From: Hydrogenophaga sp. NFH-34
GTDB lineage: Bacteria > Pseudomonadota > Gammaproteobacteria > Burkholderiales > Burkholderiaceae_C
Length of the DNA: 64,000 nucleotides
Assembly: GCF_021401345.1 (NCBI RefSeq)
Contig: NZ_JACBGE010000018.1
Coordinates: 1-64,000 of the forward strand
Direction of reading: 5' to 3'
The position numbers and the translations under genes are program-made. Positions 1 to 64,000 of the stretch are shown here, in pieces. Below the pieces are notes generated by a model that ran no database searches, had not been told where the DNA came from, and saw only the letters and a program-made list of their open reading frames with translations. Every line of letters begins with the position of its first letter. Within the stretch, counting starts at the first letter, position 1.

Positions 1-132
1 GCCGTGGGCAACGACCGTGCCAGCATGATGGGGGGCAACTACCCGGGTGCGGGCATCACCCACGGGCCCAACATGACTTTCGGTTTCCTCACGGGCAACC
101 ACATCGCCGACACGGCAGGAGTAATCGCATGA
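1..132 (+). CDS. FAD-dependent oxidoreductase, C-terminal end (partial)
   Basis: The frame is open from the first base and ends at TGA 130-132, leaving 43 residues. The visible stretch [17 protein letters not shown] closely resembles the C-terminal FAD-contacting segment of flavoproteins of the fumarate reductase / 3-ketosteroid dehydrogenase superfamily (COG1053). The upstream part lies outside the window, so substrate and full length cannot be judged. Its stop overlaps the start of the NIPSNAP gene by ATGA, which implies translational coupling. Family assignment is fairly safe; the specific reaction is unknown. Confidence 0.7.
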
Positions 133-527
133 ACCCGACCCCAACCCCCCTGGCCTGGCCTGTCAGCGCCGCCAGCAGCCTGAGCCGCCCCCTGGTGGAC
201 CACCGGGTCTACACCATCGCTTTCCGCAAGATGCCGGAGTTCCTGGAGGTCTTCAACCGCCTGGCCATGCCGATCCTGATGCAGACGCTGGCGCATCCCG
301 TGGGTTTCTACACCAGCGTGGTGGGCACGCAGAACCAGTTCCTGCACCTGTGGGCCTACGAAGACTTCGCCGACTACGAGCGCCGCAGCCGTGCCCGCGA
401 TGCCCACCCCGACTTTCCGGCCTACCTGCAGGCTTCGGCCCACCTGATCACCGCGCAGGAGACGCGGCTCGTGCGCGCGGTGCCCATGCCCGGCTGGGTG
501 CCGCTGCCGCCCACGTCCGCCGTCTGA
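129..527 (+). CDS. NIPSNAP family protein
   Basis: A protein of 132 residues. The central part has the pattern of a NIPSNAP/dimeric alpha-beta barrel domain: [16 protein letters not shown] near residue 27, a [28 protein letters not shown]-type segment (quoted here only as a description of positions 58-85), and a C-terminal run ending in [11 protein letters not shown]. Members often sit beside catabolic oxidoreductases, and their biochemical role is poorly defined. The gene overlaps the preceding flavoprotein gene by 4 bases (ATGA), so the two are almost certainly co-transcribed. I infer an accessory role in the same pathway and assign no reaction. Confidence 0.75.
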
Positions 528-571
528 CCCGCGCGGCCGTATCGCGTGTGGCGCTCACAGGTCCCTCGCCG

Positions 572-1522
572 ATGAAACGCGCGGACAGACACCCGCTCGA
601 CGACGCGCTGCTGGACGTCAAGCTGCTGCGTTTTTTGGAGGTGCTCTACAGCACGCGCCGGCTGGCGCGGGCTGCGGAGCAACTGGGGCAAAGCGCGCCC
701 ACGGTCAGCATCTGGCTCAACCAGTTGCGCGATGCGCTGAAAGACCCGCTGTTCGTCAGAACGCCCAGCGGCATGCTGCCCACGCCGCGTGCCGAGCAAC
801 TGATGCCCTCGGTACGCGAAGCCCTGCGCGTGCTGCGTTCACTCAATGCCGAACCCCAGCCGTTCGACCCGTTGTCCGCCGACCGCGTGTTCCGCGTCTG
901 CATCACCGATGGCGGCATGCTGACACTGCTGCCGCATGTGCTGGCGAGCCTGCGCCGCCTCGCTCCCCAGGTGCAGTTGGAGGTGATCAAGCTCGGGCCC
1001 GACGCCGGCACGCTGCTGGAAAGTGGCGAAGCCGATCTCGCCATCGGCCTGGTCCCCGAACTGGACACCGGCTTCTATCAGCAGGCGCTGTTCGACCAGG
1101 TCTGGGTCTGCCTGGTCAACCCCGAACACCCGCGCGTGCGCAATCGGCTCGACTGCGAGGCCTATGCGCGCGAAGGCCACATCGAAATCAGCCTCGGCAC
1201 CGGCCACCGCATGCTCGCGGCCGCCCTGGAGCGGGCGCAGATCCGGCGCAAGGTGTTTCTGGAAATGCCGGTGTACCTGGGTGTGCCGGCCATCGTGTCG
1301 TCGAGCGACCTGATCGCGACCATGCCCAGCCGGACCGGCCATTCGCTGGCGCGCAGTTTCGGCCTGAACCTGTTCCCTTGCCCGGTGCCGGTGCCGCCGT
1401 TCACGGTCAAGCAGTACTGGCACGAACGCTTCCACCACGACGCCGGTCACCGCTGGTTGCGTGGTCTGGTCCAGGAGCTGTTTCTGGAGGGCAGCAGCCT
1501 GCGCTCGGACACCAGCCCCTGA
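572..1522 (+). CDS. LysR-family transcriptional regulator
   Basis: A protein of 316 residues, a normal LysR length. I chose ATG 572 because the helix-turn-helix begins about 20 residues later (LLRFLEVLYSTRRLARAAEQ, then APTVSIWLNQLRDAL). The frame is open further upstream, but that part is low-complexity and overlaps the NIPSNAP gene. The C-terminal two-thirds is a substrate-binding effector domain (VFRVCITDGGMLTLLP, then GEADLAIGLVPELDTG). It lies between the NIPSNAP gene and an epimerase/SDR/TRAP operon in the same orientation. A TTTGCG-AAA-CGCAAA palindrome starts two bases after its stop, so it plausibly controls the downstream operon. The effector is unknown. Confidence 0.85.
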   Translation: MKRADRHPLDDALLDVKLLRFLEVLYSTRRLARAAEQLGQSAPTVSIWLNQLRDALKDPLFVRTPSGMLPTPRAEQLMPSVREALRVLRSLNAEPQPFDPLSADRVFRVCITDGGMLTLLPHVLASLRRLAPQVQLEVIKLGPDAGTLLESGEADLAIGLVPELDTGFYQQALFDQVWVCLVNPEHPRVRNRLDCEAYAREGHIEISLGTGHRMLAAALERAQIRRKVFLEMPVYLGVPAIVSSSDLIATMPSRTGHSLARSFGLNLFPCPVPVPPFTVKQYWHERFHHDAGHRWLRGLVQELFLEGSSLRSDTSP

Positions 1523-1523
1523 C

Positions 1524-1589
1524 TTTGCGAAACGCAAACTCCATGTTTGCGGTGGCTGTCTGTTGCGGCCGATGACCCGTTCCTAGAAT
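1524..1589 (+). promoter_or_regulatory. Putative LysR operator and promoter before the epimerase/SDR/TRAP operon
   Basis: Bases 1524-1538 are the perfect inverted repeat TTTGCG-AAA-CGCAAA. A further half-site GTTTGCG lies at 1545-1551, and a GCGTTTC element lies near 1603. A good -10 hexamer TAGAAT is at 1584-1589, with TTGCGG at 1563-1568 as a weak -35. The epimerase ATG at 1632 has a GAGGAG ribosome-binding site just before it. Palindrome plus repeated half-site upstream of a -10 box is typical of LysR-activated promoters, and the neighbouring LysR gene is the natural candidate. The sequences are directly visible; the regulatory role is inferred. Confidence 0.5.
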
Positions 1590-1631
1590 GAAAGACACCC
1601 TGCGTTTCACAACAATCATTCGAGGAGCAAC

Positions 1632-2567
1632 ATGAGGGTACTGGTCACTGGAGGCAGCGGCTTCCTGGGTGCCTGGGTCGTCAGGCAACTGGCGGAAGCC
1701 GGGCATGAACCCCTGGTTTTCGACGTCGTCGGCGACCGCAGCAAAGTGGCGGAGATCGCCGGCCAGCGGCTGGCCCGCGACATGGTCTGGGTGGTCGGCG
1801 ACGTGCGCAAGGCGCAGGACGTCGGGATCGCCGCCCAGGACTGCGACGCCATCATCCATCTCGCCGGTGTGCTCACGCCGGCCTGTCAACGGTCGCCGGT
1901 GCGCGGCGCCGAGATCAACCTCATCGGCACGCTCAACGTGTTTGAAGCGGCACGCCAGCAGGGCATCGGCTCCATTGCCTACGCCAGCACGGCCGGCGTG
2001 TTCGGCCGGCACGACAGCCAGCAGCCCTGGCCCGAAACCCACTACGGTGCGTTCAAGCTGGCCTGCGAAGGCTCGGCCCGCGCCTACTGGCACGACGCCG
2101 GCGTCGGCAGTGTGGGTTTCCGTCCCTTCGTGGTCTACGGCCCGGGGCGCGACACCGGCCTGAGCGCCGGACCCAGCCTGGCCTGCCGGGCCGCCGCCCG
2201 GGGCGAAGCCTATGTGCTGCCCTTCAGCGGCCGCTGCGGCATGGTGTACGTGGAAGACGCCGCCGCGCTGTTCGTGCAGGCCGCCGTGCGGCGTCACCAG
2301 GGCGCGCACGTGTTCAACTTGGTGGGCGAAGAAGCCTCGGTGGACGACGTGATCGACGGCATCCGTGCCATCGTGCCGGAGGCCCGCCTGTCCAGTGAAG
2401 GGCCGGCGCTGCCGATTGCCGTGGGACAGGACGAAGCCGGCCTGCGCGAGCACTTCCCCGACACGGTGCGCACCTCGCTGGCCGACGGCCTGAAAGCCAC
2501 CGTGCGCTTCTACCAGGGCCAGCCCGCGCAGGCGCTGGACCGCAGCGGCAGCGGGGCCCTCGCGTGA
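1632..2567 (+). CDS. NAD-dependent epimerase/dehydratase family protein
   Basis: An extended-SDR protein of 311 residues. The N-terminal nucleotide-binding motif is VTGGSGFLGAWVV (residues 5-17), and the active-site Tyr-x3-Lys is visible as HYGAFK near residue 138. Such enzymes act on sugar nucleotides, hydroxysteroids or other hydroxylated substrates. The start has a clear GAGGAG ribosome-binding site. It overlaps the next SDR gene by a GTGA junction and heads an operon with a TRAP importer. The setting suggests oxidation or epimerisation of the imported compound rather than cell-envelope sugar synthesis. Substrate unknown. Confidence 0.8.
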   Translation: MRVLVTGGSGFLGAWVVRQLAEAGHEPLVFDVVGDRSKVAEIAGQRLARDMVWVVGDVRKAQDVGIAAQDCDAIIHLAGVLTPACQRSPVRGAEINLIGTLNVFEAARQQGIGSIAYASTAGVFGRHDSQQPWPETHYGAFKLACEGSARAYWHDAGVGSVGFRPFVVYGPGRDTGLSAGPSLACRAAARGEAYVLPFSGRCGMVYVEDAAALFVQAAVRRHQGAHVFNLVGEEASVDDVIDGIRAIVPEARLSSEGPALPIAVGQDEAGLREHFPDTVRTSLADGLKATVRFYQGQPAQALDRSGSGALA

Positions 2568-3307
2568 GCGGCGCGGCCATGGACAACCGCGTGGCGGTGA
2601 TCGCCGGCGCGGCGGGCGGGATCGGCCGTGCCATCGCGCAACGGCTGGCGCGCGACGGCATGCGCCTGGCGCTGCTCGACCTCGATGCGGCGGCCGTGCA
2701 GGCCCTGAGCGAGGAGCTGCCGGGCAGCCTGGCGGTGGCGGCGGACCTCACCGACGAACACCGCGTGCAGGACGCGATGCGCCGCACGGAGGCGCACTTC
2801 GGCCGGCTGGACGTGCTGGTGCACGGCGTGGGCGTGACCGGGCCTTCGCTGCCCGTGCACGAATACCCGGTGCAGGACTGGCAGCGCACGCTCTCCATCA
2901 ACCTGCACAGCGCCTTTCTTTGCTGCCGCGCGGTGGTGGCACCGATGCTGCGCTCGGGCTTCGGGCGCATCGTCAACATCGCCTCCATCGCGGGAAAGGA
3001 AGGCAATGCGCAGCAGAGTGCCTACTCGGTGGCCAAGGCCGGTGTGATCGCACTGACCAAGTCGATGGGCAAGGAGCTGGCCACCACACCGATCCGTGTC
3101 AACGCCATCGCCCCGGCTGTGATCCACACGCCGCTGATCGATCAGATGACGCCCGAACTCCTGGCCACGGTGCTGGCCAAGATTCCCATGGGGCGTCCCG
3201 GGCAGCCGCAGGAAGTGGCCAACCTCGTGGCCTGGCTGAGTTCGGACGAGTGTTCGTTTTCCACCGGCTCTACCTACGACCTGTCCGGCGGCCGCGCCAC
3301 CTACTGA
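2564..3307 (+). CDS. Short-chain dehydrogenase/reductase
   Basis: A classical SDR of 247 residues. Cofactor motif AGAAGGIGRAIA is near residues 12-23, the catalytic serine lies in NIASIAGKEG, and the Tyr-x3-Lys motif is YSVAKAG. The C-terminus ends in a typical SGGRATY tail. The GTG at 2564 overlaps the epimerase stop (GTGA); an ATG at 2579 (MDNRVAVIAG) is an equally possible start. It probably uses NAD(P)H and interconverts an alcohol and a ketone in the pathway fed by the downstream TRAP transporter. Confidence 0.82.
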   Translation: MSGAAMDNRVAVIAGAAGGIGRAIAQRLARDGMRLALLDLDAAAVQALSEELPGSLAVAADLTDEHRVQDAMRRTEAHFGRLDVLVHGVGVTGPSLPVHEYPVQDWQRTLSINLHSAFLCCRAVVAPMLRSGFGRIVNIASIAGKEGNAQQSAYSVAKAGVIALTKSMGKELATTPIRVNAIAPAVIHTPLIDQMTPELLATVLAKIPMGRPGQPQEVANLVAWLSSDECSFSTGSTYDLSGGRATY

Positions 3308-3413
3308 GCCGCTCCGGCGGCGCGCGCTTTTGCATTGCCCGCCTTGCAGACACTGCAGGGCGGCCAACCGATGGCTCCCCGACGAGCCGTTTTTCCACCC
3401 AGAGGAGTCCAAG

Positions 3414-4487
3414 ATGAAAACCGTTTCCCCTTCCGTGCACCAGCCGCAGCAAGGCTCCCGCCGGACGTTCCTGCGCACCGGTGCCGGCGTGGCCATGGCC
3501 GCCGGCGTGTCCGCGGGCCTGTCGCTGCCCGCGCTGGCCCAGGCCAAGCCCGTCACCCTCAAGGCGGTGATCCAGCACCGCAACGGCGAGTCCTACAAAA
3601 AGTGGCTGTGGTTGCAGGAGCAAGTCAAGGCGCGCAGCCAGGGCAAGGTCGAGATCGAGGTCACCACCATCGGCGAGCTGGGTCTGGGCGGTACCGAGAT
3701 GCTGCGCGTGCTGAAGTCGGGCGTGATCGACATGGCCGAAATCCTGCCGGGCTACGTGGCCGGTGACTTCCCGATGATCGAGGCCTGCGATCTGCCGGGC
3801 ATCTCCACGAGCTTCCAGCAGTCGCGCCGGCTCTACGACGCCTGGACCGAAAACGTGGTGAGCAAGAACGAAGCGGCCATGGGCGGCAAGATCGTCGGCT
3901 CGTTCTGCTGGTCCACGATGTTCATGTACACCAAGTTCCCGCTGGAGACGCTGGACGCCTTCAAGGGCCGCAAGATCCGCGTCTTCGCCCCGGCCCAGGC
4001 GCGCTTCCTGACTGCGCTGGGCGCCGAGCCGGTGAGCATGACCACGGCGGACGTGTACCCGTCGCTGCAGCGCGGCGTGATCGACGGCGCCATCACCGGC
4101 ACCGAACACGTCAAGGCCAGCAGCCTGTGGGAAGTCACCAAGTACATGACCAACGTGAACATCCCGCCCATGGGTTCGTACGTGGTGATCGGCACGCGTG
4201 GCCTGGCCAAGGTGCCGGCGGAGTTCCGCAGCATCTTCACCGACGTCTACAAGGAGTTCAGCGACCTCGGCTGGAAGCTGGGCAGCGACAACGACCAGCT
4301 CGGCTTTGCCTACGCGCTGGAAAAGGGCATGGTCCTGACCAAGGAGGCCAAGCCCGAGTGGGTGCCGCAGCTCTCCCGTATTTCTCGGGAAGACATCCTG
4401 CCGTGGTGGGCCGGTCGGGCCGGTGCGCGCGCCAAGCCGGCGTTCAACGAGTTTCTCTCGCCCATCGTGGGCTACAAGCTGAGCTGA
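3414..4487 (+). CDS. dctP: TRAP transporter substrate-binding protein (DctP family)
   Basis: A protein of 357 residues. The N-terminus carries a twin-arginine-type signal (SRRTFLRTGAGVAM) and ends at an ALAQA cleavage site near residue 44, so it is exported folded to the periplasm. The mature part is a DctP/TAXI-like solute receptor, for example ELGLGGTEMLRVLKSGVIDM and the conserved RKIRVFAPAQ segment. I chose ATG 3414 because AGAGGAG lies just upstream and the signal peptide then starts properly. The dctQ and dctM genes follow after a strong hairpin. The ligand is probably an organic acid, but specificity is not readable from the sequence. Confidence 0.88.
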   Translation: MKTVSPSVHQPQQGSRRTFLRTGAGVAMAAGVSAGLSLPALAQAKPVTLKAVIQHRNGESYKKWLWLQEQVKARSQGKVEIEVTTIGELGLGGTEMLRVLKSGVIDMAEILPGYVAGDFPMIEACDLPGISTSFQQSRRLYDAWTENVVSKNEAAMGGKIVGSFCWSTMFMYTKFPLETLDAFKGRKIRVFAPAQARFLTALGAEPVSMTTADVYPSLQRGVIDGAITGTEHVKASSLWEVTKYMTNVNIPPMGSYVVIGTRGLAKVPAEFRSIFTDVYKEFSDLGWKLGSDNDQLGFAYALEKGMVLTKEAKPEWVPQLSRISREDILPWWAGRAGARAKPAFNEFLSPIVGYKLS

Positions 4488-4494
4488 GCACAGG

Positions 4495-4521
4495 GTGCGC
4501 CGCGCTTGTGGCGCGGCGCAC
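4495..4521 (+). terminator. Strong stem-loop between dctP and dctQ
   Basis: GTGCGCCGCGC, a TTGTG loop and GCGCGGCGCAC form a perfect 11-bp stem 7 bases after the dctP stop. A short pyrimidine-rich stretch follows instead of a full T tract. Such a structure can partly terminate transcription or protect the 3' end of the receptor mRNA, so that the periplasmic protein is made in excess over the membrane subunits. The hairpin is visible; the function is inferred. Confidence 0.65.
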
Positions 4522-4556
4522 GCCTTCTTCCCATAACAAGAGACAAGAGGCTTCCC

Positions 4557-5069
4557 GTGCATGTCCTCCACCAACTGATGTCGCATCTGGCCCGCGGCAT
4601 GGCCTGGATCAGCGGCCTGCTGTTTTTGCTGCTGGCGTTCTACATGAGCGGCGACGCGCTCAGCCGCACGCTGGGAGGCCCCTTCACCGGCGTTTCCGAC
4701 CAGATCGCCGCGTTCTGCCTCTCGCTGGGCGCCACCTGGGCGCTGGCCCAGGGGGTCGTCACCGGCGCCCATGTGCGCTCCGACGTGCTGCTGCCGCTGC
4801 TGCCGGTGCCGGTCAAGCGCTGGTTCGGCGTGCTGGCGCTGGCCGGGCTGACCGTGTTCGCCTGGATACTGGCCTATTCGTCCTACCTGCTGACCATGGA
4901 GTCCTACGACATGGGCTCCACCGTGCCGCAGTCCATCATCGAGATGCAGCTCTACATCCCGCAGGCGGTGTCGACCGTGGGTTTTGTGGTGTTTGCCGTC
5001 ACGGCGCTGCTGACCACCCTGGTGGCCATGACGCGCCCGGAGCCCATTGCCGAAGAGGGAGGCATCTGA
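4557..5069 (+). CDS. dctQ: TRAP transporter small membrane subunit (DctQ family)
   Basis: A protein of 170 residues with four predicted membrane helices, for example around GLLFLLLAFYMSGDALS, QIAAFCLSLGATWALAQG, FGVLALAGLTVFAWILAY and STVGFVVFAVTALLTTL. The GTG at 4557 has AGAGG six bases upstream; an ATG at 4578 is an alternative. The small subunit bridges the periplasmic receptor and the large DctM channel. Only one base separates its stop from the dctM start, as expected for co-translated partners. Confidence 0.85.
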   Translation: MHVLHQLMSHLARGMAWISGLLFLLLAFYMSGDALSRTLGGPFTGVSDQIAAFCLSLGATWALAQGVVTGAHVRSDVLLPLLPVPVKRWFGVLALAGLTVFAWILAYSSYLLTMESYDMGSTVPQSIIEMQLYIPQAVSTVGFVVFAVTALLTTLVAMTRPEPIAEEGGI

Positions 5070-5070
5070 G

Positions 5071-6384
5071 ATGGCCGCCATTGTCGTTACCACCCTGTTC
5101 GCGCTCATCGGTTGCTTCCTGCTGAGCTTTCACATCGCCAGCTCGCTGGGGCTGACGGCCGCCATCGCGGGCGCGCTGCACATCGGCGAGATCTGGGGCT
5201 TCTTCGGCCAGATCCCGTGGAACAACATCAGCAACAGCGGCATGATCGTCGTGCCCCTGTTCATCCTGATGGGCGAGCTGTTGCTGCGCAGCGGCGTGAC
5301 CGAGGAGCTGTATGCCATCCTGAGCAAATGGATGGGCCGCGTGCCCGGCGGGCTGCTGCACACCAACGTGCTGGCCAGCGGGCTGTTCGCGTCCATCTGC
5401 GGCTCCAGCGTGGCCACCACGTCGACCATCGGCGCCGTCGCCCTGCCGGAAATGCGCCGCCACGGCTACGACGAAAAGCTGGCCATGGGGTCGATCACCG
5501 CCGGCGGCACGCTGGGCATCCTGATCCCGCCGAGCGTGATCATGATCATCTACGCCATCATGGCCGAGGTGTCCATCGCCCAGCTCTACATGGCCGGCAT
5601 CGTGCCCGGCCTGCTGATGATGGCCGCCTTCATGCTGGTGATCTTCGGCGTCGCGCTGGTCTCGCCGCAGCGGGCCCCGAAGCTGGAGACCCGCTTCACC
5701 TGGGGCGAGCGCCTGCGCGGGCTGACGGCCGTGCTGCCGGTGCTGTTCCTGCTGGGCATGGTCATGGGCACCATCTATGCCGGCGTGGCCACGCCGACCG
5801 AGGCCGCGGGCTTCGGCTCGGTGGGGGCGTTCCTGCTGGCGCTGCTCAAGGGCCGGGTCAACCGGCGCATGCTCAGCGAGACCTTCCTGGCGACCGCGTC
5901 GACCACCAGCATGGTGCTGCTGGTGGTGGTCAGCGCCTTCCTGCTGCAGTTCGTGCTCTCGCTCGGCGGTGTGCCGGCGGCGATCTCCAACTGGATCGGG
6001 GGTCTGGGCCTGTCGCAGATCGAGCTGATCCTGTGCATCGCGCTGATCTACATCGTGCTGGGCATGTTCATGGAGAGCATGGCCATGATCGTGTGCACGC
6101 TGCCGATCCTGCTGCCCATTCTGCACGCCGCGCAGGTGGACCTGGTGTGGTTCGGCATCCTGGCCGTGATCCTGGTCGAACTCTCGCTCATCACCCCGCC
6201 CGTGGGCATGAACCTGTTCGTGATGCACGGCCTGCGCACCCGCATGGACGGCGCCCGCGCCGGCCCGCTGACCGAGATCTTTGCCAGCAGCATCCCCTTC
6301 GTGATCGCGATGCTGGTGGTGCTGGGCCTGATCATCGCCTACCCCGAAATCGCCACCGGCATCGTGGCGCACATGAAGCAGTGA
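5071..6384 (+). CDS. dctM: TRAP transporter large permease subunit (DctM family)
   Basis: A protein of 437 residues with about twelve hydrophobic segments and DctM hallmarks: IPLF-type segment VVPLFILMGELLLRSG, the CGSSVATTSTIGAVALP loop, GTLGILIPPSVIMIIYAI, and GMFMESMAMIVCTLPILLP near the end. This is the sodium-coupled translocation subunit in the inner membrane. ATG 5071 was preferred to a start further upstream because GAGGGAGG precedes it. It completes the dctPQM set starting at 3414, and SDR genes follow in the same direction. Confidence 0.9.
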   Translation: MAAIVVTTLFALIGCFLLSFHIASSLGLTAAIAGALHIGEIWGFFGQIPWNNISNSGMIVVPLFILMGELLLRSGVTEELYAILSKWMGRVPGGLLHTNVLASGLFASICGSSVATTSTIGAVALPEMRRHGYDEKLAMGSITAGGTLGILIPPSVIMIIYAIMAEVSIAQLYMAGIVPGLLMMAAFMLVIFGVALVSPQRAPKLETRFTWGERLRGLTAVLPVLFLLGMVMGTIYAGVATPTEAAGFGSVGAFLLALLKGRVNRRMLSETFLATASTTSMVLLVVVSAFLLQFVLSLGGVPAAISNWIGGLGLSQIELILCIALIYIVLGMFMESMAMIVCTLPILLPILHAAQVDLVWFGILAVILVELSLITPPVGMNLFVMHGLRTRMDGARAGPLTEIFASSIPFVIAMLVVLGLIIAYPEIATGIVAHMKQ

Positions 6385-6414
6385 GCTGCCTCCATCCTTC
6401 TTTTCTGACCCATC

Positions 6415-7146
6415 ATGAACCTCCCCTTTGAAGGCCGGTACGCCGTCATCACCGGCGCCGGCAGCGGCATCGGCAAGGAAACCGCCCGCGTGCTCGCCGA
6501 GCGCGGCGCCCAGGGCCTGTTGCTGGCCGACCTCAACCTGGCCGGTGCCACCGAGGTCGCGCAGGACGTGGCCGCGGCCACCGGCTGCACCTGCCTGCCG
6601 TACCAACTGGATGTGGCGCGCCCGGACCAGATCGAGGCGATGTTCGCTTTCGTCGCCGAACGCTTCGGCCGCGTCGACGTGCTGGTCAACGGTGCCGGCG
6701 TCTGCACCTACCTGCCGGTCGAGGAACTGGACGCGCAGAAGTGGGAACGGGTGATGGACATCAACCTCAAGGGTTCCTACCTGTGCGCGCGCTCGGCCAT
6801 TCTGCAGATGAAGCGCCAGCGCAGCGGCAAGATCGTCAACATCGCCTCGGTGGCCGCGCGCATCGGCGGCGTGGCCTCGGGCGTGGACTACGTGGCCTCC
6901 AAGGGCGGCGTGCTGTCCATGACCTATGCGCTGGCCAAGGCCTGCATGGGGCACGGCATCAACGTCAACGGTGTGGCGCCGGGCGTGATCGACACACCGC
7001 TCATCTCGGGCCACGACTACCCCGAAGGCACCATCATCGGGCAGCCGCGCGACGTGGCCAACGTGATCGCCTTCCTGGCCAGCGACGACGCCCGCCATGT
7101 GCAGGGCTGCACCATCGACGTCAACGGCGGCCTCTACATGCATTGA
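6415..7146 (+). CDS. Short-chain dehydrogenase/reductase
   Basis: A protein of 243 residues. Rossmann motif TGAGSGIGKETAR is at residues 12-24, NGAG and NIASVAARIGG form the active-site region, and the catalytic pair is YVASKGG. The tail TIDVNGGLYMH is the usual C-terminal cofactor-loop ending of NAD(P)-dependent alcohol/3-oxoacyl reductase-like SDRs. It follows dctM by 30 bases, so it is probably in the TRAP operon and acts on the imported compound or a product of it. Exact substrate unknown. Confidence 0.83.
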   Translation: MNLPFEGRYAVITGAGSGIGKETARVLAERGAQGLLLADLNLAGATEVAQDVAAATGCTCLPYQLDVARPDQIEAMFAFVAERFGRVDVLVNGAGVCTYLPVEELDAQKWERVMDINLKGSYLCARSAILQMKRQRSGKIVNIASVAARIGGVASGVDYVASKGGVLSMTYALAKACMGHGINVNGVAPGVIDTPLISGHDYPEGTIIGQPRDVANVIAFLASDDARHVQGCTIDVNGGLYMH

Positions 7147-7173
7147 ACGCAGCACCGCAGGGAACCTCATCAC

Positions 7174-8001
7174 ATGCAAGACAGCACAACCGAACACATC
7201 CTGGTGACGGGGGCCACCGGCGGCATCGGCCTGGGCATTTGCGAGGCGCTGGCCGAGCGCGCCCGCCGCGCCGGTAGCCCGCTGCGCCTGAGCGTCGCCA
7301 GTTCGCGGGCGGGCGAGCGCCTGGACCGGCTGGTGGCCGAGCTGCGCACGGCCGGCGTCGACGCCCACGGCGTGGCCGGTGACGTGACCGACCCCGCGCA
7401 GTGCGATGCCCTGGTGGCGCAGGCACTGGCCCAGGGTGGCGACCTGTCGGCCCTGGTCTGTGTGGCCGGCGCCTCGGGGCCGGGCCGGCTGGCGGACCTG
7501 CCGGTCGAGCAGTGGGACCTGACCTTCCAGCTCAACACGCGCGCGGTCTGGCTGCTGGCGCGCGCGGCGCGCGAGTCGCTGCTGCGCACCCGCGGCAGCA
7601 TCACGGCGGTGGCGTCCATGTCGGGCTTGCATCCGCACCCGGGTTACGGCGCCTATTCGCCCGCCAAGGCGGCGCTGGTGATGCTCTGCCGCCAGCTGGC
7701 GCAGGAGTGGGGGCCGGACGGTATCCGCACCAACAGCGTCTGCCCCGGCATGATCCGCACGCCGCTGACCGAGGCGGTGTACCAGGACGATGCGACGCGG
7801 CTGCAGCGCGAGGCCCTGGTGCCGCTGGGCCGCATCGGTCGCCCCGACGACATCGGCCAGGCGGTGGCCTACCTGACCAGCGAAGCCGCGTCCTACGTCA
7901 ACGGGATGAACCTGGTGGTGGACGGTGGCGTGGCGGACCACATGCTGTGCATGATCCCGGGCCGCCCCGGCAAGCCGCCGGTGGGGGCGTCGGCCGCCTG
8001 A
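7174..8001 (+). CDS. Short-chain dehydrogenase/reductase
   Basis: A protein of 275 residues, slightly longer than the neighbouring SDRs because of a Gly/Pro-rich C-terminal tail after VDGGVADHMLC. The cofactor motif VTGATGGIGLGIC is near residue 10, the catalytic serine lies in AVASMSGLHPHPG, and the Tyr-x3-Lys is YSPAKAA. It is the last gene of the plus-strand operon and faces the paiB gene 66 bases away. Likely an NAD(P)-dependent alcohol dehydrogenase of the same pathway as the other region-1 SDRs. Confidence 0.82.
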   Translation: MQDSTTEHILVTGATGGIGLGICEALAERARRAGSPLRLSVASSRAGERLDRLVAELRTAGVDAHGVAGDVTDPAQCDALVAQALAQGGDLSALVCVAGASGPGRLADLPVEQWDLTFQLNTRAVWLLARAARESLLRTRGSITAVASMSGLHPHPGYGAYSPAKAALVMLCRQLAQEWGPDGIRTNSVCPGMIRTPLTEAVYQDDATRLQREALVPLGRIGRPDDIGQAVAYLTSEAASYVNGMNLVVDGGVADHMLCMIPGRPGKPPVGASAA

Positions 8002-8067
8002 GCCGCGCAGGCCCGGGGCGGCCCGGCGCTGCTGCCCTCCGGTGTGACGGGTTGCCGATGACCACCC

Positions 8068-8709
8068 TCAGTCGTCCGTTGTCGGGCCGGCGCTCTGCAT
8101 GGCATGGGCCAGGGCATTCGCGCCTAGCCGTTCCAGACCGTCGGCCGCGCCCAGCCGGTCGCGCGCTTCCCGGTTCTGGCCGAGCTTGAATTTGCCCACC
8201 AGGCGGGTGATGTCGATCTCCACCCCGACGATGGCCTGCAGCATGCCGGCGATGTAGTCGCTCGGGGCGTCGCCCATCCGCCAGGGTCTGGGCTGCTGCG
8301 AGCGCGCCTCGTGCTCGCGCGTCAGGCGACCGACCAGCCCGCGCAGAAAGCGTTCATCGTGATGGATGCGGAGCACGCCGTGCGCGTGCACCACCTGGTA
8401 GTTCCAGGTCGGCACATGGCGGTGGTGTTCGGGCTTGCTGGGGTACCAGTTGGGCGAGATGTAGCCGCCCGCGGCCTGGAAGATCACCAGCACGGCGGTG
8501 TCGGCCGCCTGTTGCCACACTGGGTTGGCGCGCGCCACGTGGGCGCGCAGCGTGCCGTGCGACCCCTGCGCGGTATCGAGTTCAAAAGGCAGGTGGTTGG
8601 CGTCCAGCCCCTCGGGGCCGTGCGTCACCAGCGTGCCCAGCGGGTGCGCGGCGATGAGGGCATGCAGGACTTCGGGGCGGCGTTCTTCGAAAGCGGCGGG
8701 CAGGTACAT
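8068..8709 (-). CDS. paiB: FMN-binding negative transcriptional regulator, PaiB type
   Basis: A protein of 213 residues, the usual PaiB length. It begins MYLPAAFEERRPEVLHALI and contains the family's AAGGYISPNWYPSKPEHH and VPTWNYQVVHAHG segments, which form the flavin-binding split barrel, followed by FKLGQNREARDR. PaiB proteins are dimeric FMN-binding proteins first described as repressors of sporulation and protease genes in Bacillus; the role in proteobacteria is unclear. It is convergent with the upstream SDR and has its own 140-base leader. The next gene on the same strand, lysE, lies upstream. Confidence 0.85.
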   Translation of the reverse strand: MYLPAAFEERRPEVLHALIAAHPLGTLVTHGPEGLDANHLPFELDTAQGSHGTLRAHVARANPVWQQAADTAVLVIFQAAGGYISPNWYPSKPEHHRHVPTWNYQVVHAHGVLRIHHDERFLRGLVGRLTREHEARSQQPRPWRMGDAPSDYIAGMLQAIVGVEIDITRLVGKFKLGQNREARDRLGAADGLERLGANALAHAMQSAGPTTDD

Positions 8710-8851
8710 GGGGTTTCAGGGGGCGAAGACGCCGTGCGTCGGTGCAGCGCATTGTGCGCGCGCTGTGCTCGGTGGGAGAGGTCACCATCCGGCCAGACGG
8801 GGCCTCGAATGGGCCGATCAGGCGCCCGGGTGGCAGCCATGTCGGCAGCGG

Positions 8852-9496
8852 TCAGAAGCTTCGCAGCGCATGCCGCAGCAGCAGCGCGGCCATCACCCAC
8901 ATGGTCAGACCGATCAGGCCGTCCAGAACCTGCCAGGCGCGGGGATTGCGGAACAGCGGCGCCAGCCAGCGAGCCCCGAAACCCAGCCCGCAGAACCAGA
9001 CCAGGCTGGCCGTGCTCGATCCGGCCACGAACCAGCCGCGCAGACCGGGCGGCTGCTGGGCGCCGATGCTGCCCATCAGCATCACCGTGTCCAGGTAGAC
9101 GTGCGGATTGAGCAGGGTGAAGGCGGCCGCCTGGGCAAGCACCGCGCCCCGGCTCAAACCAGCCCCCCCTTCGGCCGCCTGCAGCTGCCCGGCGTGCGAC
9201 ACCCGGCGCAGCGCCTGCCAGCCGTACCAGGCCAGAAAGGCCGCACCAGCCAGCGCAAGCGACCGGGCCAGCACCGGGCTGGCGCCCAGCGCCTGGGCCA
9301 TGCCCAGCACGCCGGCCGAGATCAGCACCGCGTCGGCCAGCGCACAGAACAGCACCACCGGCGCCACGTGCTCGCGCCGCAGGCCCTGGCGCAGCACAAA
9401 GGCGTTCTGCGCGCCGATGGCGACGATCAGTCCGAAGCAGAGCAGCAGGCCCTGGACAAAAGCGGGCATGGCCTGGGCGAGGGCAGGGGTGGTCAT
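8852..9496 (-). CDS. lysE: LysE/ArgO-type amino-acid exporter
   Basis: A membrane protein of about 214 residues with the LysE signature near the N-terminus (LCFGLIVAIGAQNAFVLRQG) and six hydrophobic segments, including LLNPHVYLDTVMLMGS in the fourth and fifth. The family exports basic amino acids such as lysine or arginine. Several in-frame starts exist at 9496, 9505, 9520 and TTG 9532; I use 9496 because the first helix then begins promptly, but this is uncertain. It is divergent from an ArgP/LysG-type regulator, the standard arrangement for lysE/argO control. Confidence 0.87.
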   Translation of the reverse strand: MTTPALAQAMPAFVQGLLLCFGLIVAIGAQNAFVLRQGLRREHVAPVVLFCALADAVLISAGVLGMAQALGASPVLARSLALAGAAFLAWYGWQALRRVSHAGQLQAAEGGAGLSRGAVLAQAAAFTLLNPHVYLDTVMLMGSIGAQQPPGLRGWFVAGSSTASLVWFCGLGFGARWLAPLFRNPRAWQVLDGLIGLTMWVMAALLLRHALRSF

Positions 9497-9570
9497 GACC
9501 GCCATGTTGCCGCTCGCCATCAATAAAGGCAAACTGTCTTTGCTTCATTGAAATTAGAAAAACTGTATTG

Positions 9571-10467
9571 ATGATCGACTACGCCGCTCTCAACGCCCTG
9601 GCCGCCGTGGTGCGCGAAGGCAGCTTCGACCGTGCGGCCCGTGCGCTGCACGTCACGCCCTCGGCGGTGTCGCAGCGCATCCGCCTGCTGGAGGAGCGCG
9701 TGGGCTGCGCGCTGGTGGTGCGGGGCCAGCCCTGTCGGCCTACCGAAACCGGCCGGCGCATGTGCCAGCACATGGACCGCGTGCGCCTGCTGGAACAGGA
9801 GCTGACCGACACCCTCCCGACGCTGGTGGCCGACGGGCCGACGCGGGTACCGCTGCCGGTGGCCGTCAACGCCGACAGCCTGGCCACCTGGTTCGCGCCC
9901 GCGCTGGCCGCCTTCGCGGCCAACGCGCCGGTGCTGGTGGAACTGAGCGTGGACGACCAGGACCACACGGCCGAGCGCCTGCGCACCGGCGCCGTGGTGG
10001 CCGCCGTGACCAGCGCTGCCCGGCCGGCCACCGGCTGCAACAGCCGCCCGCTGGGGATCATGCGCTACCTGGCGGCGGCCAGCCCGGCCTTCATCGGCCG
10101 GCACTTCGCCGCTGGTGTGGGCGCGGGCAGCCTGGCGCTGGCGCCCAGCCTGCTGTTCAACACCAAGGACGAATTGCAGGCGCACTGGGTGCGCCGGCTG
10201 TGCCACCGGCATGTGGAGCTGCCGCGCCACACGCTGCCGTCACCCCAGGCTTTCGTGGTCGCGGCGCAGGCTGGCATGGGCTGGGGCATGTTCCCCGAGG
10301 TCATGATCGCACAGCAACTGGCCGATGGCTCGCTGGTCGAACTGGTGCCGGGCACGCCACTGGACGTGCCGCTGCACTGGCAGACAGCACGTGCCGCGTC
10401 GGGTGTGCTCGACGGGTTGACGCGGCAGATCGTGGCGGCGGCGCGGGCGGGTTTGCAGCCCGCCTGA
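9571..10467 (+). CDS. argP: LysR-family regulator of the ArgP/LysG type
   Basis: A protein of 298 residues. Its N-terminus (MIDYAALNALAAVVREGSFD then ALHVTPSAVSQRIRLLE) is very close to the ArgP/IciA/LysG subfamily, which senses lysine or arginine and activates the neighbouring exporter gene. The effector domain follows (TWFAPALAAFAANAPVLVEL, ...DHTAERLRTGAVVAAVTS). A TTG just before the ATG gives a second possible start. It is transcribed away from lysE with a short AT-rich spacer containing two AAACTGT elements, which could be its binding region. Confidence 0.87.
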   Translation: MIDYAALNALAAVVREGSFDRAARALHVTPSAVSQRIRLLEERVGCALVVRGQPCRPTETGRRMCQHMDRVRLLEQELTDTLPTLVADGPTRVPLPVAVNADSLATWFAPALAAFAANAPVLVELSVDDQDHTAERLRTGAVVAAVTSAARPATGCNSRPLGIMRYLAAASPAFIGRHFAAGVGAGSLALAPSLLFNTKDELQAHWVRRLCHRHVELPRHTLPSPQAFVVAAQAGMGWGMFPEVMIAQQLADGSLVELVPGTPLDVPLHWQTARAASGVLDGLTRQIVAAARAGLQPA

Positions 10468-10482
10468 ACGGAGTGCGGGCGT

Positions 10483-11487
10483 TCAGCCCAGCCAGCCCTT
10501 CACGCGCTGGCTCAGCACCTCGGTGCTGATGCCGTAGCGGTCGTGCAGCGTGGGCAGGGCGCCGGCGTCCAGGTAGGCGTCGGGCAGGCCGGCCAGGCGG
10601 AACTTCGCTGGCGCCACGCCGTTCTGCAGCAGGGCACTGGCCACCGCCTCGCCCAGACCGCCCACCACCGAATGGTTCTCGGCCACCACCACCAGGCGCG
10701 GCTTGCGCAGCACTTCGGCGAGGATGGTCACCTCGTCCAGCGGCTTGATGGTCGGGCAGTGCAGCACGGCGACACCGATGTTGTCGGCCTGCAGCGCCTT
10801 GGCCACTTCCAGCGAGCGCATGGTCATGAAGCCGCTGGAGATGATCAGCACCTCGTCGCCATCCACCAGGCGTTTGGCCTTGCCCAGCTCGAAGCTGTAG
10901 TCGTATTCGTCCAGCACCAGCGGCACGTTGCCACGCAGCAGGCGCATGTAGACCGGGCCGTTGTGCGCGGCCATCTGCGGCACGGCCTGTTCGATGTCGA
11001 GTGCATCGCAGGGGTCGATGATGGTCAGGCCCGGGATGCCGCGCATCATCGCGACGTCTTCGGTGGCCTGGTGGCTGGGGCCGTAGCCGGTGGTCAGGCC
11101 AGGCAGGGCCAGGCACATCTTCACGTTCAGGTTCTCTTCGGCGATCACCTGGTGGATGAAGTCGTAGGCACGGCGTGTGCCGAACACCGCGTAGGTGGTG
11201 GCGAAGGGGATCAGGCCTTCCTTGGCCATGCCGCCGGCCGCGCCCATCAGCAGCTGCTCGGCCATGCCCATCTGGTAGAAGCGCTCGGGGTAGGCCTGCG
11301 CGAACAGGTGCAGGTCGGTGTACTTGGCCAGGTCGGCGGTCATGCCCACGATCTCGGGCCGGTTCGCGGCCAGTTCGACCAGGGCCTTGCCGAACGGAGC
11401 GGCCTTGACGCGCTGCCCTTCGCCCGCGATGGAGGCGATCATGGCGGAGGTGGTCAGGCGCGGTTTCTTTTCGACGGCGGTGTTCAT
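10483..11487 (-). CDS. Transketolase C-terminal subunit
   Basis: A protein of 334 residues corresponding to the pyrimidine-binding and C-terminal domains of transketolase. Visible elements are YQMGMAEQLLMGAAGGMA (with the cofactor-activating glutamate), GPSHQATEDVAMMRGIPGL and the C-terminal GGLGEAVASALL region. It starts by ATGA overlap with the N-terminal subunit, so the two halves form one split enzyme. A longer open frame exists upstream, but it only shadows the partner gene. The pair sits at the end of a TRAP/SDR operon, so it probably cleaves a ketose-like intermediate of the imported substrate. Confidence 0.9.
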   Translation of the reverse strand: MNTAVEKKPRLTTSAMIASIAGEGQRVKAAPFGKALVELAANRPEIVGMTADLAKYTDLHLFAQAYPERFYQMGMAEQLLMGAAGGMAKEGLIPFATTYAVFGTRRAYDFIHQVIAEENLNVKMCLALPGLTTGYGPSHQATEDVAMMRGIPGLTIIDPCDALDIEQAVPQMAAHNGPVYMRLLRGNVPLVLDEYDYSFELGKAKRLVDGDEVLIISSGFMTMRSLEVAKALQADNIGVAVLHCPTIKPLDEVTILAEVLRKPRLVVVAENHSVVGGLGEAVASALLQNGVAPAKFRLAGLPDAYLDAGALPTLHDRYGISTEVLSQRVKGWLG

Positions 11488-12338
11488 GCGGCGGCTCCTT
11501 CGGGGGCGTTCTGGTCGAGGATGGCGAGGGCCTGCTGCCACTCGGGCGGATCGACGCGGATGAAGTGGTTCTTGTCGCGCGTTTCGAGAAAGGGCACGCC
11601 CTTGCCCATCAGCGTGTTGAACAGGATCACGCGCGGCTTGGCTTCCTTCAAATGGCGCGCGGTGTCGAAGGCGGCCAGCACGGCGGCCAGGTCGTTGCCG
11701 TCGATGCGCTGCACATGCCAGCCGAACGCGGCCCATTTGTCGGCCAGCGGCTCGAAGCCCAGGATCTTGCTGCTGGGGCCGTCGGCCTGCTGGTTGTTGA
11801 TGTCGACCAGGCAGATCAGGTTGTCCAGCTGGTGGTGCGCGGCCGACATGGCGGCTTCCCAGGTCGAGCCTTCGTCCAGCTCGCCGTCGCTCATGGAGTT
11901 GTAGACGAAGGCGGGGTTCTTCTTCTGCTTGAGGCCCAGCGCCATGCCCACGCCGATGATCAGGCCCTGGCCCAGCGAACCGCCGGAGATTTCCATGCCC
12001 GGCGTGTAGGTGGCCATGCCGCTCATGGGCAGGCGGCTGTCGTCGCTGCCGTAGCTTTCCAGCTCTTCCTGCGGGATCACACCGGCTTCGATGAGGGCCG
12101 CGTAGTGCGCAATGGCGTAGTGGCCGTGCGAGAGCAGGAAGCGGTCGCGGCCTTCCCATTCCGGGTTCTGCGGTTGCAGGTTGAGGGCGTGGCCATAAGC
12201 CACGGCCAGCACGTCGGCCCAGCCCAGCGCCTGGCCGATGTAGCCCTGGCCCTGAACCTCACCCATGCGGACGGCGTAGCGGCGGATGCGATGGGCGCAC
12301 CGGGCCAGCGCCGGCAGTTTGTCTGCGGCGGAAGTCAT
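11484..12338 (-). CDS. Transketolase N-terminal subunit
   Basis: A protein of 284 residues covering the thiamine-diphosphate-binding domain: DRFLLSHGHYAIAHYAAL, MEISGGSLGQGLIIGVGMA, then SDGELDEGSTWEAAMSAAHH, the Gly-Asp/Gly-Glu metal and cofactor loop, and LICLVDINNQQADG. Split transketolases of this kind occur in specialised sugar-catabolic operons rather than in the housekeeping pentose phosphate pathway. It overlaps the C-terminal subunit by 4 bases. No kinase gene is seen nearby, so the substrate may be used unphosphorylated or phosphorylated elsewhere. Confidence 0.9.
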   Translation of the reverse strand: MTSAADKLPALARCAHRIRRYAVRMGEVQGQGYIGQALGWADVLAVAYGHALNLQPQNPEWEGRDRFLLSHGHYAIAHYAALIEAGVIPQEELESYGSDDSRLPMSGMATYTPGMEISGGSLGQGLIIGVGMALGLKQKKNPAFVYNSMSDGELDEGSTWEAAMSAAHHQLDNLICLVDINNQQADGPSSKILGFEPLADKWAAFGWHVQRIDGNDLAAVLAAFDTARHLKEAKPRVILFNTLMGKGVPFLETRDKNHFIRVDPPEWQQALAILDQNAPEGAAA

Positions 12339-12378
12339 GGAAATCTCCTGTGTGAAAGCTAAAGGGGTTGCGCCGGGG

Positions 12379-13638
12379 TCAGCGCAGGATGGCGGCGGGC
12401 ACGTAGGACACGATGGCCAGCACGAGGAAGGCCACCAGATAGAAGGGGCCCATGGCGCGCACGGTTTCGCCCACCTTGACCCGGGCCAGCGAGCTGGTGA
12501 TAAACAGTGTGGTGCCCACAGGTGGGGTGTAGAGACCGATGGCCAGGTTGACCACCATCATGATCCCGAGCTGGATCGGGTCCATGCCGATGCTCTGGGC
12601 CATGGGCAGGAACACCGGCGTGAGCAGCAGCACCGCCGCGGGCAGGTCCAGGAACATGCCGATGAACAGCATCATCAGGTTCATCAGCAGGATCACCATC
12701 CACTTGGCATGCACGTTCTCCTGCACCCACTGGGCGATGTGCTGGGGCATCTGGTCGAAGGTTAGCAGCCAGCCGATGGCGGCCGAGGCCATGATCACCA
12801 GCAGCACCACCCCGGTGGCCAGGCCAGCTTCCAGCACCGCGTGGTGCAGCCGCTTGAGGCTCAGGTCGCGGTACATCAGGGCCGAGACCAGGCCGGCGTA
12901 GAGCGTGGAGAGGATCGCCACTTCGGTGGGGGTGGCAAAACCGAAGCGCAGGAAGACCACGATCAGCACGGGCAGCGCCAGGGCCGGGGCCGAGTGCCAG
13001 AGGTTGCGGCGGAACGCGGCGCGGTCGGGCGGAGCGGTTTCGCGCGGCAGGTTGCGCCGCTTGCCCACCCACCAGCAGGCGAACATGAAGCCACCACACA
13101 GCAGCAGACCGGGCAGCACGCCGGCGAAGAACAGCGCCGCGATCGACGCGTTGGCACTCAGCGCAAACAGGATCAGCGGAATCGAGGGCGGGATGATGAT
13201 GTCGATGGTGGCCGCCGAGGCCAGCGACGCAGCCGAGAAGGCCATCGGGTAGCGCAGCTTGCGGTGCCAGGGCATGACCAGGGCGCCGATGGCCGAGGCG
13301 TCCGCCACGGCAGAACCCGAGACCCCGCCGAACATCGTGGACGACAGCACGTTGACCTGCGCCGGCCCGCCGTGCCAGCGGCCCACGGTGGCGGTCAGCA
13401 CACCGATGATGGCCTGGCCGAGGCGGCCGCCCATCATGAGCGCGCCGGTGAGCATGAAGAAGGGAATGGCGATCAGCGGGAAGCTCTGCACCTGCGCCAC
13501 CATCTGCTGCACCAGCAGATCGAGCGGGACGCGGTCGCTGCTGGCGGCAGCGGCCATGGCGGCGATCAGCAGCGCATGCGCGATGGGCACGGCGGCGACA
13601 GCGCCGGCGAGGAAGACCAGAAGAATGAGGGCGCTCAT
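12379..13638 (-). CDS. dctM: TRAP transporter large permease subunit (DctM family)
   Basis: A protein of 419 residues with many membrane helices: it begins MSALILLVFLAGAVAAVPIA, then FPLIAIPFFMLTGALMMGG, GGVSGSAVADASAIGALVMP, IDIIIPPSIPLILFALS and the C-terminal LGIMMVVNLAIGLYTPPVGT. I chose ATG 13638 because the frame further upstream only shadows dctQ. It follows dctQ by 17 bases and precedes the transketolase genes by 40, in a single minus-strand operon. Role: sodium-driven translocation of the substrate across the inner membrane. Confidence 0.9.
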   Translation of the reverse strand: MSALILLVFLAGAVAAVPIAHALLIAAMAAAASSDRVPLDLLVQQMVAQVQSFPLIAIPFFMLTGALMMGGRLGQAIIGVLTATVGRWHGGPAQVNVLSSTMFGGVSGSAVADASAIGALVMPWHRKLRYPMAFSAASLASAATIDIIIPPSIPLILFALSANASIAALFFAGVLPGLLLCGGFMFACWWVGKRRNLPRETAPPDRAAFRRNLWHSAPALALPVLIVVFLRFGFATPTEVAILSTLYAGLVSALMYRDLSLKRLHHAVLEAGLATGVVLLVIMASAAIGWLLTFDQMPQHIAQWVQENVHAKWMVILLMNLMMLFIGMFLDLPAAVLLLTPVFLPMAQSIGMDPIQLGIMMVVNLAIGLYTPPVGTTLFITSSLARVKVGETVRAMGPFYLVAFLVLAIVSYVPAAILR

Positions 13639-13655
13639 AACGGGCTCCGAAGGGG

Positions 13656-14180
13656 TTACCAGTGGACTTCCTGGGGGGCGATCGACGCGGCCGGGAGGCT
13701 GCCGTCCGAGCGGAACGCGCGCCATGCGGACTGCAGTGCCAGCAGGGCCAGCATCACCATGCCGGCCATGACGCAGCCGTAGGTGACCGAGCCGGGCACC
13801 TGCAGGATCGGCGACTTCTCGTCGTGCACGATCTCCAGCATGGAATAGGTGGACCAGGCCAGCGTGCCGTAGAGCCCGGCCACGACCAGCCAGCCCAGCA
13901 CGCCGATGACGCGGCGTGCAGCGGGCGGCACGGCTTCCACCAGGAACACGGTGGCGATGTGCGCGCCCTTTTCGGCCGCCAGCACCACACCCGCCATCAC
14001 CAGCCAGGGGAACAGCAGTTCGGGCAGCTCGTTGGCCCATTGCAGGCTCGACCCGCTGATGTAGCGCAGCACGGTGTTGGCGGTGAGGATCAGGAAGATC
14101 ACCCCCGTGGTCAGCCACAGCACCAGGCTGCAGATGGCCACGATGGCGTTTTCCAGGGGGTTGCGTTGTGCGGTTTGCAT
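13656..14180 (-). CDS. dctQ: TRAP transporter small membrane subunit (DctQ family)
   Basis: A protein of 174 residues with four membrane segments (AIVAICSLVLWLTTGVIFLI, LPELLFPWLVMAGVVLAA, VIGVLGWLVVAGLYGTLAW, GCVMAGMVMLALLALQSAW). The short polar link ANTVLRYISGSSLQWANELP after the first helix is typical of DctQ. It lies between dctP and dctM of the minus-strand operon. A 76-base gap separates it from dctP upstream. Confidence 0.87.
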   Translation of the reverse strand: MQTAQRNPLENAIVAICSLVLWLTTGVIFLILTANTVLRYISGSSLQWANELPELLFPWLVMAGVVLAAEKGAHIATVFLVEAVPPAARRVIGVLGWLVVAGLYGTLAWSTYSMLEIVHDEKSPILQVPGSVTYGCVMAGMVMLALLALQSAWRAFRSDGSLPAASIAPQEVHW

Positions 14181-14256
14181 GGGGGCTCCAGAGGGCCTGG
14201 ATCGTCACCTTGTCAGGTCACGACCCGGCGCCAGCGGGTGAATCGGACCGATGGGC

Positions 14257-15249
14257 TCAGTTGGCCCTGGCGGCTGCGATCACCTTCTTGACGTAGGCGC
14301 CGATGGGCGAGGCCATCCACTTGTCATCGACCGCACCCGTGGCTTTGGCGAAGGCCGCCTTGTCCACCGTGGTCACCTGCACACCCTTGGCCTTGAGGTC
14401 GGCCAGCAGCTTGTCGTCGGCGTCCTGCGACATCTTGCGTTGCAGCGCGGTGGCTTCTGCGGCGGCTTCGGTCACGGCCTTGCGGTCAGCGTCGTTCAGG
14501 CGATCCCAGGTGCGCTTGCTCATCAGGAAGGGCGTCATCTGGAACTGGTGGTTGGTCAGCGCCAGGTGTTTCTGCACCTCATACAGCTTGCTGGCGTGGA
14601 TGTTGACCAGCGGGTTCTCCTGACCGTCCACCACACCCTGCTGCAGCGCGACGTACAGCTCGGCGAACTTGATCTGCTGCGCCTCGGCACCCAGCGCCTG
14701 CATGATGTCCACCAGCACCGCATCGGGCGGGGTGCGCATCTTCAGACCCTTCATGTCCTCGACCTTGCTGATCGGGCGCTTGCTGTTGGTCATGTGGCGG
14801 ATGCCGTTGTCCCAGTAGCCCAGCACCACCATGCCCTTCTCGGCCGACTTCTGCGCCAGCTCCTGGCCCAGCGGGCCGTCCAGCAGCTTGAAGGCCTGCG
14901 CCGGCGTGGAGAACATGAAGGGCATGCCGTAGGCCGCGTACTCGGGCACGGCCACCGACACGGCGCCCTGCGAGTTGGCGGTCATGTCCAGCGCGCCGGT
15001 GCGCACGGCGGTCACCATGGCGGCGTCGTCACCCAGCTGGGCCGACGGCGCGACCTGAACCTCGATGCGACCGGCCGACTTGGCCTTGACCACCTCGGCG
15101 AACTTGACGGCGGCCTCGTGGCGCGGGTTGCCCGGCGCGGCGCCGTGGCCCAGGGTCAGCTTGGTGGCCTGGGCCTGCGCGGCCAGCGGCAGGGCGGCGG
15201 CCAGGGCGGCGATGGACAGCAGGGTGCGGGTGAAAGTCTTGCGTTGCAT
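14257..15249 (-). CDS. dctP: TRAP transporter substrate-binding protein (DctP family)
   Basis: A protein of 330 residues with a Sec signal peptide (MQRKTFTRTLLSIAALAAAL, cleavage after AAQAQA). The receptor domain shows the DctP pattern, for example LGHGAAPGNPRHEAAVKF, then the GLKMRTPPDAVLVDIMQALG and YVALQQGVVDGQENPLVNI segments; the latter holds the conserved region that contacts a carboxylate in many family members. ATG 15249 fits the signal peptide. The preceding SDR frame reads into this gene in another frame. The ligand is likely a sugar acid or keto acid, given the SDR and transketolase partners. Confidence 0.9.
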   Translation of the reverse strand: MQRKTFTRTLLSIAALAAALPLAAQAQATKLTLGHGAAPGNPRHEAAVKFAEVVKAKSAGRIEVQVAPSAQLGDDAAMVTAVRTGALDMTANSQGAVSVAVPEYAAYGMPFMFSTPAQAFKLLDGPLGQELAQKSAEKGMVVLGYWDNGIRHMTNSKRPISKVEDMKGLKMRTPPDAVLVDIMQALGAEAQQIKFAELYVALQQGVVDGQENPLVNIHASKLYEVQKHLALTNHQFQMTPFLMSKRTWDRLNDADRKAVTEAAAEATALQRKMSQDADDKLLADLKAKGVQVTTVDKAAFAKATGAVDDKWMASPIGAYVKKVIAAARAN

Positions 15250-16120
15250 GGTGTTTGTCTCCGTTGGTGTGGGTGAAGGGTTCTCTAAATCCAGAGGCAC
15301 CGCCAGGCCGGCTTTGCCGGACGGCCAGTGCCGCCCCCTGGGGGGTGACGCCGCAGGCGGCGCGGGGGGGGCAATGAATGAGCATGCCGCCGTTCACGTC
15401 GAGCGTGATGCCGGTGCAGTAGGTGGACAGCGGGCTGGCCAGGAACACGCAGGCGCCGGCGATGTCGTCGGCCCGGCCCAGGCGGGCCAGCGGAATGGTC
15501 TCGGCGATCTCGGCCTTCTTCTCTTCGGTGAGCTTGCCCTTGATGATGTCGGTGCCGATCAGGCCCGGCGTGATGCAGTTGACGCGGATGCTCTCCGGGC
15601 CAAATTCACGCGCCATGGCGCGGGCCAGGCCCAGCACGCCGGCCTTGGCGGCCGAGTAGTGCGGCCCGCCCAGAATGCCGCCGCCGCGCTGCGCCGAGAC
15701 CGACGAGATGCAGACGATGGAGCCGCTTTGTTGCGCGCGCATGGCGGGCAGCACCGCCTGCGACATGTAGAGCGTGCCGCGCAGGCTCACGTCCAGGATG
15801 CGGTCGTAGTCGGCGCCGGTGATCTCCAGCGTCTTCACCGGCTGGGTGATGCCGGCGTTGTTCACCAGCGTGTCGATGCGGCCGAAGGCCTGGAGCACGG
15901 CCGCCGCGGCGGCGTCGCACGACGCCTTGTCGGTCACGTCGGCCACGATGCCGATGGCGCCGTTGCCGATCTGCGCGGCCGCCGCTGCGGGGTCGGCGCG
16001 TTCGAGGTCGAGGATGGCGACCCGGGCGCCCTGGGCGGCCATGAGGCGGGCGGTGGCGAAACCCAGGCCGTTGACACCGGCTCCGCCGGTGATGATGGCC
16101 ACGTTGTCCTTGAGCAGCAT
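15029..16120 (-). CDS. Short-chain dehydrogenase/reductase with a read-through C-terminal extension
   Basis: The first ~250 residues are a normal SDR: IITGGAGVNGLGFATAR at the N-terminus, NNAGI, SISSV-type region, catalytic YSAAKAG, ending DVNGGMLIH. There the ordinary stop is missing. The codon after His is TGC (15371-15373) instead of TGA/TAA, and the frame runs through a GC-rich repeat and then 220 bases out of frame inside dctP, giving 363 residues from ATG 16120. That start has GGAG nine bases upstream. The low-complexity, Arg/Gly-rich tail looks unselected. It heads the TRAP/transketolase operon and is divergent from a LysR gene. Confidence 0.78.
   Translation of the reverse strand: MLLKDNVAIITGGAGVNGLGFATARLMAAQGARVAILDLERADPAAAAAQIGNGAIGIVADVTDKASCDAAAAAVLQAFGRIDTLVNNAGITQPVKTLEITGADYDRILDVSLRGTLYMSQAVLPAMRAQQSGSIVCISSVSAQRGGGILGGPHYSAAKAGVLGLARAMAREFGPESIRVNCITPGLIGTDIIKGKLTEEKKAEIAETIPLARLGRADDIAGACVFLASPLSTYCTGITLDVNGGMLIHCPPRAACGVTPQGAALAVRQSRPGGASGFREPFTHTNGDKHHATQDFHPHPAVHRRPGRRPAAGRAGPGHQADPGPRRRAGQPAPRGRRQVRRGGQGQVGRSHRGSGRAVGPAG
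15310..15372. repeat. GC-rich two-hairpin interspersed repeat, copy A
   Basis: A roughly 63-bp unit running from GGCTTTGCC to a G8 run. It contains a CCCCC/GGGGG hairpin followed by a CGCCGC/GCGGCG hairpin. It matches copy B at 19173-19244 in order, orientation and arm sequence, with small changes. Both copies end directly at the 3' end of a minus-strand gene. In this copy the repeat boundary lies exactly where the SDR stop codon should be. It may act as a terminator or be a REP-like element. The family assignment rests on comparing two copies by eye. Confidence 0.65.
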
Positions 16121-16208
16121 GCGTCTTGTCTCCATGGGTTGAGTTGTGTTGTAAGTGGATTCTCAAAGCCGGTCATGCTGATGACAAGCGATAAAAGGTC
16201 AGCGTAAG

Positions 16209-16223
16209 ATGACATAACGTCAT
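16209..16223. promoter_or_regulatory. Putative LysR box between divergent SDR and LysR genes
   Basis: ATGAC-ATAAC-GTCAT is an inverted repeat with a T-N11-A core, the usual LysR recognition pattern. It lies 20 bases before the LysR ATG at 16244 and 85 bases from the SDR start at 16120. A related GATGACAAGCG stretch lies just upstream. The most likely ligand is the adjacent LysR protein, which would repress itself and activate the operon. Function inferred from position and symmetry. Confidence 0.5.
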
Positions 16224-16243
16224 TCAACATCAGGGTTCACCCC

Positions 16244-17128
16244 ATGGCCGCTTTGCCACCCATTGCCAATCTGCAGGCCTTCGAAGCGGTGGCCCGGCGC
16301 CGCAGCTTCGCGCTGGCCGCGGTCGAGCTGCACCTCACCGCCTCGGCCATCAGCCACCAGGTGTCGCGGCTCGAATCGCACCTGGGCGTGCGCCTGTTCG
16401 AGCGCAGCGCGCACGGCGTGCGCCTGAGCCCCGCAGGCGAGCACTACCGGCTGCACGTGGGCGCGGCGCTGAACGCGATTGCCACCGCCACTGATGACCT
16501 GCGACAGGGCATCCGCAACAGCCTGTATGTGCACTCGGCGCCCAGCATCGCCAGCCTCTGGCTCATGCCGCGGCTGCACCGCTTCGCGCAGGCCTACCCG
16601 GACATCTCGCTCAACCTCTCGGCCGCGCACACGCCCAGCGACTTCGCGCTCGGCCAGTCCGACATCGACATCCGCTACGGCATTCCGCAGTGGGGCGATC
16701 TGGTGGTGGAGCCGCTGTTCGTCGAGTCTCTGGTGCCGCTGGCCAGCCCGGCCTTCATCAAGGCGCACAAGCTCAAGCGGGTGGAGCAGCTGCTGGAGGT
16801 GCCGCTGATCCAGAGCAACGTGAGCATCGTGCAGTGGTCCGACTGGTTCGGCCGCTTCACGAAGCTGCGCTCGCCCGACCGCTTCGCCCTGCGTTTCGAC
16901 CGGGCGCAGATGTCACTGGATGCCGCCACGCAAGGCCTGGGCGTTGCGCTGGAGAGCGCCATGAATGCGGGCGGGCACCTGGGCGAGGGCAAGCTCAAGG
17001 CTCCGTTCGGCCTGGACCAGGCCATCCAGGTCAAGGCGCACTTCGCTGTCTACCCCGAACGCCACGCCAAACGCCCGGCGGTGGAGGCGTTTCTGTCCTG
17101 GCTGCACAGCGAGGCGGCGAAGACCTGA
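16244..17128 (+). CDS. LysR-family regulator, GcvA-like
   Basis: A protein of 294 residues. The start PPIANLQAFEAVARRRSFAL followed by LTASAISHQVSRLESHLGV is typical of the GcvA/AmpR branch of LysR regulators. The effector domain contains DIDIRYGIPQWGDLVVEPLF and the late GLGVALESAMNAG segment. It is divergent from the SDR/TRAP/transketolase operon, with a LysR box in the spacer, so it probably controls that operon. It converges with kup, with 8 bases between the stop codons. Confidence 0.87.
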   Translation: MAALPPIANLQAFEAVARRRSFALAAVELHLTASAISHQVSRLESHLGVRLFERSAHGVRLSPAGEHYRLHVGAALNAIATATDDLRQGIRNSLYVHSAPSIASLWLMPRLHRFAQAYPDISLNLSAAHTPSDFALGQSDIDIRYGIPQWGDLVVEPLFVESLVPLASPAFIKAHKLKRVEQLLEVPLIQSNVSIVQWSDWFGRFTKLRSPDRFALRFDRAQMSLDAATQGLGVALESAMNAGGHLGEGKLKAPFGLDQAIQVKAHFAVYPERHAKRPAVEAFLSWLHSEAAKT

Positions 17129-17136
17129 GCTCACTC

Positions 17137-19047
17137 TCAGATCGGGACCCGCGTGCCCAGTTCCACCACCGCGTTGCCCGGCAGGCGAAAGAACTCCACC
17201 ACGCCGCCCGCGTTCTGGCTCATGGTGGCGAACAGCTTTTCGCGCCAGTGCGCCATGCCGCTGCCCCGCGTGGGCACCACGGTCTCGCGGCTGAGGAAGT
17301 AGCTGGTTTCGAACAGCGGTACCGCCAGCCCGTGCGAGGCGGTCAGCTCCAGAGCCTTGGGCACGTCGGGTGTGTTCATGAAGCCGTAGTTGACTTGCAC
17401 CCGCCAGAAGCCGTGGTCCAGCGCCTGCACGTCCACCCGGCGCTCCATCGGCACCCAGGGCACGTCGTGGAAGCGCACCGTGAGGATCACGTTGCGTGCG
17501 TGCAGCACCTGGTTGTGTCTGAGGTTGTGCAGCAGGGCCTGTGGCACGGTGTCGGGGTCGGCCACCGCGTACACGGCGGTGCGCTCTGCGCGGTTCACGC
17601 TGCGCGGGTCCAGTTGGTTGATGAAGTCCTGCAACACCAGGCCGTCGTGGCGGATGCTCTCCATCAGCAGTTCGCGCCCTCGCCGCCAGGTGCTCATCAG
17701 CACGAACAGCAGCAGCCCCAGCGTGAGCGGGAACCAGCCGCCGTCGAGGAACTTGATGGCGCAGCCGGCCACCAGCAATGCGTCGATGGCCAGGAAGAAG
17801 ACCGTGGCGCCCATCGCCACCGGTGCCGGCATGCGCCAGCCCTCGCGCACCACGAAGTAGGTCAACACGGTGGTGATCATCATGGTCAGCGTGACGGCGA
17901 TGCCGTAAGCGCTGGCCAGGGCCGACGAGCTTCGGAAGAACAGCACCACGGCCAGCACGCCCACCAGCAGTGCCCAGTTGACGCCGGGCACGTAGATCTG
18001 CCCTTTCTCCCGTGCGCTGGTGTAGCGCACCCGCATGCGCGGCAAAAAGCCCAACTGGATGGCCTGCTTGGTCAGCGAGTAGGCGCCGGAGATCACGGCC
18101 TGCGAGGCGATGATGGCGGCCAGCGTGGCCAGCACCAGCGCGGGCAGCAGCCAGGCTTCGGGGAATTGGCGGTAGAAAGGGTTCTGGATGGCCGACGGGT
18201 CGCCCATCAGCAGTGCGCCCTGGCCCAGGTAGTTCAGCGCCAGGCCGGGCATCACCAGACCGGTCCAGGCGATCTGGATCGGCTTGCGGCCAAAGTGGCC
18301 CATGTCGGCGTACAGCGCTTCGGCGCCGGTCAGTGCCAGCACGATGGCGCCCACCGCTGCGAAGACATGCCAGCCGCGGCCCGACAGAAACTCCCAGGCG
18401 TGCAGGGGGTTCAGCGCCGCCAGGATGGCCGGCTGCTGCGCGATGTGCCAGGCGCCTGCGGCACCGAGGACGGTGAACCACAGCACGATGATGGGCCCGA
18501 AGAAGCGGCCCACCACCGCGGTGCCGAAGCGCTGCATCAGGAACAGGCCAATCAGGATGGCCACGGTGGCCGGCACCACATACGGCTTGAGCGCGGGGGT
18601 GACCACCTCCAGCCCTTCCATGGCACCGAGCACGGAGATGGCCGGGGTGATCAGGCTGTCGCCGTAGAACAGCGTGGCGCCGAACACGCCAAGCAGCAGC
18701 AAGGCGTTGCGCAGGGCAGGGCGCTGCCCCACCGCGCGGGCGGCCAGCGCGGTCAGCGCCAGGCCACCGCCTTCGCCGTGGTTGTCGGCGCGCAGGATCA
18801 GGATCACGTACTTGAGCGTGACCACCAGCATCAGCGCCCAGAAGATGGTCGAGACCGCGCCGATCAGGTGCGGTGCGTCCAGCGGCACGCCCGTGTGCGG
18901 CGCAAAGATTTCCTTGACGGTGTAGAGCGGGCTGGTGCCAATGTCGCCGTAGACCACGCCGATGGCGGCCAACGTCAGGGCGGCCAGGCCCTGCTGGCCG
19001 GCAGGGTGGGGTGCCGCATCGGTGGCGGCGGTGTCGGGGTTCTGCAT
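17137..19047 (-). CDS. kup: Low-affinity potassium uptake protein Kup
   Basis: A protein of 636 residues, the normal Kup/Trk-D length. The N-terminal half has twelve membrane helices, beginning [20 protein letters not shown] with the conserved Gly-Asp-Ile-Gly-Thr-Ser-Pro-Leu-Tyr motif, followed by [10 protein letters not shown] and [20 protein letters not shown]. The C-terminal cytoplasmic domain ends in [10 protein letters not shown]. Kup imports potassium with protons at the inner membrane. Its upstream region holds repeat copy B and then kdpE/kdpD on the same strand, so a potassium-responsive regulator pair sits next to the transporter. Confidence 0.95.
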
Positions 19048-19172
19048 GAAAGCTCCGTGGAAACACAGGCCATCACGATGCGCCGACGCGCATCAGGAAC
19101 GCATAAGTGGAGAAAGGGCGACACCCAAACACATCCGGCGCGAAGTGTCTGATCCAGGGCCCCCGTGGAACG

Positions 19173-19244
19173 GGCTTGGCCCGGCCACAGGGTGCGTCCC
19201 CCCGCGCAGCAGGGGGGACGGCCGCGTCAGCGGCGCAGGGGGGC
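19173..19244. repeat. GC-rich two-hairpin interspersed repeat, copy B
   Basis: This unit runs from GGCTTGGCC to a GGGGGGC end that directly abuts the kdpE stop codon (TAA at 19245-19247, read on the minus strand). On the minus strand it forms GCCGC-TGAC-GCGGC and then the perfect 8-bp hairpin GTCCCCCC-TGCTGCGC-GGGGGGAC. It shares order, arms and orientation with copy A (15310-15372). Placement at the 3' end of kdpE, between kdpE and kup, suits a terminator-like role. Low-copy evidence: two copies seen in this window. Confidence 0.65.
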
Positions 19245-19946
19245 TTACTCAGCTTCAGCCAGGCGGTATCCGACACCCGGTTCGGTCAACAGGTGCTGCG
19301 GATCGGCGCTGTCGGCCTCCAGCTTGGCGCGCAACTGGCCCATGTACAGGCGCAGGTAGTGCGTCTGCTCCACGTGTTCGGCGCCCCACACATCGGCCAG
19401 CAACTGGCGGTGCGTCACCACCTGGCCGGCCTGGCGCACCAGCCGGGCCAACAGCGCGTATTCGGTGGGCGTGAGGTGCACATCGGCCTCGGCCAGCCGC
19501 ACTCGGCGCGCCTTCAGGTCCACATCGAGCGGGCCGTGGCGGTAGTGCAGCAGCGCGGGCTCGCTGTGGCGCCCGCGGCGGCGCAGGGCCACGCGCATGC
19601 GCGCCAGCAGCTCGCCGATACCGAAGGGCTTGACCAGGTAGTCGTCGGCCCCGTCGTCCAGCAGGCGGATCTTCTGGCCCTCGGCCTCGCGGGCCGAGAT
19701 CACGATCACCGGCGTGCCGCCGTTGCGCCGCAGCTCGGCCAGCAGGGCCTGGCCGTCGCCGTCGGGCAGGCCCAGGTCGAGCAGCACCAGGTCGATGGGC
19801 TCGCCCGGCGGGCAGTGCTCCAACTGCGCCCGCGCGTCCGCCAGGCTGGCCGCGGTGCGAACGTCGTGGCCTTCGATGGACAGGGCCTCGCGCAGCGAGT
19901 TGCGCAGCACCCGGTCGTCCTCCACCAGCAGCACGCGGTGGCTCAT
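19245..19946 (-). CDS. kdpE: KdpE-like response regulator
   Basis: A protein of 233 residues of the OmpR/PhoB type. The receiver domain has the acidic pair Asp10/Asp11 (LLVEDDRVL), the phospho-acceptor Asp57 in VLLDLGLPDGDG and a conserved VKPFG lysine. The C-terminal winged helix contains HLTPTEYALLARLVRQAGQV and THYLRLYMGQLRAKLEAD, close to KdpE. It overlaps the sensor kinase gene by 4 bases. In most bacteria KdpE controls kdpFABC; no kdp transporter genes are visible here and kup follows instead. Confidence 0.88.
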   Translation of the reverse strand: MSHRVLLVEDDRVLRNSLREALSIEGHDVRTAASLADARAQLEHCPPGEPIDLVLLDLGLPDGDGQALLAELRRNGGTPVIVISAREAEGQKIRLLDDGADDYLVKPFGIGELLARMRVALRRRGRHSEPALLHYRHGPLDVDLKARRVRLAEADVHLTPTEYALLARLVRQAGQVVTHRQLLADVWGAEHVEQTHYLRLYMGQLRAKLEADSADPQHLLTEPGVGYRLAEAE

Positions 19947-21490
19947 GCCGGTGCCTCCTTCGCCTCGGGGGCCGGTGGCGGCGGGCCATCGCCGCGAAGT
20001 GGAAGCCGGCACTCGAAGCGGCAACCGCCTTCCGCGCGCGGGCGCATCAGCAGCTCGCCCTGGTGTGCGCGAGCGATGGCGCGGCACACGGCCAGGCCCA
20101 CGCCCGCTCCCCGGCCACCGTCCGCCCGTGGTTGCTCCGGTGCCGTGTCGCCGCGCTGGAACACCTCAAACACCTTTTCGCGCCAGGCCGGCGCGATGCC
20201 CGGTCCCCGGTCGCTCACGGCCAGCACCAGGTGTTCGCCGTCGCGCATGGCGTGCAGCTCCACCGGCGTTTCGGCCGGGCTGTACTTCAGGGCGTTGTCC
20301 AGCAGGTTGTCCAGCAGTTGCGACACCAGCATCGCGTCGCACCACAGCAGGGGCAGGGCGGGCTCCACCCAGGCGCGTACGCGGCCGCCCTCGGGCCGTC
20401 GCCGGGCCCGGCGCAGCACCGCGCCCACGATCTCTTCGGTCGACTCCCAGTCGCAGCGCAGCGCCACCGCCGGGGAGTCCAGCCGCGCCAACTGCAGGGT
20501 GTTGTCGGTCAGCCGCGCCAGTCGCTCGCTTTCTTCCACGATGCCGGCGGCCAGGCGCTGGCGCTGCGCGCCGTCCATGCGATCGCCCTGCTCCTGCAGG
20601 GCCGAGGCCGCGCCCATGATGGTGGCCAGCGGCGTGCGGTAGTCGTGCGAGATGGCGGCCAGCAGGGCGTTGCGCGTGGCCTGCAACTTGGCCTGCTCGC
20701 GCGCCTGCTGCTCCTGCGCCGTCATCAGCGAGCGGTGCAAGGCACTGCCCATCTGGTCGCACAGGGCCTGCAGGTGGGCGCGCAGCTCGGGGGCCTGTGG
20801 ATGCCGGGCCAGGCCGGTGACCAGGGCCGCCCCCAGGGTGATGCCCTTGCCGCGCAGCGGCAGGTAGGCATCGGGCAGTTCGTCGTAGCGGCCGCTGCCC
20901 GCGCCCATGGGCCGGCCGTCGCGCACGCACAGGGCCAGGCCGGCGCACTGTTCCGCGTCGGGTTCGCCCACCTGCAGGCTGGCGCTGTCGTCCGGCTGAG
21001 CGCCCAGTGCGCGCAGCACCGATACCGCCACCGGGCGCCCGGACGCCTCCTGCAGGGCCGCGCGCAGCGCCGCGGCGTGCGCGGCTGGGTCGCTGGCATC
21101 GCGCAGCGTGTCGCCCCACTGGCGCAGCCGCGCCTCCCGGCCGGCCACGGTTTGCGCGGTCTCGGCCAGGCGGCGCTGTCGGATCACCAGGCCCGCGATG
21201 ATCCAGTTCACCAGCAGCATCGCTACCAGCAGCAGCGCGTTCTGGTGCAGGTCAACGGTGAAGGTGAACTTCGGCGGTACGAAGAACCAGTTGAAAGCCA
21301 GCACCGCCAGGGCGCTGGCGCTCATGCTGGCCCAGCCGGGCAGCCAGAGTGCCGACAGAGCCGATGCCAGCACCAGCAGCATGGCCAGGTTGGCCAGCTC
21401 CAACTGCCCGTCCAGCCAGGCCATGGCCGCCCAGGCGGTGGCCCAGGCCAGCAGGGCGGGAATGAGGCGCGTGATGCCCGGACTTTTCAT
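19943..21490 (-). CDS. kdpD: Short KdpD-like sensor histidine kinase lacking the N-terminal KdpD domain
   Basis: A protein of 515 residues, much shorter than the ~890-residue KdpD of enterobacteria. It begins directly with the DUF4118 membrane region (four helices within residues 10-103, including FNWFFVPPKFTFTVD), then a GAF-like region, the H-box AAISHDYRTPLATIMG with His282, and N/G boxes (LLDNLLDNALKYSP, ADGGRGAGVGLAV). The N-terminal ATP-binding KdpD and universal-stress-protein-like domains, which tune potassium sensing, are absent. It overlaps kdpE by 4 bases. Inner membrane; signal likely potassium or ionic strength. Confidence 0.85.
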   Translation of the reverse strand: MKSPGITRLIPALLAWATAWAAMAWLDGQLELANLAMLLVLASALSALWLPGWASMSASALAVLAFNWFFVPPKFTFTVDLHQNALLLVAMLLVNWIIAGLVIRQRRLAETAQTVAGREARLRQWGDTLRDASDPAAHAAALRAALQEASGRPVAVSVLRALGAQPDDSASLQVGEPDAEQCAGLALCVRDGRPMGAGSGRYDELPDAYLPLRGKGITLGAALVTGLARHPQAPELRAHLQALCDQMGSALHRSLMTAQEQQAREQAKLQATRNALLAAISHDYRTPLATIMGAASALQEQGDRMDGAQRQRLAAGIVEESERLARLTDNTLQLARLDSPAVALRCDWESTEEIVGAVLRRARRRPEGGRVRAWVEPALPLLWCDAMLVSQLLDNLLDNALKYSPAETPVELHAMRDGEHLVLAVSDRGPGIAPAWREKVFEVFQRGDTAPEQPRADGGRGAGVGLAVCRAIARAHQGELLMRPRAEGGCRFECRLPLRGDGPPPPAPEAKEAPA

Positions 21491-21597
21491 GACCAGAGCC
21501 TAACGCCATGGGCGTCAGGAAAACATATGGATGGGCCGTGTCTCGGTGGATTGATCCCTGTCAGGCGGCCAAAAGGCGGGCTGTGGGATAGTGCCAC

Positions 21598-22332
<735 letters not shown>

Positions 22333-22362
22333 GGGCATGAGCGCCACACCGGACCGCCGACC

Positions 22363-24732
22363 GTGAGCACGCTGCACACCAAACTCTGGCGCGACCTGAC
22401 GCGCCTGCGTGCCCAGGTGCTGACCATCGCCATGGTGGTCGCCATCGGCGTGGCGGGCTTCGTCGGCATGTTTGCGGTGCACGAGTCGCTCAAAGGCTCG
22501 CGCGACGCCTTCTACCGCGACAACCGGCTCGCCGACGTGTTCGTGGGCGTCAAGCGCGCGCCCCGGCATCTGGGCGAACGGCTGGCGGCCATCCACGGCG
22601 TGGCCGACGTCAAGCTCGATGTGCTGTTCGACGCGCAGGTCGATCTGCCCGGCGTGATCCCGCCCGTCACCGGCCGCTTCATCGCGCTCGACCTGTCGGC
22701 CGCGCACGCGGGCCGCCAGGGCCTGAACGCGCTCACGCTCAAGCACGGACGCTGGCCCGAACGCGGCAGCGAGCTGGAGGCGCTCGTCAGCGACCGCTTT
22801 GCCGCCGCGCGCCAGCTCCAGCCCGGCGACGAGGTTCACGCCATCCTCAACGGCCGGCGCGAGCGCTTGCGCATCGTCGGCACCGCCGTCACGCCCGAAT
22901 ACGTGTTTGCCGCGCAGGCCAGCGCGCCCGACGACACGTCTTTCGGCATCTGGTGGATCGACGGCCAGCGCCTGACCGAGCAGTTCGACATGGAAGGCGC
23001 CTTCAACCAGGCGTCGCTGAGCCTGTATGCGGGCGTGCCCGTGACGGCGGTGCGGGCCGAGGTGGACCGGCTGCTGGCCGCCTACGGCAGCGTCGGTGCG
23101 GTCGGGCGTGACGGCCAGCTCTCCACGAAGATCGTGGACGACGAGCTGTCGCAACTGAAGGTCATGGGCACGGTGCTGCCGGCCATCTTCCTGGCGGTGG
23201 CGATGTTCATCCTCAACGTGGTGCTCAGCCGCCAGGTCGCCACGCAGCGCAGCCAGATCGCCGCGCTCAAGGCGCTGGGTTACCCCGACGGCGCCATCGC
23301 GTGGCACTACACCCAGCTCGCGCTGGTGATTGCGGGGCTGGGTGTGCTGGCCGGACTGGCGCTGAGCGAGTTCATCGGCCGCGGCATGCTCAGCCTCTAC
23401 GACGAGGTGTTCCGCTTCAACGGCCTGGCCTATGTGATGAGCCCCTGGCTGCTGCTGGCCTCGGGCCTGATCGCTGCGCTGGCCGCCACCGCCGGCACCT
23501 GGACCGCGATCCGGTCCGTGGTGCGGCTGCACCCCGCGCAGGCCATGCTGCCGCCCGCGCCGCCGCTGTATTCGAAGACGCTGGTCGAACGCCTGGGCCT
23601 GGGGCGTTTCCTGTCCACCGGTGCACGCATGGTGGTGCGCCAGGTCGAGCGCCGGCCGCTGCGGGCGGCCTTCACCGTCACCGGCATTGCGCTGGCGGTG
23701 GCGCTGCAGATTTCGGGCGCCTTCTGGCTCGACGCCATCGCCCACATCGCCGACGTGCAGTTCCGCCAGGTGCAGCAGGGCGACGTGCTGGTCAACTTCC
23801 GCCACCCGGTGCCGCGCACCGTGGTGCAAGACCTGCTGCGCTTGCCCGGTGTGATCCGGGCCGAGCCCTACCGCACCGAACCGGTCAAAGTCAGCCTGCG
23901 GGGTCGCAGCGAGGACACTGCGCTCAGCGGCTACCGGGGCGACGCGCAACTGCTGCGGGTGGTCGACGAAACCCGCGGCGCCGTCGCCATGCCGGCGCAC
24001 GGTGTGGTGCTTTCGGCATTGCTGGCCGAATCGCTGGGCGCGCGCGTGGGCGACCGCATCACGCTGGACTTCCGCCTCTGGAACCGGCGCCAGGTGCGGG
24101 TGGAGGTGGTCGATGTCGTGCACACCATGTTCGGCAAATTGCTGTTCATGAACCTCGACGCCATGAACCGTCTGGCCGGTGATGGCGACGGCGTGGCCGA
24201 CGCGGCGCTGCAGGTCGACCCCGCTGCCATGACCGCGTTCTGGACCGCCGTGAAGAATGCGCCCACCATCGCCTCGGTCTTCGACAAGGCGGGCTCTTAC
24301 CAAGCCTTCGACCAACGCACGCAGAAGAACATGGGCATCTTCAGCGGCATCCTCACCGTGTTTGCCATCGCCATGGCGGTGGGCATCATCTACAACGCGG
24401 CGCGCATCTCGCTGTCCGAGCGCGCCTGGGAACTGGCGAGCCTGCGTGTGCTGGGCATGACCCGGGCCGAGGTTTCGGTGCTGCTGCTGGCCGAGCTGGG
24501 CGCCGAACTGCTGATCGCGCTGCCCATCGGGGCCGGGCTCGGTTACGGGCTGGCCAGCGCGATGATGGCACTGATGGCCAGCGACGCGATCGATTTTCCC
24601 GTGGTGATCAACCCGTCGACCTACGCGTCGGCGGCCCTGATCGTGCTGGCCGCCGGGGTGGCCAGTGCTTTGCTGGTGCGCCGGCAGATTGACCGGCTGG
24701 ACCTCGTGTCCGTGTTGAAGGTGCGCGAATGA
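22363..24732 (+). CDS. ABC transporter permease with two FtsX domains
   Basis: A protein of 789 residues starting at GTG 22363. The N-terminal helix ([20 protein letters not shown]) is followed by a large periplasmic MacB-like domain, three helices (for example [19 protein letters not shown]), a second periplasmic domain, and a C-terminal FtsX unit ([20 protein letters not shown], ... [14 protein letters not shown]). Two FtsX units in one chain is the pattern of non-canonical MacB/Lol-like mechanotransmission transporters. It overlaps the downstream adaptor gene by 4 bases. Likely exports or extracts a hydrophobic compound or lipid across the envelope; substrate unknown. Confidence 0.85.
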
Positions 24733-25964
24733 CTCAGAAGACCCAATGGAAGCCCGCCCGCCGCTGGGGCGTGGGGGTGGCGGCACTGGCCGCGGTGGCG
24801 GTGCTGGTGTGGGCGGCCTACCGGCCAAGGCCCATGGACGTGGAAACCGCCACGGTGACCGAAGGCCGCTTTGAACAGGTGATCGAAGAAGACGGCCAGT
24901 TGCGCCTGCAGCACCGTTACCTGATCACCGCGCCCACCGCCGCGCAGTTGCAGCGGCCCACGCTCAAGGTGGGCGATGTGGTGCAGGCCGGCGACGTGGT
25001 CGCCGTGCTCGCGCCCGCGGCGTCGCAACTCATCGACCCGCGCACCCGCAGCGTGCTGCAGCAGCGCGTGGGCAGCGCCGACGCCGCCGTGGCCGCCGCC
25101 CGTGCCAACGTGCAGCGCGCCCAGGCCGCGCTGGCCCAGGCCACGCTCGACGCCGAGCGGTCTGCCCAGCTGGCACAGGACAACTTCATCGCCGCGTCGG
25201 CGCGCGACCAGAGCCGCCTGGCGCGCGAGGCCGCCGCGCAGGCGCTGAAGGCCGCGCAGGCCGAACAGAACGCCGCCGAGCACGCCGCCAGCGAAGCCCG
25301 TGCGGCCCTCGGTTGGGCAGAACCAAGCGGCAGCGGCGTCAGACCGGGCCAGACAGCGGGAGGGTGGTCGCTCAAGAGCCCCGTCAGTGGCCGCGTCATC
25401 AAGCTGCACAAGGACAGCAGCGAACCCGTGCAGGCCGGCGCACCGCTGCTGGAGATCGGCGACACCGGCGCCATGGAGGCGGTGATCGACGTGCTCTCGG
25501 GCGATGCGCCCCGCATCGCCACCGGCGCGGCGGTGCAACTCGCCACCGGTCGCAACCAGCCGCCGCTGGCAGGGCAGGTGGTGCGCGTGGACCCGGTGGC
25601 CTTCACCAAGACCTCGGCCCTGGGCATTGAAGAACAGCGCGTCAACATCACCGTGGCGCTGAACGCACCCGCTGCGGAACTGCAGAAACTCGGCGACGGT
25701 TTCCGTGTCGACGCGCGCATCACCGTCTCGGCCCAGGACGGGGCCTTGCTCGTGCCCTCGGCCGCGCTGGTGAGGCAGGGCGAAGGCTGGCAGGTGTTCG
25801 TGTTGCAAGCCGGCAAAGCCCGCGCGAGGGCGGTGAGCTTCCGCGACCGCAATGCCGACAGCGCTTGGGTGAAGGAAGGGCTGAAGGCGGGGGAGACGGT
25901 GGTGCTTTATCCAGGGAGCGGGATGAAGGATGGGCAGCCGGTGAAGGGTAAGCGGGCAGCCTAA
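24729..25964 (+). CDS. Periplasmic adaptor (membrane-fusion) protein of the HlyD family
   Basis: A protein of 411 residues. A single N-terminal anchor (WGVGVAALAAVAVLVWAAY, about 13-31) is followed by a lipoyl/barrel region, a long alanine/glutamine-rich coiled-coil hairpin (about 105-200) and a second half ending in a beta-barrel domain (RVDARITVSAQDGALLVPSA). It would bridge the FtsX permease to the outer membrane; no outer-membrane channel gene is adjacent. Start overlaps the permease stop (ATGA). Confidence 0.87.
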   Translation: MTQKTQWKPARRWGVGVAALAAVAVLVWAAYRPRPMDVETATVTEGRFEQVIEEDGQLRLQHRYLITAPTAAQLQRPTLKVGDVVQAGDVVAVLAPAASQLIDPRTRSVLQQRVGSADAAVAAARANVQRAQAALAQATLDAERSAQLAQDNFIAASARDQSRLAREAAAQALKAAQAEQNAAEHAASEARAALGWAEPSGSGVRPGQTAGGWSLKSPVSGRVIKLHKDSSEPVQAGAPLLEIGDTGAMEAVIDVLSGDAPRIATGAAVQLATGRNQPPLAGQVVRVDPVAFTKTSALGIEEQRVNITVALNAPAAELQKLGDGFRVDARITVSAQDGALLVPSAALVRQGEGWQVFVLQAGKARARAVSFRDRNADSAWVKEGLKAGETVVLYPGSGMKDGQPVKGKRAA

Positions 25965-26090
25965 CCGCGTTGGACTCAGCGCGGACAGACGACCACGATC
26001 TGAAAAAACTGCCCGTCAATGCGATGGCGGCAGCACAGCCGGCCTGTTGGAGCCGCTTGGTGATGCTTTCAGGGACCGCCGTTGGTTGCG

Positions 26091-27029
26091 TCAGCGGGAG
26101 ACTGCCTGTTTCTCTCCGCTCTGTGGGCTCGTTCGGCTGCAATCCATCACCGTGCTTCTGAACCAGTGGTGTGCAGGGTCTGAATCTCGCCGAATGTGCC
26201 ACGCTTGCTGGAATGGGAAGCGGGGTAGTTTGAACGGTGGCGTGAACTGCATCAGCTCTTGACCATGGAGCACTGGATCCAGCGTTCGACTGGCAACGGT
26301 CAGAATCAAATCGGTGTCTGTCAGTACTTTCGTCGACGCGCTCCAATGCGGCAGAACGAGTGCAATGTGCCTGTGCAGCCCTTGAGCGGCCAAGGCCGAA
26401 TCGATTTCGTTGTCGGCATCCGGTCTGGTGGCCACCAGCACATGCGGACGCGCCAGCCACTGGGCCAGCGAGAGCTTGCCGCGCAAGGGCAGCGAGCGCT
26501 TGTCGGCCACGCTGATGAAGTGTTCCTGGAACAGGGTTTCGACCCAGATGTTGCTCGGGGTGTCTGGGAAAACGCCCAGGGCCATATCGATCTCGCCATC
26601 CCCGAGCTGGGCCAGCATGGCCTCGCGGCTCGCTTGGCAAACGGCTATGTCGATGCCCGGCGCCTGATCGCGCAGCCGTTTGACCAACGTCGGTAGCACC
26701 AAATGGGCCGCATAGTCAGACATGGCGACGCGAAAGTGTCGTACGGCCTGGTGCGGGTCAAAGGCGCCTTCTCGCAGCAACGAGGTGAGTTGATTCAGGG
26801 CCGCTTCCAGAGGGCGTTGCAAATCCTGGGCGCGTGGTGTCAACGCCATCGCTGCGCCTCGCCGGGTCAGCAAGGGGTCTTTGAAAATCTCTCGTAGCTG
26901 CGCCAGTGCATGGCTGACCGCTGGTTGGCTCTTGTGCAGCCGCCGTGCAGCCCGCGTGACGTGTTGTTCTGCGAGCAAAGCATGGAGCGTCAGCAGCAGA
27001 TTGAGGTCAATGCGTCGGAGGTCATCCAT
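26091..27029 (-). CDS. LysR-family regulator
   Basis: A protein of 312 residues. Beginning DLRRIDLNLLLTLHALLAEQ, then HKSQPAVSHALAQLREIFKD gives the winged helix-turn-helix of the NodD/NahR-like branch. The effector region includes GDGEIDMALGVFPD and the late ILTVASRTLD. It is divergent from a small DMT transporter, with a perfect palindrome in the short spacer. A 126-base spacer to the convergent HlyD gene shows no clear feature. Confidence 0.87.
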   Translation of the reverse strand: MDDLRRIDLNLLLTLHALLAEQHVTRAARRLHKSQPAVSHALAQLREIFKDPLLTRRGAAMALTPRAQDLQRPLEAALNQLTSLLREGAFDPHQAVRHFRVAMSDYAAHLVLPTLVKRLRDQAPGIDIAVCQASREAMLAQLGDGEIDMALGVFPDTPSNIWVETLFQEHFISVADKRSLPLRGKLSLAQWLARPHVLVATRPDADNEIDSALAAQGLHRHIALVLPHWSASTKVLTDTDLILTVASRTLDPVLHGQELMQFTPPFKLPRFPFQQAWHIRRDSDPAHHWFRSTVMDCSRTSPQSGEKQAVSR

Positions 27030-27052
27030 TCAACGAATGATGCCTGTTTGAA

Positions 27053-27072
27053 ATAAGAATTTCCATTCTTAT
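27053..27072. promoter_or_regulatory. Perfect AT-rich palindrome, putative LysR operator
   Basis: ATAAGAAT-TTCC-ATTCTTAT, an inverted repeat with 8-bp arms, lies in the AT-rich spacer between the LysR gene (start 27029) and the DMT transporter (start 27127). This spacer is clearly richer in A and T than its surroundings. The placement fits autoregulation and control of the transporter. Visible symmetry; function inferred. Confidence 0.55.
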
Positions 27073-27126
27073 ATCGAATACATGAACATCCGGCATGTTC
27101 TTTCACCTGTGACGAGGCGTTTCCGC

Positions 27127-27642
27127 ATGCAGTGGTCTTCTTCTCTTTCCGGTTTGTTTCCCATGGTGATTGCTTTGGTGGCTGGTGCTGTCGTGCCTTT
27201 CCAGGCGGCAAGCAACGCGGCATTGGGGCGTGCGCTCGGGCATCCGTTGTGGGCCACGCTGTCTTCTCTGGCTGTCAGCGTACTGGTCATCGTGCCGCTG
27301 ATGGTGCTGCTGCGGGTTCCTGCACCGGCGTTAGGTGCTGCGGCGCAGGGGCCGGCGTGGTGGTGGCTCGGTGGTGTGGCCGGGGTGGTCTATATCACTG
27401 CCGCACTGGTATTGACGCCCAAGCTGGGCGCGGCCAGCTTTATTGTCAGCGTCATTGCGGGGCAGATGCTGGCATCGCTTCTGATCGACCATTACGGCTT
27501 GATGGGACTGACGCCCAAGCCTGCTGGTGCGTGGCGGATCGTGGGCATTTTGCTGATCCTGGTGGGCATGGTCGTTGTGCAGATGAGCCGTTCGCCTGCG
27601 GCCCATGCGTCTGGCCCGGCGCCTTCCGGCGGGTGGCGGTAA
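27127..27642 (+). CDS. DMT-superfamily transporter (YdcZ/DUF606 type)
   Basis: A small membrane protein of 171 residues with five hydrophobic segments: LFPMVIALVAGAVVPFQAAS, ATLSSLAVSVLVIVPLMVLL, WWLGGVAGVVYITAALVLTP, ASFIVSVIAGQMLASLLID and IVGILLILVGMVVVQMS. This is the pattern of the five-helix YdcZ/DUF606 branch of the drug/metabolite transporters. I preferred ATG 27127 because a GAGG lies nine bases upstream; an in-frame ATG at 27082 falls in the promoter region. Divergent LysR is its likely regulator. Substrate unknown. Confidence 0.75.
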   Translation: MQWSSSLSGLFPMVIALVAGAVVPFQAASNAALGRALGHPLWATLSSLAVSVLVIVPLMVLLRVPAPALGAAAQGPAWWWLGGVAGVVYITAALVLTPKLGAASFIVSVIAGQMLASLLIDHYGLMGLTPKPAGAWRIVGILLILVGMVVVQMSRSPAAHASGPAPSGGWR

Positions 27643-27734
27643 GGGGCGTTTGGTGTGTGCAAACGCCTGCTGCCATAACCCCGGTCCTGCCCGCAAACAT
27701 CTTCAAACACCGACCCAACCGCGATGCACCACCG

Positions 27735-28005
27735 ATGTTTACCCGAGAGGCGGTAGCGGATGACGAACTTGGGCGCCATCATGCGCACGGTGTGACCGAG
27801 CCGAGCAAACTCGCGCGCCCAGTGGTGGGCGCCGGAGCAGGCCGCCATGCCGATCAGGCACGGCGGCAGCGAAGCGATGAGTTCGAGCAGCTTGGCGTGC
27901 GTTACCCGGGGGGCACCAGCGCGGGTTTGCCTGCTTCATCCACGCCATGCACGGCAGAGACGTTCTTTGCCAGATCGATGCCAACGGATACGATGGCCAG
28001 CGACC
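27735..28005 (-). pseudogene. Decayed IS110-family transposase fragment
   Basis: Reading the minus strand, VSVGIDLAKNVSAVHGVDE (near 27990-27930) is the DEDD-type N-terminus of IS110/IS1111 transposases. The frame then stops at TAA 27902-27904. Shifting one base at the C6/G3 run just before it restores homology: KLLELIASLPPCLIGMAACS, then HHWAREFARLGHTVRMMAPK. After about KFVIRYRLSGKH homology ends. So one frameshift and loss of roughly the last three-quarters of the protein. The conserved glutamate of GMEAC is also Ala here. It cannot be functional. It lies directly upstream of catB. Confidence 0.75.
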
Positions 28006-28118
28006 TCCCCTTCCAGCAAACTATTGGGTTGATGAGATTTCGCACTTCCCACCGTGGCAGCTGGATGCCGTGCCCCGCAAATGCGCGGATCACCCGGGAC
28101 CTGGCATCGCACCGCCGT

Positions 28119-28148
28119 CAAGGGGTTCTGCCTTCGGCAAGCCCCTTG
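28119..28148. other. Hairpin in the 28006-28215 non-coding stretch before catB
   Basis: CAAGGGG and CCCCTTG form a 7-bp outer stem around an inner GCC-TTC-GGC stem, with mismatches between. It lies 68 bases before the catB ATG, in a stretch with no other feature seen. It might be a terminator of a lost upstream gene or a target site for the neighbouring IS110-type element. It does not carry integron recombination core sites that I could recognise. Confidence 0.4.
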
Positions 28149-28215
28149 CGTCAAACGTTGGTTGTTGCATCCCGGATGCAGCCGGTAGTGATGAATATCC
28201 GTTGATTTTCTTGCG

Positions 28216-28857
28216 ATGAACTATTTTGAAAGCCCATTTAAGGGCAAGCTGCTTTCGGAGCATGTAAAGAACCCCAACATCCAAGTGGGGCGGTACAGCT
28301 ATTACTCTGGCTACTATCACGGGCACCCATTCGACGAATGTGCGCGATACCTTGCGCCGGACCGTGAAGATGTTGACAAGCTGATCATCGGCAGCTTCTG
28401 CTCTATCGGAAGCGGCGCCTCTTTCATCATGGCGGGCAACCAAGGGCACCGGTATGACTGGGCGTCATCCTTTCCTTTCTTTTACATGCAGGAAGAGCCC
28501 GCCTTCTCCCGTTCACTTGATGCCTTTCGGAAGGCTGGTGACACTGTCATTGGCAATGATGTCTGGATTGGCTCTGAGGCAATGGTCATGCCCGGCATCA
28601 CGATCGGGCACGGTGCTGTGGTTGGTAGCCGCTCTTTGGTGACAAAGGATGTGGCTCCTTACGCCATCATGGGCGGAAATCCGGCCCAGCAGATTAAGAA
28701 GCGCTTCTCTGAGGAGGAAATATCATGGCTTTTGGAGATGGCGTGGTGGGATTGGCCGCTGGATAAGATCAAAACGGCAATGCCTATGTTGTGCTCATCC
28801 GATATTGCTGGTCTGTACAGGTATTGGCGTGAATCCCGAAGCATGAGCGACCGCTGA
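28216..28857 (+). CDS. catB: CatB-type (xenobiotic) chloramphenicol O-acetyltransferase
   Basis: A protein of 213 residues, the normal length for CatB/Vat acetyltransferases. Beginning [20 protein letters not shown], then [20 protein letters not shown], it follows CatB proteins almost residue by residue. The catalytic histidine is His78 in NQGHRYDW, followed by left-handed beta-helix hexapeptide repeats ([20 protein letters not shown]). It acetylates chloramphenicol-like compounds with acetyl-CoA in the cytoplasm. Its base composition is visibly less GC-rich than its neighbours, and it adjoins an insertion-sequence remnant, both signs of acquisition. No integron attC site is recognisable. Confidence 0.88.
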
Positions 28858-28920
28858 GCGATCGGGCCACCGGCGCTGGGGCCGGCGCCCGGGAGATTGG
28901 GCGGTAGCGGCAAGGGAAAA

Positions 28921-28964
28921 TCGTCCGTTCCGACGACGCCCGGGCCCGGGGAGCCGACCAGAAT
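28921..28964 (+). promoter_or_regulatory. Operator S1 (TCGTC-N6-GACGA) and promoter of the thiolase gene
   Basis: TCGTCCGTTCCGACGA occupies 28921-28936. After exactly 22 bases follows CAGAAT (28959-28964) as a -10 hexamer. The inverted repeat is therefore centred near -42.5, overlapping the -35 position, which is where a class-II activator such as a LuxR-type protein binds. The thiolase ATG is at 28995. One of five such sites in the window. Confidence 0.65.
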
Positions 28965-28994
28965 GGCCGCAGTTTCAACCAACCCCTTGTCGCC

Positions 28995-30173
28995 ATGTCT
29001 GAAGCCTATATCGTCGCCGCTGTCCGAACTGCTGGGGGGCGCCGCGACGGCCGCCTGGCCGGGTGGCACCCTGTGGAGCTGTCTGCCCAGGTGCTGAACG
29101 CGCTGGTGGACCGCACCGGCATCGATCCTGCGCTGGTCGAGGACGTGATCATGGGTTGCGTGAGCCAGGTGGGCGAGCAGTCGACCAACGTGGCGCGCAA
29201 CGCGGTGATGGCGTCGAAGCTGCCCGAATCGGTGCCGGGCACGTCGCTGGACCGCCAGTGCGGCTCGTCGCAGCAGGCGGTGCATTTCGCGGCGCAGGCC
29301 GTGATGTCGGGCTCGATGGACGTGGTGATCGCGGCCGGCGTCGAGTCGATGACGCGTGTGCCGATGTTCAGCCCTTCGTCGCTGGCGCAGAAGGCGGGCC
29401 TGGGTTACTACCAGAGCGAATCGATCAACCGCCGTTACAACGACGTTGTGTTCAGCCAGTTCGTGGGCGCCGAGATGATGGCGAAGAAGTACGGTTTCGT
29501 GCGCGAAGACCTGGACCGCTTTGCGCTGCAGAGCCACCAGCGCGCCATCGCCGCCACGCAGGCCGGTGCTTTCGATGCCGAAATCCTGGCGCTGCCGGTG
29601 CGCAACGCGGAGGGCGTGGACACGGACGACATCCACCAGGTGGACGAGGGCATCCGCTTCGATGCGTCGCTGGAATCGATCGGCAATGTGAAGCTGCTGC
29701 AGGAAGGTGGTGTCATCAGCGCGGCCAATGCGAGCCAGATCTGTGATGGCGCCACCGGTGTCATGGTGGTCAACGAGCGTGGCCTGAAGGCCCTGGGGGT
29801 GAAGCCCATGGCGCGCATCCACCACATGTCGGTGATCGGCCACGACCCGGTGATCATGCTGGAGGCACCGATTCCCGCCACCGAGCGCGCGCTCAAGAAG
29901 GCCGGTCTGAAGATCGACGACATCGATCTTTACGAAGTGAACGAAGCGTTCGCCTCGGTGCCGCTGGCCTGGCTCAAGGCGCTGGGGGCCGACGCCGACC
30001 GGTTGAACGTGAATGGCGGCGCCATCGCCCTGGGCCATCCGCTGGGCGGTTCGGGCACCAAGCTGATGACGACGCTGATCCACGCGCTGGGGGCACGCGG
30101 CAAGCGCTATGGCCTGCAGACCATGTGCGAAGGCGGCGGCATGGCCAACGTGACCATCGTCGAACGGCTCTGA
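28995..30173 (+). CDS. Acetyl-CoA acetyltransferase (thiolase)
   Basis: A protein of 392 residues. The nucleophile Cys89 is in SLDRQCGSSQQA, His348 is in GGAIALGHPLGGSG, and the second active-site Cys378 is in QTMCEGGGMA; all catalytic residues are present. Thiolases cleave 3-oxoacyl-CoA with CoA at the last step of each beta-oxidation turn. It is preceded by operator S1 and followed, after a hairpin, by the Liv-type importer operon, so it probably opens the same transcription unit. Broad 3-ketoacyl thiolases of this group are often used for branched or cyclic substrates. Confidence 0.92.
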   Translation: MSEAYIVAAVRTAGGRRDGRLAGWHPVELSAQVLNALVDRTGIDPALVEDVIMGCVSQVGEQSTNVARNAVMASKLPESVPGTSLDRQCGSSQQAVHFAAQAVMSGSMDVVIAAGVESMTRVPMFSPSSLAQKAGLGYYQSESINRRYNDVVFSQFVGAEMMAKKYGFVREDLDRFALQSHQRAIAATQAGAFDAEILALPVRNAEGVDTDDIHQVDEGIRFDASLESIGNVKLLQEGGVISAANASQICDGATGVMVVNERGLKALGVKPMARIHHMSVIGHDPVIMLEAPIPATERALKKAGLKIDDIDLYEVNEAFASVPLAWLKALGADADRLNVNGGAIALGHPLGGSGTKLMTTLIHALGARGKRYGLQTMCEGGGMANVTIVERL

Positions 30174-30177
30174 CCTT

Positions 30178-30194
30178 GCCGGGTTGCGCCCGGC
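30178..30194 (+). terminator. Short hairpin between thiolase and livG
   Basis: GCCGGG-TTGCG-CCCGGC forms a 6-bp stem directly after the thiolase stop. There is no T tract, so if it terminates at all it does so partly. It may tune the ratio of thiolase to transporter. Confidence 0.35.
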
Positions 30195-30256
30195 GGGTGC
30201 GCCCATGCTGGCCCGGTGGCTCCGGGCTCCCGGTATTTCCTAAAAGAGATCGACGC

Positions 30257-31074
30257 ATGACCCATGACAACGATCGCGGAGACAGCAACACGGCACCGCC
30301 GCTGTTGCAGGTGCAGGGTGTGACGGTGCGCTTCGGCGGCATCGTCGCGCTCGACGGCGTGTCCTTCGACATCCGGCGCGGCGAGATCTGCGCGCTGATC
30401 GGCCCCAACGGGGCGGGCAAGAGCACGCTGTTCAACTGTCTGTCGCGCCTGTACGAGTGCAACAGCGGCAGCATCGTGTTCGACGGCCAGCCGATCAACC
30501 GGCTGCCGCGCCACCGCATGGCGGCCATCGGCATCGGCCGCACGTTCCAGAACCTGGCGCTGTTCGGCTCGATGACGGTGCGTGACAACGTGCGCGTGGG
30601 CTGCCACAGCAAGCACCACGCGGGCATGCTGCGCAATGCCTTCCGATTGCCAGGCGCGGCGCGCATCGAGGCCGAGGCCCAGGCGCGGGCCGAGGCGCTG
30701 ATCCATTTCCTGCAACTGGACGCGGAGGCTGACCGGATCGTGTCGGACCTGCCGTTCGGCACCCAGAAGCGGGTGGAGCTGGCGCGCGCATTGGCCAGCG
30801 AACCCCAGTTGCTGCTGCTCGACGAACCGGCCTGTGGCTTGAACCACGAAGAACTGCAGGGGCTGGGCGACCTGATCCGCGACATCCGGGACCGGCTGGG
30901 CGTGACCGTCTTGCTGGTGGAGCACCACATGGGCCTGGTGATGGGCATTTCCGACCGGGTGGTGGCGCTGAACTTCGGCAAGAAGATCGCGCAAGGCACG
31001 CCGGCGGAGGTGCGCTCGCACCCCGAAGTGATCCGCGCCTACCTGGGCGCAGAAGAAGAGGAAGGGGGGGGCGC

Positions 31075-31078
<4 letters not shown>
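30257..31078 (+). CDS. livG: ABC transporter ATP-binding protein LivG
   Basis: A protein of 273 residues. Walker A is LIGPNGAGKSTL, the LivG-type signature region is LPFGTQKRVELARALA, and Walker B is LLLLDEPACGLN, followed by the C-terminal LivG tail NFGKKIAQGTPAEV. ATG 30257 lies after an AAAAGAGAT ribosome-binding region; the longer upstream frame is low-complexity. It overlaps livF by 4 bases. It energises uptake by LivH/LivM at the inner membrane. In this setting the ligand is probably a carboxylic acid of the catabolic pathway rather than leucine. Confidence 0.92.
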
Positions 31079-31794
<716 letters not shown>

Positions 31795-31805
31795 GACGAG
31801 CAGAC

Positions 31806-32678
31806 ATGAATGAATTCCTGCACCAGTTGCTCGCCGGTCTGGCCACCGGCGGCATCTACGCCAGCGTGGCGCTGGCCCTGGTGATGATCTACCAGGCCAC
31901 GCACCACATCAACTTCGCCCAGGGCGAAATGGCGATGTTCTCCACCTTCGTCGCCTGGGCGCTGATCGACGCGGGCCTGCCTTACTGGGCCGCGTTTGCG
32001 GCGACGGTGGTGCTGTCCTTCGTGGTCGCCGCCGGGATCGAGTTTGTGGTCATCCGGCCGATGCACAAGGCGCCTGTGCTCTCCGTGGTGGTGGTGTTCA
32101 TCGGCCTGCTGGTGATCTTTCACAGCCTGGCGGGCTTCTTCTTCGGTTACACGATCAAACCGTTTCCAAGTCCGTTTCCGGCCGATGCCTGGTACGGCAG
32201 CAGCCTGATGTCGGCCCACGAGGTGGGGGCGATCGCGGTCGCGCTGGGCATGGTGGCGCTGCTGTTCCTGTTCCTGCGCGCCACGCCGCTGGGACTGGCC
32301 ATGCGCGCGGCGGCGCAGAACCCGGGTTCGTCGCGGCTGGTCGGCATCCGGGTCGGGCGCATGCTGATGCTGGGCTGGGGCCTGGCCGGGGCCATCGGCG
32401 CGGTGGCCGGGATGATGGTCGCGCCGGTGGTGTTCCTGGACCCGAACATGATGACCGGCGTGCTGCTCTATGCCTTTGCCGGGGCGCTCATCGGCGGGAT
32501 CGACAACCCGATCGGCGCGGTGCTCGGCGGTTTCATCGTCGGCGTGCTGGAGAACCTGATCGGCACCTACGTCGTCGGCACCGAACTCAAGCTCTCGGTG
32601 GCGCTGGTGCTGATCATTGGCGTGCTGATCGTCAAACCTTCCGGTCTGCTGGGCAAGACCATCGTTACCCGGGTCTGA
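31806..32678 (+). CDS. livH: Branched-chain amino-acid-type ABC permease LivH
   Basis: A protein of 290 residues with about eight membrane helices. It begins NEFLHQLLAGLATGGIYASV with the conserved GxxxGxxYA pattern and contains THHINFAQGEMAMFSTFVAW, the hallmark of LivH permeases, and MRAAAQNPGSSRLVGIRVGR, the coupling loop to the ATPase. Forms the translocation path with LivM. Confidence 0.92.
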   Translation: MNEFLHQLLAGLATGGIYASVALALVMIYQATHHINFAQGEMAMFSTFVAWALIDAGLPYWAAFAATVVLSFVVAAGIEFVVIRPMHKAPVLSVVVVFIGLLVIFHSLAGFFFGYTIKPFPSPFPADAWYGSSLMSAHEVGAIAVALGMVALLFLFLRATPLGLAMRAAAQNPGSSRLVGIRVGRMLMLGWGLAGAIGAVAGMMVAPVVFLDPNMMTGVLLYAFAGALIGGIDNPIGAVLGGFIVGVLENLIGTYVVGTELKLSVALVLIIGVLIVKPSGLLGKTIVTRV

Positions 32679-32681
32679 ACC

Positions 32682-33716
32682 ATGGCTTCCCTGTCTTCCC
32701 TTTCGACGCCGCCTGCGGGCGCTGCGAATTTCGCCACCCAAGGCGCGCCGGTTGCCCGCCGCAGCCACTGGCTCTGGGTGCTGGCCTTGCTGCTGCTTGC
32801 TGCGGGCCTGACCTGGGTGCTCAAAGGCTATCAGCTGTTCCAGGCGACCATGGTGCTGTGCTACGCCATCGCGCTGCTGGGCCTGAACATCCTGACCGGC
32901 TACAACGGCCAGATCTCGCTGGGCCATGGTGCGTTCTTTGCGCTGGGTGCCTACGGCGCGGCCATCGCCATGGAACATGGTGGCTTGCCCTACTGGGCGG
33001 CGATCCCCGTGGCCGGCCTGGCGTGCCTGGTGGTGGGCTACCTGTTCGGCCGCCCGGCGCTCAAGCTCGAAGGGCTGTATCTTGCGCTGGCGACCTTCGC
33101 ACTCGGTGTGGCGATGCCGCAGTTGCTGAAGTACAAGCACCTGGAAGCCTGGACCGGCGGGGTGCAGGGCATCGTGCTCATCAAGCCCGATGCTCCCTGG
33201 GGGTTGCCCCTCACGCAAGACCAGTGGCTTTACCTGTTCGCCCTGGGCGTGACGGTGGTGATGTTCCTCATCGCCCACAACCTGCTGAGCAGCGGCACCG
33301 GTCGCGCCATGCGCGCCATTCGCGACCACGCCCTGGCCGCCGAGGCCATGGGCGTGGACAACCGGCACTACAAGTCCATGACTTTCGGCGTGTCGGCCGC
33401 TTTCACCGGTGTCGGCGGCGCGTTGTCGGCGATCGCGGTGCAGTTCGTTTCGCCCGATTCGTTCACGCTCTTCCTGTCGATCTCGCTGCTCGTGGGCATC
33501 GTGGTCGGTGGCCTGGGCACGCTCTGGGGGGCCTTGTTCGGCGCGCTGTTCATCATGTTCGTGCCCAATCTGGCCGAGCAGGTGTCCAAGGCTGCGCCAT
33601 GGGCGGTGTATGGCGTGGTGCTGATCGCCATCATGTTCGTGATGCCGGGGGGCGTGGTGGGGCTGTTGCGCCGCATGCAGACCGCGCTGCGTGCGCGTGA
33701 AAACCGGGGAGGGTGA
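32682..33716 (+). CDS. livM: Branched-chain amino-acid-type ABC permease LivM
   Basis: A protein of 344 residues. Typical LivM features are LNILTGYNGQISLGHGAFFA, RPALKLEGLYLALATFALGV and the coupling segment RAMRAIRDHALAAEAMGVDN. It follows livH by 3 bases, so translation is likely coupled. A PaaG-like crotonase gene follows 4 bases later, which ties the importer to acyl-CoA metabolism. Confidence 0.92.
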   Translation: MASLSSLSTPPAGAANFATQGAPVARRSHWLWVLALLLLAAGLTWVLKGYQLFQATMVLCYAIALLGLNILTGYNGQISLGHGAFFALGAYGAAIAMEHGGLPYWAAIPVAGLACLVVGYLFGRPALKLEGLYLALATFALGVAMPQLLKYKHLEAWTGGVQGIVLIKPDAPWGLPLTQDQWLYLFALGVTVVMFLIAHNLLSSGTGRAMRAIRDHALAAEAMGVDNRHYKSMTFGVSAAFTGVGGALSAIAVQFVSPDSFTLFLSISLLVGIVVGGLGTLWGALFGALFIMFVPNLAEQVSKAAPWAVYGVVLIAIMFVMPGGVVGLLRRMQTALRARENRGG

Positions 33717-33720
33717 GACC

Positions 33721-34542
33721 ATGCCTGCGCACACCGAGGCGGGTGCGGCCGCACCGCCGTTGCTGAGCGAACGCCATGGCGACGTGGCCGTGCTGCGGCT
33801 GAACCTGCCGCAGCGCCTGAACCCCCTGGCGCTGCCGCTGCAGGAGACGTTGCGCGGCGAACTGGCGCGCCTGAAAGGCGAGGAGGGCGTGCGCGCCTTG
33901 CTGGTCACCGGCGTCGGCAAGGCGTTCTGCGTGGGGGCCGATCTCTCCAGCATGCAGGCATCGGACGGTGCCAGCCTCGGCGCGCAGACCGCGGAGACCA
34001 TGGAGCGGCTGTCCAACCGCCTGATTCAGGACCTGCGCGAGCTGCCGTTTCCGGTGATCAGCGCGGTCAACGGGCCGTGCGCGGGTGCCGGCGTGGGCTT
34101 GGCGCTGGCCGCCGATGTGGTGTTGGCCGCCCGTTCGGCGTATTTCTACCTGCCGTTCATGCCGCGCCTGGGCATCGTGCCCGATCTGGGCTGCACCTGG
34201 TTCCTCGATCGTTTTCTGGGACGGGCGCGCGCTACCGCCCTCACGCTGCTGGGTGATCGGCTGTCGGGTGAACAGGCCGCGCAATGGGGCCTGGTCTGGG
34301 CCTGCGTGGACGATGCCACGCTGGCCGACGAGGCCATGGCGCTGGCGCAGCGTCTGGCCCGGCTGCCTGCGCACGCGGCCCTGGAGATCCGTGCGGTCTA
34401 CGACAGCGCCGGTCAGGCCTCGCTGGTGGAGCAGATGGCCGTGGAGGCCGGGCGCCAGCGTGAATTGATCGACCGCCCAAGCTTTGTCGAGGGGGTCAGT
34501 GCCTTTCTGGCCAAACGCGAGCCGGTCTTTCCCCGCCGCTGA
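33721..34542 (+). CDS. Enoyl-CoA hydratase/isomerase family protein, PaaG-like active site
   Basis: A crotonase of 273 residues. Oxyanion-hole segments are FCVGADLSSMQA and GPCAGAGVGLALAADVV. The first catalytic glutamate of classic hydratases is missing: the segment reads GAGVGLAL. The second position reads LGIVPDLGC with Asp155, as in the PaaG isomerase and unlike the Glu of hydratases. An isomerase or hydrolase role is therefore more likely than simple hydration. I chose ATG 33721 with GGGAGG upstream. It ends the liv operon; operator S2 follows. Confidence 0.85.
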   Translation: MPAHTEAGAAAPPLLSERHGDVAVLRLNLPQRLNPLALPLQETLRGELARLKGEEGVRALLVTGVGKAFCVGADLSSMQASDGASLGAQTAETMERLSNRLIQDLRELPFPVISAVNGPCAGAGVGLALAADVVLAARSAYFYLPFMPRLGIVPDLGCTWFLDRFLGRARATALTLLGDRLSGEQAAQWGLVWACVDDATLADEAMALAQRLARLPAHAALEIRAVYDSAGQASLVEQMAVEAGRQRELIDRPSFVEGVSAFLAKREPVFPRR

Positions 34543-34576
34543 TGGGTTGGGGTGCCGTGCACCGACGACCGCAATT

Positions 34577-34620
34577 TCGTCAGTTCCGACGAGGCCGGCC
34601 GCACAGCGACTTCCTACGAT
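34577..34620 (+). promoter_or_regulatory. Operator S2 (TCGTC-N6-GACGA) and promoter of livK
   Basis: TCGTCAGTTCCGACGA lies at 34577-34592, one base different from S1. After exactly 22 bases comes TACGAT (34615-34620) as a -10 hexamer. The site is 112 bases before the livK ATG. Same class-II geometry as the other copies. Confidence 0.65.
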
Positions 34621-34704
34621 GAACCAGATGCTTGGGGGCCGTGGCGGGTCACAGGCAACCGTCACGCTTTTCCAATAGCCGAATTCCATCCACAGGAGAT
34701 CTAC

Positions 34705-35937
34705 ATGAACGCACCCATCGACACGCGCCGCCGCCGTACCTTGCAGATCGGCGCGGGCCTGGCCCTGGCCAGCAGCCTGCCACTGACCGCCTTCGCGCAG
34801 AAGAAGTACGACAGCGGCGTGACCGACACCGAAATCAAGATCGGCAACCTCAACCCCTATTCCGGACCGGCGTCAGCCTACGGGGTGTGCGGCAAGTCCA
34901 TGGCGGCTTATTTCGGCGCGCTCAATGCCAAGGGTGGCGTCAACGGCCGCAAGATCAACTTCCTGACCCTGGACGATGCCTACAACCCTGCCAAGTCGGT
35001 CGAGCAGACGCGCAAGCTGGTCGAGCAGGACGAGGTGCTGCTGATGTTCGCCTCGCTCGGCACCTCGCAGAACATCGCGGTGCAGCGCTACCTCAACGCC
35101 AAGAAGGTGCCTCAGTTGTTCGTCAACACCGGTGCCACCCGCTTCGGCGACCCCAAGGCCTTTCCCTGGACCATGGGCTGGCAGCCGACCTACCAGGCCG
35201 AAGGCCGGCTGTATGCCAAGCACATCCTGCAGACCCAGCCCAATGCGAAGATCGGCGTGCTGATGCAGAACGACGATTTCGGCAAGGACTATTTCAAGGG
35301 TCTGAACGACGGCCTGGGCGACAAGGCCAAGGCCAAGGCCATGATCGTGCAGCACCAGACCTACGAGGTGTCCGATCCGACCATCGATAGCCAGATGGTG
35401 AGTCTGAAATCGGCGGGCTGCGATGTCTTCGTGAGCATCACCACGCCCAAGTTCGCGGCCCAGGCGATCCGCAAGGCGGCCGAGCTGGGCTGGAAGCCCA
35501 CGCAATATCTGGTGAGCGTGTCGCAGTCCATGAATTCGGTGCTCAAGCCGGCCGGTTTCGAGAACGCCGTGGGCGTCATCTCGTCGACCTACCTGCTCAC
35601 GCCGTCGGACCCGATGGCGGCCGGCAGCAAGGACGTGCCGGAATACCTGGCGGGCATGAAGAAGTACTTCCCCGACGGCAACCCCGACGACTCGCTCAAC
35701 GCCATCGGCTGGGGTGTCGCGGCGACCATGGCCCAGGTGCTGCGCCAGTGCGGCGACGAGCTCACCCGCGACAACGTCATGAAACAGGCGGCCAACCTCG
35801 ACTTCAAGGCGCCGATGCTGTACCCCGGCATCGAGGTCAAGACCGGCGCCGACGACTTCTATCCCATCGACAAAAAGATCCTGCAGCGGTTCAATGGCAA
35901 GGGCTACGAAGCCATGGGGGCGCCCATGGCGGGCTAG
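34705..35937 (+). CDS. livK: ABC transporter substrate-binding protein (LivK-type)
   Basis: A protein of 410 residues with a twin-arginine-like signal peptide (DTRRRRTLQIGAGLALASSL, cleavage after TAFAQ near residue 32). The mature protein is a periplasmic-binding-protein type I fold: TEIKIGNLNPYSGPASAYG, then GVNGRKINFLTLDDAYNPAK, and QTRKLVEQDEVLLMFASLGT. Receptors of this length and type bind aromatic or fatty-acid-like carboxylates in many catabolic operons, so I expect the pathway substrate rather than leucine. ATG 34705 has an AGGAG before it. It forms a unit with the acyl-CoA ligase and is separated from livGFHM by operator S2. Confidence 0.9.
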   Translation: MNAPIDTRRRRTLQIGAGLALASSLPLTAFAQKKYDSGVTDTEIKIGNLNPYSGPASAYGVCGKSMAAYFGALNAKGGVNGRKINFLTLDDAYNPAKSVEQTRKLVEQDEVLLMFASLGTSQNIAVQRYLNAKKVPQLFVNTGATRFGDPKAFPWTMGWQPTYQAEGRLYAKHILQTQPNAKIGVLMQNDDFGKDYFKGLNDGLGDKAKAKAMIVQHQTYEVSDPTIDSQMVSLKSAGCDVFVSITTPKFAAQAIRKAAELGWKPTQYLVSVSQSMNSVLKPAGFENAVGVISSTYLLTPSDPMAAGSKDVPEYLAGMKKYFPDGNPDDSLNAIGWGVAATMAQVLRQCGDELTRDNVMKQAANLDFKAPMLYPGIEVKTGADDFYPIDKKILQRFNGKGYEAMGAPMAG

Positions 35938-36007
35938 AGGGGTATCTACCGGCGGATGCCCCTGTGCAGAACCAACAGAACCACAACCAGAACCTGGAGA
36001 CCCCGCC

Positions 36008-37645
36008 ATGCATGGCCTGATGCAAGACCGCCCGCTGCTGATTTCGTCGCTGATCGAACACGCGGCCACCTTCCACCCGGACACTGAAATCGTGTCGCGA
36101 TTGCCCGAAGGCACGGTGCACCGCACCCACTGGCGCGGTGTGCGCGACCTGTCGCGCCAGATCGCGCAGGCCCTGCAGGCGCTGGGCATCCGGCAGGGCG
36201 ACCGGGTTGGCACGCTGGCCTGGAACTCCTACCGCCACCTGGCGCTGTACTACGGTGTCTCGGGCAGCGGTGCGGTGCTGCACACCGTCAACCCGCGCCT
36301 GTTCCCGGAGCAGATCGACTACATCGTCAACCACGCCGAAGACCAGGTGCTGTTCTTCGACACCACGTTCGCTCCCCTGGTGCAGCAAATTGCTCCCCGG
36401 TTGAAGACGGTCAAGGCCTTCATCGCCATGACCGACAGGGCGCACATGCCGGACATCGATGTGCCCAACCTGCTGTGCTTCGAAGAGCTGGTCGCCGCGC
36501 AGAGCACCGAATACACCTGGCCCGAATTCGACGAGAAGAACGCCTCGTCGCTCTGCTACACCTCGGGCACGACCGGCAACCCGAAAGGGGTGTTGTATTC
36601 GCACCGCTCGACGCTGCTGCACACACTGATGGAGCTGGCGCCCGACACCTTTGGCATCAGTTCGGCCGAAACGCTGTTGCTGATCGTGCCGATGTTCCAT
36701 GCCAACGCCTGGGGCGCGCCGTACGCGGCCGCCATGGTGGGCGCCAAGCTGGTGCTGCCCGGCCCGCACCTGGACGGCGAGAGCGTCTACAACCTGATGC
36801 GCGACGAGAAAGTGACCTTCTCGCAAGGTGTTCCCACGGTCTGGATGATGCTGTTCCAGTACCTGGACGCGCACCCCGAGCTACCGACCCGCTCGCTCGG
36901 CGTCAAGCGCGTGGGCATTGGCGGCGCGGCGGTGGCGCGCGGCATGCTCGAACGTTTTGAAAACGACTTCGGGGCCGAGGTCGTGCAAGGCTGGGGCATG
37001 ACCGAGACCAGCCCGATCGGCGTGATCAGCAAGCTGCTGCCCAAGCACCAGGGGCTGGACAAGGAAGCGCTGATGCCGGTCAAGCTCAAGCAGGGGCGCG
37101 GCGTCTGGGGCGTCGACCTCAAGATCGTCGATGCCGATGGCAAGACCCTGCCCTGGGACGGGGTGGCTTTCGGGCACCTGCACGTGCGCGGCCCCTGGAT
37201 CGCCAGCGGGTACTTCCGCAGCGAAGGCGGTGCGGTGCTGGACGAGGAAGGCTATTTCCCCACCGGCGACGTGGCCACCATCGATCCGGACGGCTACCTG
37301 CAACTGGTGGACCGCGCCAAGGACGTGATCAAGTCGGGCGGTGAGTGGATCTCGTCGATCGATCTGGAGAACACGACCAACTCGCATCCCGAGGTGGCCG
37401 AGTCGGCGGTGATCGGTGTGGCACACCCCAAATGGCAGGAGCGGCCCTTGCTGATCGTGGTGCGGCGCTCGGGCTCGACCGTGGACCGCGATGCGATCAT
37501 GAAGCATCTGGAGGCGCGCATCGCCAAGTGGTGGTTGCCCGATGACGTGGTGTTTGTCGACAGCCTGCCGCACACCGCCACCGGCAAGCTGCTCAAGACG
37601 AAGCTGCGCGAGCAATACCGCGGCCACGCCTTGCCCACCATCTGA
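36008..37645 (+). CDS. Fatty-acid/aryl acyl-CoA ligase (AMP-binding)
   Basis: A protein of 545 residues. The ATP-binding P-loop is LCYTSGTTGNPKGVLYSHRS (about residues 181-200), the A5 motif is QGWGMTETSPIG near 327, the hinge GYFPTGDVATID is near 418, and the C-terminal catalytic lysine lies in TATGKLLKTKLR. This is the long-chain-like FadD family that activates free acids to CoA thioesters at ATP cost. It follows livK by 70 bases, so import and activation of the substrate are coupled. Substrate size cannot be fixed from sequence alone. Confidence 0.92.
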   Translation: MHGLMQDRPLLISSLIEHAATFHPDTEIVSRLPEGTVHRTHWRGVRDLSRQIAQALQALGIRQGDRVGTLAWNSYRHLALYYGVSGSGAVLHTVNPRLFPEQIDYIVNHAEDQVLFFDTTFAPLVQQIAPRLKTVKAFIAMTDRAHMPDIDVPNLLCFEELVAAQSTEYTWPEFDEKNASSLCYTSGTTGNPKGVLYSHRSTLLHTLMELAPDTFGISSAETLLLIVPMFHANAWGAPYAAAMVGAKLVLPGPHLDGESVYNLMRDEKVTFSQGVPTVWMMLFQYLDAHPELPTRSLGVKRVGIGGAAVARGMLERFENDFGAEVVQGWGMTETSPIGVISKLLPKHQGLDKEALMPVKLKQGRGVWGVDLKIVDADGKTLPWDGVAFGHLHVRGPWIASGYFRSEGGAVLDEEGYFPTGDVATIDPDGYLQLVDRAKDVIKSGGEWISSIDLENTTNSHPEVAESAVIGVAHPKWQERPLLIVVRRSGSTVDRDAIMKHLEARIAKWWLPDDVVFVDSLPHTATGKLLKTKLREQYRGHALPTI

Positions 37646-37654
37646 AGTGGGTGC

Positions 37655-38452
37655 CTATGCGCCAACCACGGCCGAGGCGCCCCCGTCGACCGGCAGCAGC
37701 ACGCCCGTGATGTGTTGACCGGCATCGCTCGCGAGTAGCAGCACCGCGCCCTTGAGCCCTTCGTCGTTGCCGATGCAGCGCAAGGGCAACTGCGCGACGA
37801 TGGGCCCGAGTGTCGCGGGTTGCAGCATGTGCTGCGCCATCCTGCTCGGAAACACGCCGGGCAGGATGGCATTGACCGTGATGCCGTGCGGCCCCCATTC
37901 GCAGGCCAGTGCCCGCGTGAGTGTGGCGACCGCGCCCTTGCTGGCGTGGTAGGCCGCCGCCTGCATCGAATGGGCCGTGCCGCCCAGGGCGGCCACCGAC
38001 GCGATGTTGACGATCCGGCCCTGGCCACGCGGCAGCATGCTGCGCCGGGCGATCTCGCGCGTGAGCAGGAAGACGCTGCGCGCGTTCAGGTCCATCACCT
38101 TGTCCCAGGCGTCCATCGGGTGCTCTTCGGCTGCTGCGCCCCAGGTCGCGCCCGCGTTGTTGACCAGGATGTCGACCTGGCCCAGGGTGGCCAGCGCGTG
38201 ATCGACCAGGGCCAGCACCTGCGCATCGTCCCGGCCATCGGCGGCAAAGACGCTCACAGTGTGGCCGGCGGCGCGCAGTTCGGTGGCGGCTTCTTCCAGC
38301 TCGGTGGGCTTGCGCGCGCTGATCAGCAGCCGGGCGCCGGCTTCTCCCAGGGCGTGTGCGAGTTGCAGGCCCAGCCCGCGCGAGCCGCCGGTGATGAGGG
38401 CGGTGCGGCCGCGCAGGTCGTGCAGTTGTTGAATGGTGCGGTGGGTGCTCAA
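37655..38452 (-). CDS. Short-chain dehydrogenase/reductase
   Basis: A protein of 265 residues: TGGSRGLGLQLAHALGEAGA at the N-terminus, NNAGATWG, NIASVAALGG and the catalytic YHASKGA pair. C-terminus LPVDGGASAVVGA. Gluconate-5-dehydrogenase-like SDR. It converges with the acyl-CoA ligase (9 bases between stops) and is divergent from the LAL regulator. Operator S3 in the shared spacer points at this gene with a TAGCCT -10 hexamer at the standard 22-base distance. Likely a 3-hydroxyacyl-CoA or alcohol dehydrogenase of the pathway. Confidence 0.83.
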   Translation of the reverse strand: MSTHRTIQQLHDLRGRTALITGGSRGLGLQLAHALGEAGARLLISARKPTELEEAATELRAAGHTVSVFAADGRDDAQVLALVDHALATLGQVDILVNNAGATWGAAAEEHPMDAWDKVMDLNARSVFLLTREIARRSMLPRGQGRIVNIASVAALGGTAHSMQAAAYHASKGAVATLTRALACEWGPHGITVNAILPGVFPSRMAQHMLQPATLGPIVAQLPLRCIGNDEGLKGAVLLLASDAGQHITGVLLPVDGGASAVVGA

Positions 38453-38491
38453 GCGGGTCTCCTTGGGGTGGTGGGTTGGGGGTTCCCCAGC

Positions 38492-38535
38492 AGGCTACGG
38501 TCAGGGCGGGCGGCAGGCATCGTCGGAACGGACGA
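38492..38535 (-). promoter_or_regulatory. Operator S3 (TCGTC-N6-GACGA) between SDR and LAL regulator
   Basis: TCGTCGGAACGGACGA lies at 38520-38535 and is the exact reverse complement of S1. Read on the minus strand it is flanked by GGCA/TGCC, which extends the symmetry. Exactly 22 bases away on the minus strand is TAGCCT (38492-38497), which suits the SDR gene. On the plus strand the same distance shows no -10 hexamer, so the regulator gene may use another promoter. It could also serve autoregulation of the 38619 gene. Confidence 0.65.
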
Positions 38536-38618
38536 ATGCCCGTCGGACCCGTCGGGCCGGTGACCGTGGCGGACGGCCTGACGTGGCACCATGTCGGCCT
38601 TATGGAGACCGGTACCGC

Positions 38619-41315
38619 ATGAACCCTGTCGAGACGCCCGCAACGCTGCCCAGGCTGGAGCCGGGCAGCATCGAGCGTACCCAGCTGCTGGCCAGGCTGT
38701 CCGAGGCCCGCCACAAGCCCTGCGTGCTGATCCTGGGGCCGGCCGGCTCGGGAAAAACCACGCTGGCGCTGCAATGGCGCGCCCAGGCGCTGGCCTACGG
38801 GCACGATTTCGCCTGGATGACCGTGGTGCCCGGCGACGACGCGCAGGCCATGCTCGATGCGCTGTTTGCCGCGCTCGACCGGGTGGACCCCGAGATCGCG
38901 CGCGAGGCGCACTTCATCTACAACCGCGATGGCGAATTGCGCTCGCCCGACCCGATCGCCATCGCCGTGCTGCGGGGCCTGATGCGGCGCAGCCGCGCAC
39001 TGGTGCTGCTGATCGACGACTACCAGAACGTGTCCGACGCGCGCGCGCACACGCTGTTGCAGACCTGGCTGGACTTTGCGCCGCCGCATTTCCACCTCGT
39101 CCTGGTCTCGCGCAGCGTGCCGCCGCTGTCGCTTTCGCGCCTGCGCGACAAGGACGCCGTGATGGAGCTGGGCTTTGCCGACCTGCGTTTCGCCCTGGAC
39201 GAGGTGCGGGCCTTTGCGCACAGCCGTCACATGGGCAGCCCGGACCGCGACGCACGGCGCCTGCACGACATCACCGACGGCTGGATCGCGGGTCTGCAAC
39301 TGGTGGCGCTCGACATCCAGCGCCAGCCCGAGCGCCTGGGGCGCGCCGTGCCGGTGCAGAACCCGCACGACTTCACCGCGTACTTCAACCGCGAGGTGCT
39401 CTCGCAGCTCGACCTGCGCGAACTGGATGCGATGACCTGCCTCGCGGCGGCACGCGGTTTCAATCTGGCCCTGGTGCGCGATCTGCTGGGAGACGAACAG
39501 GGGCCCGCCCTGCTGGAGCGCATGCGGCGCGAACACCTGTTTCTCATGCCGATGGATGGCATGGAGCGCCAAGGCTGGTTCCGTTTCCACCCGCTGTTTC
39601 GCGACCTGCTGCTGGAACGCCTGGAGCGCATGCCCGATGCGCAGCGGCGCCAGACCCATTCCGTGTTGAGCCAGTGGTTCGGCCGCCGCAAGCACCTGCG
39701 CGAAGCCGTGCACCACGGGGTGGCCAGTGGCGACCTGGAGCAGGCCGCCGACTGGCTGGACCGCTGGGCACGCGAGCTGTTTCTCAACGGCGAGCTGCAG
39801 CGGCTGGTGCGCGCGGTCTCCGAGCTGCCCCGCGCCATCCTGCGCGAGCGCGGCTCCCTGCTGCTCTGGCTGGGCTGGTCCCAACTGTGTTATCGACAGT
39901 TTGCGGCTTGCCACGACAGCCTCGCCGCGTTGAAGGACCGGATGCGCGGGAACGATCCGGAGGCGCGGGCGCACTGGTCGCTGCTGGCCTTTTCGCTCGC
40001 GCTGCAGGAAGACGACATCCCCACGGCCCAGGCGCTGCTGCCGGCAATGCAGGCCATGCGCCAGGGCAGCGACGCGGTGCTGATCGGTGGCCGGCGCAAC
40101 CTCCTGAGCTGGCTGTTCACGCACGAGGGCGACTTCGAACAGGCGCGCAAGGTCATGCAGGGAGCGGTCCCCAGCCGGGAAGACGGTTCGCCCTTGCTGG
40201 ATTCCCCGTTCGGCGCGCTGATGAGTCAGGCACTGCGCGGATTTGCCCTGATGCACAGCTGCGACATGCGGCAGGCCGAACCGGCCTTGCGCGATGCGCT
40301 GGCCGATGCCGAGCGGGCACTCGGGCCGTACTGCGAAGCCGCCTGCAACGCGGCCGGCTTCCTCAGCGCGGTGCTCTACGAAGTGAACGACATCGATGGC
40401 CTGCACCCGTTGCTGGAGCCGCGCTTTGATGCCATCGAGCGAGTGACCCTGCCCGATGCGCTGATCACGGCCGCCGTCGTTCGCTGCCGCCTGCGCCGCC
40501 TGGAAGGCAACCCGCTGGAGGCGCTGGAAGGGCTGGACCGGCTGGAGGAACTGGCGCAGCGCCGGGGCCTGGATCGCGCGCTGGGGTTTGCCCTGATCGA
40601 GCGGCTGCGCACCGACTTGCACATGGGGCAGATGGCCACGGCGTGGCAGACGCTGCATGCCTTGCAGGCGCTCGCGCGCCGCCATGCCGGAAACGCGGCG
40701 CCCGCGAGCCGCCGCGCGGTGGGTCTGGCCGCTTACGGCACCGCGCTGGTGGCGGTGGCCGAACACGATGACCGGGGGGCTTTGGCAGCGCTGGAGCCGG
40801 TGTGCGGGCCGGACGATGCCGCCTGGCTGCGGCGCGACCGGGCCAGCGTGCACGGTCTGCGGGCCTTGCTCTGGGCGCGCCTGGGGCAGCACGAACTGGC
40901 GATGAACCAGATGGCCTCGGTGCTGCGGGACGCCCAGCGCCAGGGCATGGTGCGCAGCCTGCTGGACCTGGGGCCGGAATGGCTGGCGCTGGCCCTGCGG
41001 TGGGCGCAGGAGACGCCCGATGCCGACCCGGTGCTGGTGTTCTACGTGGAGCGCTTGCAGGCCCAGGCGGCGCTGTTCAGGCCCGAAGCGCCGCCGTCGC
41101 TGGCACCGCTGAAGGAATCCCTGAGCGAGCGTGAACACGAAATCCTGCGTGCCCTGGCCAACGCCATGTCGAACAAGCGCATCGCGCAGGCGCTGGGCGT
41201 GTCGCCCGAAACGGTGAAGTGGCACCTGAAGAATGTCTACGGCAAGCTGGGCGTGACCGGGCGCGATGACGCGGTGGCGCGGGCACGTGATCTGGGCCTG
41301 GTGGGGCAGGGCTGA
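38619..41315 (+). CDS. LAL-type (MalT-like) LuxR-family transcriptional regulator
   Basis: A protein of 898 residues. Walker A is GPAGSGKTT (40-48) and Walker B is LVLLIDDYQ near 130, giving a MalT/STAND ATPase. A long helical TPR-like middle part follows, and the C-terminal LuxR helix-turn-helix is LSEREHEILRALANAMSNKR to ETVKWHLKNVYGKLGV (about 835-895). Such proteins hydrolyse ATP and activate catabolic promoters when bound to an inducer. It is divergent from an SDR across operator S3 and precedes the TRAP P-M-Q operon. ATG 38619 was chosen as the first Met in front of the ATPase domain. Confidence 0.9.
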   Translation: MNPVETPATLPRLEPGSIERTQLLARLSEARHKPCVLILGPAGSGKTTLALQWRAQALAYGHDFAWMTVVPGDDAQAMLDALFAALDRVDPEIAREAHFIYNRDGELRSPDPIAIAVLRGLMRRSRALVLLIDDYQNVSDARAHTLLQTWLDFAPPHFHLVLVSRSVPPLSLSRLRDKDAVMELGFADLRFALDEVRAFAHSRHMGSPDRDARRLHDITDGWIAGLQLVALDIQRQPERLGRAVPVQNPHDFTAYFNREVLSQLDLRELDAMTCLAAARGFNLALVRDLLGDEQGPALLERMRREHLFLMPMDGMERQGWFRFHPLFRDLLLERLERMPDAQRRQTHSVLSQWFGRRKHLREAVHHGVASGDLEQAADWLDRWARELFLNGELQRLVRAVSELPRAILRERGSLLLWLGWSQLCYRQFAACHDSLAALKDRMRGNDPEARAHWSLLAFSLALQEDDIPTAQALLPAMQAMRQGSDAVLIGGRRNLLSWLFTHEGDFEQARKVMQGAVPSREDGSPLLDSPFGALMSQALRGFALMHSCDMRQAEPALRDALADAERALGPYCEAACNAAGFLSAVLYEVNDIDGLHPLLEPRFDAIERVTLPDALITAAVVRCRLRRLEGNPLEALEGLDRLEELAQRRGLDRALGFALIERLRTDLHMGQMATAWQTLHALQALARRHAGNAAPASRRAVGLAAYGTALVAVAEHDDRGALAALEPVCGPDDAAWLRRDRASVHGLRALLWARLGQHELAMNQMASVLRDAQRQGMVRSLLDLGPEWLALALRWAQETPDADPVLVFYVERLQAQAALFRPEAPPSLAPLKESLSEREHEILRALANAMSNKRIAQALGVSPETVKWHLKNVYGKLGVTGRDDAVARARDLGLVGQG

Positions 41316-41320
41316 GGGCT

Positions 41321-41338
41321 TTCCCCACCACCGGGGAA
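41321..41338. other. Hairpin/palindrome after the LAL gene, before the TRAP operon
   Basis: TTCCCC-ACCACC-GGGGAA is an inverted repeat five bases after the regulator's stop. The 150-base spacer 41316-41465 also holds a GTCGC...GCGAC inverted repeat near 41412-41434. I see no TCGTC-N6-GACGA site and no clear -10 box here. It may be a terminator or an operator of a different type. Role uncertain. Confidence 0.35.
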
Positions 41339-41465
41339 TACCCTAGCCACCCGTTGCGGGGGGGGCGGTTGGCGAGGGGGTGCGGGAACATGGCGTCGCG
41401 TTGGGGGCCGGGTGTCGCATCCGGTGGTCCGGCGACGAAAAAGACCCTCACAACAGGAGACAAGC

Positions 41466-42566
41466 ATGTTCAACCGCAGCCTGCGCAAGCCGCGCCTATC
41501 CTCCCTCGTCCTGGCCGCCGCCGGCGCCGCCATGGCCGGTTCGGCCGCCGCCGCCGATCTGACGATTTCGGCCGGCCTGCCCAAGGTCCACTTCTGGGTC
41601 GGGCAGTACATGGAGCCGTTTGCCAACGCCGTCGAGGCCGCCACGCCGATCCGGTTCAAGCGCTTCTATGCGGGCGAACTGGTGGCCGTGGGCCGCGAGC
41701 TGGATGCACTCAAGGGTGGCACCATCGACGTGGCTGCACCGCTGCTCGCGCCGTACCACGAAGGCCGCTTCGCGCTGTCGGACGTGACCCAACTGCCGAC
41801 CTACAACACCTCCGCGGTGTCGGTCACGAAGGCCTTCCAGAAGCTGCTGGACTCACCGGTCAAAATCAAGGGCGACAAGTCGTTCTACCAGTACGAGATC
41901 GCCGACAAGGGCATCCGTGTCTGGCCGCTGGGTGCCACCGCTCCCTACGTCATCTCCACCACCGGCAAAGTCCTGCAGTCGCCGGCCGAGCTCAAGGGCT
42001 TGCCGCTGCGCGCCGGTTCGGCGATGCACACCATCGTGCTGCAGCAGCTCGGCGCCACGCCGGTCACCATGCCGGCCTCGCAGGCCTACGAGGCGCTGTC
42101 GCGCGGCACGGTCAATGGCCTGGTGCTGTCGGTGGCCGACTGGAAGTCGTACTCCTTCCAGGACCTGATCAAGTACACGGTGACCGGTGTGTCCATCGGT
42201 CACTGGGAGAGCTATCTGGCCACCACGGAAGACCAGTGGAACAAACTGCCGGCCGACCAGCGCCAGACCTGGGACCGCATCGCCCGCGAGACGGCGCTGA
42301 AGAACGCCGAAGGCATCGACCGGCAGGACGTCGAGGTGCGTGAAGCGGCCGAAAAGAAGGGCAGCAAGTTCGTGCCCATCACCAGCCTGTCGGCCGACAT
42401 GCAGACCTTCATCGCCAAGGCCTCGGCCAACACCTGGATCCAGTGGATCGAGCAGACCGAGAAGAAGGGGCAGCCGGGCAAGGCCACCGCCAAGCTGTGG
42501 GCATCGCTGGTGCAGGCCGAAGGCGGCAAGGTGCCGGACGGCGTGGCGGAATACCTCGCGAAATAA
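41466..42566 (+). CDS. dctP: TRAP transporter substrate-binding protein (DctP family)
   Basis: A protein of 366 residues with a Sec signal peptide (LRKPRLSSLVLAAAGAAMAG, cleavage after SAAAA near residue 30). The receptor domain has RFKRFYAGELVAVGRELDAL, then the GLPLRAGSAMHTIVLQQLGA and YEALSRGTVNGLVLSVADWK segments typical of DctP. The start has AACAGGAGACAAGC upstream. It leads a large operon with membrane subunits and acyl-CoA enzymes, so its ligand is probably a carboxylate feeding that pathway. Confidence 0.9.
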   Translation: MFNRSLRKPRLSSLVLAAAGAAMAGSAAAADLTISAGLPKVHFWVGQYMEPFANAVEAATPIRFKRFYAGELVAVGRELDALKGGTIDVAAPLLAPYHEGRFALSDVTQLPTYNTSAVSVTKAFQKLLDSPVKIKGDKSFYQYEIADKGIRVWPLGATAPYVISTTGKVLQSPAELKGLPLRAGSAMHTIVLQQLGATPVTMPASQAYEALSRGTVNGLVLSVADWKSYSFQDLIKYTVTGVSIGHWESYLATTEDQWNKLPADQRQTWDRIARETALKNAEGIDRQDVEVREAAEKKGSKFVPITSLSADMQTFIAKASANTWIQWIEQTEKKGQPGKATAKLWASLVQAEGGKVPDGVAEYLAK

Positions 42567-42583
42567 GGCGACCTGCCGCAGCG

Positions 42584-42612
42584 AAGGGGGCGGCCGGTGG
42601 CCGCGCCCCTTT
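42584..42612 (+). terminator. Strong stem-loop between dctP and dctM
   Basis: AAGGGG-(G)-CGGCC pairs with GGCCG-(CG)-CCCCTT around a GGT loop, with one bulge, beginning 17 bases after the dctP stop. As after the first dctP (4495-4521), it separates the receptor gene from the membrane genes. It probably causes partial termination or mRNA stabilisation, giving more receptor than permease. Confidence 0.55.
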
Positions 42613-42713
42613 CCCGGTGGCGCGGCAGCGCAACCCGGCCAGGCCGGTTCGCGCTGCCGGAGCACCGATCAGCGCAGGCGCTGCGCTTCCTTCTTTCGCA
42701 CCATGGAGAAATC

Positions 42714-44024
42714 ATGTCTCAATCCCTGATCCTGTGGGCCGTCGGCGCCTGGTTCACGGTCTTTCTGCTGCTGGGTCAGAACGTGTCCACCGTGCTGCTG
42801 GGTGCGGGTGTGGTGGGCGTGTCGCTGTGGATCGGGCCGCGCGTCTTCGACGGCATCATCGGCCCGGACATCTTCTACACGGCCTCGATCTATTCGCTGT
42901 CCATCATCCCGCTGTACCTGGTGATGGCGCAGTTGCTGCTGCGCGGTGGCGTGATCGTGGACCTGTTCCGCGTGGCCCACCGGCTGTCGGGCTACAAGCG
43001 CTTTCCGCTCGGTGTGGCCACCATCCTCACCGGCGGTTTGCTGGGCGCGGTGTGCGGCTCGGGTTCGGCCAGCGCCGCGGCGCTGGCCACGCTGGCAGGC
43101 CCCGAACTGGAGCGCGTGGGGTATTCGCGCCGTTTCGCGATCGGCCTGGCGGCGGTGTCGGGCTCGCTCTCCGCGGTGATTCCGCCCAGCCTGATCGTGA
43201 TCATTTACGGCTCCATCACCATGGTGCCCATCGGTCACCTGTTCATCGGCCTGATCGGTCCGGGGCTGGTCTGCATGGCGGTCTACATCGTCTGCATCCG
43301 CTTCCTGGCCGAGGTCAAGCCCGGCGCGGTCGACGGCGTGCAGATCGAGGAACAGCAGGATCCGGCGCTGTTCCGCCGCAGCGTGCATGCCTTCGTCTTT
43401 GTCGTGGTGCTGATGACGGTGGTGTTCGGCGGCATCTACGGCGGCATCATCACGGTGGCCGAAGCGGGTGCGATCGGGGCCTTCACGGCGCTGATCGGCA
43501 TGGTGGCGATGCGCCGGGTGACGTTGAAGGACATCGCCCTTTCCATGGGCGATTCGGTCAAGGTCACCGCCATGCTGATGATGCTGGTGATCGGCGCCCA
43601 GATCATGGCGCGCTTCTTGGCGTTCTCGCGGCTGCCGCGGGAACTGGTGGCGCTGCTCGATCCCATCCTGGACCAGCCGATGCTGCTGATCGCCATGATG
43701 ATGGGGCTCTTCTTCCTGGCCGGGATGATCCTCGAATCGGCGGCCGTGATCGTGCTGCTGGTGCCGATGCTGCTGCCCTTGCTGCAGGCCGCGCAGATCG
43801 ACCTGCTGTGGTTCGGCGTGATGGCCTCTTTCATGATTTCGCTCGGCCTGCTCACACCGCCGGTGGGGCTGTCGGTCTACGCCGCCTCCAGCGCTACGCG
43901 CTTTCCGGTGTCCGAGGTGTTCCGGCCAGCGACCCTGTTTGCGGTCGCGGCCGGGGTGATCGTGACCGCCGCCATGATGCTTTTCCCGGGCCTGGTCACC
44001 TGGCTGCCCAGCCACATCCAATGA
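42714..44024 (+). CDS. dctM: TRAP transporter large permease subunit (DctM family)
   Basis: A protein of 436 residues with about twelve membrane helices: AVGAWFTVFLLLGQNVSTVL, then LVMAQLLLRGGVIVDLFRVA, GAVCGSGSASAAALATLAGP, SGSLSAVIPPSLIVIIYGSI, and GLFFLAGMILESAAVIVLLV. It carries a soluble loop near 215. In this operon dctM comes before dctQ (P-M-Q), which is not the common order. ATG 42714 has GGAG upstream (ATGGAGAAATC). Confidence 0.9.
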   Translation: MSQSLILWAVGAWFTVFLLLGQNVSTVLLGAGVVGVSLWIGPRVFDGIIGPDIFYTASIYSLSIIPLYLVMAQLLLRGGVIVDLFRVAHRLSGYKRFPLGVATILTGGLLGAVCGSGSASAAALATLAGPELERVGYSRRFAIGLAAVSGSLSAVIPPSLIVIIYGSITMVPIGHLFIGLIGPGLVCMAVYIVCIRFLAEVKPGAVDGVQIEEQQDPALFRRSVHAFVFVVVLMTVVFGGIYGGIITVAEAGAIGAFTALIGMVAMRRVTLKDIALSMGDSVKVTAMLMMLVIGAQIMARFLAFSRLPRELVALLDPILDQPMLLIAMMMGLFFLAGMILESAAVIVLLVPMLLPLLQAAQIDLLWFGVMASFMISLGLLTPPVGLSVYAASSATRFPVSEVFRPATLFAVAAGVIVTAAMMLFPGLVTWLPSHIQ

Positions 44025-44037
44025 GGAGCACGACGCC

Positions 44038-44577
44038 ATGAAATTCTGGACATTCCTGGGGCGCCTCGAAGGGGGCATGGCCTCGATCGGTGCCGGCCTG
44101 TGCCTGCTGGCGATGATCGTCATCACCGTGATCAGCGTGGTGGGGCGCTACGTGCTGCACCACGACATCCTGCCCGGCGCCTACAACCTGATCGAACGCG
44201 TGGCCTTCCCGCTGATCGTGTTCTGGGCGGCGCCGATGGCGCACCGCGAGGCCACCTTTCCGCGCTTCGACATGCTGGTCAATGCCATGCCTGCGCGGGT
44301 GCGCCGGGCGGTCCAGGTGCTGGTCGGTGTGGTTGAACTGGCCATCTATGCGGTGGTGATGTGGTATGTGCTGCGCTTCACCTGGCAGAGCATCGTCGAG
44401 GACCGCACCATGCAGGTCGGCGCCGATTTCTGGCCCATGTGGCCGGTGCTGGTGATGATGCCGCTGGCTTTCTTTCTGATGATGCTGGAGATGATGCGCC
44501 TGATCTGGAAGGACCTGCGGGGCGAGGACCACCCCCCCCCGGCATCCGGCAACGACAACGTCTCTGCGGCGTTCTGA
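44038..44577 (+). CDS. dctQ: TRAP transporter small membrane subunit (DctQ family)
   Basis: A protein of 179 residues with four membrane helices (ASIGAGLCLLAMIVITVISV, LIERVAFPLIVFWAAPMAHR, AVQVLVGVVELAIYAVVMWY, FWPMWPVLVMMPLAFFLMML). It follows dctM by 13 bases and a phosphotransferase gene follows 12 bases later. It completes the third TRAP set. Confidence 0.87.
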   Translation: MKFWTFLGRLEGGMASIGAGLCLLAMIVITVISVVGRYVLHHDILPGAYNLIERVAFPLIVFWAAPMAHREATFPRFDMLVNAMPARVRRAVQVLVGVVELAIYAVVMWYVLRFTWQSIVEDRTMQVGADFWPMWPVLVMMPLAFFLMMLEMMRLIWKDLRGEDHPPPASGNDNVSAAF

Positions 44578-44589
44578 TCTTCAAGCGGT

Positions 44590-45618
44590 ATGGCTGTTTC
44601 TTCTCCTGATTTTTCGTCCCCGCTGGAAGCCTTTCTGCGCCAGCAGTTGCCCGCCCTGAGCGGTGCCATGCGCCTGCAGAAGATCGGTGGCGGCCAGTCG
44701 AATCCGACCTACTTCGTCGATTTCGACAACCGCCGCATGGTGCTGCGCAAGAAGCCCGACGGCGATGTGCTGCCCTCGGCCCATGCGGTGGACCGCGAAT
44801 ACCGGGTCATGCGGGCGCTGGCCGACACCGCCTTGCCGGTGCCGCCGACAGTGCTCTACCACCCCGAGTCCGACGTGATCGGCACCCCGTTCTACCTGAT
44901 GGAGCGGGTCGAGGGGCGCGTGTTCGCTGACAACGCCTTGCCGGACATGGCGCCGGACGGGCGGCGGGCGATCTACCTGGCGATGGCCGAGACCCTGGCG
45001 CAACTGCACCGGATCGACTGGCGGGCCGTCGGCCTGGAAGGCTTTGGCAAGCCGGGGCAGTTCTTCCAGCGCCAGTTGCGCCGCTGGACGCAGCAGTGGG
45101 CGTTGTCGAAAACCCGCGAGAACCCGGCGATCGACGCGCTGCTGGTCTGGCTCGCCGACCATCTGCCGGACGACGACCGCACCACGCTCACCCACGGTGA
45201 TTTCAAGCTCAACAACCTGATGTTCCACCCGACGGAACCGCGCGTGGTGGCGGTGCTCGACTGGGAGCTATCCACCCTCGGCCACCCCCTGGCCGACGTG
45301 GCATTCAACACCGTGGCCTGGCGCACCCTGCCCAGCGAATTCGGCGGCATTCGCGGCCTGGACCTGGCGAGCCTGGGCATCCCGGATGAACACGACTACC
45401 TGGTGCACTACTACCGCACGGTGGGGCACGACGGGCAGGCCGAGCCGTTCCACTGGGCGTTTGCGTTCATGCGCTGGGCGGTCATTTTCGAAGGCATTGC
45501 TGCGCGCGCCCATCGCGGCAACGCCGTGGCCGATGACGCCGCAGCCGTGGGCGCACTCAGCCTGGCCATGGCCCAGCGCGGCCTCGAAGCGATCGACACC
45601 CCCGTTCCCCATTTTTGA
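44590..45618 (+). CDS. Phosphotransferase of the APH/ACAD10-11 kinase type
   Basis: A protein of 342 residues of the aminoglycoside-phosphotransferase fold. The catalytic HGDFKLNNLMFHP (Brenner motif, about residue 203) and the metal-binding VLDWELSTLGHPLADV are present. This subfamily is the kinase half of ACAD10/ACAD11 and of LvaA in levulinate catabolism, which phosphorylates the hydroxyl of 4-hydroxyacyl-CoA. The next gene is an ACAD11-like acyl-CoA dehydrogenase starting 14 bases beyond its stop, so the pair probably converts a 4-hydroxyacyl-CoA to an enoyl-CoA. The inference comes from family and adjacency. Confidence 0.82.
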   Translation: MAVSSPDFSSPLEAFLRQQLPALSGAMRLQKIGGGQSNPTYFVDFDNRRMVLRKKPDGDVLPSAHAVDREYRVMRALADTALPVPPTVLYHPESDVIGTPFYLMERVEGRVFADNALPDMAPDGRRAIYLAMAETLAQLHRIDWRAVGLEGFGKPGQFFQRQLRRWTQQWALSKTRENPAIDALLVWLADHLPDDDRTTLTHGDFKLNNLMFHPTEPRVVAVLDWELSTLGHPLADVAFNTVAWRTLPSEFGGIRGLDLASLGIPDEHDYLVHYYRTVGHDGQAEPFHWAFAFMRWAVIFEGIAARAHRGNAVADDAAAVGALSLAMAQRGLEAIDTPVPHF

Positions 45619-45632
45619 ACCGGAGCCTCCCC

Positions 45633-46880
45633 TTGGACTTTCAGTATTCCGAAGACAACCTGCAGATGCAGCGCACCCTGCGCCAGTTCATGGATCGCCA
45701 TGTGCTGCCCCAGAACCGCGAATGGCAACGCCTGGCCGACAGCGGGGTCTATCCCTCGGCGGTGGTCGAGCCGCTGAAGGCGCTCGCGAAAGAGGCAGGC
45801 CTGTGGAACCTGTTCCTGCCCGGCCTGCGCGACGACGAACCGGGCACGCGCCTGTCCAACATGGCATACGCGCCGCTGGCCGAGATCATGGGCCGCATTC
45901 CCTGGGCCTCGGAGGTGTTCAATTGCAACGCGCCCGACACCGGCAACATGGAGATGCTGCACCTGTGCGCCACGCCCGATCAGCGTGAGCGCTGGCTCGA
46001 TCCCCTGCTGTCGGGCGAGATCCGTTCCTGCTTCTCGATGACCGAGCCCGACGTGGCTTCTTCGGACGCCACCAACATCCAGACCACGATCCGGCGCGAA
46101 GGCGACGAGTACGTGATCAACGGCCGCAAGTGGTTCAGCACCGGCGCCCTGCACCCGCTGTGCCGATTCACGATCGTCATGGGGGTGTCGGACGAGAGCC
46201 CCGACGCACCGGCCCACCAGCGGCACTCGATGGTGATCGTGCCCATCGGCACGCCGGGCTTCGAGATCGTGCGCAACGTGGCCATCATGCACCACCACAC
46301 GCCGGAAGGGCATTGCGAAGTGACCTTCAACAACGTGCGCGTGCCGGTGTCCCACCGGCTGGGCGAGGAGGGCGCCGGCTTCGCGCTGGCGCAGGCCCGG
46401 CTGGGGCCGGGGCGGGTGCACCACTGCATGCGTTCGATCGGCCAGTGCGAACTGGCGATGGAACTGATGTGCGAACGCGCGCTGACCCGCAAGGCCTTTG
46501 GCAAACACCTGAGTGACTACGCCAACGTGCAGGACTGGATCGCGCATTCGCGGGTCGAGATCGATCAGGCGCGGCTGCTGGTGTTGCGCGCGGCCTGGCT
46601 GATGGACACGCACGGCAACAAGGCCGCGCGCATCGACGTGTCGGCCATCAAGCTGGTCGCGGCGCTGCTGCAGACCCGCGTGCTCGACCGCGCCATGCAG
46701 GTGTTCGGTGCCATGGGCATCACGCCCGACACACCGCTGTCCTTCCTGTGGACCTGGGGCCGGGCGATGCGCTTCTTCGACGGGCCGGACGAGGTGCACC
46801 TGCGCGCCATCGCACGCCATGAGCTGGGCCGTGCGCGCGAGAGCCTGGGGTCGACGGCGGCCTACTACAACCTGGCTTGA
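45633..46880 (+). CDS. ACAD10/11-like acyl-CoA dehydrogenase
   Basis: A protein of 415 residues from a TTG start (45633) with GGAG eight bases upstream; a TTG at 45615 is an alternative overlapping the kinase stop. Features are CFSMTEPDVASSDATNIQTT in the middle beta domain, the FNNVRVPVSHRLGEEGAGF region and the C-terminal AMRFFDGPDEVHLRAIARHE. The DGPDEVH box, with Asp instead of the usual catalytic Glu position, is the mark of the ACAD10/11 branch. Beside the kinase gene it forms a split version of the fused animal ACAD11. Acts on CoA esters in the cytoplasm. Confidence 0.87.
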   Translation: MDFQYSEDNLQMQRTLRQFMDRHVLPQNREWQRLADSGVYPSAVVEPLKALAKEAGLWNLFLPGLRDDEPGTRLSNMAYAPLAEIMGRIPWASEVFNCNAPDTGNMEMLHLCATPDQRERWLDPLLSGEIRSCFSMTEPDVASSDATNIQTTIRREGDEYVINGRKWFSTGALHPLCRFTIVMGVSDESPDAPAHQRHSMVIVPIGTPGFEIVRNVAIMHHHTPEGHCEVTFNNVRVPVSHRLGEEGAGFALAQARLGPGRVHHCMRSIGQCELAMELMCERALTRKAFGKHLSDYANVQDWIAHSRVEIDQARLLVLRAAWLMDTHGNKAARIDVSAIKLVAALLQTRVLDRAMQVFGAMGITPDTPLSFLWTWGRAMRFFDGPDEVHLRAIARHELGRARESLGSTAAYYNLA

Positions 46881-46890
46881 GGAGAGCGCA

Positions 46891-47694
46891 ATGGCGTATC
46901 CGGACAAGGACACCCGCGGCGAAGCGAGCCTGCTGTACTGGCGCGAAGGCGCGGTGGCACGGCTGCATTTCAACCGCCCGACGGCGCTCAACGCCATCGA
47001 TGAACCCATGGCCAGGGGCTTCCTGGCAGCCTGTGAGGCCGTGGCGGCCGACCCGCTGGTGCGGGCCGTGCACATCACCGCCGAAGGCAAGGCCTTCATG
47101 GCCGGCGGCGATCTGGCCGCCATGCGCAGCGATCCGGTGCCGGTGGCCCAGGCGCTGATCGCGGGCATGCACGGCGGCCTGCGTCTGCTGGCAGACCTGC
47201 GGGCACCGGTGGTGGCGAGCGTGCAGGGCGCGGTGTTCGGCGGCGGTCTGGGCCTGATGCTGGGCTGCGACCTCGTGATCGCCGCCGAAGGCACCCGCTT
47301 CGGCATCGCCTATCCCCTGATCGGCGCCAGCAGCGACTGCTCGACCTCCTGGGGCCTGGTGCAACTGCTGGGCCTGCGCAAGGCGATGGAACTGGCCCTG
47401 CTGGCCGACGTGATCGACGCGCCCGAGGCCCTGCGCCTGGGGCTGGTGAACCGGGTGGTGCCCGCTGCGGACCTGCAGGCCGAGGGCGAACGCCTGGTGC
47501 AGCGGCTGGCTCAAGGGCCGACGCAGGCGCTGGGCCAGCTCAAGCGCCTGCTGCGCGCCGCCACGCACAACGATCTCGGGACCCAGCTCGACGCCGAGGC
47601 AGCGGCTTTCCTGTCCTGCGCCCGCACGGCCGATTTCGCGGAGGGCGTGGGCGCCTTCCTGGACAAACGCGCACCGACTTTCAACGGCCACTGA
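46891..47694 (+). CDS. Enoyl-CoA hydratase/isomerase family protein
   Basis: A crotonase of 267 residues. Oxyanion-hole parts are FMAGGDLAAMRS and QGAVFGGGLGLMLGCDL. The first catalytic Glu is replaced (GGGLGLML) and the second position reads IGASSDCSTSWG, giving Asp instead of Glu. This active site suits isomerase or another crotonase reaction. It follows the ACAD by 10 bases. Length and tail (FLDKRAPTFNG) are normal for the family. Confidence 0.85.
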   Translation: MAYPDKDTRGEASLLYWREGAVARLHFNRPTALNAIDEPMARGFLAACEAVAADPLVRAVHITAEGKAFMAGGDLAAMRSDPVPVAQALIAGMHGGLRLLADLRAPVVASVQGAVFGGGLGLMLGCDLVIAAEGTRFGIAYPLIGASSDCSTSWGLVQLLGLRKAMELALLADVIDAPEALRLGLVNRVVPAADLQAEGERLVQRLAQGPTQALGQLKRLLRAATHNDLGTQLDAEAAAFLSCARTADFAEGVGAFLDKRAPTFNGH

Positions 47695-47711
47695 ACAGCG
47701 CCGTCTTGTGA

Positions 47712-48737
<1,026 letters not shown>

Positions 48738-48753
48738 TGAGGGAGCGGCATCC

Positions 48754-50373
48754 ATGAAGACACGACTGGAAACCCATTTTCACGACCGCGTCGTGCGCTG
48801 TTTTGCGCAGCGCCCGGGCAACGTGAACCAGATGTGGCGCGCGGCGGCGCGCCTGCAGCCGCAGGCCGAGGCCGTGGTCTGCGGCGGACGGCGCCTGGAC
48901 TGGGCCGAACTGCAAACGCAGGTGATGCGGGCGGCCGCAGGCCTGATCGCCCTGGGCGTGTCGCCCGGCGACCGGGTGGCCTTGCTGCTGGGCAATGACG
49001 TGGAGTTCGTGGTGTCGGCGCTGGCGGTGCAGGCCGCCGGTGCGGTGCTGGTGCCGCTGAGCATCCGCGACCAGACACCGGGCCTGGCCTACATCCTTGC
49101 GCATTGCGGCGCCTCGGTGCTGATTTCGGAGGCGGCGTTGCGCGACCGCTGGCCGGCACCGGCCGACACGCCGGCGTTGAAGCACCGCGTGCTGGTCGGC
49201 GCACCGGCGGACGAGGCGCAGTCGTTCGAACGGCTGCTGCTGTCGCACGAGCCGCTGTCGGCATGCGTGCCCGTGGAGGAAGACGGCGTCGCGATCATCA
49301 TGTACACCTCGGGCACCACGGGGTTTCCCAAGGGCGCGATGCTCACGCACCTGAACATCGTGCACTCGGTGCTGCACTACGCCCAGGCGCTGTCGCTGCC
49401 GACCGGCGTGCGCGGCGCGGTGGTGGTGCCGCTGAGCCATGTCACGGGGCTGGTCGGCCTGATGATGGTCACGCTGGGCCTGGGGGGCACCCTGCTCATC
49501 CAGCCGGCCTTCAAGGCGGCGGACTTCCTGCGTTTCGCTGCGAGCGAGCGCATGGGGTTCACGATCATGGTGCCGGCGATGTACAACCTCTGCCTGCTGC
49601 AGGACGACTTCGCGTCGCACGACCTGTCTGCCTGGCAGATGGGGGGCTACGGCGGTGCGCCCATGCCGCCGGCCGCCATCGACCGGCTGGCGCGGCTGCT
49701 GCCGGCGCTGCGCCTGTCGAACTGCTATGGCGCCACCGAAACCGCATCGCCGGCGACCATCATGCCGCCCCAGCTCACCCGCGACCATCTCGACAGCGTG
49801 GGTCTGCCGCTGCCGTGTGCCGAGGTCGCGGTGATGGACGAGCAGGGCGTCGAGCTGCCGCGTGGCGAGGTGGGGGAACTCTGGCTCAAGGGGCCGATGG
49901 TGGTCAAGGGCTATTGGGACAACCCGGCTGCGACCGCCGAGAACTTCCTGGGTGGCTTTTGGCGCAGCGGCGACATCGGCAGCGTGGACGCCGAGGGGTT
50001 CGTGCGCGTGCTCGATCGCCGCAAGGACATGCTCAACCGCGGTGGCTACAAGATCTTCAGCGTCGAGGTGGAAAACACCCTGTGCCAGCACCCCGACGTG
50101 ATGGAGGCGGCCGTGGTGGCGAAGTCCTGTCCGGTGCTGGGCGAGCGGGTGCATGTGTTCGTCTCGGCGCGCGAAGGCCGTTCGCTGGACGCGGCGGCCT
50201 TGCGCGCGTTCTGCGCCGAACGCCTGTCCGACTACAAGGTGCCCGAGAGCTACACCCTGTGTGCCGATCCCTTGCCCCGCAACGCCAACGGCAAGCTGCT
50301 CAAGCGCGAACTGCGCGAACGCCTGCTGGCCGAGGTCGAGCGCGCCCAGGCGGCGCAGGAGGCCCGCGCATGA
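48754..50373 (+). CDS. Acyl-CoA ligase (AMP-binding), second copy
   Basis: A protein of 539 residues. P-loop IIMYTSGTTGFPKGAMLTHL lies near residue 190, the A5 motif is NCYGATETASPATIM, the hinge GGFWRSGDIGSVDAEGFVRV, and the C-terminal lysine is in PRNANGKLLKREL. It resembles class-I acyl/aryl-CoA synthetases. ATG 48754 was chosen because a GGGAGCGGCATCC leader precedes it. It overlaps the next crotonase gene by 4 bases. Two ligases in the island (see 36008) suggest two entry acids or intermediates. Confidence 0.9.
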   Translation: MKTRLETHFHDRVVRCFAQRPGNVNQMWRAAARLQPQAEAVVCGGRRLDWAELQTQVMRAAAGLIALGVSPGDRVALLLGNDVEFVVSALAVQAAGAVLVPLSIRDQTPGLAYILAHCGASVLISEAALRDRWPAPADTPALKHRVLVGAPADEAQSFERLLLSHEPLSACVPVEEDGVAIIMYTSGTTGFPKGAMLTHLNIVHSVLHYAQALSLPTGVRGAVVVPLSHVTGLVGLMMVTLGLGGTLLIQPAFKAADFLRFAASERMGFTIMVPAMYNLCLLQDDFASHDLSAWQMGGYGGAPMPPAAIDRLARLLPALRLSNCYGATETASPATIMPPQLTRDHLDSVGLPLPCAEVAVMDEQGVELPRGEVGELWLKGPMVVKGYWDNPAATAENFLGGFWRSGDIGSVDAEGFVRVLDRRKDMLNRGGYKIFSVEVENTLCQHPDVMEAAVVAKSCPVLGERVHVFVSAREGRSLDAAALRAFCAERLSDYKVPESYTLCADPLPRNANGKLLKRELRERLLAEVERAQAAQEARA

Positions 50374-51182
50374 ACGGCGTTGACGAACCCGTTCGGGTCG
50401 AGCGGCCACAGGCCGGGCTGTGTGTGCTGCGCCTGAACCGGCCGGGCCGGCTCAATGCGATGGACGTGCCGGCGCTGCAGCATTTCCACCGGGTGCTGGA
50501 CGAGGTGCTGGGTGACCGCAGCGTGCGGGTCATCGTGCTGGCGGCCGAAGGCCCGGGATTCTGCGCCGGCCTGGATCTCAAATCGGTGCTGGACGACGAC
50601 GGCAGCTCGCGCCTCGACGTCGGCAGTGGCTACGAGTTGCAGCTGTGTTTTGCGGGCCTGATCCAGCGGCTGCGCGCCACCGACGCCACGGTGATCGCCG
50701 CCGTGCAGGGCGTGGCGGTCGGCGCCGGCATGGCGCTCACGCTGGCGGCCGACATCCGCATCGCCTCGACCCAGGCCGCGTTTCACGTGGGCGCCGTGCG
50801 CATCGGCATCACCGCCGGCGAGTGCGGCATCAGCTACCACCTGCCCCGGCTGATCGGCGCTTCGCGGGCGTTTGAGCTGATGCTCACCGGGCGCCCGGTG
50901 TCGGCCGGTGAGGCGCTGCAGATTGGTCTGGTGGCCGACGTGGTGGCGCCAGACGACCTGCACGCCCGTGTCATCACCTGCGCGCAAGCGGTGCTGGCCA
51001 ACAGCCCCTACGCCACGGCCCACACCAAGCGCCTGATGTGGAGCAACCTCGATGCAGGCAGCCTCGACGCCGCCATCGAGCTGGAAAACCACACCCAGGT
51101 CCTCGGGCTGATGACCCAGGACTTCGCCGAGGCCGCCAAGGCCTTTGTCGAGAAGCGAAAACCGGTCTTCACCGGGCGCTGA
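50370..51182 (+). CDS. Enoyl-CoA hydratase/isomerase family protein
   Basis: A crotonase of 270 residues starting at ATG 50370 by ATGA overlap. FCAGLDLKSVLD and GVAVGAGMALTLAADIRIAS give the oxyanion hole. The first catalytic Glu is Met/Ala-rich here (GAGMALTL); the second acid is kept as Glu in ITAGECGISYHLPR. It resembles hydrolase/isomerase crotonases of cyclic-acid pathways. Operator S4 lies 65 bases after its stop. Confidence 0.85.
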   Translation: MNGVDEPVRVERPQAGLCVLRLNRPGRLNAMDVPALQHFHRVLDEVLGDRSVRVIVLAAEGPGFCAGLDLKSVLDDDGSSRLDVGSGYELQLCFAGLIQRLRATDATVIAAVQGVAVGAGMALTLAADIRIASTQAAFHVGAVRIGITAGECGISYHLPRLIGASRAFELMLTGRPVSAGEALQIGLVADVVAPDDLHARVITCAQAVLANSPYATAHTKRLMWSNLDAGSLDAAIELENHTQVLGLMTQDFAEAAKAFVEKRKPVFTGR

Positions 51183-51246
51183 TTCCCCCGGGGCCACCGC
51201 GCCGAGGTGGCCACCTCCGGCAGGGCCGTCGTCAGCCGTCCGGATT

Positions 51247-51290
51247 TCGTCGGATTGGACGATGCCAGCCACGTGGGTGCGCGCCACCAT
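51247..51290 (+). promoter_or_regulatory. Operator S4 (TCGTC-N6-GACGA) and promoter before the racemase/ACAD unit
   Basis: TCGTCGGATTGGACGA lies at 51247-51262, followed by TGCC. Exactly 22 bases later is CACCAT (51285-51290), a weak -10 hexamer that matches the spacing of the other sites. It is 70 bases before the racemase ATG at 51333. A second GTCGTC run lies just upstream. Confidence 0.62.
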
Positions 51291-51332
51291 CTGTCTGTCC
51301 CGCCGCTGGGTGCGGGAAGCAGGAGCAGGCAG

Positions 51333-52466
51333 ATGGCGGGACCCTTGGCGGGATTGAAGGTGATCGAAATGGCGGGCATCGGCCCGGGGCCTTTCTGCGC
51401 CATGGTGCTGTCCGACCTGGGGGCCGACGTGGTGCGCATCGTGCGCCCCGGAACGCCGCTGGATCCGAACGACGTGCTGGCCCGCGGCCGCACGGTCCTG
51501 GCGCTGGATCTGCGCCGCCCGGACGCGGTGGACGAGGTGCTGGCCCTGGTGGCGCAGGCCGACGTGCTGATCGAGGGCTTTCGCCCCGGCGTCATGGAAC
51601 GCCTGGGCTTGGGGCCATCGGTCTGCATGGCGCGCCAGCCGAGGCTGGTCTACGGTCGCATGACCGGCTGGGGGCAACACGGCCCGCTGTCGCACGCGGC
51701 CGGCCACGACATCAACTACATCGCCATCTCGGGCGCCCTGCATGCCGTGGGCCGGTCCGGCGAGGCCCCGGTGCCGCCCCTGAACTATGTGGGCGATTTT
51801 GGTGGCGGGGCGATGCTGCTGGCGGTCGGCATTCTCAGCGCGCTCCATGAGACCGCCCGGTCGGGACAGGGGCAGGTGGTGGACGCCGCCATGACCGACG
51901 GCGCGGCCCTGATGTCGGCCCTGATGTACGGCATGAAGGCGGCGGGCCAGTGGAGCAACCAGCGGGGTGAGAACCTGCTCGACGGCGGCGCCTTTTTCTA
52001 CGACACCTACGCCTGTGCCGATGGGCGCTACGTGGCGGTGGGCGCCATCGAACCCCAGTTCTATGCCCTGCTGCGCGAGCGCTGCGGCATTGCCGACGAT
52101 CCGGCATTCGACCCGCAGATGGACCCGAGCAGTTGGCCGCTGCTCAAGCTGCGTCTGGCCGAGGTGTTCCGCACCCGCACGCGCGATGCCTGGTGCGCAT
52201 TGCTGGAAGGCTGTGACGCCTGTTTCGCGCCCGTGCTGGACTGGGACGAGGCGCCGACACACCCGCACAACCGCGCGCGCCAGACCTTCGTCGCACTCGA
52301 CGGCGTGGTCCAGCCCGCTCCCGCACCCCGTTTCCAGCGCACGCCCGCGGCCGTGCCCCGCAGCAGCGTGATCGCCACGACCGACGCGGTACGCCGCCGC
52401 TGGCAGGCGGGTGCGGGTGCGGATTCCGCTGCCGCGACCGTTCCTGCCGCCCATCCCGTGGCCTGA
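51333..52466 (+). CDS. CaiB/BaiF class III CoA-transferase family, alpha-methylacyl-CoA racemase-like
   Basis: A protein of 377 residues. It begins [20 protein letters not shown], the family start. The segment [15 protein letters not shown] (about 124-138) with its His, and the following [14 protein letters not shown] with its Asp, match the catalytic elements of alpha-methylacyl-CoA racemase rather than of formyl-CoA or carnitine CoA-transferases. Such enzymes invert 2-methyl branches so that an S-specific dehydrogenase can act. It leads a unit with an LCAD-like ACAD, a crotonase and a dienoyl-CoA-reductase-like SDR, controlled by operator S4. Confidence 0.85.
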
Positions 52467-52492
52467 CCCGCCCATCTGCACCGAACCCTTCC

Positions 52493-53641
52493 ATGGCTCT
52501 GAACTTTGCACGCTCCTGGAGCGACCCCGATCTCGACCAGTACCGCGACACCGTGGTGCGCTTCATCGAAAACGAAATGCTGCCCGGCGACGAGGCGGCG
52601 CGCCAGCGTGGCCACGTGGGGCATGAGCTGTGGCGCAAGGCCGGCGAAACCGGCTTGCTCTGCACCGACCTGCCCGAACAGTGGGGTGGTGCCGGCGGTG
52701 ATTTCCGCCATGAAGCGGTGTTCTACGAAGAAATGGCGCGCCGCAGTCTCAACGGCATGAACGCGTCGGTGCACACCATCGTGGCGCACTACCTGCTCAA
52801 CCACGGCACCGACGAACAGCGCCGCCGCTACCTGCCGCGGCTGGTGAGTGGTGAGTGTGTCGGCGCCATCGCCATGACCGAGCCGGGTGCCGGCTCCGAC
52901 CTGCAGGGCATCCGAACCCGCGCCGAGCGCTCGGGCGATGGCTACCGCATCAACGGCTCCAAGACCTTCATCTCCAACGGCTATCTGGCCGGTCTGGTGC
53001 TGGTGGTCGCCAAGACCGATCCCAACCTGGGCGCGCGGGGCACGTCGATCTTCATCGTCGAGACGGCCGACTGCCCCGGCTACCGCGTGGGGCGGGTGCT
53101 CGACAAGATGGGCCTCAAGGCGCAGGACACCTCCGAGCTGTTCTTCGATGACGTGCAGGTGCCTGCGGACCAGTTGCTGGGCGGCCGCGAAGGCCGGGGC
53201 TTCTTCCAGCTCATGGCCGATCTGCCCTACGAGCGCCTGATCATCGGCGTGACCGGGCTGGCGGCCATGGAAGGCGCCTACGAGGCCACGCTGGCCTATG
53301 TGCGCGATCGCCAGGCCTTTGGTCAGGCCGTGGCCGATTTCCAGAACACCCGCTTCAAGCTGGCCGAGATCGCGACCGAGATCCGCGTGGGCCGCGCCTT
53401 CATCGACCGTTGTGTCGAAGACCTGGTGGCAGGCCGGCTCGACACCGCAACCGCCTCCATGGCCAAGCTCTGGGGCTCGGAAGCGCAGGGGCGGGTGGTC
53501 GATGCCTGCGTGCAACTGTTTGGCGGCTATGGCTACATGAACGAGTACCTGGTGGCGCGGCTGTATACCGACGCACGCATCCAGCGCATCTACGGCGGCA
53601 CCAGCGAAATCATGAAGGAAGTGATCGCCCGTGCGCTTTGA
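52493..53641 (+). CDS. Acyl-CoA dehydrogenase (LCAD-like)
   Basis: A protein of 382 residues: AMTEPGAGSDLQGIRTRAER in the FAD/substrate region, FFDDVQVPADQLLGG, and the C-terminal RIYGGTSEIMKEVIARAL. The end box has Gly instead of Glu at the MCAD base position. The base is probably the Glu in GAYEATLAYVRDRQAFG (helix G), as in long-chain and isovaleryl types. It introduces the 2,3-double bond using FAD, with electrons leaving to ETF. It follows the racemase by 26 bases. Confidence 0.9.
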   Translation: MALNFARSWSDPDLDQYRDTVVRFIENEMLPGDEAARQRGHVGHELWRKAGETGLLCTDLPEQWGGAGGDFRHEAVFYEEMARRSLNGMNASVHTIVAHYLLNHGTDEQRRRYLPRLVSGECVGAIAMTEPGAGSDLQGIRTRAERSGDGYRINGSKTFISNGYLAGLVLVVAKTDPNLGARGTSIFIVETADCPGYRVGRVLDKMGLKAQDTSELFFDDVQVPADQLLGGREGRGFFQLMADLPYERLIIGVTGLAAMEGAYEATLAYVRDRQAFGQAVADFQNTRFKLAEIATEIRVGRAFIDRCVEDLVAGRLDTATASMAKLWGSEAQGRVVDACVQLFGGYGYMNEYLVARLYTDARIQRIYGGTSEIMKEVIARAL

Positions 53642-53667
53642 ACGGGCCCATTACCCAGGAGACCAGC

Positions 53668-54465
53668 ATGCCTGATGGCGACGTGCTTCAGATCGAGGAG
53701 GCGGGCGGCATCGCCCGCGTCACGCTCAACCGGCCCCAGCGCCTCAACGCGCTCAACCCCGCGCTGGCCACGGCGCTGCGCGACCACTTCCAGGGCCTGC
53801 AGCGCCGCCTCGATCTGCGCGTGGTGATCCTGCAAGCGGCGGGTGCGCAGTTCTGCGCCGGGCTCGACCTCAAGGAGCAGGCCCCTGGCGATGCCCTGGG
53901 CGCCGAAGCCATGATGGCCGTGCAGCACAGCATCCGCGACATCATGATCGCCATGCGCCGCTGTCCGCAGCCGGTGATCGGCGTGATCCAGGGCGCGGCC
54001 AGCGGTGGGGGCTTTGCCCTGGCGCTGGCGTGCGACGTGCGGCTGGCCACGCCCGACGCGCGCATGAACGCCTCGTTCATCCGCATCGGCCTCACCGGTT
54101 GCGACATGGGTGTGAGCTATTTTCTGCCTCGCATGGTGGGCAGTTCGGTGGCCGCCGAATATCTGCTGACGGGCCGCTTTATGACCGCGCAACGCGCGCT
54201 CGCCCTGGGCCTGTTCAGCCAGGTGGGCGCGCTGGACGCGATGCAGGCCGAGGCGCAGGCGCTGGCCGACGACATGCTGCGCTGCACCCCGCTGGGTCTG
54301 CGCCTGACCAAGGAAGGCCTGGGCCATGCCATCGACGCCGGCGGGCTGGAGGCCGTGATCGCCATGGAAGACCGCCAGCAGGTGCTGTGCACCCAGAGCG
54401 GCGATTTCCACGAAGGCATGGCCGCGTTCCTTGAAAAGCGGGCGCCCCGGTACCGCAACGTCTGA
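53668..54465 (+). CDS. Enoyl-CoA hydratase/isomerase family protein
   Basis: A crotonase of 265 residues with FCAGLDLKEQAP and QGAASGGGFALALACDVRLA. The first catalytic Glu is absent (GGGFALAL); the second position is Asp in LTGCDMGVSYFLPR. This is the same non-canonical pattern as at 33721 and 46891. ATG 53668 follows an AGGAGACCAGC ribosome-binding site. Co-transcribed with the ACAD and the SDR that follows. Confidence 0.85.
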   Translation: MPDGDVLQIEEAGGIARVTLNRPQRLNALNPALATALRDHFQGLQRRLDLRVVILQAAGAQFCAGLDLKEQAPGDALGAEAMMAVQHSIRDIMIAMRRCPQPVIGVIQGAASGGGFALALACDVRLATPDARMNASFIRIGLTGCDMGVSYFLPRMVGSSVAAEYLLTGRFMTAQRALALGLFSQVGALDAMQAEAQALADDMLRCTPLGLRLTKEGLGHAIDAGGLEAVIAMEDRQQVLCTQSGDFHEGMAAFLEKRAPRYRNV

Positions 54466-54487
54466 TGACCACAACGGAGACAACACC

Positions 54488-55378
54488 ATGACCCTTGATG
54501 ACCTGATCTACAAACCCGGCCTCCTGAATGGCGAACGTATCCTGGTCACCGGTGGCGGCTCCGGTCTGGGCCGGGTCATGAGCGAAGCCCTGCTCATGCT
54601 CGGCGCCACGGTCTACATCTGTGGCCGGCGCGGTCCGGTGGTCGAACAGACCGCGCAGGAACTCATGGCCGCGCATGGTGGCCGCGTCGTGCCGCTGGTC
54701 TGCGACATCCGCGACGACGCCAGCATCCTCGGCCTGCTCGACACCATCTGGGCCGATGGCGGTGCCCTCACCGGCCTGATCAACAACGCCGCCGGCAACT
54801 TTGTCAGCCGCACCGAAGACCTCTCGCCGCGTGCCTTCGACGCCATCGCCAACATCGTGTTCCGCGGCAGCTTCTACATGACGCTGGAATGCGGCAAGCG
54901 CTGGCTGGCCGAGGGGCGCAAGGCCTCGGTGATCTCCATCCTGACCACCTGGGTCTGGAACGGCTCACCCTTCACGGTGCCATCGGCCATGTCCAAGGCC
55001 GGTCTGCACGCCATGACCCAGTCGCTGGCGGTCGAGTGGGGTGGTCGGGGCATCCGCTTCAACGCCATCGCACCGGGCCTGTTCCCGACCGAGGGCATGA
55101 GCGCACGGCTGAACCCCCAGGGCGGTGAGCACCAGGTCGAGGGCAACCCCATGGGGCGCAACGGCCGCATGCCCGAACTGGCCAACCTCGCCGTGTTCCT
55201 CATGGGGCCGGGCGCCGAGTACATCAACGGCCAGACCATCGCCATCGACGGTGCGCAGTTCCAGGCCACCGGGGGCAATTTCGCCAGTCTGGCGGCGTGG
55301 ACCGATGCCGACTGGCAGCGCGCGCGCCAGAACATCCAGCGCCGCAACGCTGCCGACCGCGAGCGGCGCAGCGCCTGA
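54488..55378 (+). CDS. 2,4-dienoyl-CoA reductase-like SDR
   Basis: A protein of 296 residues. The cofactor motif is VTGGGSGLGRVMSEALLMLG, and NNAAGNF follows. The usual catalytic Tyr before Lys is missing: the segment reads PSAMSKAGLHAMTQSLAVEW. This and RFNAIAPGLFPTEGMSARLN match the mitochondrial/peroxisomal DECR family, which removes one double bond with NADPH. It ends the S4 transcription unit; the LAL regulator converges from the other strand. Confidence 0.85.
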   Translation: MTLDDLIYKPGLLNGERILVTGGGSGLGRVMSEALLMLGATVYICGRRGPVVEQTAQELMAAHGGRVVPLVCDIRDDASILGLLDTIWADGGALTGLINNAAGNFVSRTEDLSPRAFDAIANIVFRGSFYMTLECGKRWLAEGRKASVISILTTWVWNGSPFTVPSAMSKAGLHAMTQSLAVEWGGRGIRFNAIAPGLFPTEGMSARLNPQGGEHQVEGNPMGRNGRMPELANLAVFLMGPGAEYINGQTIAIDGAQFQATGGNFASLAAWTDADWQRARQNIQRRNAADRERRSA

Positions 55379-55387
55379 GCGCCGCCC

Positions 55388-58081
55388 TCAGTTCAGCAGG
55401 CCGAGGCGGCGGGCGATGGCCACCGCCTGCGTGCGGCTGTGGGCGCCGAGCTTCATGTTGATGTTGCGCAGGTGGGTGCGCACCGTGCTGTCCGAGACAT
55501 AGAGCTTCTCGGCCATGGCGTTGTTGGAGTAGCCCTCCACCAGCAACTGCAGCACACGCAGTTCCTTGCGCGTGAGCGGTTCCAGCACGCCGCCGGGCAG
55601 GTCTCCGGGCAGTTCGGTCTCGGCCGGCAGGGGGCCGAAAGCCTGCAGCAGCCGCTGCAGGTAGTCCCCCAGGAGCGGGTCGCGCGACTGGCCGCTGTCG
55701 TGCAGGGCCTGGTAGCGTTGCACCAGGACGCCCACGGCCGGCCCTTCGTCCAGCACCAGCCGCATGAACCCCTCCTGGCTGGCGAACTGCAGGGCCACCC
55801 CGACCTGCGCCACCGCCGCCGGCGTGTCGCCGGAGCGCTGCAGGGCCAGCGCGCGCAGCAGGCGCAGCACCAGCAGGCGGCGCTGCCGGTCGGCCCGGCT
55901 GGCGGTCTCGATCTGCGCATCGAGCAAGGGCAGGCTGGTCGCCGCATCGCCGTGGGCGACGTGCCAGCGCAGCCGCGCCAGTGCCATGTATTCGATGTCG
56001 TGCGCGAGCAGGCGCTGTTGCTGCTCGCGCGCCCACAGGGTCGGGTCGTCCGCCCGCACCAGTTCGTCGTGGGCCGCCGAGGCGTGCCCCTGCAGCATCA
56101 GCAGGCGCGCGCGCTCCAGCTTGGCCGCGGCCACCACGCGCGGCAGCTTGCGCTGGTTGCCCAGGTATTCCAGTTCGGTCAGCGCATGGGAGGCCACGTC
56201 CACGTCGCCATGGATGTAGGCGATGCGCGAGCGCATGGCATGGCTCAGGATCATGTGGTCCGGCAGTCCCACGTCGCGCGCCAGCGGCAGATAGACATTG
56301 AGCAGGTGATCGGCCTGCGCGAGCTGGTTGGCTTCGTAGAGCGCGCTGGTGTAGAGCACGCCGGCCCAGGCGTTGCCGTGGGTGTGGTGGTAGTTGACCG
56401 CGTGGGTCGCGTCGACCGCCAGCCGGAACCGCGCCGTGGCCTGGCGCAGCCGGCCTTGCTGCAGGTCGACCAGGCCTTCGGTGGACTCGGTGTACATCCG
56501 GTTGAAGGTGCTGCCACCGTCCTGCTCGCGCCGCGCCGCGTCGAGCAGGTGCAGCGCTTCGCGCGGATCGCCCGCGACCGAGCTGATGTAGGCCATCGCG
56601 TTGAGCAGGGTGCTGTCGGCGAAATGGTTGCCGGTCGGCAGCCGCTGGAGCGATGCGCGACCGGCGATCAGCGCTTCGTCGTTGCGGTCCTGCATCGCCA
56701 TCAGCATCGGCCGCATGCCGTCGGCGTGGGCGCGCAGCAAGGGGTCTTCGCTGCGATCGACGCCGCTGCGTTCCAGCAGCTCCATGGCTTCCCAGGGGCC
56801 GCGCGTGAAGCTGGCCGCCCACACCGCGATCATCTGCAGCCGCAGGTGCCCGCGCAGTTGTGCGGCGGGCAGCGTATGGAACCAGCGCCCCAGCAGGCGC
56901 ATGCGGCCCTGTTCCAGGAAGTCCTCGGCGTTGGCATCGAGCAGCTCCATGGCGTGCGGGAAGTCGCCGCCTTCGATGGCGTGGTCGATGGCCGGCACCG
57001 GCCGCTCGTGCGACTCGTACCAGCCCGAAGCCGCCAGGTGCAGCCGCGCCACCTCGTCGGGGCGCTCGCGCTCAAGCTGCGCGCGCAGGTAGCCGGCGAA
57101 CAGGCTGTGGTAGCGCCAAGTGCGTTGTTCGCCCGCCACCGGCGTGAGAAAAAGGTGGTCGGCGTCGAGCTGTTCCAGCAGGGCGGCGCAGTCGGTGCGC
57201 GGATTGAGCGCAGCGCAGACCGAGGCATCGAGTTGTCGCAGCAGGCTGGTGCGCAGCAGGAACTGGCGGATCGGTGCTGGCTGGCGCGCCAGCACCTCTT
57301 CGGCCAGGTAGTCGGCCACGGCGCGGTCGGAGCCCGAGAACCGCTCGACGAAATCCGCCACGTTCTCGTGGCGGTCCAGGGCCATCGACGCGAGCCACAG
57401 CGCCGCGATCCAGCCTTCGGTCTTCTGGTGCAGGCGGAACAGCTGGTCCGGGTTGAGCGCCTGCGCGCGGCGCTGGTCGAAGAACGCGGTCGTGTCTTCC
57501 AGGCTGAAGCGCAGGCGGTCGGCCTCGATCTCCGTCAACTGGCCACGCACCCGCAGCCGAGCCAGTCCGAGCATGGGCAGGTTGCGCGAACCGATGAACA
57601 GGCGTCCCCGGCGCGGCAGGTGTTCCGCGATCTCGCGCACCAGACCCAGCACGGCGGCCTCGTGCACGGATTCGAATTCGTCCAGGAACAGTGCGAACGG
57701 GCTGTCGGCCTGCGCCAGCGCCTGCACCGCGTCGCGGCCAGCATCGGCGTCGTTCAGCCCCAGGCGGTGGACGGCTTCGTCGAGCGCGCTGAGAAAGCGC
57801 GAGGTGTCGTTGTCGGCGCGGTCCAGCGTGAGCCAGACCGTGGGCACGCCCTCGCGTTCCAGGCGCTCCCGGGCCTGCACCAGGGCGGTGGTCTTGCCGA
57901 ATCCCGCCGGTGCGCGCACCAGCACCAGCTGGCCCATGCCGTTGCACAGGGCATTGCACAGTTCTGCGCGGGTGACTTGCGACGCGACCGGCGCAGGGGC
58001 CTGGAACTTCGTCTCCAGCGCCACGGTGTTGCGCGCACGGAGTGGGGGAGCGGTGCTGTTGACAGGCTCGGGAGCAGACAT
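55388..58081 (-). CDS. LAL-type (MalT-like) LuxR-family transcriptional regulator
   Basis: A protein of 897 residues. Walker A is RAPAGFGKTT (56-65), Walker B is FALFLDEFES near 135, and a long TPR-like helical region fills the middle. The C-terminal LuxR helix-turn-helix is LTRKELRVLQLLVEGYSNNA to VRTHLRNINMKLGAHSRTQA (about 828-890). It is related in layout to the regulator at 38619 but clearly different in sequence. It is divergent from the FadB-like gene across operator S5. ATG 58081 or 58090 are both possible starts. It is a prime candidate for reading the five TCGTC sites. Confidence 0.9.
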   Translation of the reverse strand: MSAPEPVNSTAPPLRARNTVALETKFQAPAPVASQVTRAELCNALCNGMGQLVLVRAPAGFGKTTALVQARERLEREGVPTVWLTLDRADNDTSRFLSALDEAVHRLGLNDADAGRDAVQALAQADSPFALFLDEFESVHEAAVLGLVREIAEHLPRRGRLFIGSRNLPMLGLARLRVRGQLTEIEADRLRFSLEDTTAFFDQRRAQALNPDQLFRLHQKTEGWIAALWLASMALDRHENVADFVERFSGSDRAVADYLAEEVLARQPAPIRQFLLRTSLLRQLDASVCAALNPRTDCAALLEQLDADHLFLTPVAGEQRTWRYHSLFAGYLRAQLERERPDEVARLHLAASGWYESHERPVPAIDHAIEGGDFPHAMELLDANAEDFLEQGRMRLLGRWFHTLPAAQLRGHLRLQMIAVWAASFTRGPWEAMELLERSGVDRSEDPLLRAHADGMRPMLMAMQDRNDEALIAGRASLQRLPTGNHFADSTLLNAMAYISSVAGDPREALHLLDAARREQDGGSTFNRMYTESTEGLVDLQQGRLRQATARFRLAVDATHAVNYHHTHGNAWAGVLYTSALYEANQLAQADHLLNVYLPLARDVGLPDHMILSHAMRSRIAYIHGDVDVASHALTELEYLGNQRKLPRVVAAAKLERARLLMLQGHASAAHDELVRADDPTLWAREQQQRLLAHDIEYMALARLRWHVAHGDAATSLPLLDAQIETASRADRQRRLLVLRLLRALALQRSGDTPAAVAQVGVALQFASQEGFMRLVLDEGPAVGVLVQRYQALHDSGQSRDPLLGDYLQRLLQAFGPLPAETELPGDLPGGVLEPLTRKELRVLQLLVEGYSNNAMAEKLYVSDSTVRTHLRNINMKLGAHSRTQAVAIARRLGLLN

Positions 58082-58219
58082 GGGGCGCATTCTGCGCCGG
58101 ACCCGCGACGAATCCCCTGGGGTGGCTGTCACCGGTATGTCACCCAGGACGGTCGGTGGTTTTCCGGCAGCCTGCTGGCACGGGGCGTGCGGTTGAACGC
58201 CGCCGCTGCGTGGCCGTTT

Positions 58220-58263
58220 TCGTCGCTTCGGACGATGTGCCCACAGGGTGCGCTTTCTAGACT
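58220..58263 (+). promoter_or_regulatory. Operator S5 (TCGTC-N6-GACGA) and promoter of the fadB-like gene
   Basis: TCGTCGCTTCGGACGA lies at 58220-58235, with TTTT before it and ATGTGCC after it. Exactly 22 bases later is TAGACT (58258-58263) as a -10 hexamer. It is 70 bases before the GTG start at 58306 and sits in the spacer shared with the LAL regulator gene on the other strand. Class-II activator geometry. Confidence 0.68.
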
Positions 58264-58305
58264 GGCTTTCGATTCGGCATGGTGTCGAAGAGCGGGAGTT
58301 GCCCT

Positions 58306-60471
<2,166 letters not shown>

Positions 60472-60491
60472 ACTTCTCTGGAGCCCATTCC

Positions 60492-61274
<783 letters not shown>

Positions 61275-61376
61275 TCAGATGCCCTCCGCCCCGCGATGGG
61301 GAGGAGGTTCGCGCAGGCCCGGCATGTCCTCGCATGCCGCCGGGCACCGGCCCGGTCGGCCATGCCCGCGCATGGC

Positions 61377-63287
61377 TCAGCGCAGCACGCTGGCGAAGTA
61401 GGCCGACAGTTCGTCGAAGCCGTCCAGCGGCAGCACGTTGGCCACGTACTGGTCGGGGCGCACGACGATGAGGCAGCCGCGTGCGCGGTCGATGCCGCGC
61501 AGGGCGTAGATGTCGCCCGCACCCTTGTGGTCGGTGCAGAAGATCTTTTCGTGGTCCTGCAGGCCGAGCTTGCCGGTCTTCGGTTTGAGCAGCGCCGGCA
61601 TCTGCCCATAGTCGAGCTGGTCGAAGGTGGGCTGGAAGACGGCGCGCACATCGATGATGGCGTCGATGTCTTCACCCGGGCGGGTGTGCCGGACCACCGG
61701 TGAGGCCGGGTGATTCGCCAGCCAGTCGGCGAGGCGGGCCATCGGCGCATCGGGCTGGCCTTGGTCGCCCTGGCCGGCGAAGGCGTAGAGGCGCCAGCGC
61801 GCGTCGGCCTCGGCCGCGTGGCCGAGCTGCATCTGCTTGGCGTCCGACAGGCGCACCACGGGCGCCGAGTGGAAGCGGCGGCCGATGGCTTCGCCGGTGG
61901 CCAGGGCCTGGTGCTTGCCTTCGGCAAACAGGGGCGACGTGTCGTACTTCACCGCCGTGCCGCCGGTGAATTCCAGGTTGGCCTTGAACTGGCGGATGAT
62001 GCGCGGCTCTTCCTTGCCCTCGCGTTCGGCCTGGGTGGTGGGCGCGGACATGATGCGGGCCCACTCGTGGTCGGTGTCGACCAGGCGCTTGGCCTCGGTC
62101 AGGCGCTCCTTGCTGTAGCTGCGCAGCAGGCAGGCATCGGCCCGGCCCTGCAGCACGTGCACCAGTTTCCAGCCGAGGTTGAAGGTGTCCTGCATGGACA
62201 CGTTCATGCCCTGGCCGGCCTTGGGCGAGTGGGTGTGGCAGGCGTCACCGGCGGTGAACACGCGCGGCGCGCGGTCGGAGCCTTCGGGCACGTCGTCGAA
62301 CTTGTCGGTGATGCTGTGGCCGATGTCGTAGATCGACCACCAGACGATCTCCTTCACGTCCAGCGAATAGGGTTTGATGATGCGGTTGGCCGCCGCAATC
62401 ATGTCGTCCTGCGTGAACTTCTTGCTCGCGGCCTTTTCGCCTTCCTTGAGCTTGTCGAGTTCCACGTACATGCGGAACACGTAGCCGCCTTCGCGCGGCA
62501 GGATCAGCACGTTGCCTTCGTTGGCCGACGAGATCAGGCACTTCTGGCGCACATCGGGGAAGTCGGTGTTGGCCAGAATGTCCATCACACCCCAGGCCTG
62601 GTGCGCGGCATCCCCGTGCAGCACGCCGCCGATGGCCTTGCGCACGGCCGAATGGGCGCCGTCGCAACCGACCACGTAGTTGGCGCGCACCGTGCGTGTG
62701 GCGCCCCAGTTGATGCCGGTCGCGTCCTTGAGCGTGACCGTGACCGGGTGGTCGTCGGTGGTTTCGTCGATGGTCAGGCCCAGGATTTCCCAGCCGTAGT
62801 CGGGCGCCAGTCGGGAGGGCGAATTCGCCATCACTTCCAGAAACAGCTCGTGCAGCCGCGCCTGGTTGATCAGGATGTGCGGCATCTCCGAGCTGTCGTC
62901 GGCCACGTCCTGCACGCGGCCCACGCGCTGGATGTGCGCGGGGTTGGTCGGGTCGGGCATCCAGAACGCGGTCTGGTTGACCCAGTAGGTCTCGCGCTTG
63001 ACCTTGTCGGCGAAACCGAAGGCCTGGAACATTTCCATGGTGCGCGTGTTGATGCCGTCGGCCTTGCCCTTGATGATGTTGGTGGGCATGCGCTCGACGA
63101 TCATCGTGTCGATCTCGGGGAACTGCGCCAGTTGCGCGGCCAGGCACAGGCCGGCCGGGCCGGTGCCGGCGATCAGCACGTCCACCTTCTCGGGCAGCGG
63201 CTCGTTGACACCCCGGTTGCGCCGGTTGGGGGCCGCCTGCTTGATGTCGGGGTTGCCGCCCCGAAAGCCGTCTTTGTAGAACTGCAT
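61377..63287 (-). CDS. mobA: 3-Hydroxybenzoate 4-monooxygenase-like flavoprotein hydroxylase (MobA-like)
   Basis: A protein of 636 residues, the length of MobA and phenol 2-monooxygenase. The FAD motif is LIAGTGPAGLCLAAQLAQFP (about 38-57), the DG motif is YVVGCDGAHSAVRKAIGG near 205, and the GD motif is VFTAGDACHTHSPKAGQGMN near 345, followed by the C-terminal thioredoxin-like domain (VVRPDQYVANVLPLDG). The pattern and the MQFYKDGFRGGNPDIKQ start resemble Comamonas MobA, which makes protocatechuate from 3-hydroxybenzoate. Divergent MarR gene supports the match. A related aromatic substrate cannot be excluded. Confidence 0.8.
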   Translation of the reverse strand: MQFYKDGFRGGNPDIKQAAPNRRNRGVNEPLPEKVDVLIAGTGPAGLCLAAQLAQFPEIDTMIVERMPTNIIKGKADGINTRTMEMFQAFGFADKVKRETYWVNQTAFWMPDPTNPAHIQRVGRVQDVADDSSEMPHILINQARLHELFLEVMANSPSRLAPDYGWEILGLTIDETTDDHPVTVTLKDATGINWGATRTVRANYVVGCDGAHSAVRKAIGGVLHGDAAHQAWGVMDILANTDFPDVRQKCLISSANEGNVLILPREGGYVFRMYVELDKLKEGEKAASKKFTQDDMIAAANRIIKPYSLDVKEIVWWSIYDIGHSITDKFDDVPEGSDRAPRVFTAGDACHTHSPKAGQGMNVSMQDTFNLGWKLVHVLQGRADACLLRSYSKERLTEAKRLVDTDHEWARIMSAPTTQAEREGKEEPRIIRQFKANLEFTGGTAVKYDTSPLFAEGKHQALATGEAIGRRFHSAPVVRLSDAKQMQLGHAAEADARWRLYAFAGQGDQGQPDAPMARLADWLANHPASPVVRHTRPGEDIDAIIDVRAVFQPTFDQLDYGQMPALLKPKTGKLGLQDHEKIFCTDHKGAGDIYALRGIDRARGCLIVVRPDQYVANVLPLDGFDELSAYFASVLR

Positions 63288-63337
63288 GTGTTGTCTCCTG
63301 GGTTGAAGGGCGCCCTGGGCGGTCTGCCGGCGCGTGG

Positions 63338-63395
63338 CGCGAATAATATCTGTACATACTATTTTGCGTCAATACTGTATGTGTACTTATCAATA
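63338..63395. promoter_or_regulatory. Divergent mobA/marR promoter with inverted repeats
   Basis: TGTACATAC (63351-63359) and GTATGTGTAC (63377-63386) form an imperfect inverted repeat in a strikingly AT-rich spacer. For mobA (minus strand) TTGACG (63372-63367) and, 17 bases on, ATATTA give a good sigma-70 promoter that overlaps the first arm. MarR proteins bind such near-palindromes and repress until the aromatic inducer arrives. Sequences are visible; binding is inferred. Confidence 0.6.
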
Positions 63396-63425
63396 ACTGT
63401 CACGACCGGCGGATACGATGCGCAC

Positions 63426-63869
63426 ATGACCGATTCTTCAGAGACGCCGATGGACTCGCTCGACATGGCGGGCCACCTGATTCGCCGCCTGCACCAGCAG
63501 TCCAGCCAGGTTTTCATGCAGCGCACCCAGGCGGCGGGCTTTGACCTGACCTCGGTCCAGTTCGCGGCACTCGACGCCATCCGCGCCCAGCCGGGCACGG
63601 ACCAGGCGCGTGTCGCGGAAATGATCGCCTACGACCGCGCCACCATCGGGGGCGTGATCGAGCGGCTGGAGCAGAAGGGCTGGATCCGCCGCGTGGTCAG
63701 CGAACGCGACCGCCGGGCGCGCGAGCTGTCGCTGACGCCCGAAGGCGAGCGTGTGCTGGCGGCGCTGCTGCCGGTGGTGCGGGCGCTGCAGGACGATATC
63801 CTCCCCTCACTGAAACCGGCCGATCGCGAACGCTTTCTCCAGCTCGCCCGCCAGGCGCTGCGTTCGTAG
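63426..63869 (+). CDS. mobR: MarR-family transcriptional regulator (MobR-like)
   Basis: A protein of 147 residues. The winged helix is visible as LTSVQFAALDAIRAQPGTDQ, RVAEMIAYDRATIGGVIERL and GWIRRVVSERDRRARELSLT (the DxRxxR wing). ATG 63426 follows the AT-rich control region. The divergent flavoprotein hydroxylase at 61377-63287 makes this pair look like mobA/mobR, where MobR represses mobA and is released by 3-hydroxybenzoate. A downstream gene on the same strand starts 36 bases after its stop. Confidence 0.87.
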   Translation: MTDSSETPMDSLDMAGHLIRRLHQQSSQVFMQRTQAAGFDLTSVQFAALDAIRAQPGTDQARVAEMIAYDRATIGGVIERLEQKGWIRRVVSERDRRARELSLTPEGERVLAALLPVVRALQDDILPSLKPADRERFLQLARQALRS

Positions 63870-63905
63870 ACCCATCTTTGATAGGGCTTTCCCAGGCTTC
63901 GCACC

Positions 63906-64000
63906 ATGGACATTCCCCGCATCTTCAACGTGATGGAGAGTGCACACCGCATTCACAACCCGTTCACGCCCGACAAGTTCGCCACGCTGGGCGCGGCGCT
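63906..64000 (+). CDS. Probable SAM-dependent methyltransferase, N-terminal part (partial)
   Basis: An open frame from ATG 63906 to the window edge, 31 complete codons: DIPRIFNVMESAHRIHNPFT and then PDKFATLGAAL. This resembles the start of small class-I methyltransferases in which an HRIHNPF segment precedes the SAM-binding motif. The motif itself would lie beyond the window, so the call is tentative. It follows the MarR gene by 36 bases in the same direction. Confidence 0.45.
   Translation, partial: MDIPRIFNVMESAHRIHNPFTPDKFATLGAA

Follow-up and report, generated by a model that had tools for sequence, protein, structure and literature searches.

A chromosomal catB gene of Hydrogenophaga sp. 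NFH-34 read as the relic of an integron cassette

The catB locus

The window, meaning the whole stretch of DNA analysed (64,000 nucleotides of Hydrogenophaga sp. NFH-34), holds a catB gene within a variable site that lies between hlyD and a thiolase operon. The features of the site are listed below with their positions in the window and, where one applies, their strand.

25959-25975, plus strand: hlyD stop region, which contains GCCTAAC and bounds the variable site on the left; DNA homology to six relatives ends at about this point
26091-27029, minus strand: LysR-type regulator gene (Pfam HTH_1 and LysR_substrate; GC3 0.70, the mean being 0.87)
27082-27642, plus strand: YdcZ-type membrane protein gene (Pfam DMT_YdcZ; GC3 0.70)
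27703-27728: probable scrap, 26 bases long, of the far end of the insertion sequence named in the next line (92% identity across these 26 bases with the left-end region of the copy in locus L165, a modest support)
27737-28100, minus strand: IS110/IS1111-type remnant, recognised by DNA similarity to other copies, with a frameshift near 27908-27911 and an internal deletion
28106-28163, plus strand: sequence read as the decayed attC of a lost preceding cassette, with hairpin, L′ and R′ (GTTGGTT) kept and R″ unrecognisable
28164-28215, plus strand: leader of 52 bases, reaching from the attC core to the start codon of catB
28216-28857, plus strand: catB, type B chloramphenicol O-acetyltransferase gene, assigned by family model, relatives and tree
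28834-28916: rearranged junction at the expected place of the catB cassette's own attC, in which no attC was found
28921-28936: palindrome (operator S1) before the thiolase operon, inside a stretch common to the congeners G001, G033, G079 and G088
28995-30173, plus strand: thiolase gene (Pfam Thiolase_N/C), first gene of the catabolic operon and native flank, 89-92% identical in four congeners

Composition sets much of this site apart. Of the 46 gene-like open reading frames (ORFs) that a codon-position heuristic selected in the window, catB is lowest in GC content (53.4%, against a mean of 68.2% and a standard deviation of 2.6 for the 45 others) and lowest in GC3 (64.3%, against a mean of 87.1%), and its codon adaptation is second lowest, the YdcZ gene being lowest. 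The LysR and YdcZ genes form a divergent pair with foreign codon use between hlyD and the insertion sequence remnant. Of 66 other genomes of the genus, one held a YdcZ match at E≤1e-20, with 34% identity. Given the low GC3 of both genes and the rarity of YdcZ in the genus, the stretch from 26091 to about 28834 looks foreign, beyond catB itself, and the LysR and YdcZ genes were probably also acquired.

The catB gene and its product

The catB ORF encodes 213 amino acids, and its product scores 425.2 bits against the NCBIfam model NF000490 CatB, above the cut-off of 350 for that family; its best relative among solved structures is CatB8 (PDB chain 8j40). These results uphold the identification of a catB-type gene made in a preliminary description of this DNA. 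A hexapeptide-repeat fold is predicted from a PF00132 match (43.1 bits, cut-off 27) and from the structures of relatives. In the motif NQGH, H78 is the residue aligned with position 79 in the chain of the xenobiotic acetyltransferase 1xat, a solved structure whose catalytic histidine we take to be His79. In a plasmid collection, CatB8 of Acinetobacter baumannii was the top-ranked relative (86.8% identity), followed by CatB3 (85.4%). Homology to CatB spans residues 1 to about 206, ending in YWRE, after which the window protein has seven unrelated residues where CatB8 has three. By analogy with other CatB enzymes, the product would most likely O-acetylate chloramphenicol with acetyl-CoA. Expression of catB, present as a single copy in its genome, is doubtful because the sole promoter-like match in the region scanned, which lies inside the insertion sequence remnant, is weak, and 0.6 such matches are expected by chance.

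An attC remnant upstream of catB

The preliminary description had seen no attC here and proposed a scan of 28006-28215 for one; that view does not hold, as an attC-like sequence lies within this stretch, at 28106-28163. Positions 28112-28160 match an attC of a congener (L159:2055-2114) at 88% over 49 bases (local E 1.8e-11), and the congener site is a complete attC, with GCCTAAC and GTTGAAC as its two ends, that lies where an ORF ends. A pattern made of the hairpin and 3′ arm, allowing up to three mismatches, found two sites in 67 genomes of the genus, those of the window and of L159, with zero mismatches each, and a reversed-pattern control found none in the same genomes; as the pattern was written from these two sites, its specificity alone is informative. 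The R′ motif ends 52 bases before the ATG of catB.

A strict attC scan missed sites that had been read by eye, and a looser scan, then a covariance model, were used instead. The model was built from 12 attC sites, nine of which lie within the 18 integron or insertion sequence loci that were scanned with it; in these loci, 28 of the 37 matches scored 30-69 bits and nine scored lower. At 28106-28163 it gave 20.4 bits (E 0.0023), a low score that fits the loss of R″ and the second best in the window. The window's top match, at 14484-14557 on the minus strand (23.1 bits), was rejected as false, lying inside coding sequence on that strand. As single-stranded DNA, the window site folds only slightly better than its shuffles, with a z of -1.8 (10 of 200 shuffles as good), against -3.6 for the intact L159 site. 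The weight of the attC assignment is thus set by homology and context rather than by the model score.

Searches elsewhere returned little. The plasmid collection held no match to the stretch of attC and leader (28101-28215), viral contigs contained none with the attC pattern, and an Rfam scan of 26000-30000 gave no hits. The catB leader has no visible likeness to the leaders of catB3 and catB8, and it is 52 bases long against 28 for catB3. In bearing an attC away from any nearby integrase, the site is like the CALIN elements, or lone attC sites, of IntegronFinder 2.0, where attC sites without an integrase are proposed to be degraded integrons (PMC9024848). It differs from a CALIN in having one attC, a decayed one, where the default of IntegronFinder 2.0 is two (PMC9024848).

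The IS110/IS1111-type remnant

The preliminary description of a frameshifted and truncated IS110-family transposase before catB was accurate: transposase residues 7-70 are encoded at 28099-27908 and residues 70-128 at 27911-27735, in two frames, so that residues 7-128 are kept. Fragments of the window transposase are 83-84% identical to an open copy (L156) of 399 amino acids with the domains Transposase_20 (PF02371) and DEDD_Tnp_IS110 (PF01548), the basis on which the element is assigned to the IS110 family of predicted DEDD transposases. DNA like 27737-28100 occurs in three more copies in the same genome and also in a number of congeners. The last 18-19 bases that other copies have on the catB side are absent, the homology ending at 28100, which is 115 bases before catB.

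Several observations connect this element with attC sites. GTTAG is the attC core, and in eight of nine other copies (three in NFH-34 itself, five spread over three further genomes) the end on the catB side runs into GTTAG; the ninth, a remnant in G021, runs into GTCAG. As these ends are homologous, the GTTAG could in part belong to the insertion sequence itself. Against this, the other end of the element follows an attC-like sequence in L158, and the left flank is attC-like by eye in L166 and not so in L165. At E≤1e-3, attC matches lie near the element in three of the six loci with full right ends (L157, L158 and L166), and the model found none at that threshold near it in the other three (L156, L164 and L165). 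L166 is a cassette array of a congener, with several attC matches and two copies of the attC-associated element.

IS1111-type elements have been described as targeting attC (PMC11187229). The element described here is like the attC-targeting IS1111-type elements, such as ISKpn4 and ISPst6, in combining an IS110-family transposase with copies that run into the attC core, and it differs from them in that the window copy is truncated and lacks the end from which its target could be read. The IS1111-attC group was reportedly defined by Tetu and Holmes in 2008 and by Post and Hall in 2009. From its sequence and flanks, the element appears to belong to a type that uses attC sites as insertion targets, and on that reading it would mark a cassette array and probably was not the vehicle of catB. 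The preliminary description had implied such a carrier role, which its adjacency to the gene favours; however, catB follows none of eight other copies within the 130 bases shown, the gene occurs once in the genome, and the homology of the element stops well short of it. Carriage or mobilisation of catB by the insertion sequence is accordingly given next to no probability.

The downstream junction

In catB3, catB8 and the relative from a Dechloromonas metagenome-assembled genome (L062), the stop codon TAA falls within the R″ of the attC that follows (GCCGTCTAAC or GCCGCCTAAC). The homology of the window gene to these genes ends about three codons before this point, the attC model and sequence comparison found no attC of its own between 28834 and 28994, and from 28916-28917 onwards the sequence is homologous to the region of the thiolase promoter in four congeners. 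Together these findings indicate that the attC and the last codons are gone and that 28834-28916 is rearranged. Lacking an attC of its own, catB would be classed as the relic of a cassette rather than filed as a cassette.

The stretch 28858-28916 is 80% GC, and parts of 28853-28893 weakly match another contig of the same genome (84%) and the congener G004 (96% over 24 bases). Such matches, the high GC content and the draft state of the assembly (72 contigs) might suggest that the junction is an assembly artefact in which the real attC of the cassette was lost. Against this, catB lies well inside its contig, the genes on either side have open frames and the promoter stretch has its counterpart in four congeners, which makes an artefact very improbable.

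Occurrence in the genus and phylogeny

A protein search of 67 genomes of the genus, including that of NFH-34, gave CatB matches at E≤1e-20 in ten. Among the 66 other genomes, a full-length CatB-type protein is encoded in one (G061), with 70% identity across 205 residues, and the matches in the remaining eight are partial, at 40-47%. A separate search of 59 relatives, 35 of them from the same genus and G061 not among them, found no CatB-type protein. The G061 gene (L216:4534-5150), a 73% DNA match, is like the window gene in encoding a CatB-type protein within the same genus, but it looks native, with a GC3 of 0.87 against 0.64, has no attC model match above 13 bits within 10 kb and no match to the insertion sequence, and sits at another place with other neighbours, among them an ORF that by eye is presumably a chorismate synthase. 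As this gene is chromosomal and not a cassette, the genus does contain catB-type genes that have no integron.

A maximum-likelihood protein tree with 54 rows places the window protein as sister to a group of seven rows comprising CatB8, L062 and CatB3, within a clade of eight rows supported at 100/97. Support for the seven-row group is 98/94, and 92/94 in a second tree of 55 rows to which the G061 protein was added; the eight-row clade keeps 100/97 there, and the G061 protein falls outside it. CatB2 branches just outside the clade, weakly supported. A high-scoring attC directly follows the gene in six of the seven other rows, five of which are identical catB3, and L062 has no attC model match, the start of R″ alone being visible. 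By this evidence the window gene belongs to a clade borne on cassettes. Its DNA is 80-83% identical to catB8 and catB3, and dN/dS is 0.04-0.08 against catB8, catB3 and L062 and 0.14 against the more distant L201, values that are rough because dS is 1-2.4.

By the preliminary description, the gene would count as ancestral if every relative had it at this locus and with matching codon usage. The comparison was made, and it gave one homologue at another place in 66 genomes, neighbours that differ from those in relatives, and the lowest GC and GC3 of the ORFs compared. The existence of the G061 protein and the purifying selection in the pairs compared are in keeping with an ancestral gene; yet the G061 gene has a native GC3, another location and a place outside the clade of the window gene, and the other 65 genomes have at best a partial match of 47% at the threshold used. 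A catB that is ancestral and was lost elsewhere has scarcely any probability, and the preliminary description of an acquired gene, less GC-rich than its surroundings and fixed in the chromosome, is supported.

The site downstream of hlyD

The ABC-FtsX-HlyD genes before the variable site are common to the window and its relatives. The hlyD stop region itself scores 11.5 bits with the attC model, a weak match that is probably due to chance. In two of the six relatives whose sequences were fetched, hlyD is followed by an attC (G064) or by the same insertion sequence (G021). In G064, two attC matches (63.1 and 37.4 bits) and ORFs of low GC3 follow hlyD, and in G021 a remnant of the element is followed by an ORF with a CHAP domain (L182:13592-14188), with no attC model match at this site. 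In G063 and G088 (L185 and L187), two adjacent ORFs in common, of 155 and 195-196 amino acids, may form a toxin-antitoxin pair; in G075 there is a 556-amino-acid ORF and no attC match, and the contig of G027 ends about 0.9 kb beyond hlyD. The stretch directly after hlyD in G064 (L186:6871-7574), with its two attC sites and low-GC ORFs, belongs to a genome that has no integrase over the cut-off.

On the other side of the site, a divergent ORF, which by eye we take to be crotonase-like, faces the thiolase operon in L161 and L163, two of four relatives with this operon, of which three were read (L160 as DNA only). In the plasmid collection, DNA of the thiolase region matched Cupriavidus at 77%. 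In the genome of NFH-34, the best matches to the crotonase-like ORF of L163 (41%) and to the closing ORF of the site in L182, L185 and L186 (37%) are not close copies, which indicates that the right border arose by deletion or rearrangement with the loss of both neighbours. A reciprocal, mirror junction elsewhere in the genome was sought and not found, the best matches being the same 37% and 41%.

Integrons are present more widely in the genus, where 15 of 67 genomes have integrases over the cut-off. That of NFH-34 has none, but its contig 37 (L158) carries two fragments of an integron integrase (model positions 1-98 and 213-314) beside a cassette array with three attC sites read by eye, which later served as training rows of the model. 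These remains indicate that the lineage once had an integron of its own. On the same contig, an insertion sequence remnant lies inside an attC.

Origin of the gene and comparison with known cassettes

With a decayed attC directly upstream, catB is best read as what is left of a cassette that belonged to a chromosomal integron array, now decayed, downstream of hlyD, a reading to which a probability of roughly 0.78 is assigned. The features of the site, what they are homologous to and the lack of an attC after catB are observed directly, and the order of events would be as follows. Cassettes may have gathered at the site downstream of hlyD, where an attC-targeting IS110/IS1111-type element could then have inserted. 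Deletions would have removed most of this element, the 5′ end of the attC that precedes catB, and the catB cassette's own attC together with about the last three codons, and the site would finally have been joined to the thiolase operon. Having lost its own attC, catB is now an ordinary gene of the chromosome.

The main competing account is that catB entered with DNA other than a cassette, for example together with the LysR and YdcZ genes, and that the attC scrap alongside is unrelated. The foreign look of those two genes suits this account, as do the lack of an attC after the window gene and the finding that most catB homologues outside the clade have no attC match in the loci examined. It is nevertheless unlikely, as catB nests with cassette-borne genes, its start lies so close behind the attC R′, and an attC or the same insertion sequence occupies the site in two of six relatives.

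Clinical integrons commonly hold catB3 and catB8 as cassettes, genes found on plasmids of hospital bacteria, and the origin of such cassettes is only partly known. The window protein is 85-87% identical to CatB8 (L199, A. baumannii pDETAB15) and CatB3 (L167, Aeromonas caviae p1), but unlike those cassettes it is encoded by a single chromosomal gene without an attC of its own and with another C-terminal tail and leader. In one report, a Xanthomonadales source of catB3 is predicted from its attC, and catB3 is located in a chromosomal integron of Lysobacter oculi, 100% identical to the catB3 cassette including its attC (PMC8352920). The Lysobacter gene resembles that of the window in being a catB cassette in a sedentary chromosomal setting, and the window gene differs from it as a deeper branch whose own attC has gone (PMC8352920). 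In light of that prediction and of the Lysobacter case, the window gene is no proof that catB3 originated in Hydrogenophaga (PMC8352920). That chromosomal integrons of this genus were part of the reservoir that fed the catB8 and catB3 lineage, the window gene being an early-branching copy stranded at a recurrent site after hlyD, is a speculative idea of low probability.

Among the papers listed on catB cassettes, integrons and attC sites, no description of this locus was found, which leaves its absence from the literature unproven. The case is a rather ordinary one of a stranded cassette that becomes an ordinary chromosomal gene after the loss of its attC, and if a resistance phenotype is absent, catB is simply a fossil. 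Its added interest lies in a branch just outside a group of clinically common cassettes, as such a chromosomal relic gives a place and a lineage in which to look for intact relatives.

Operator palindromes

The palindrome at 28921-28936, TCGTCN6GACGA, starts 63 bases after the catB stop, in agreement with the distance to operator S1 given in the preliminary description. The same sequence occurs five times in the window, against a mean of 0.05 in shuffles, and all five copies (28921-28936, 34577-34592, 38520-38535, 51247-51262 and 58220-58235) lie in its catabolic part.
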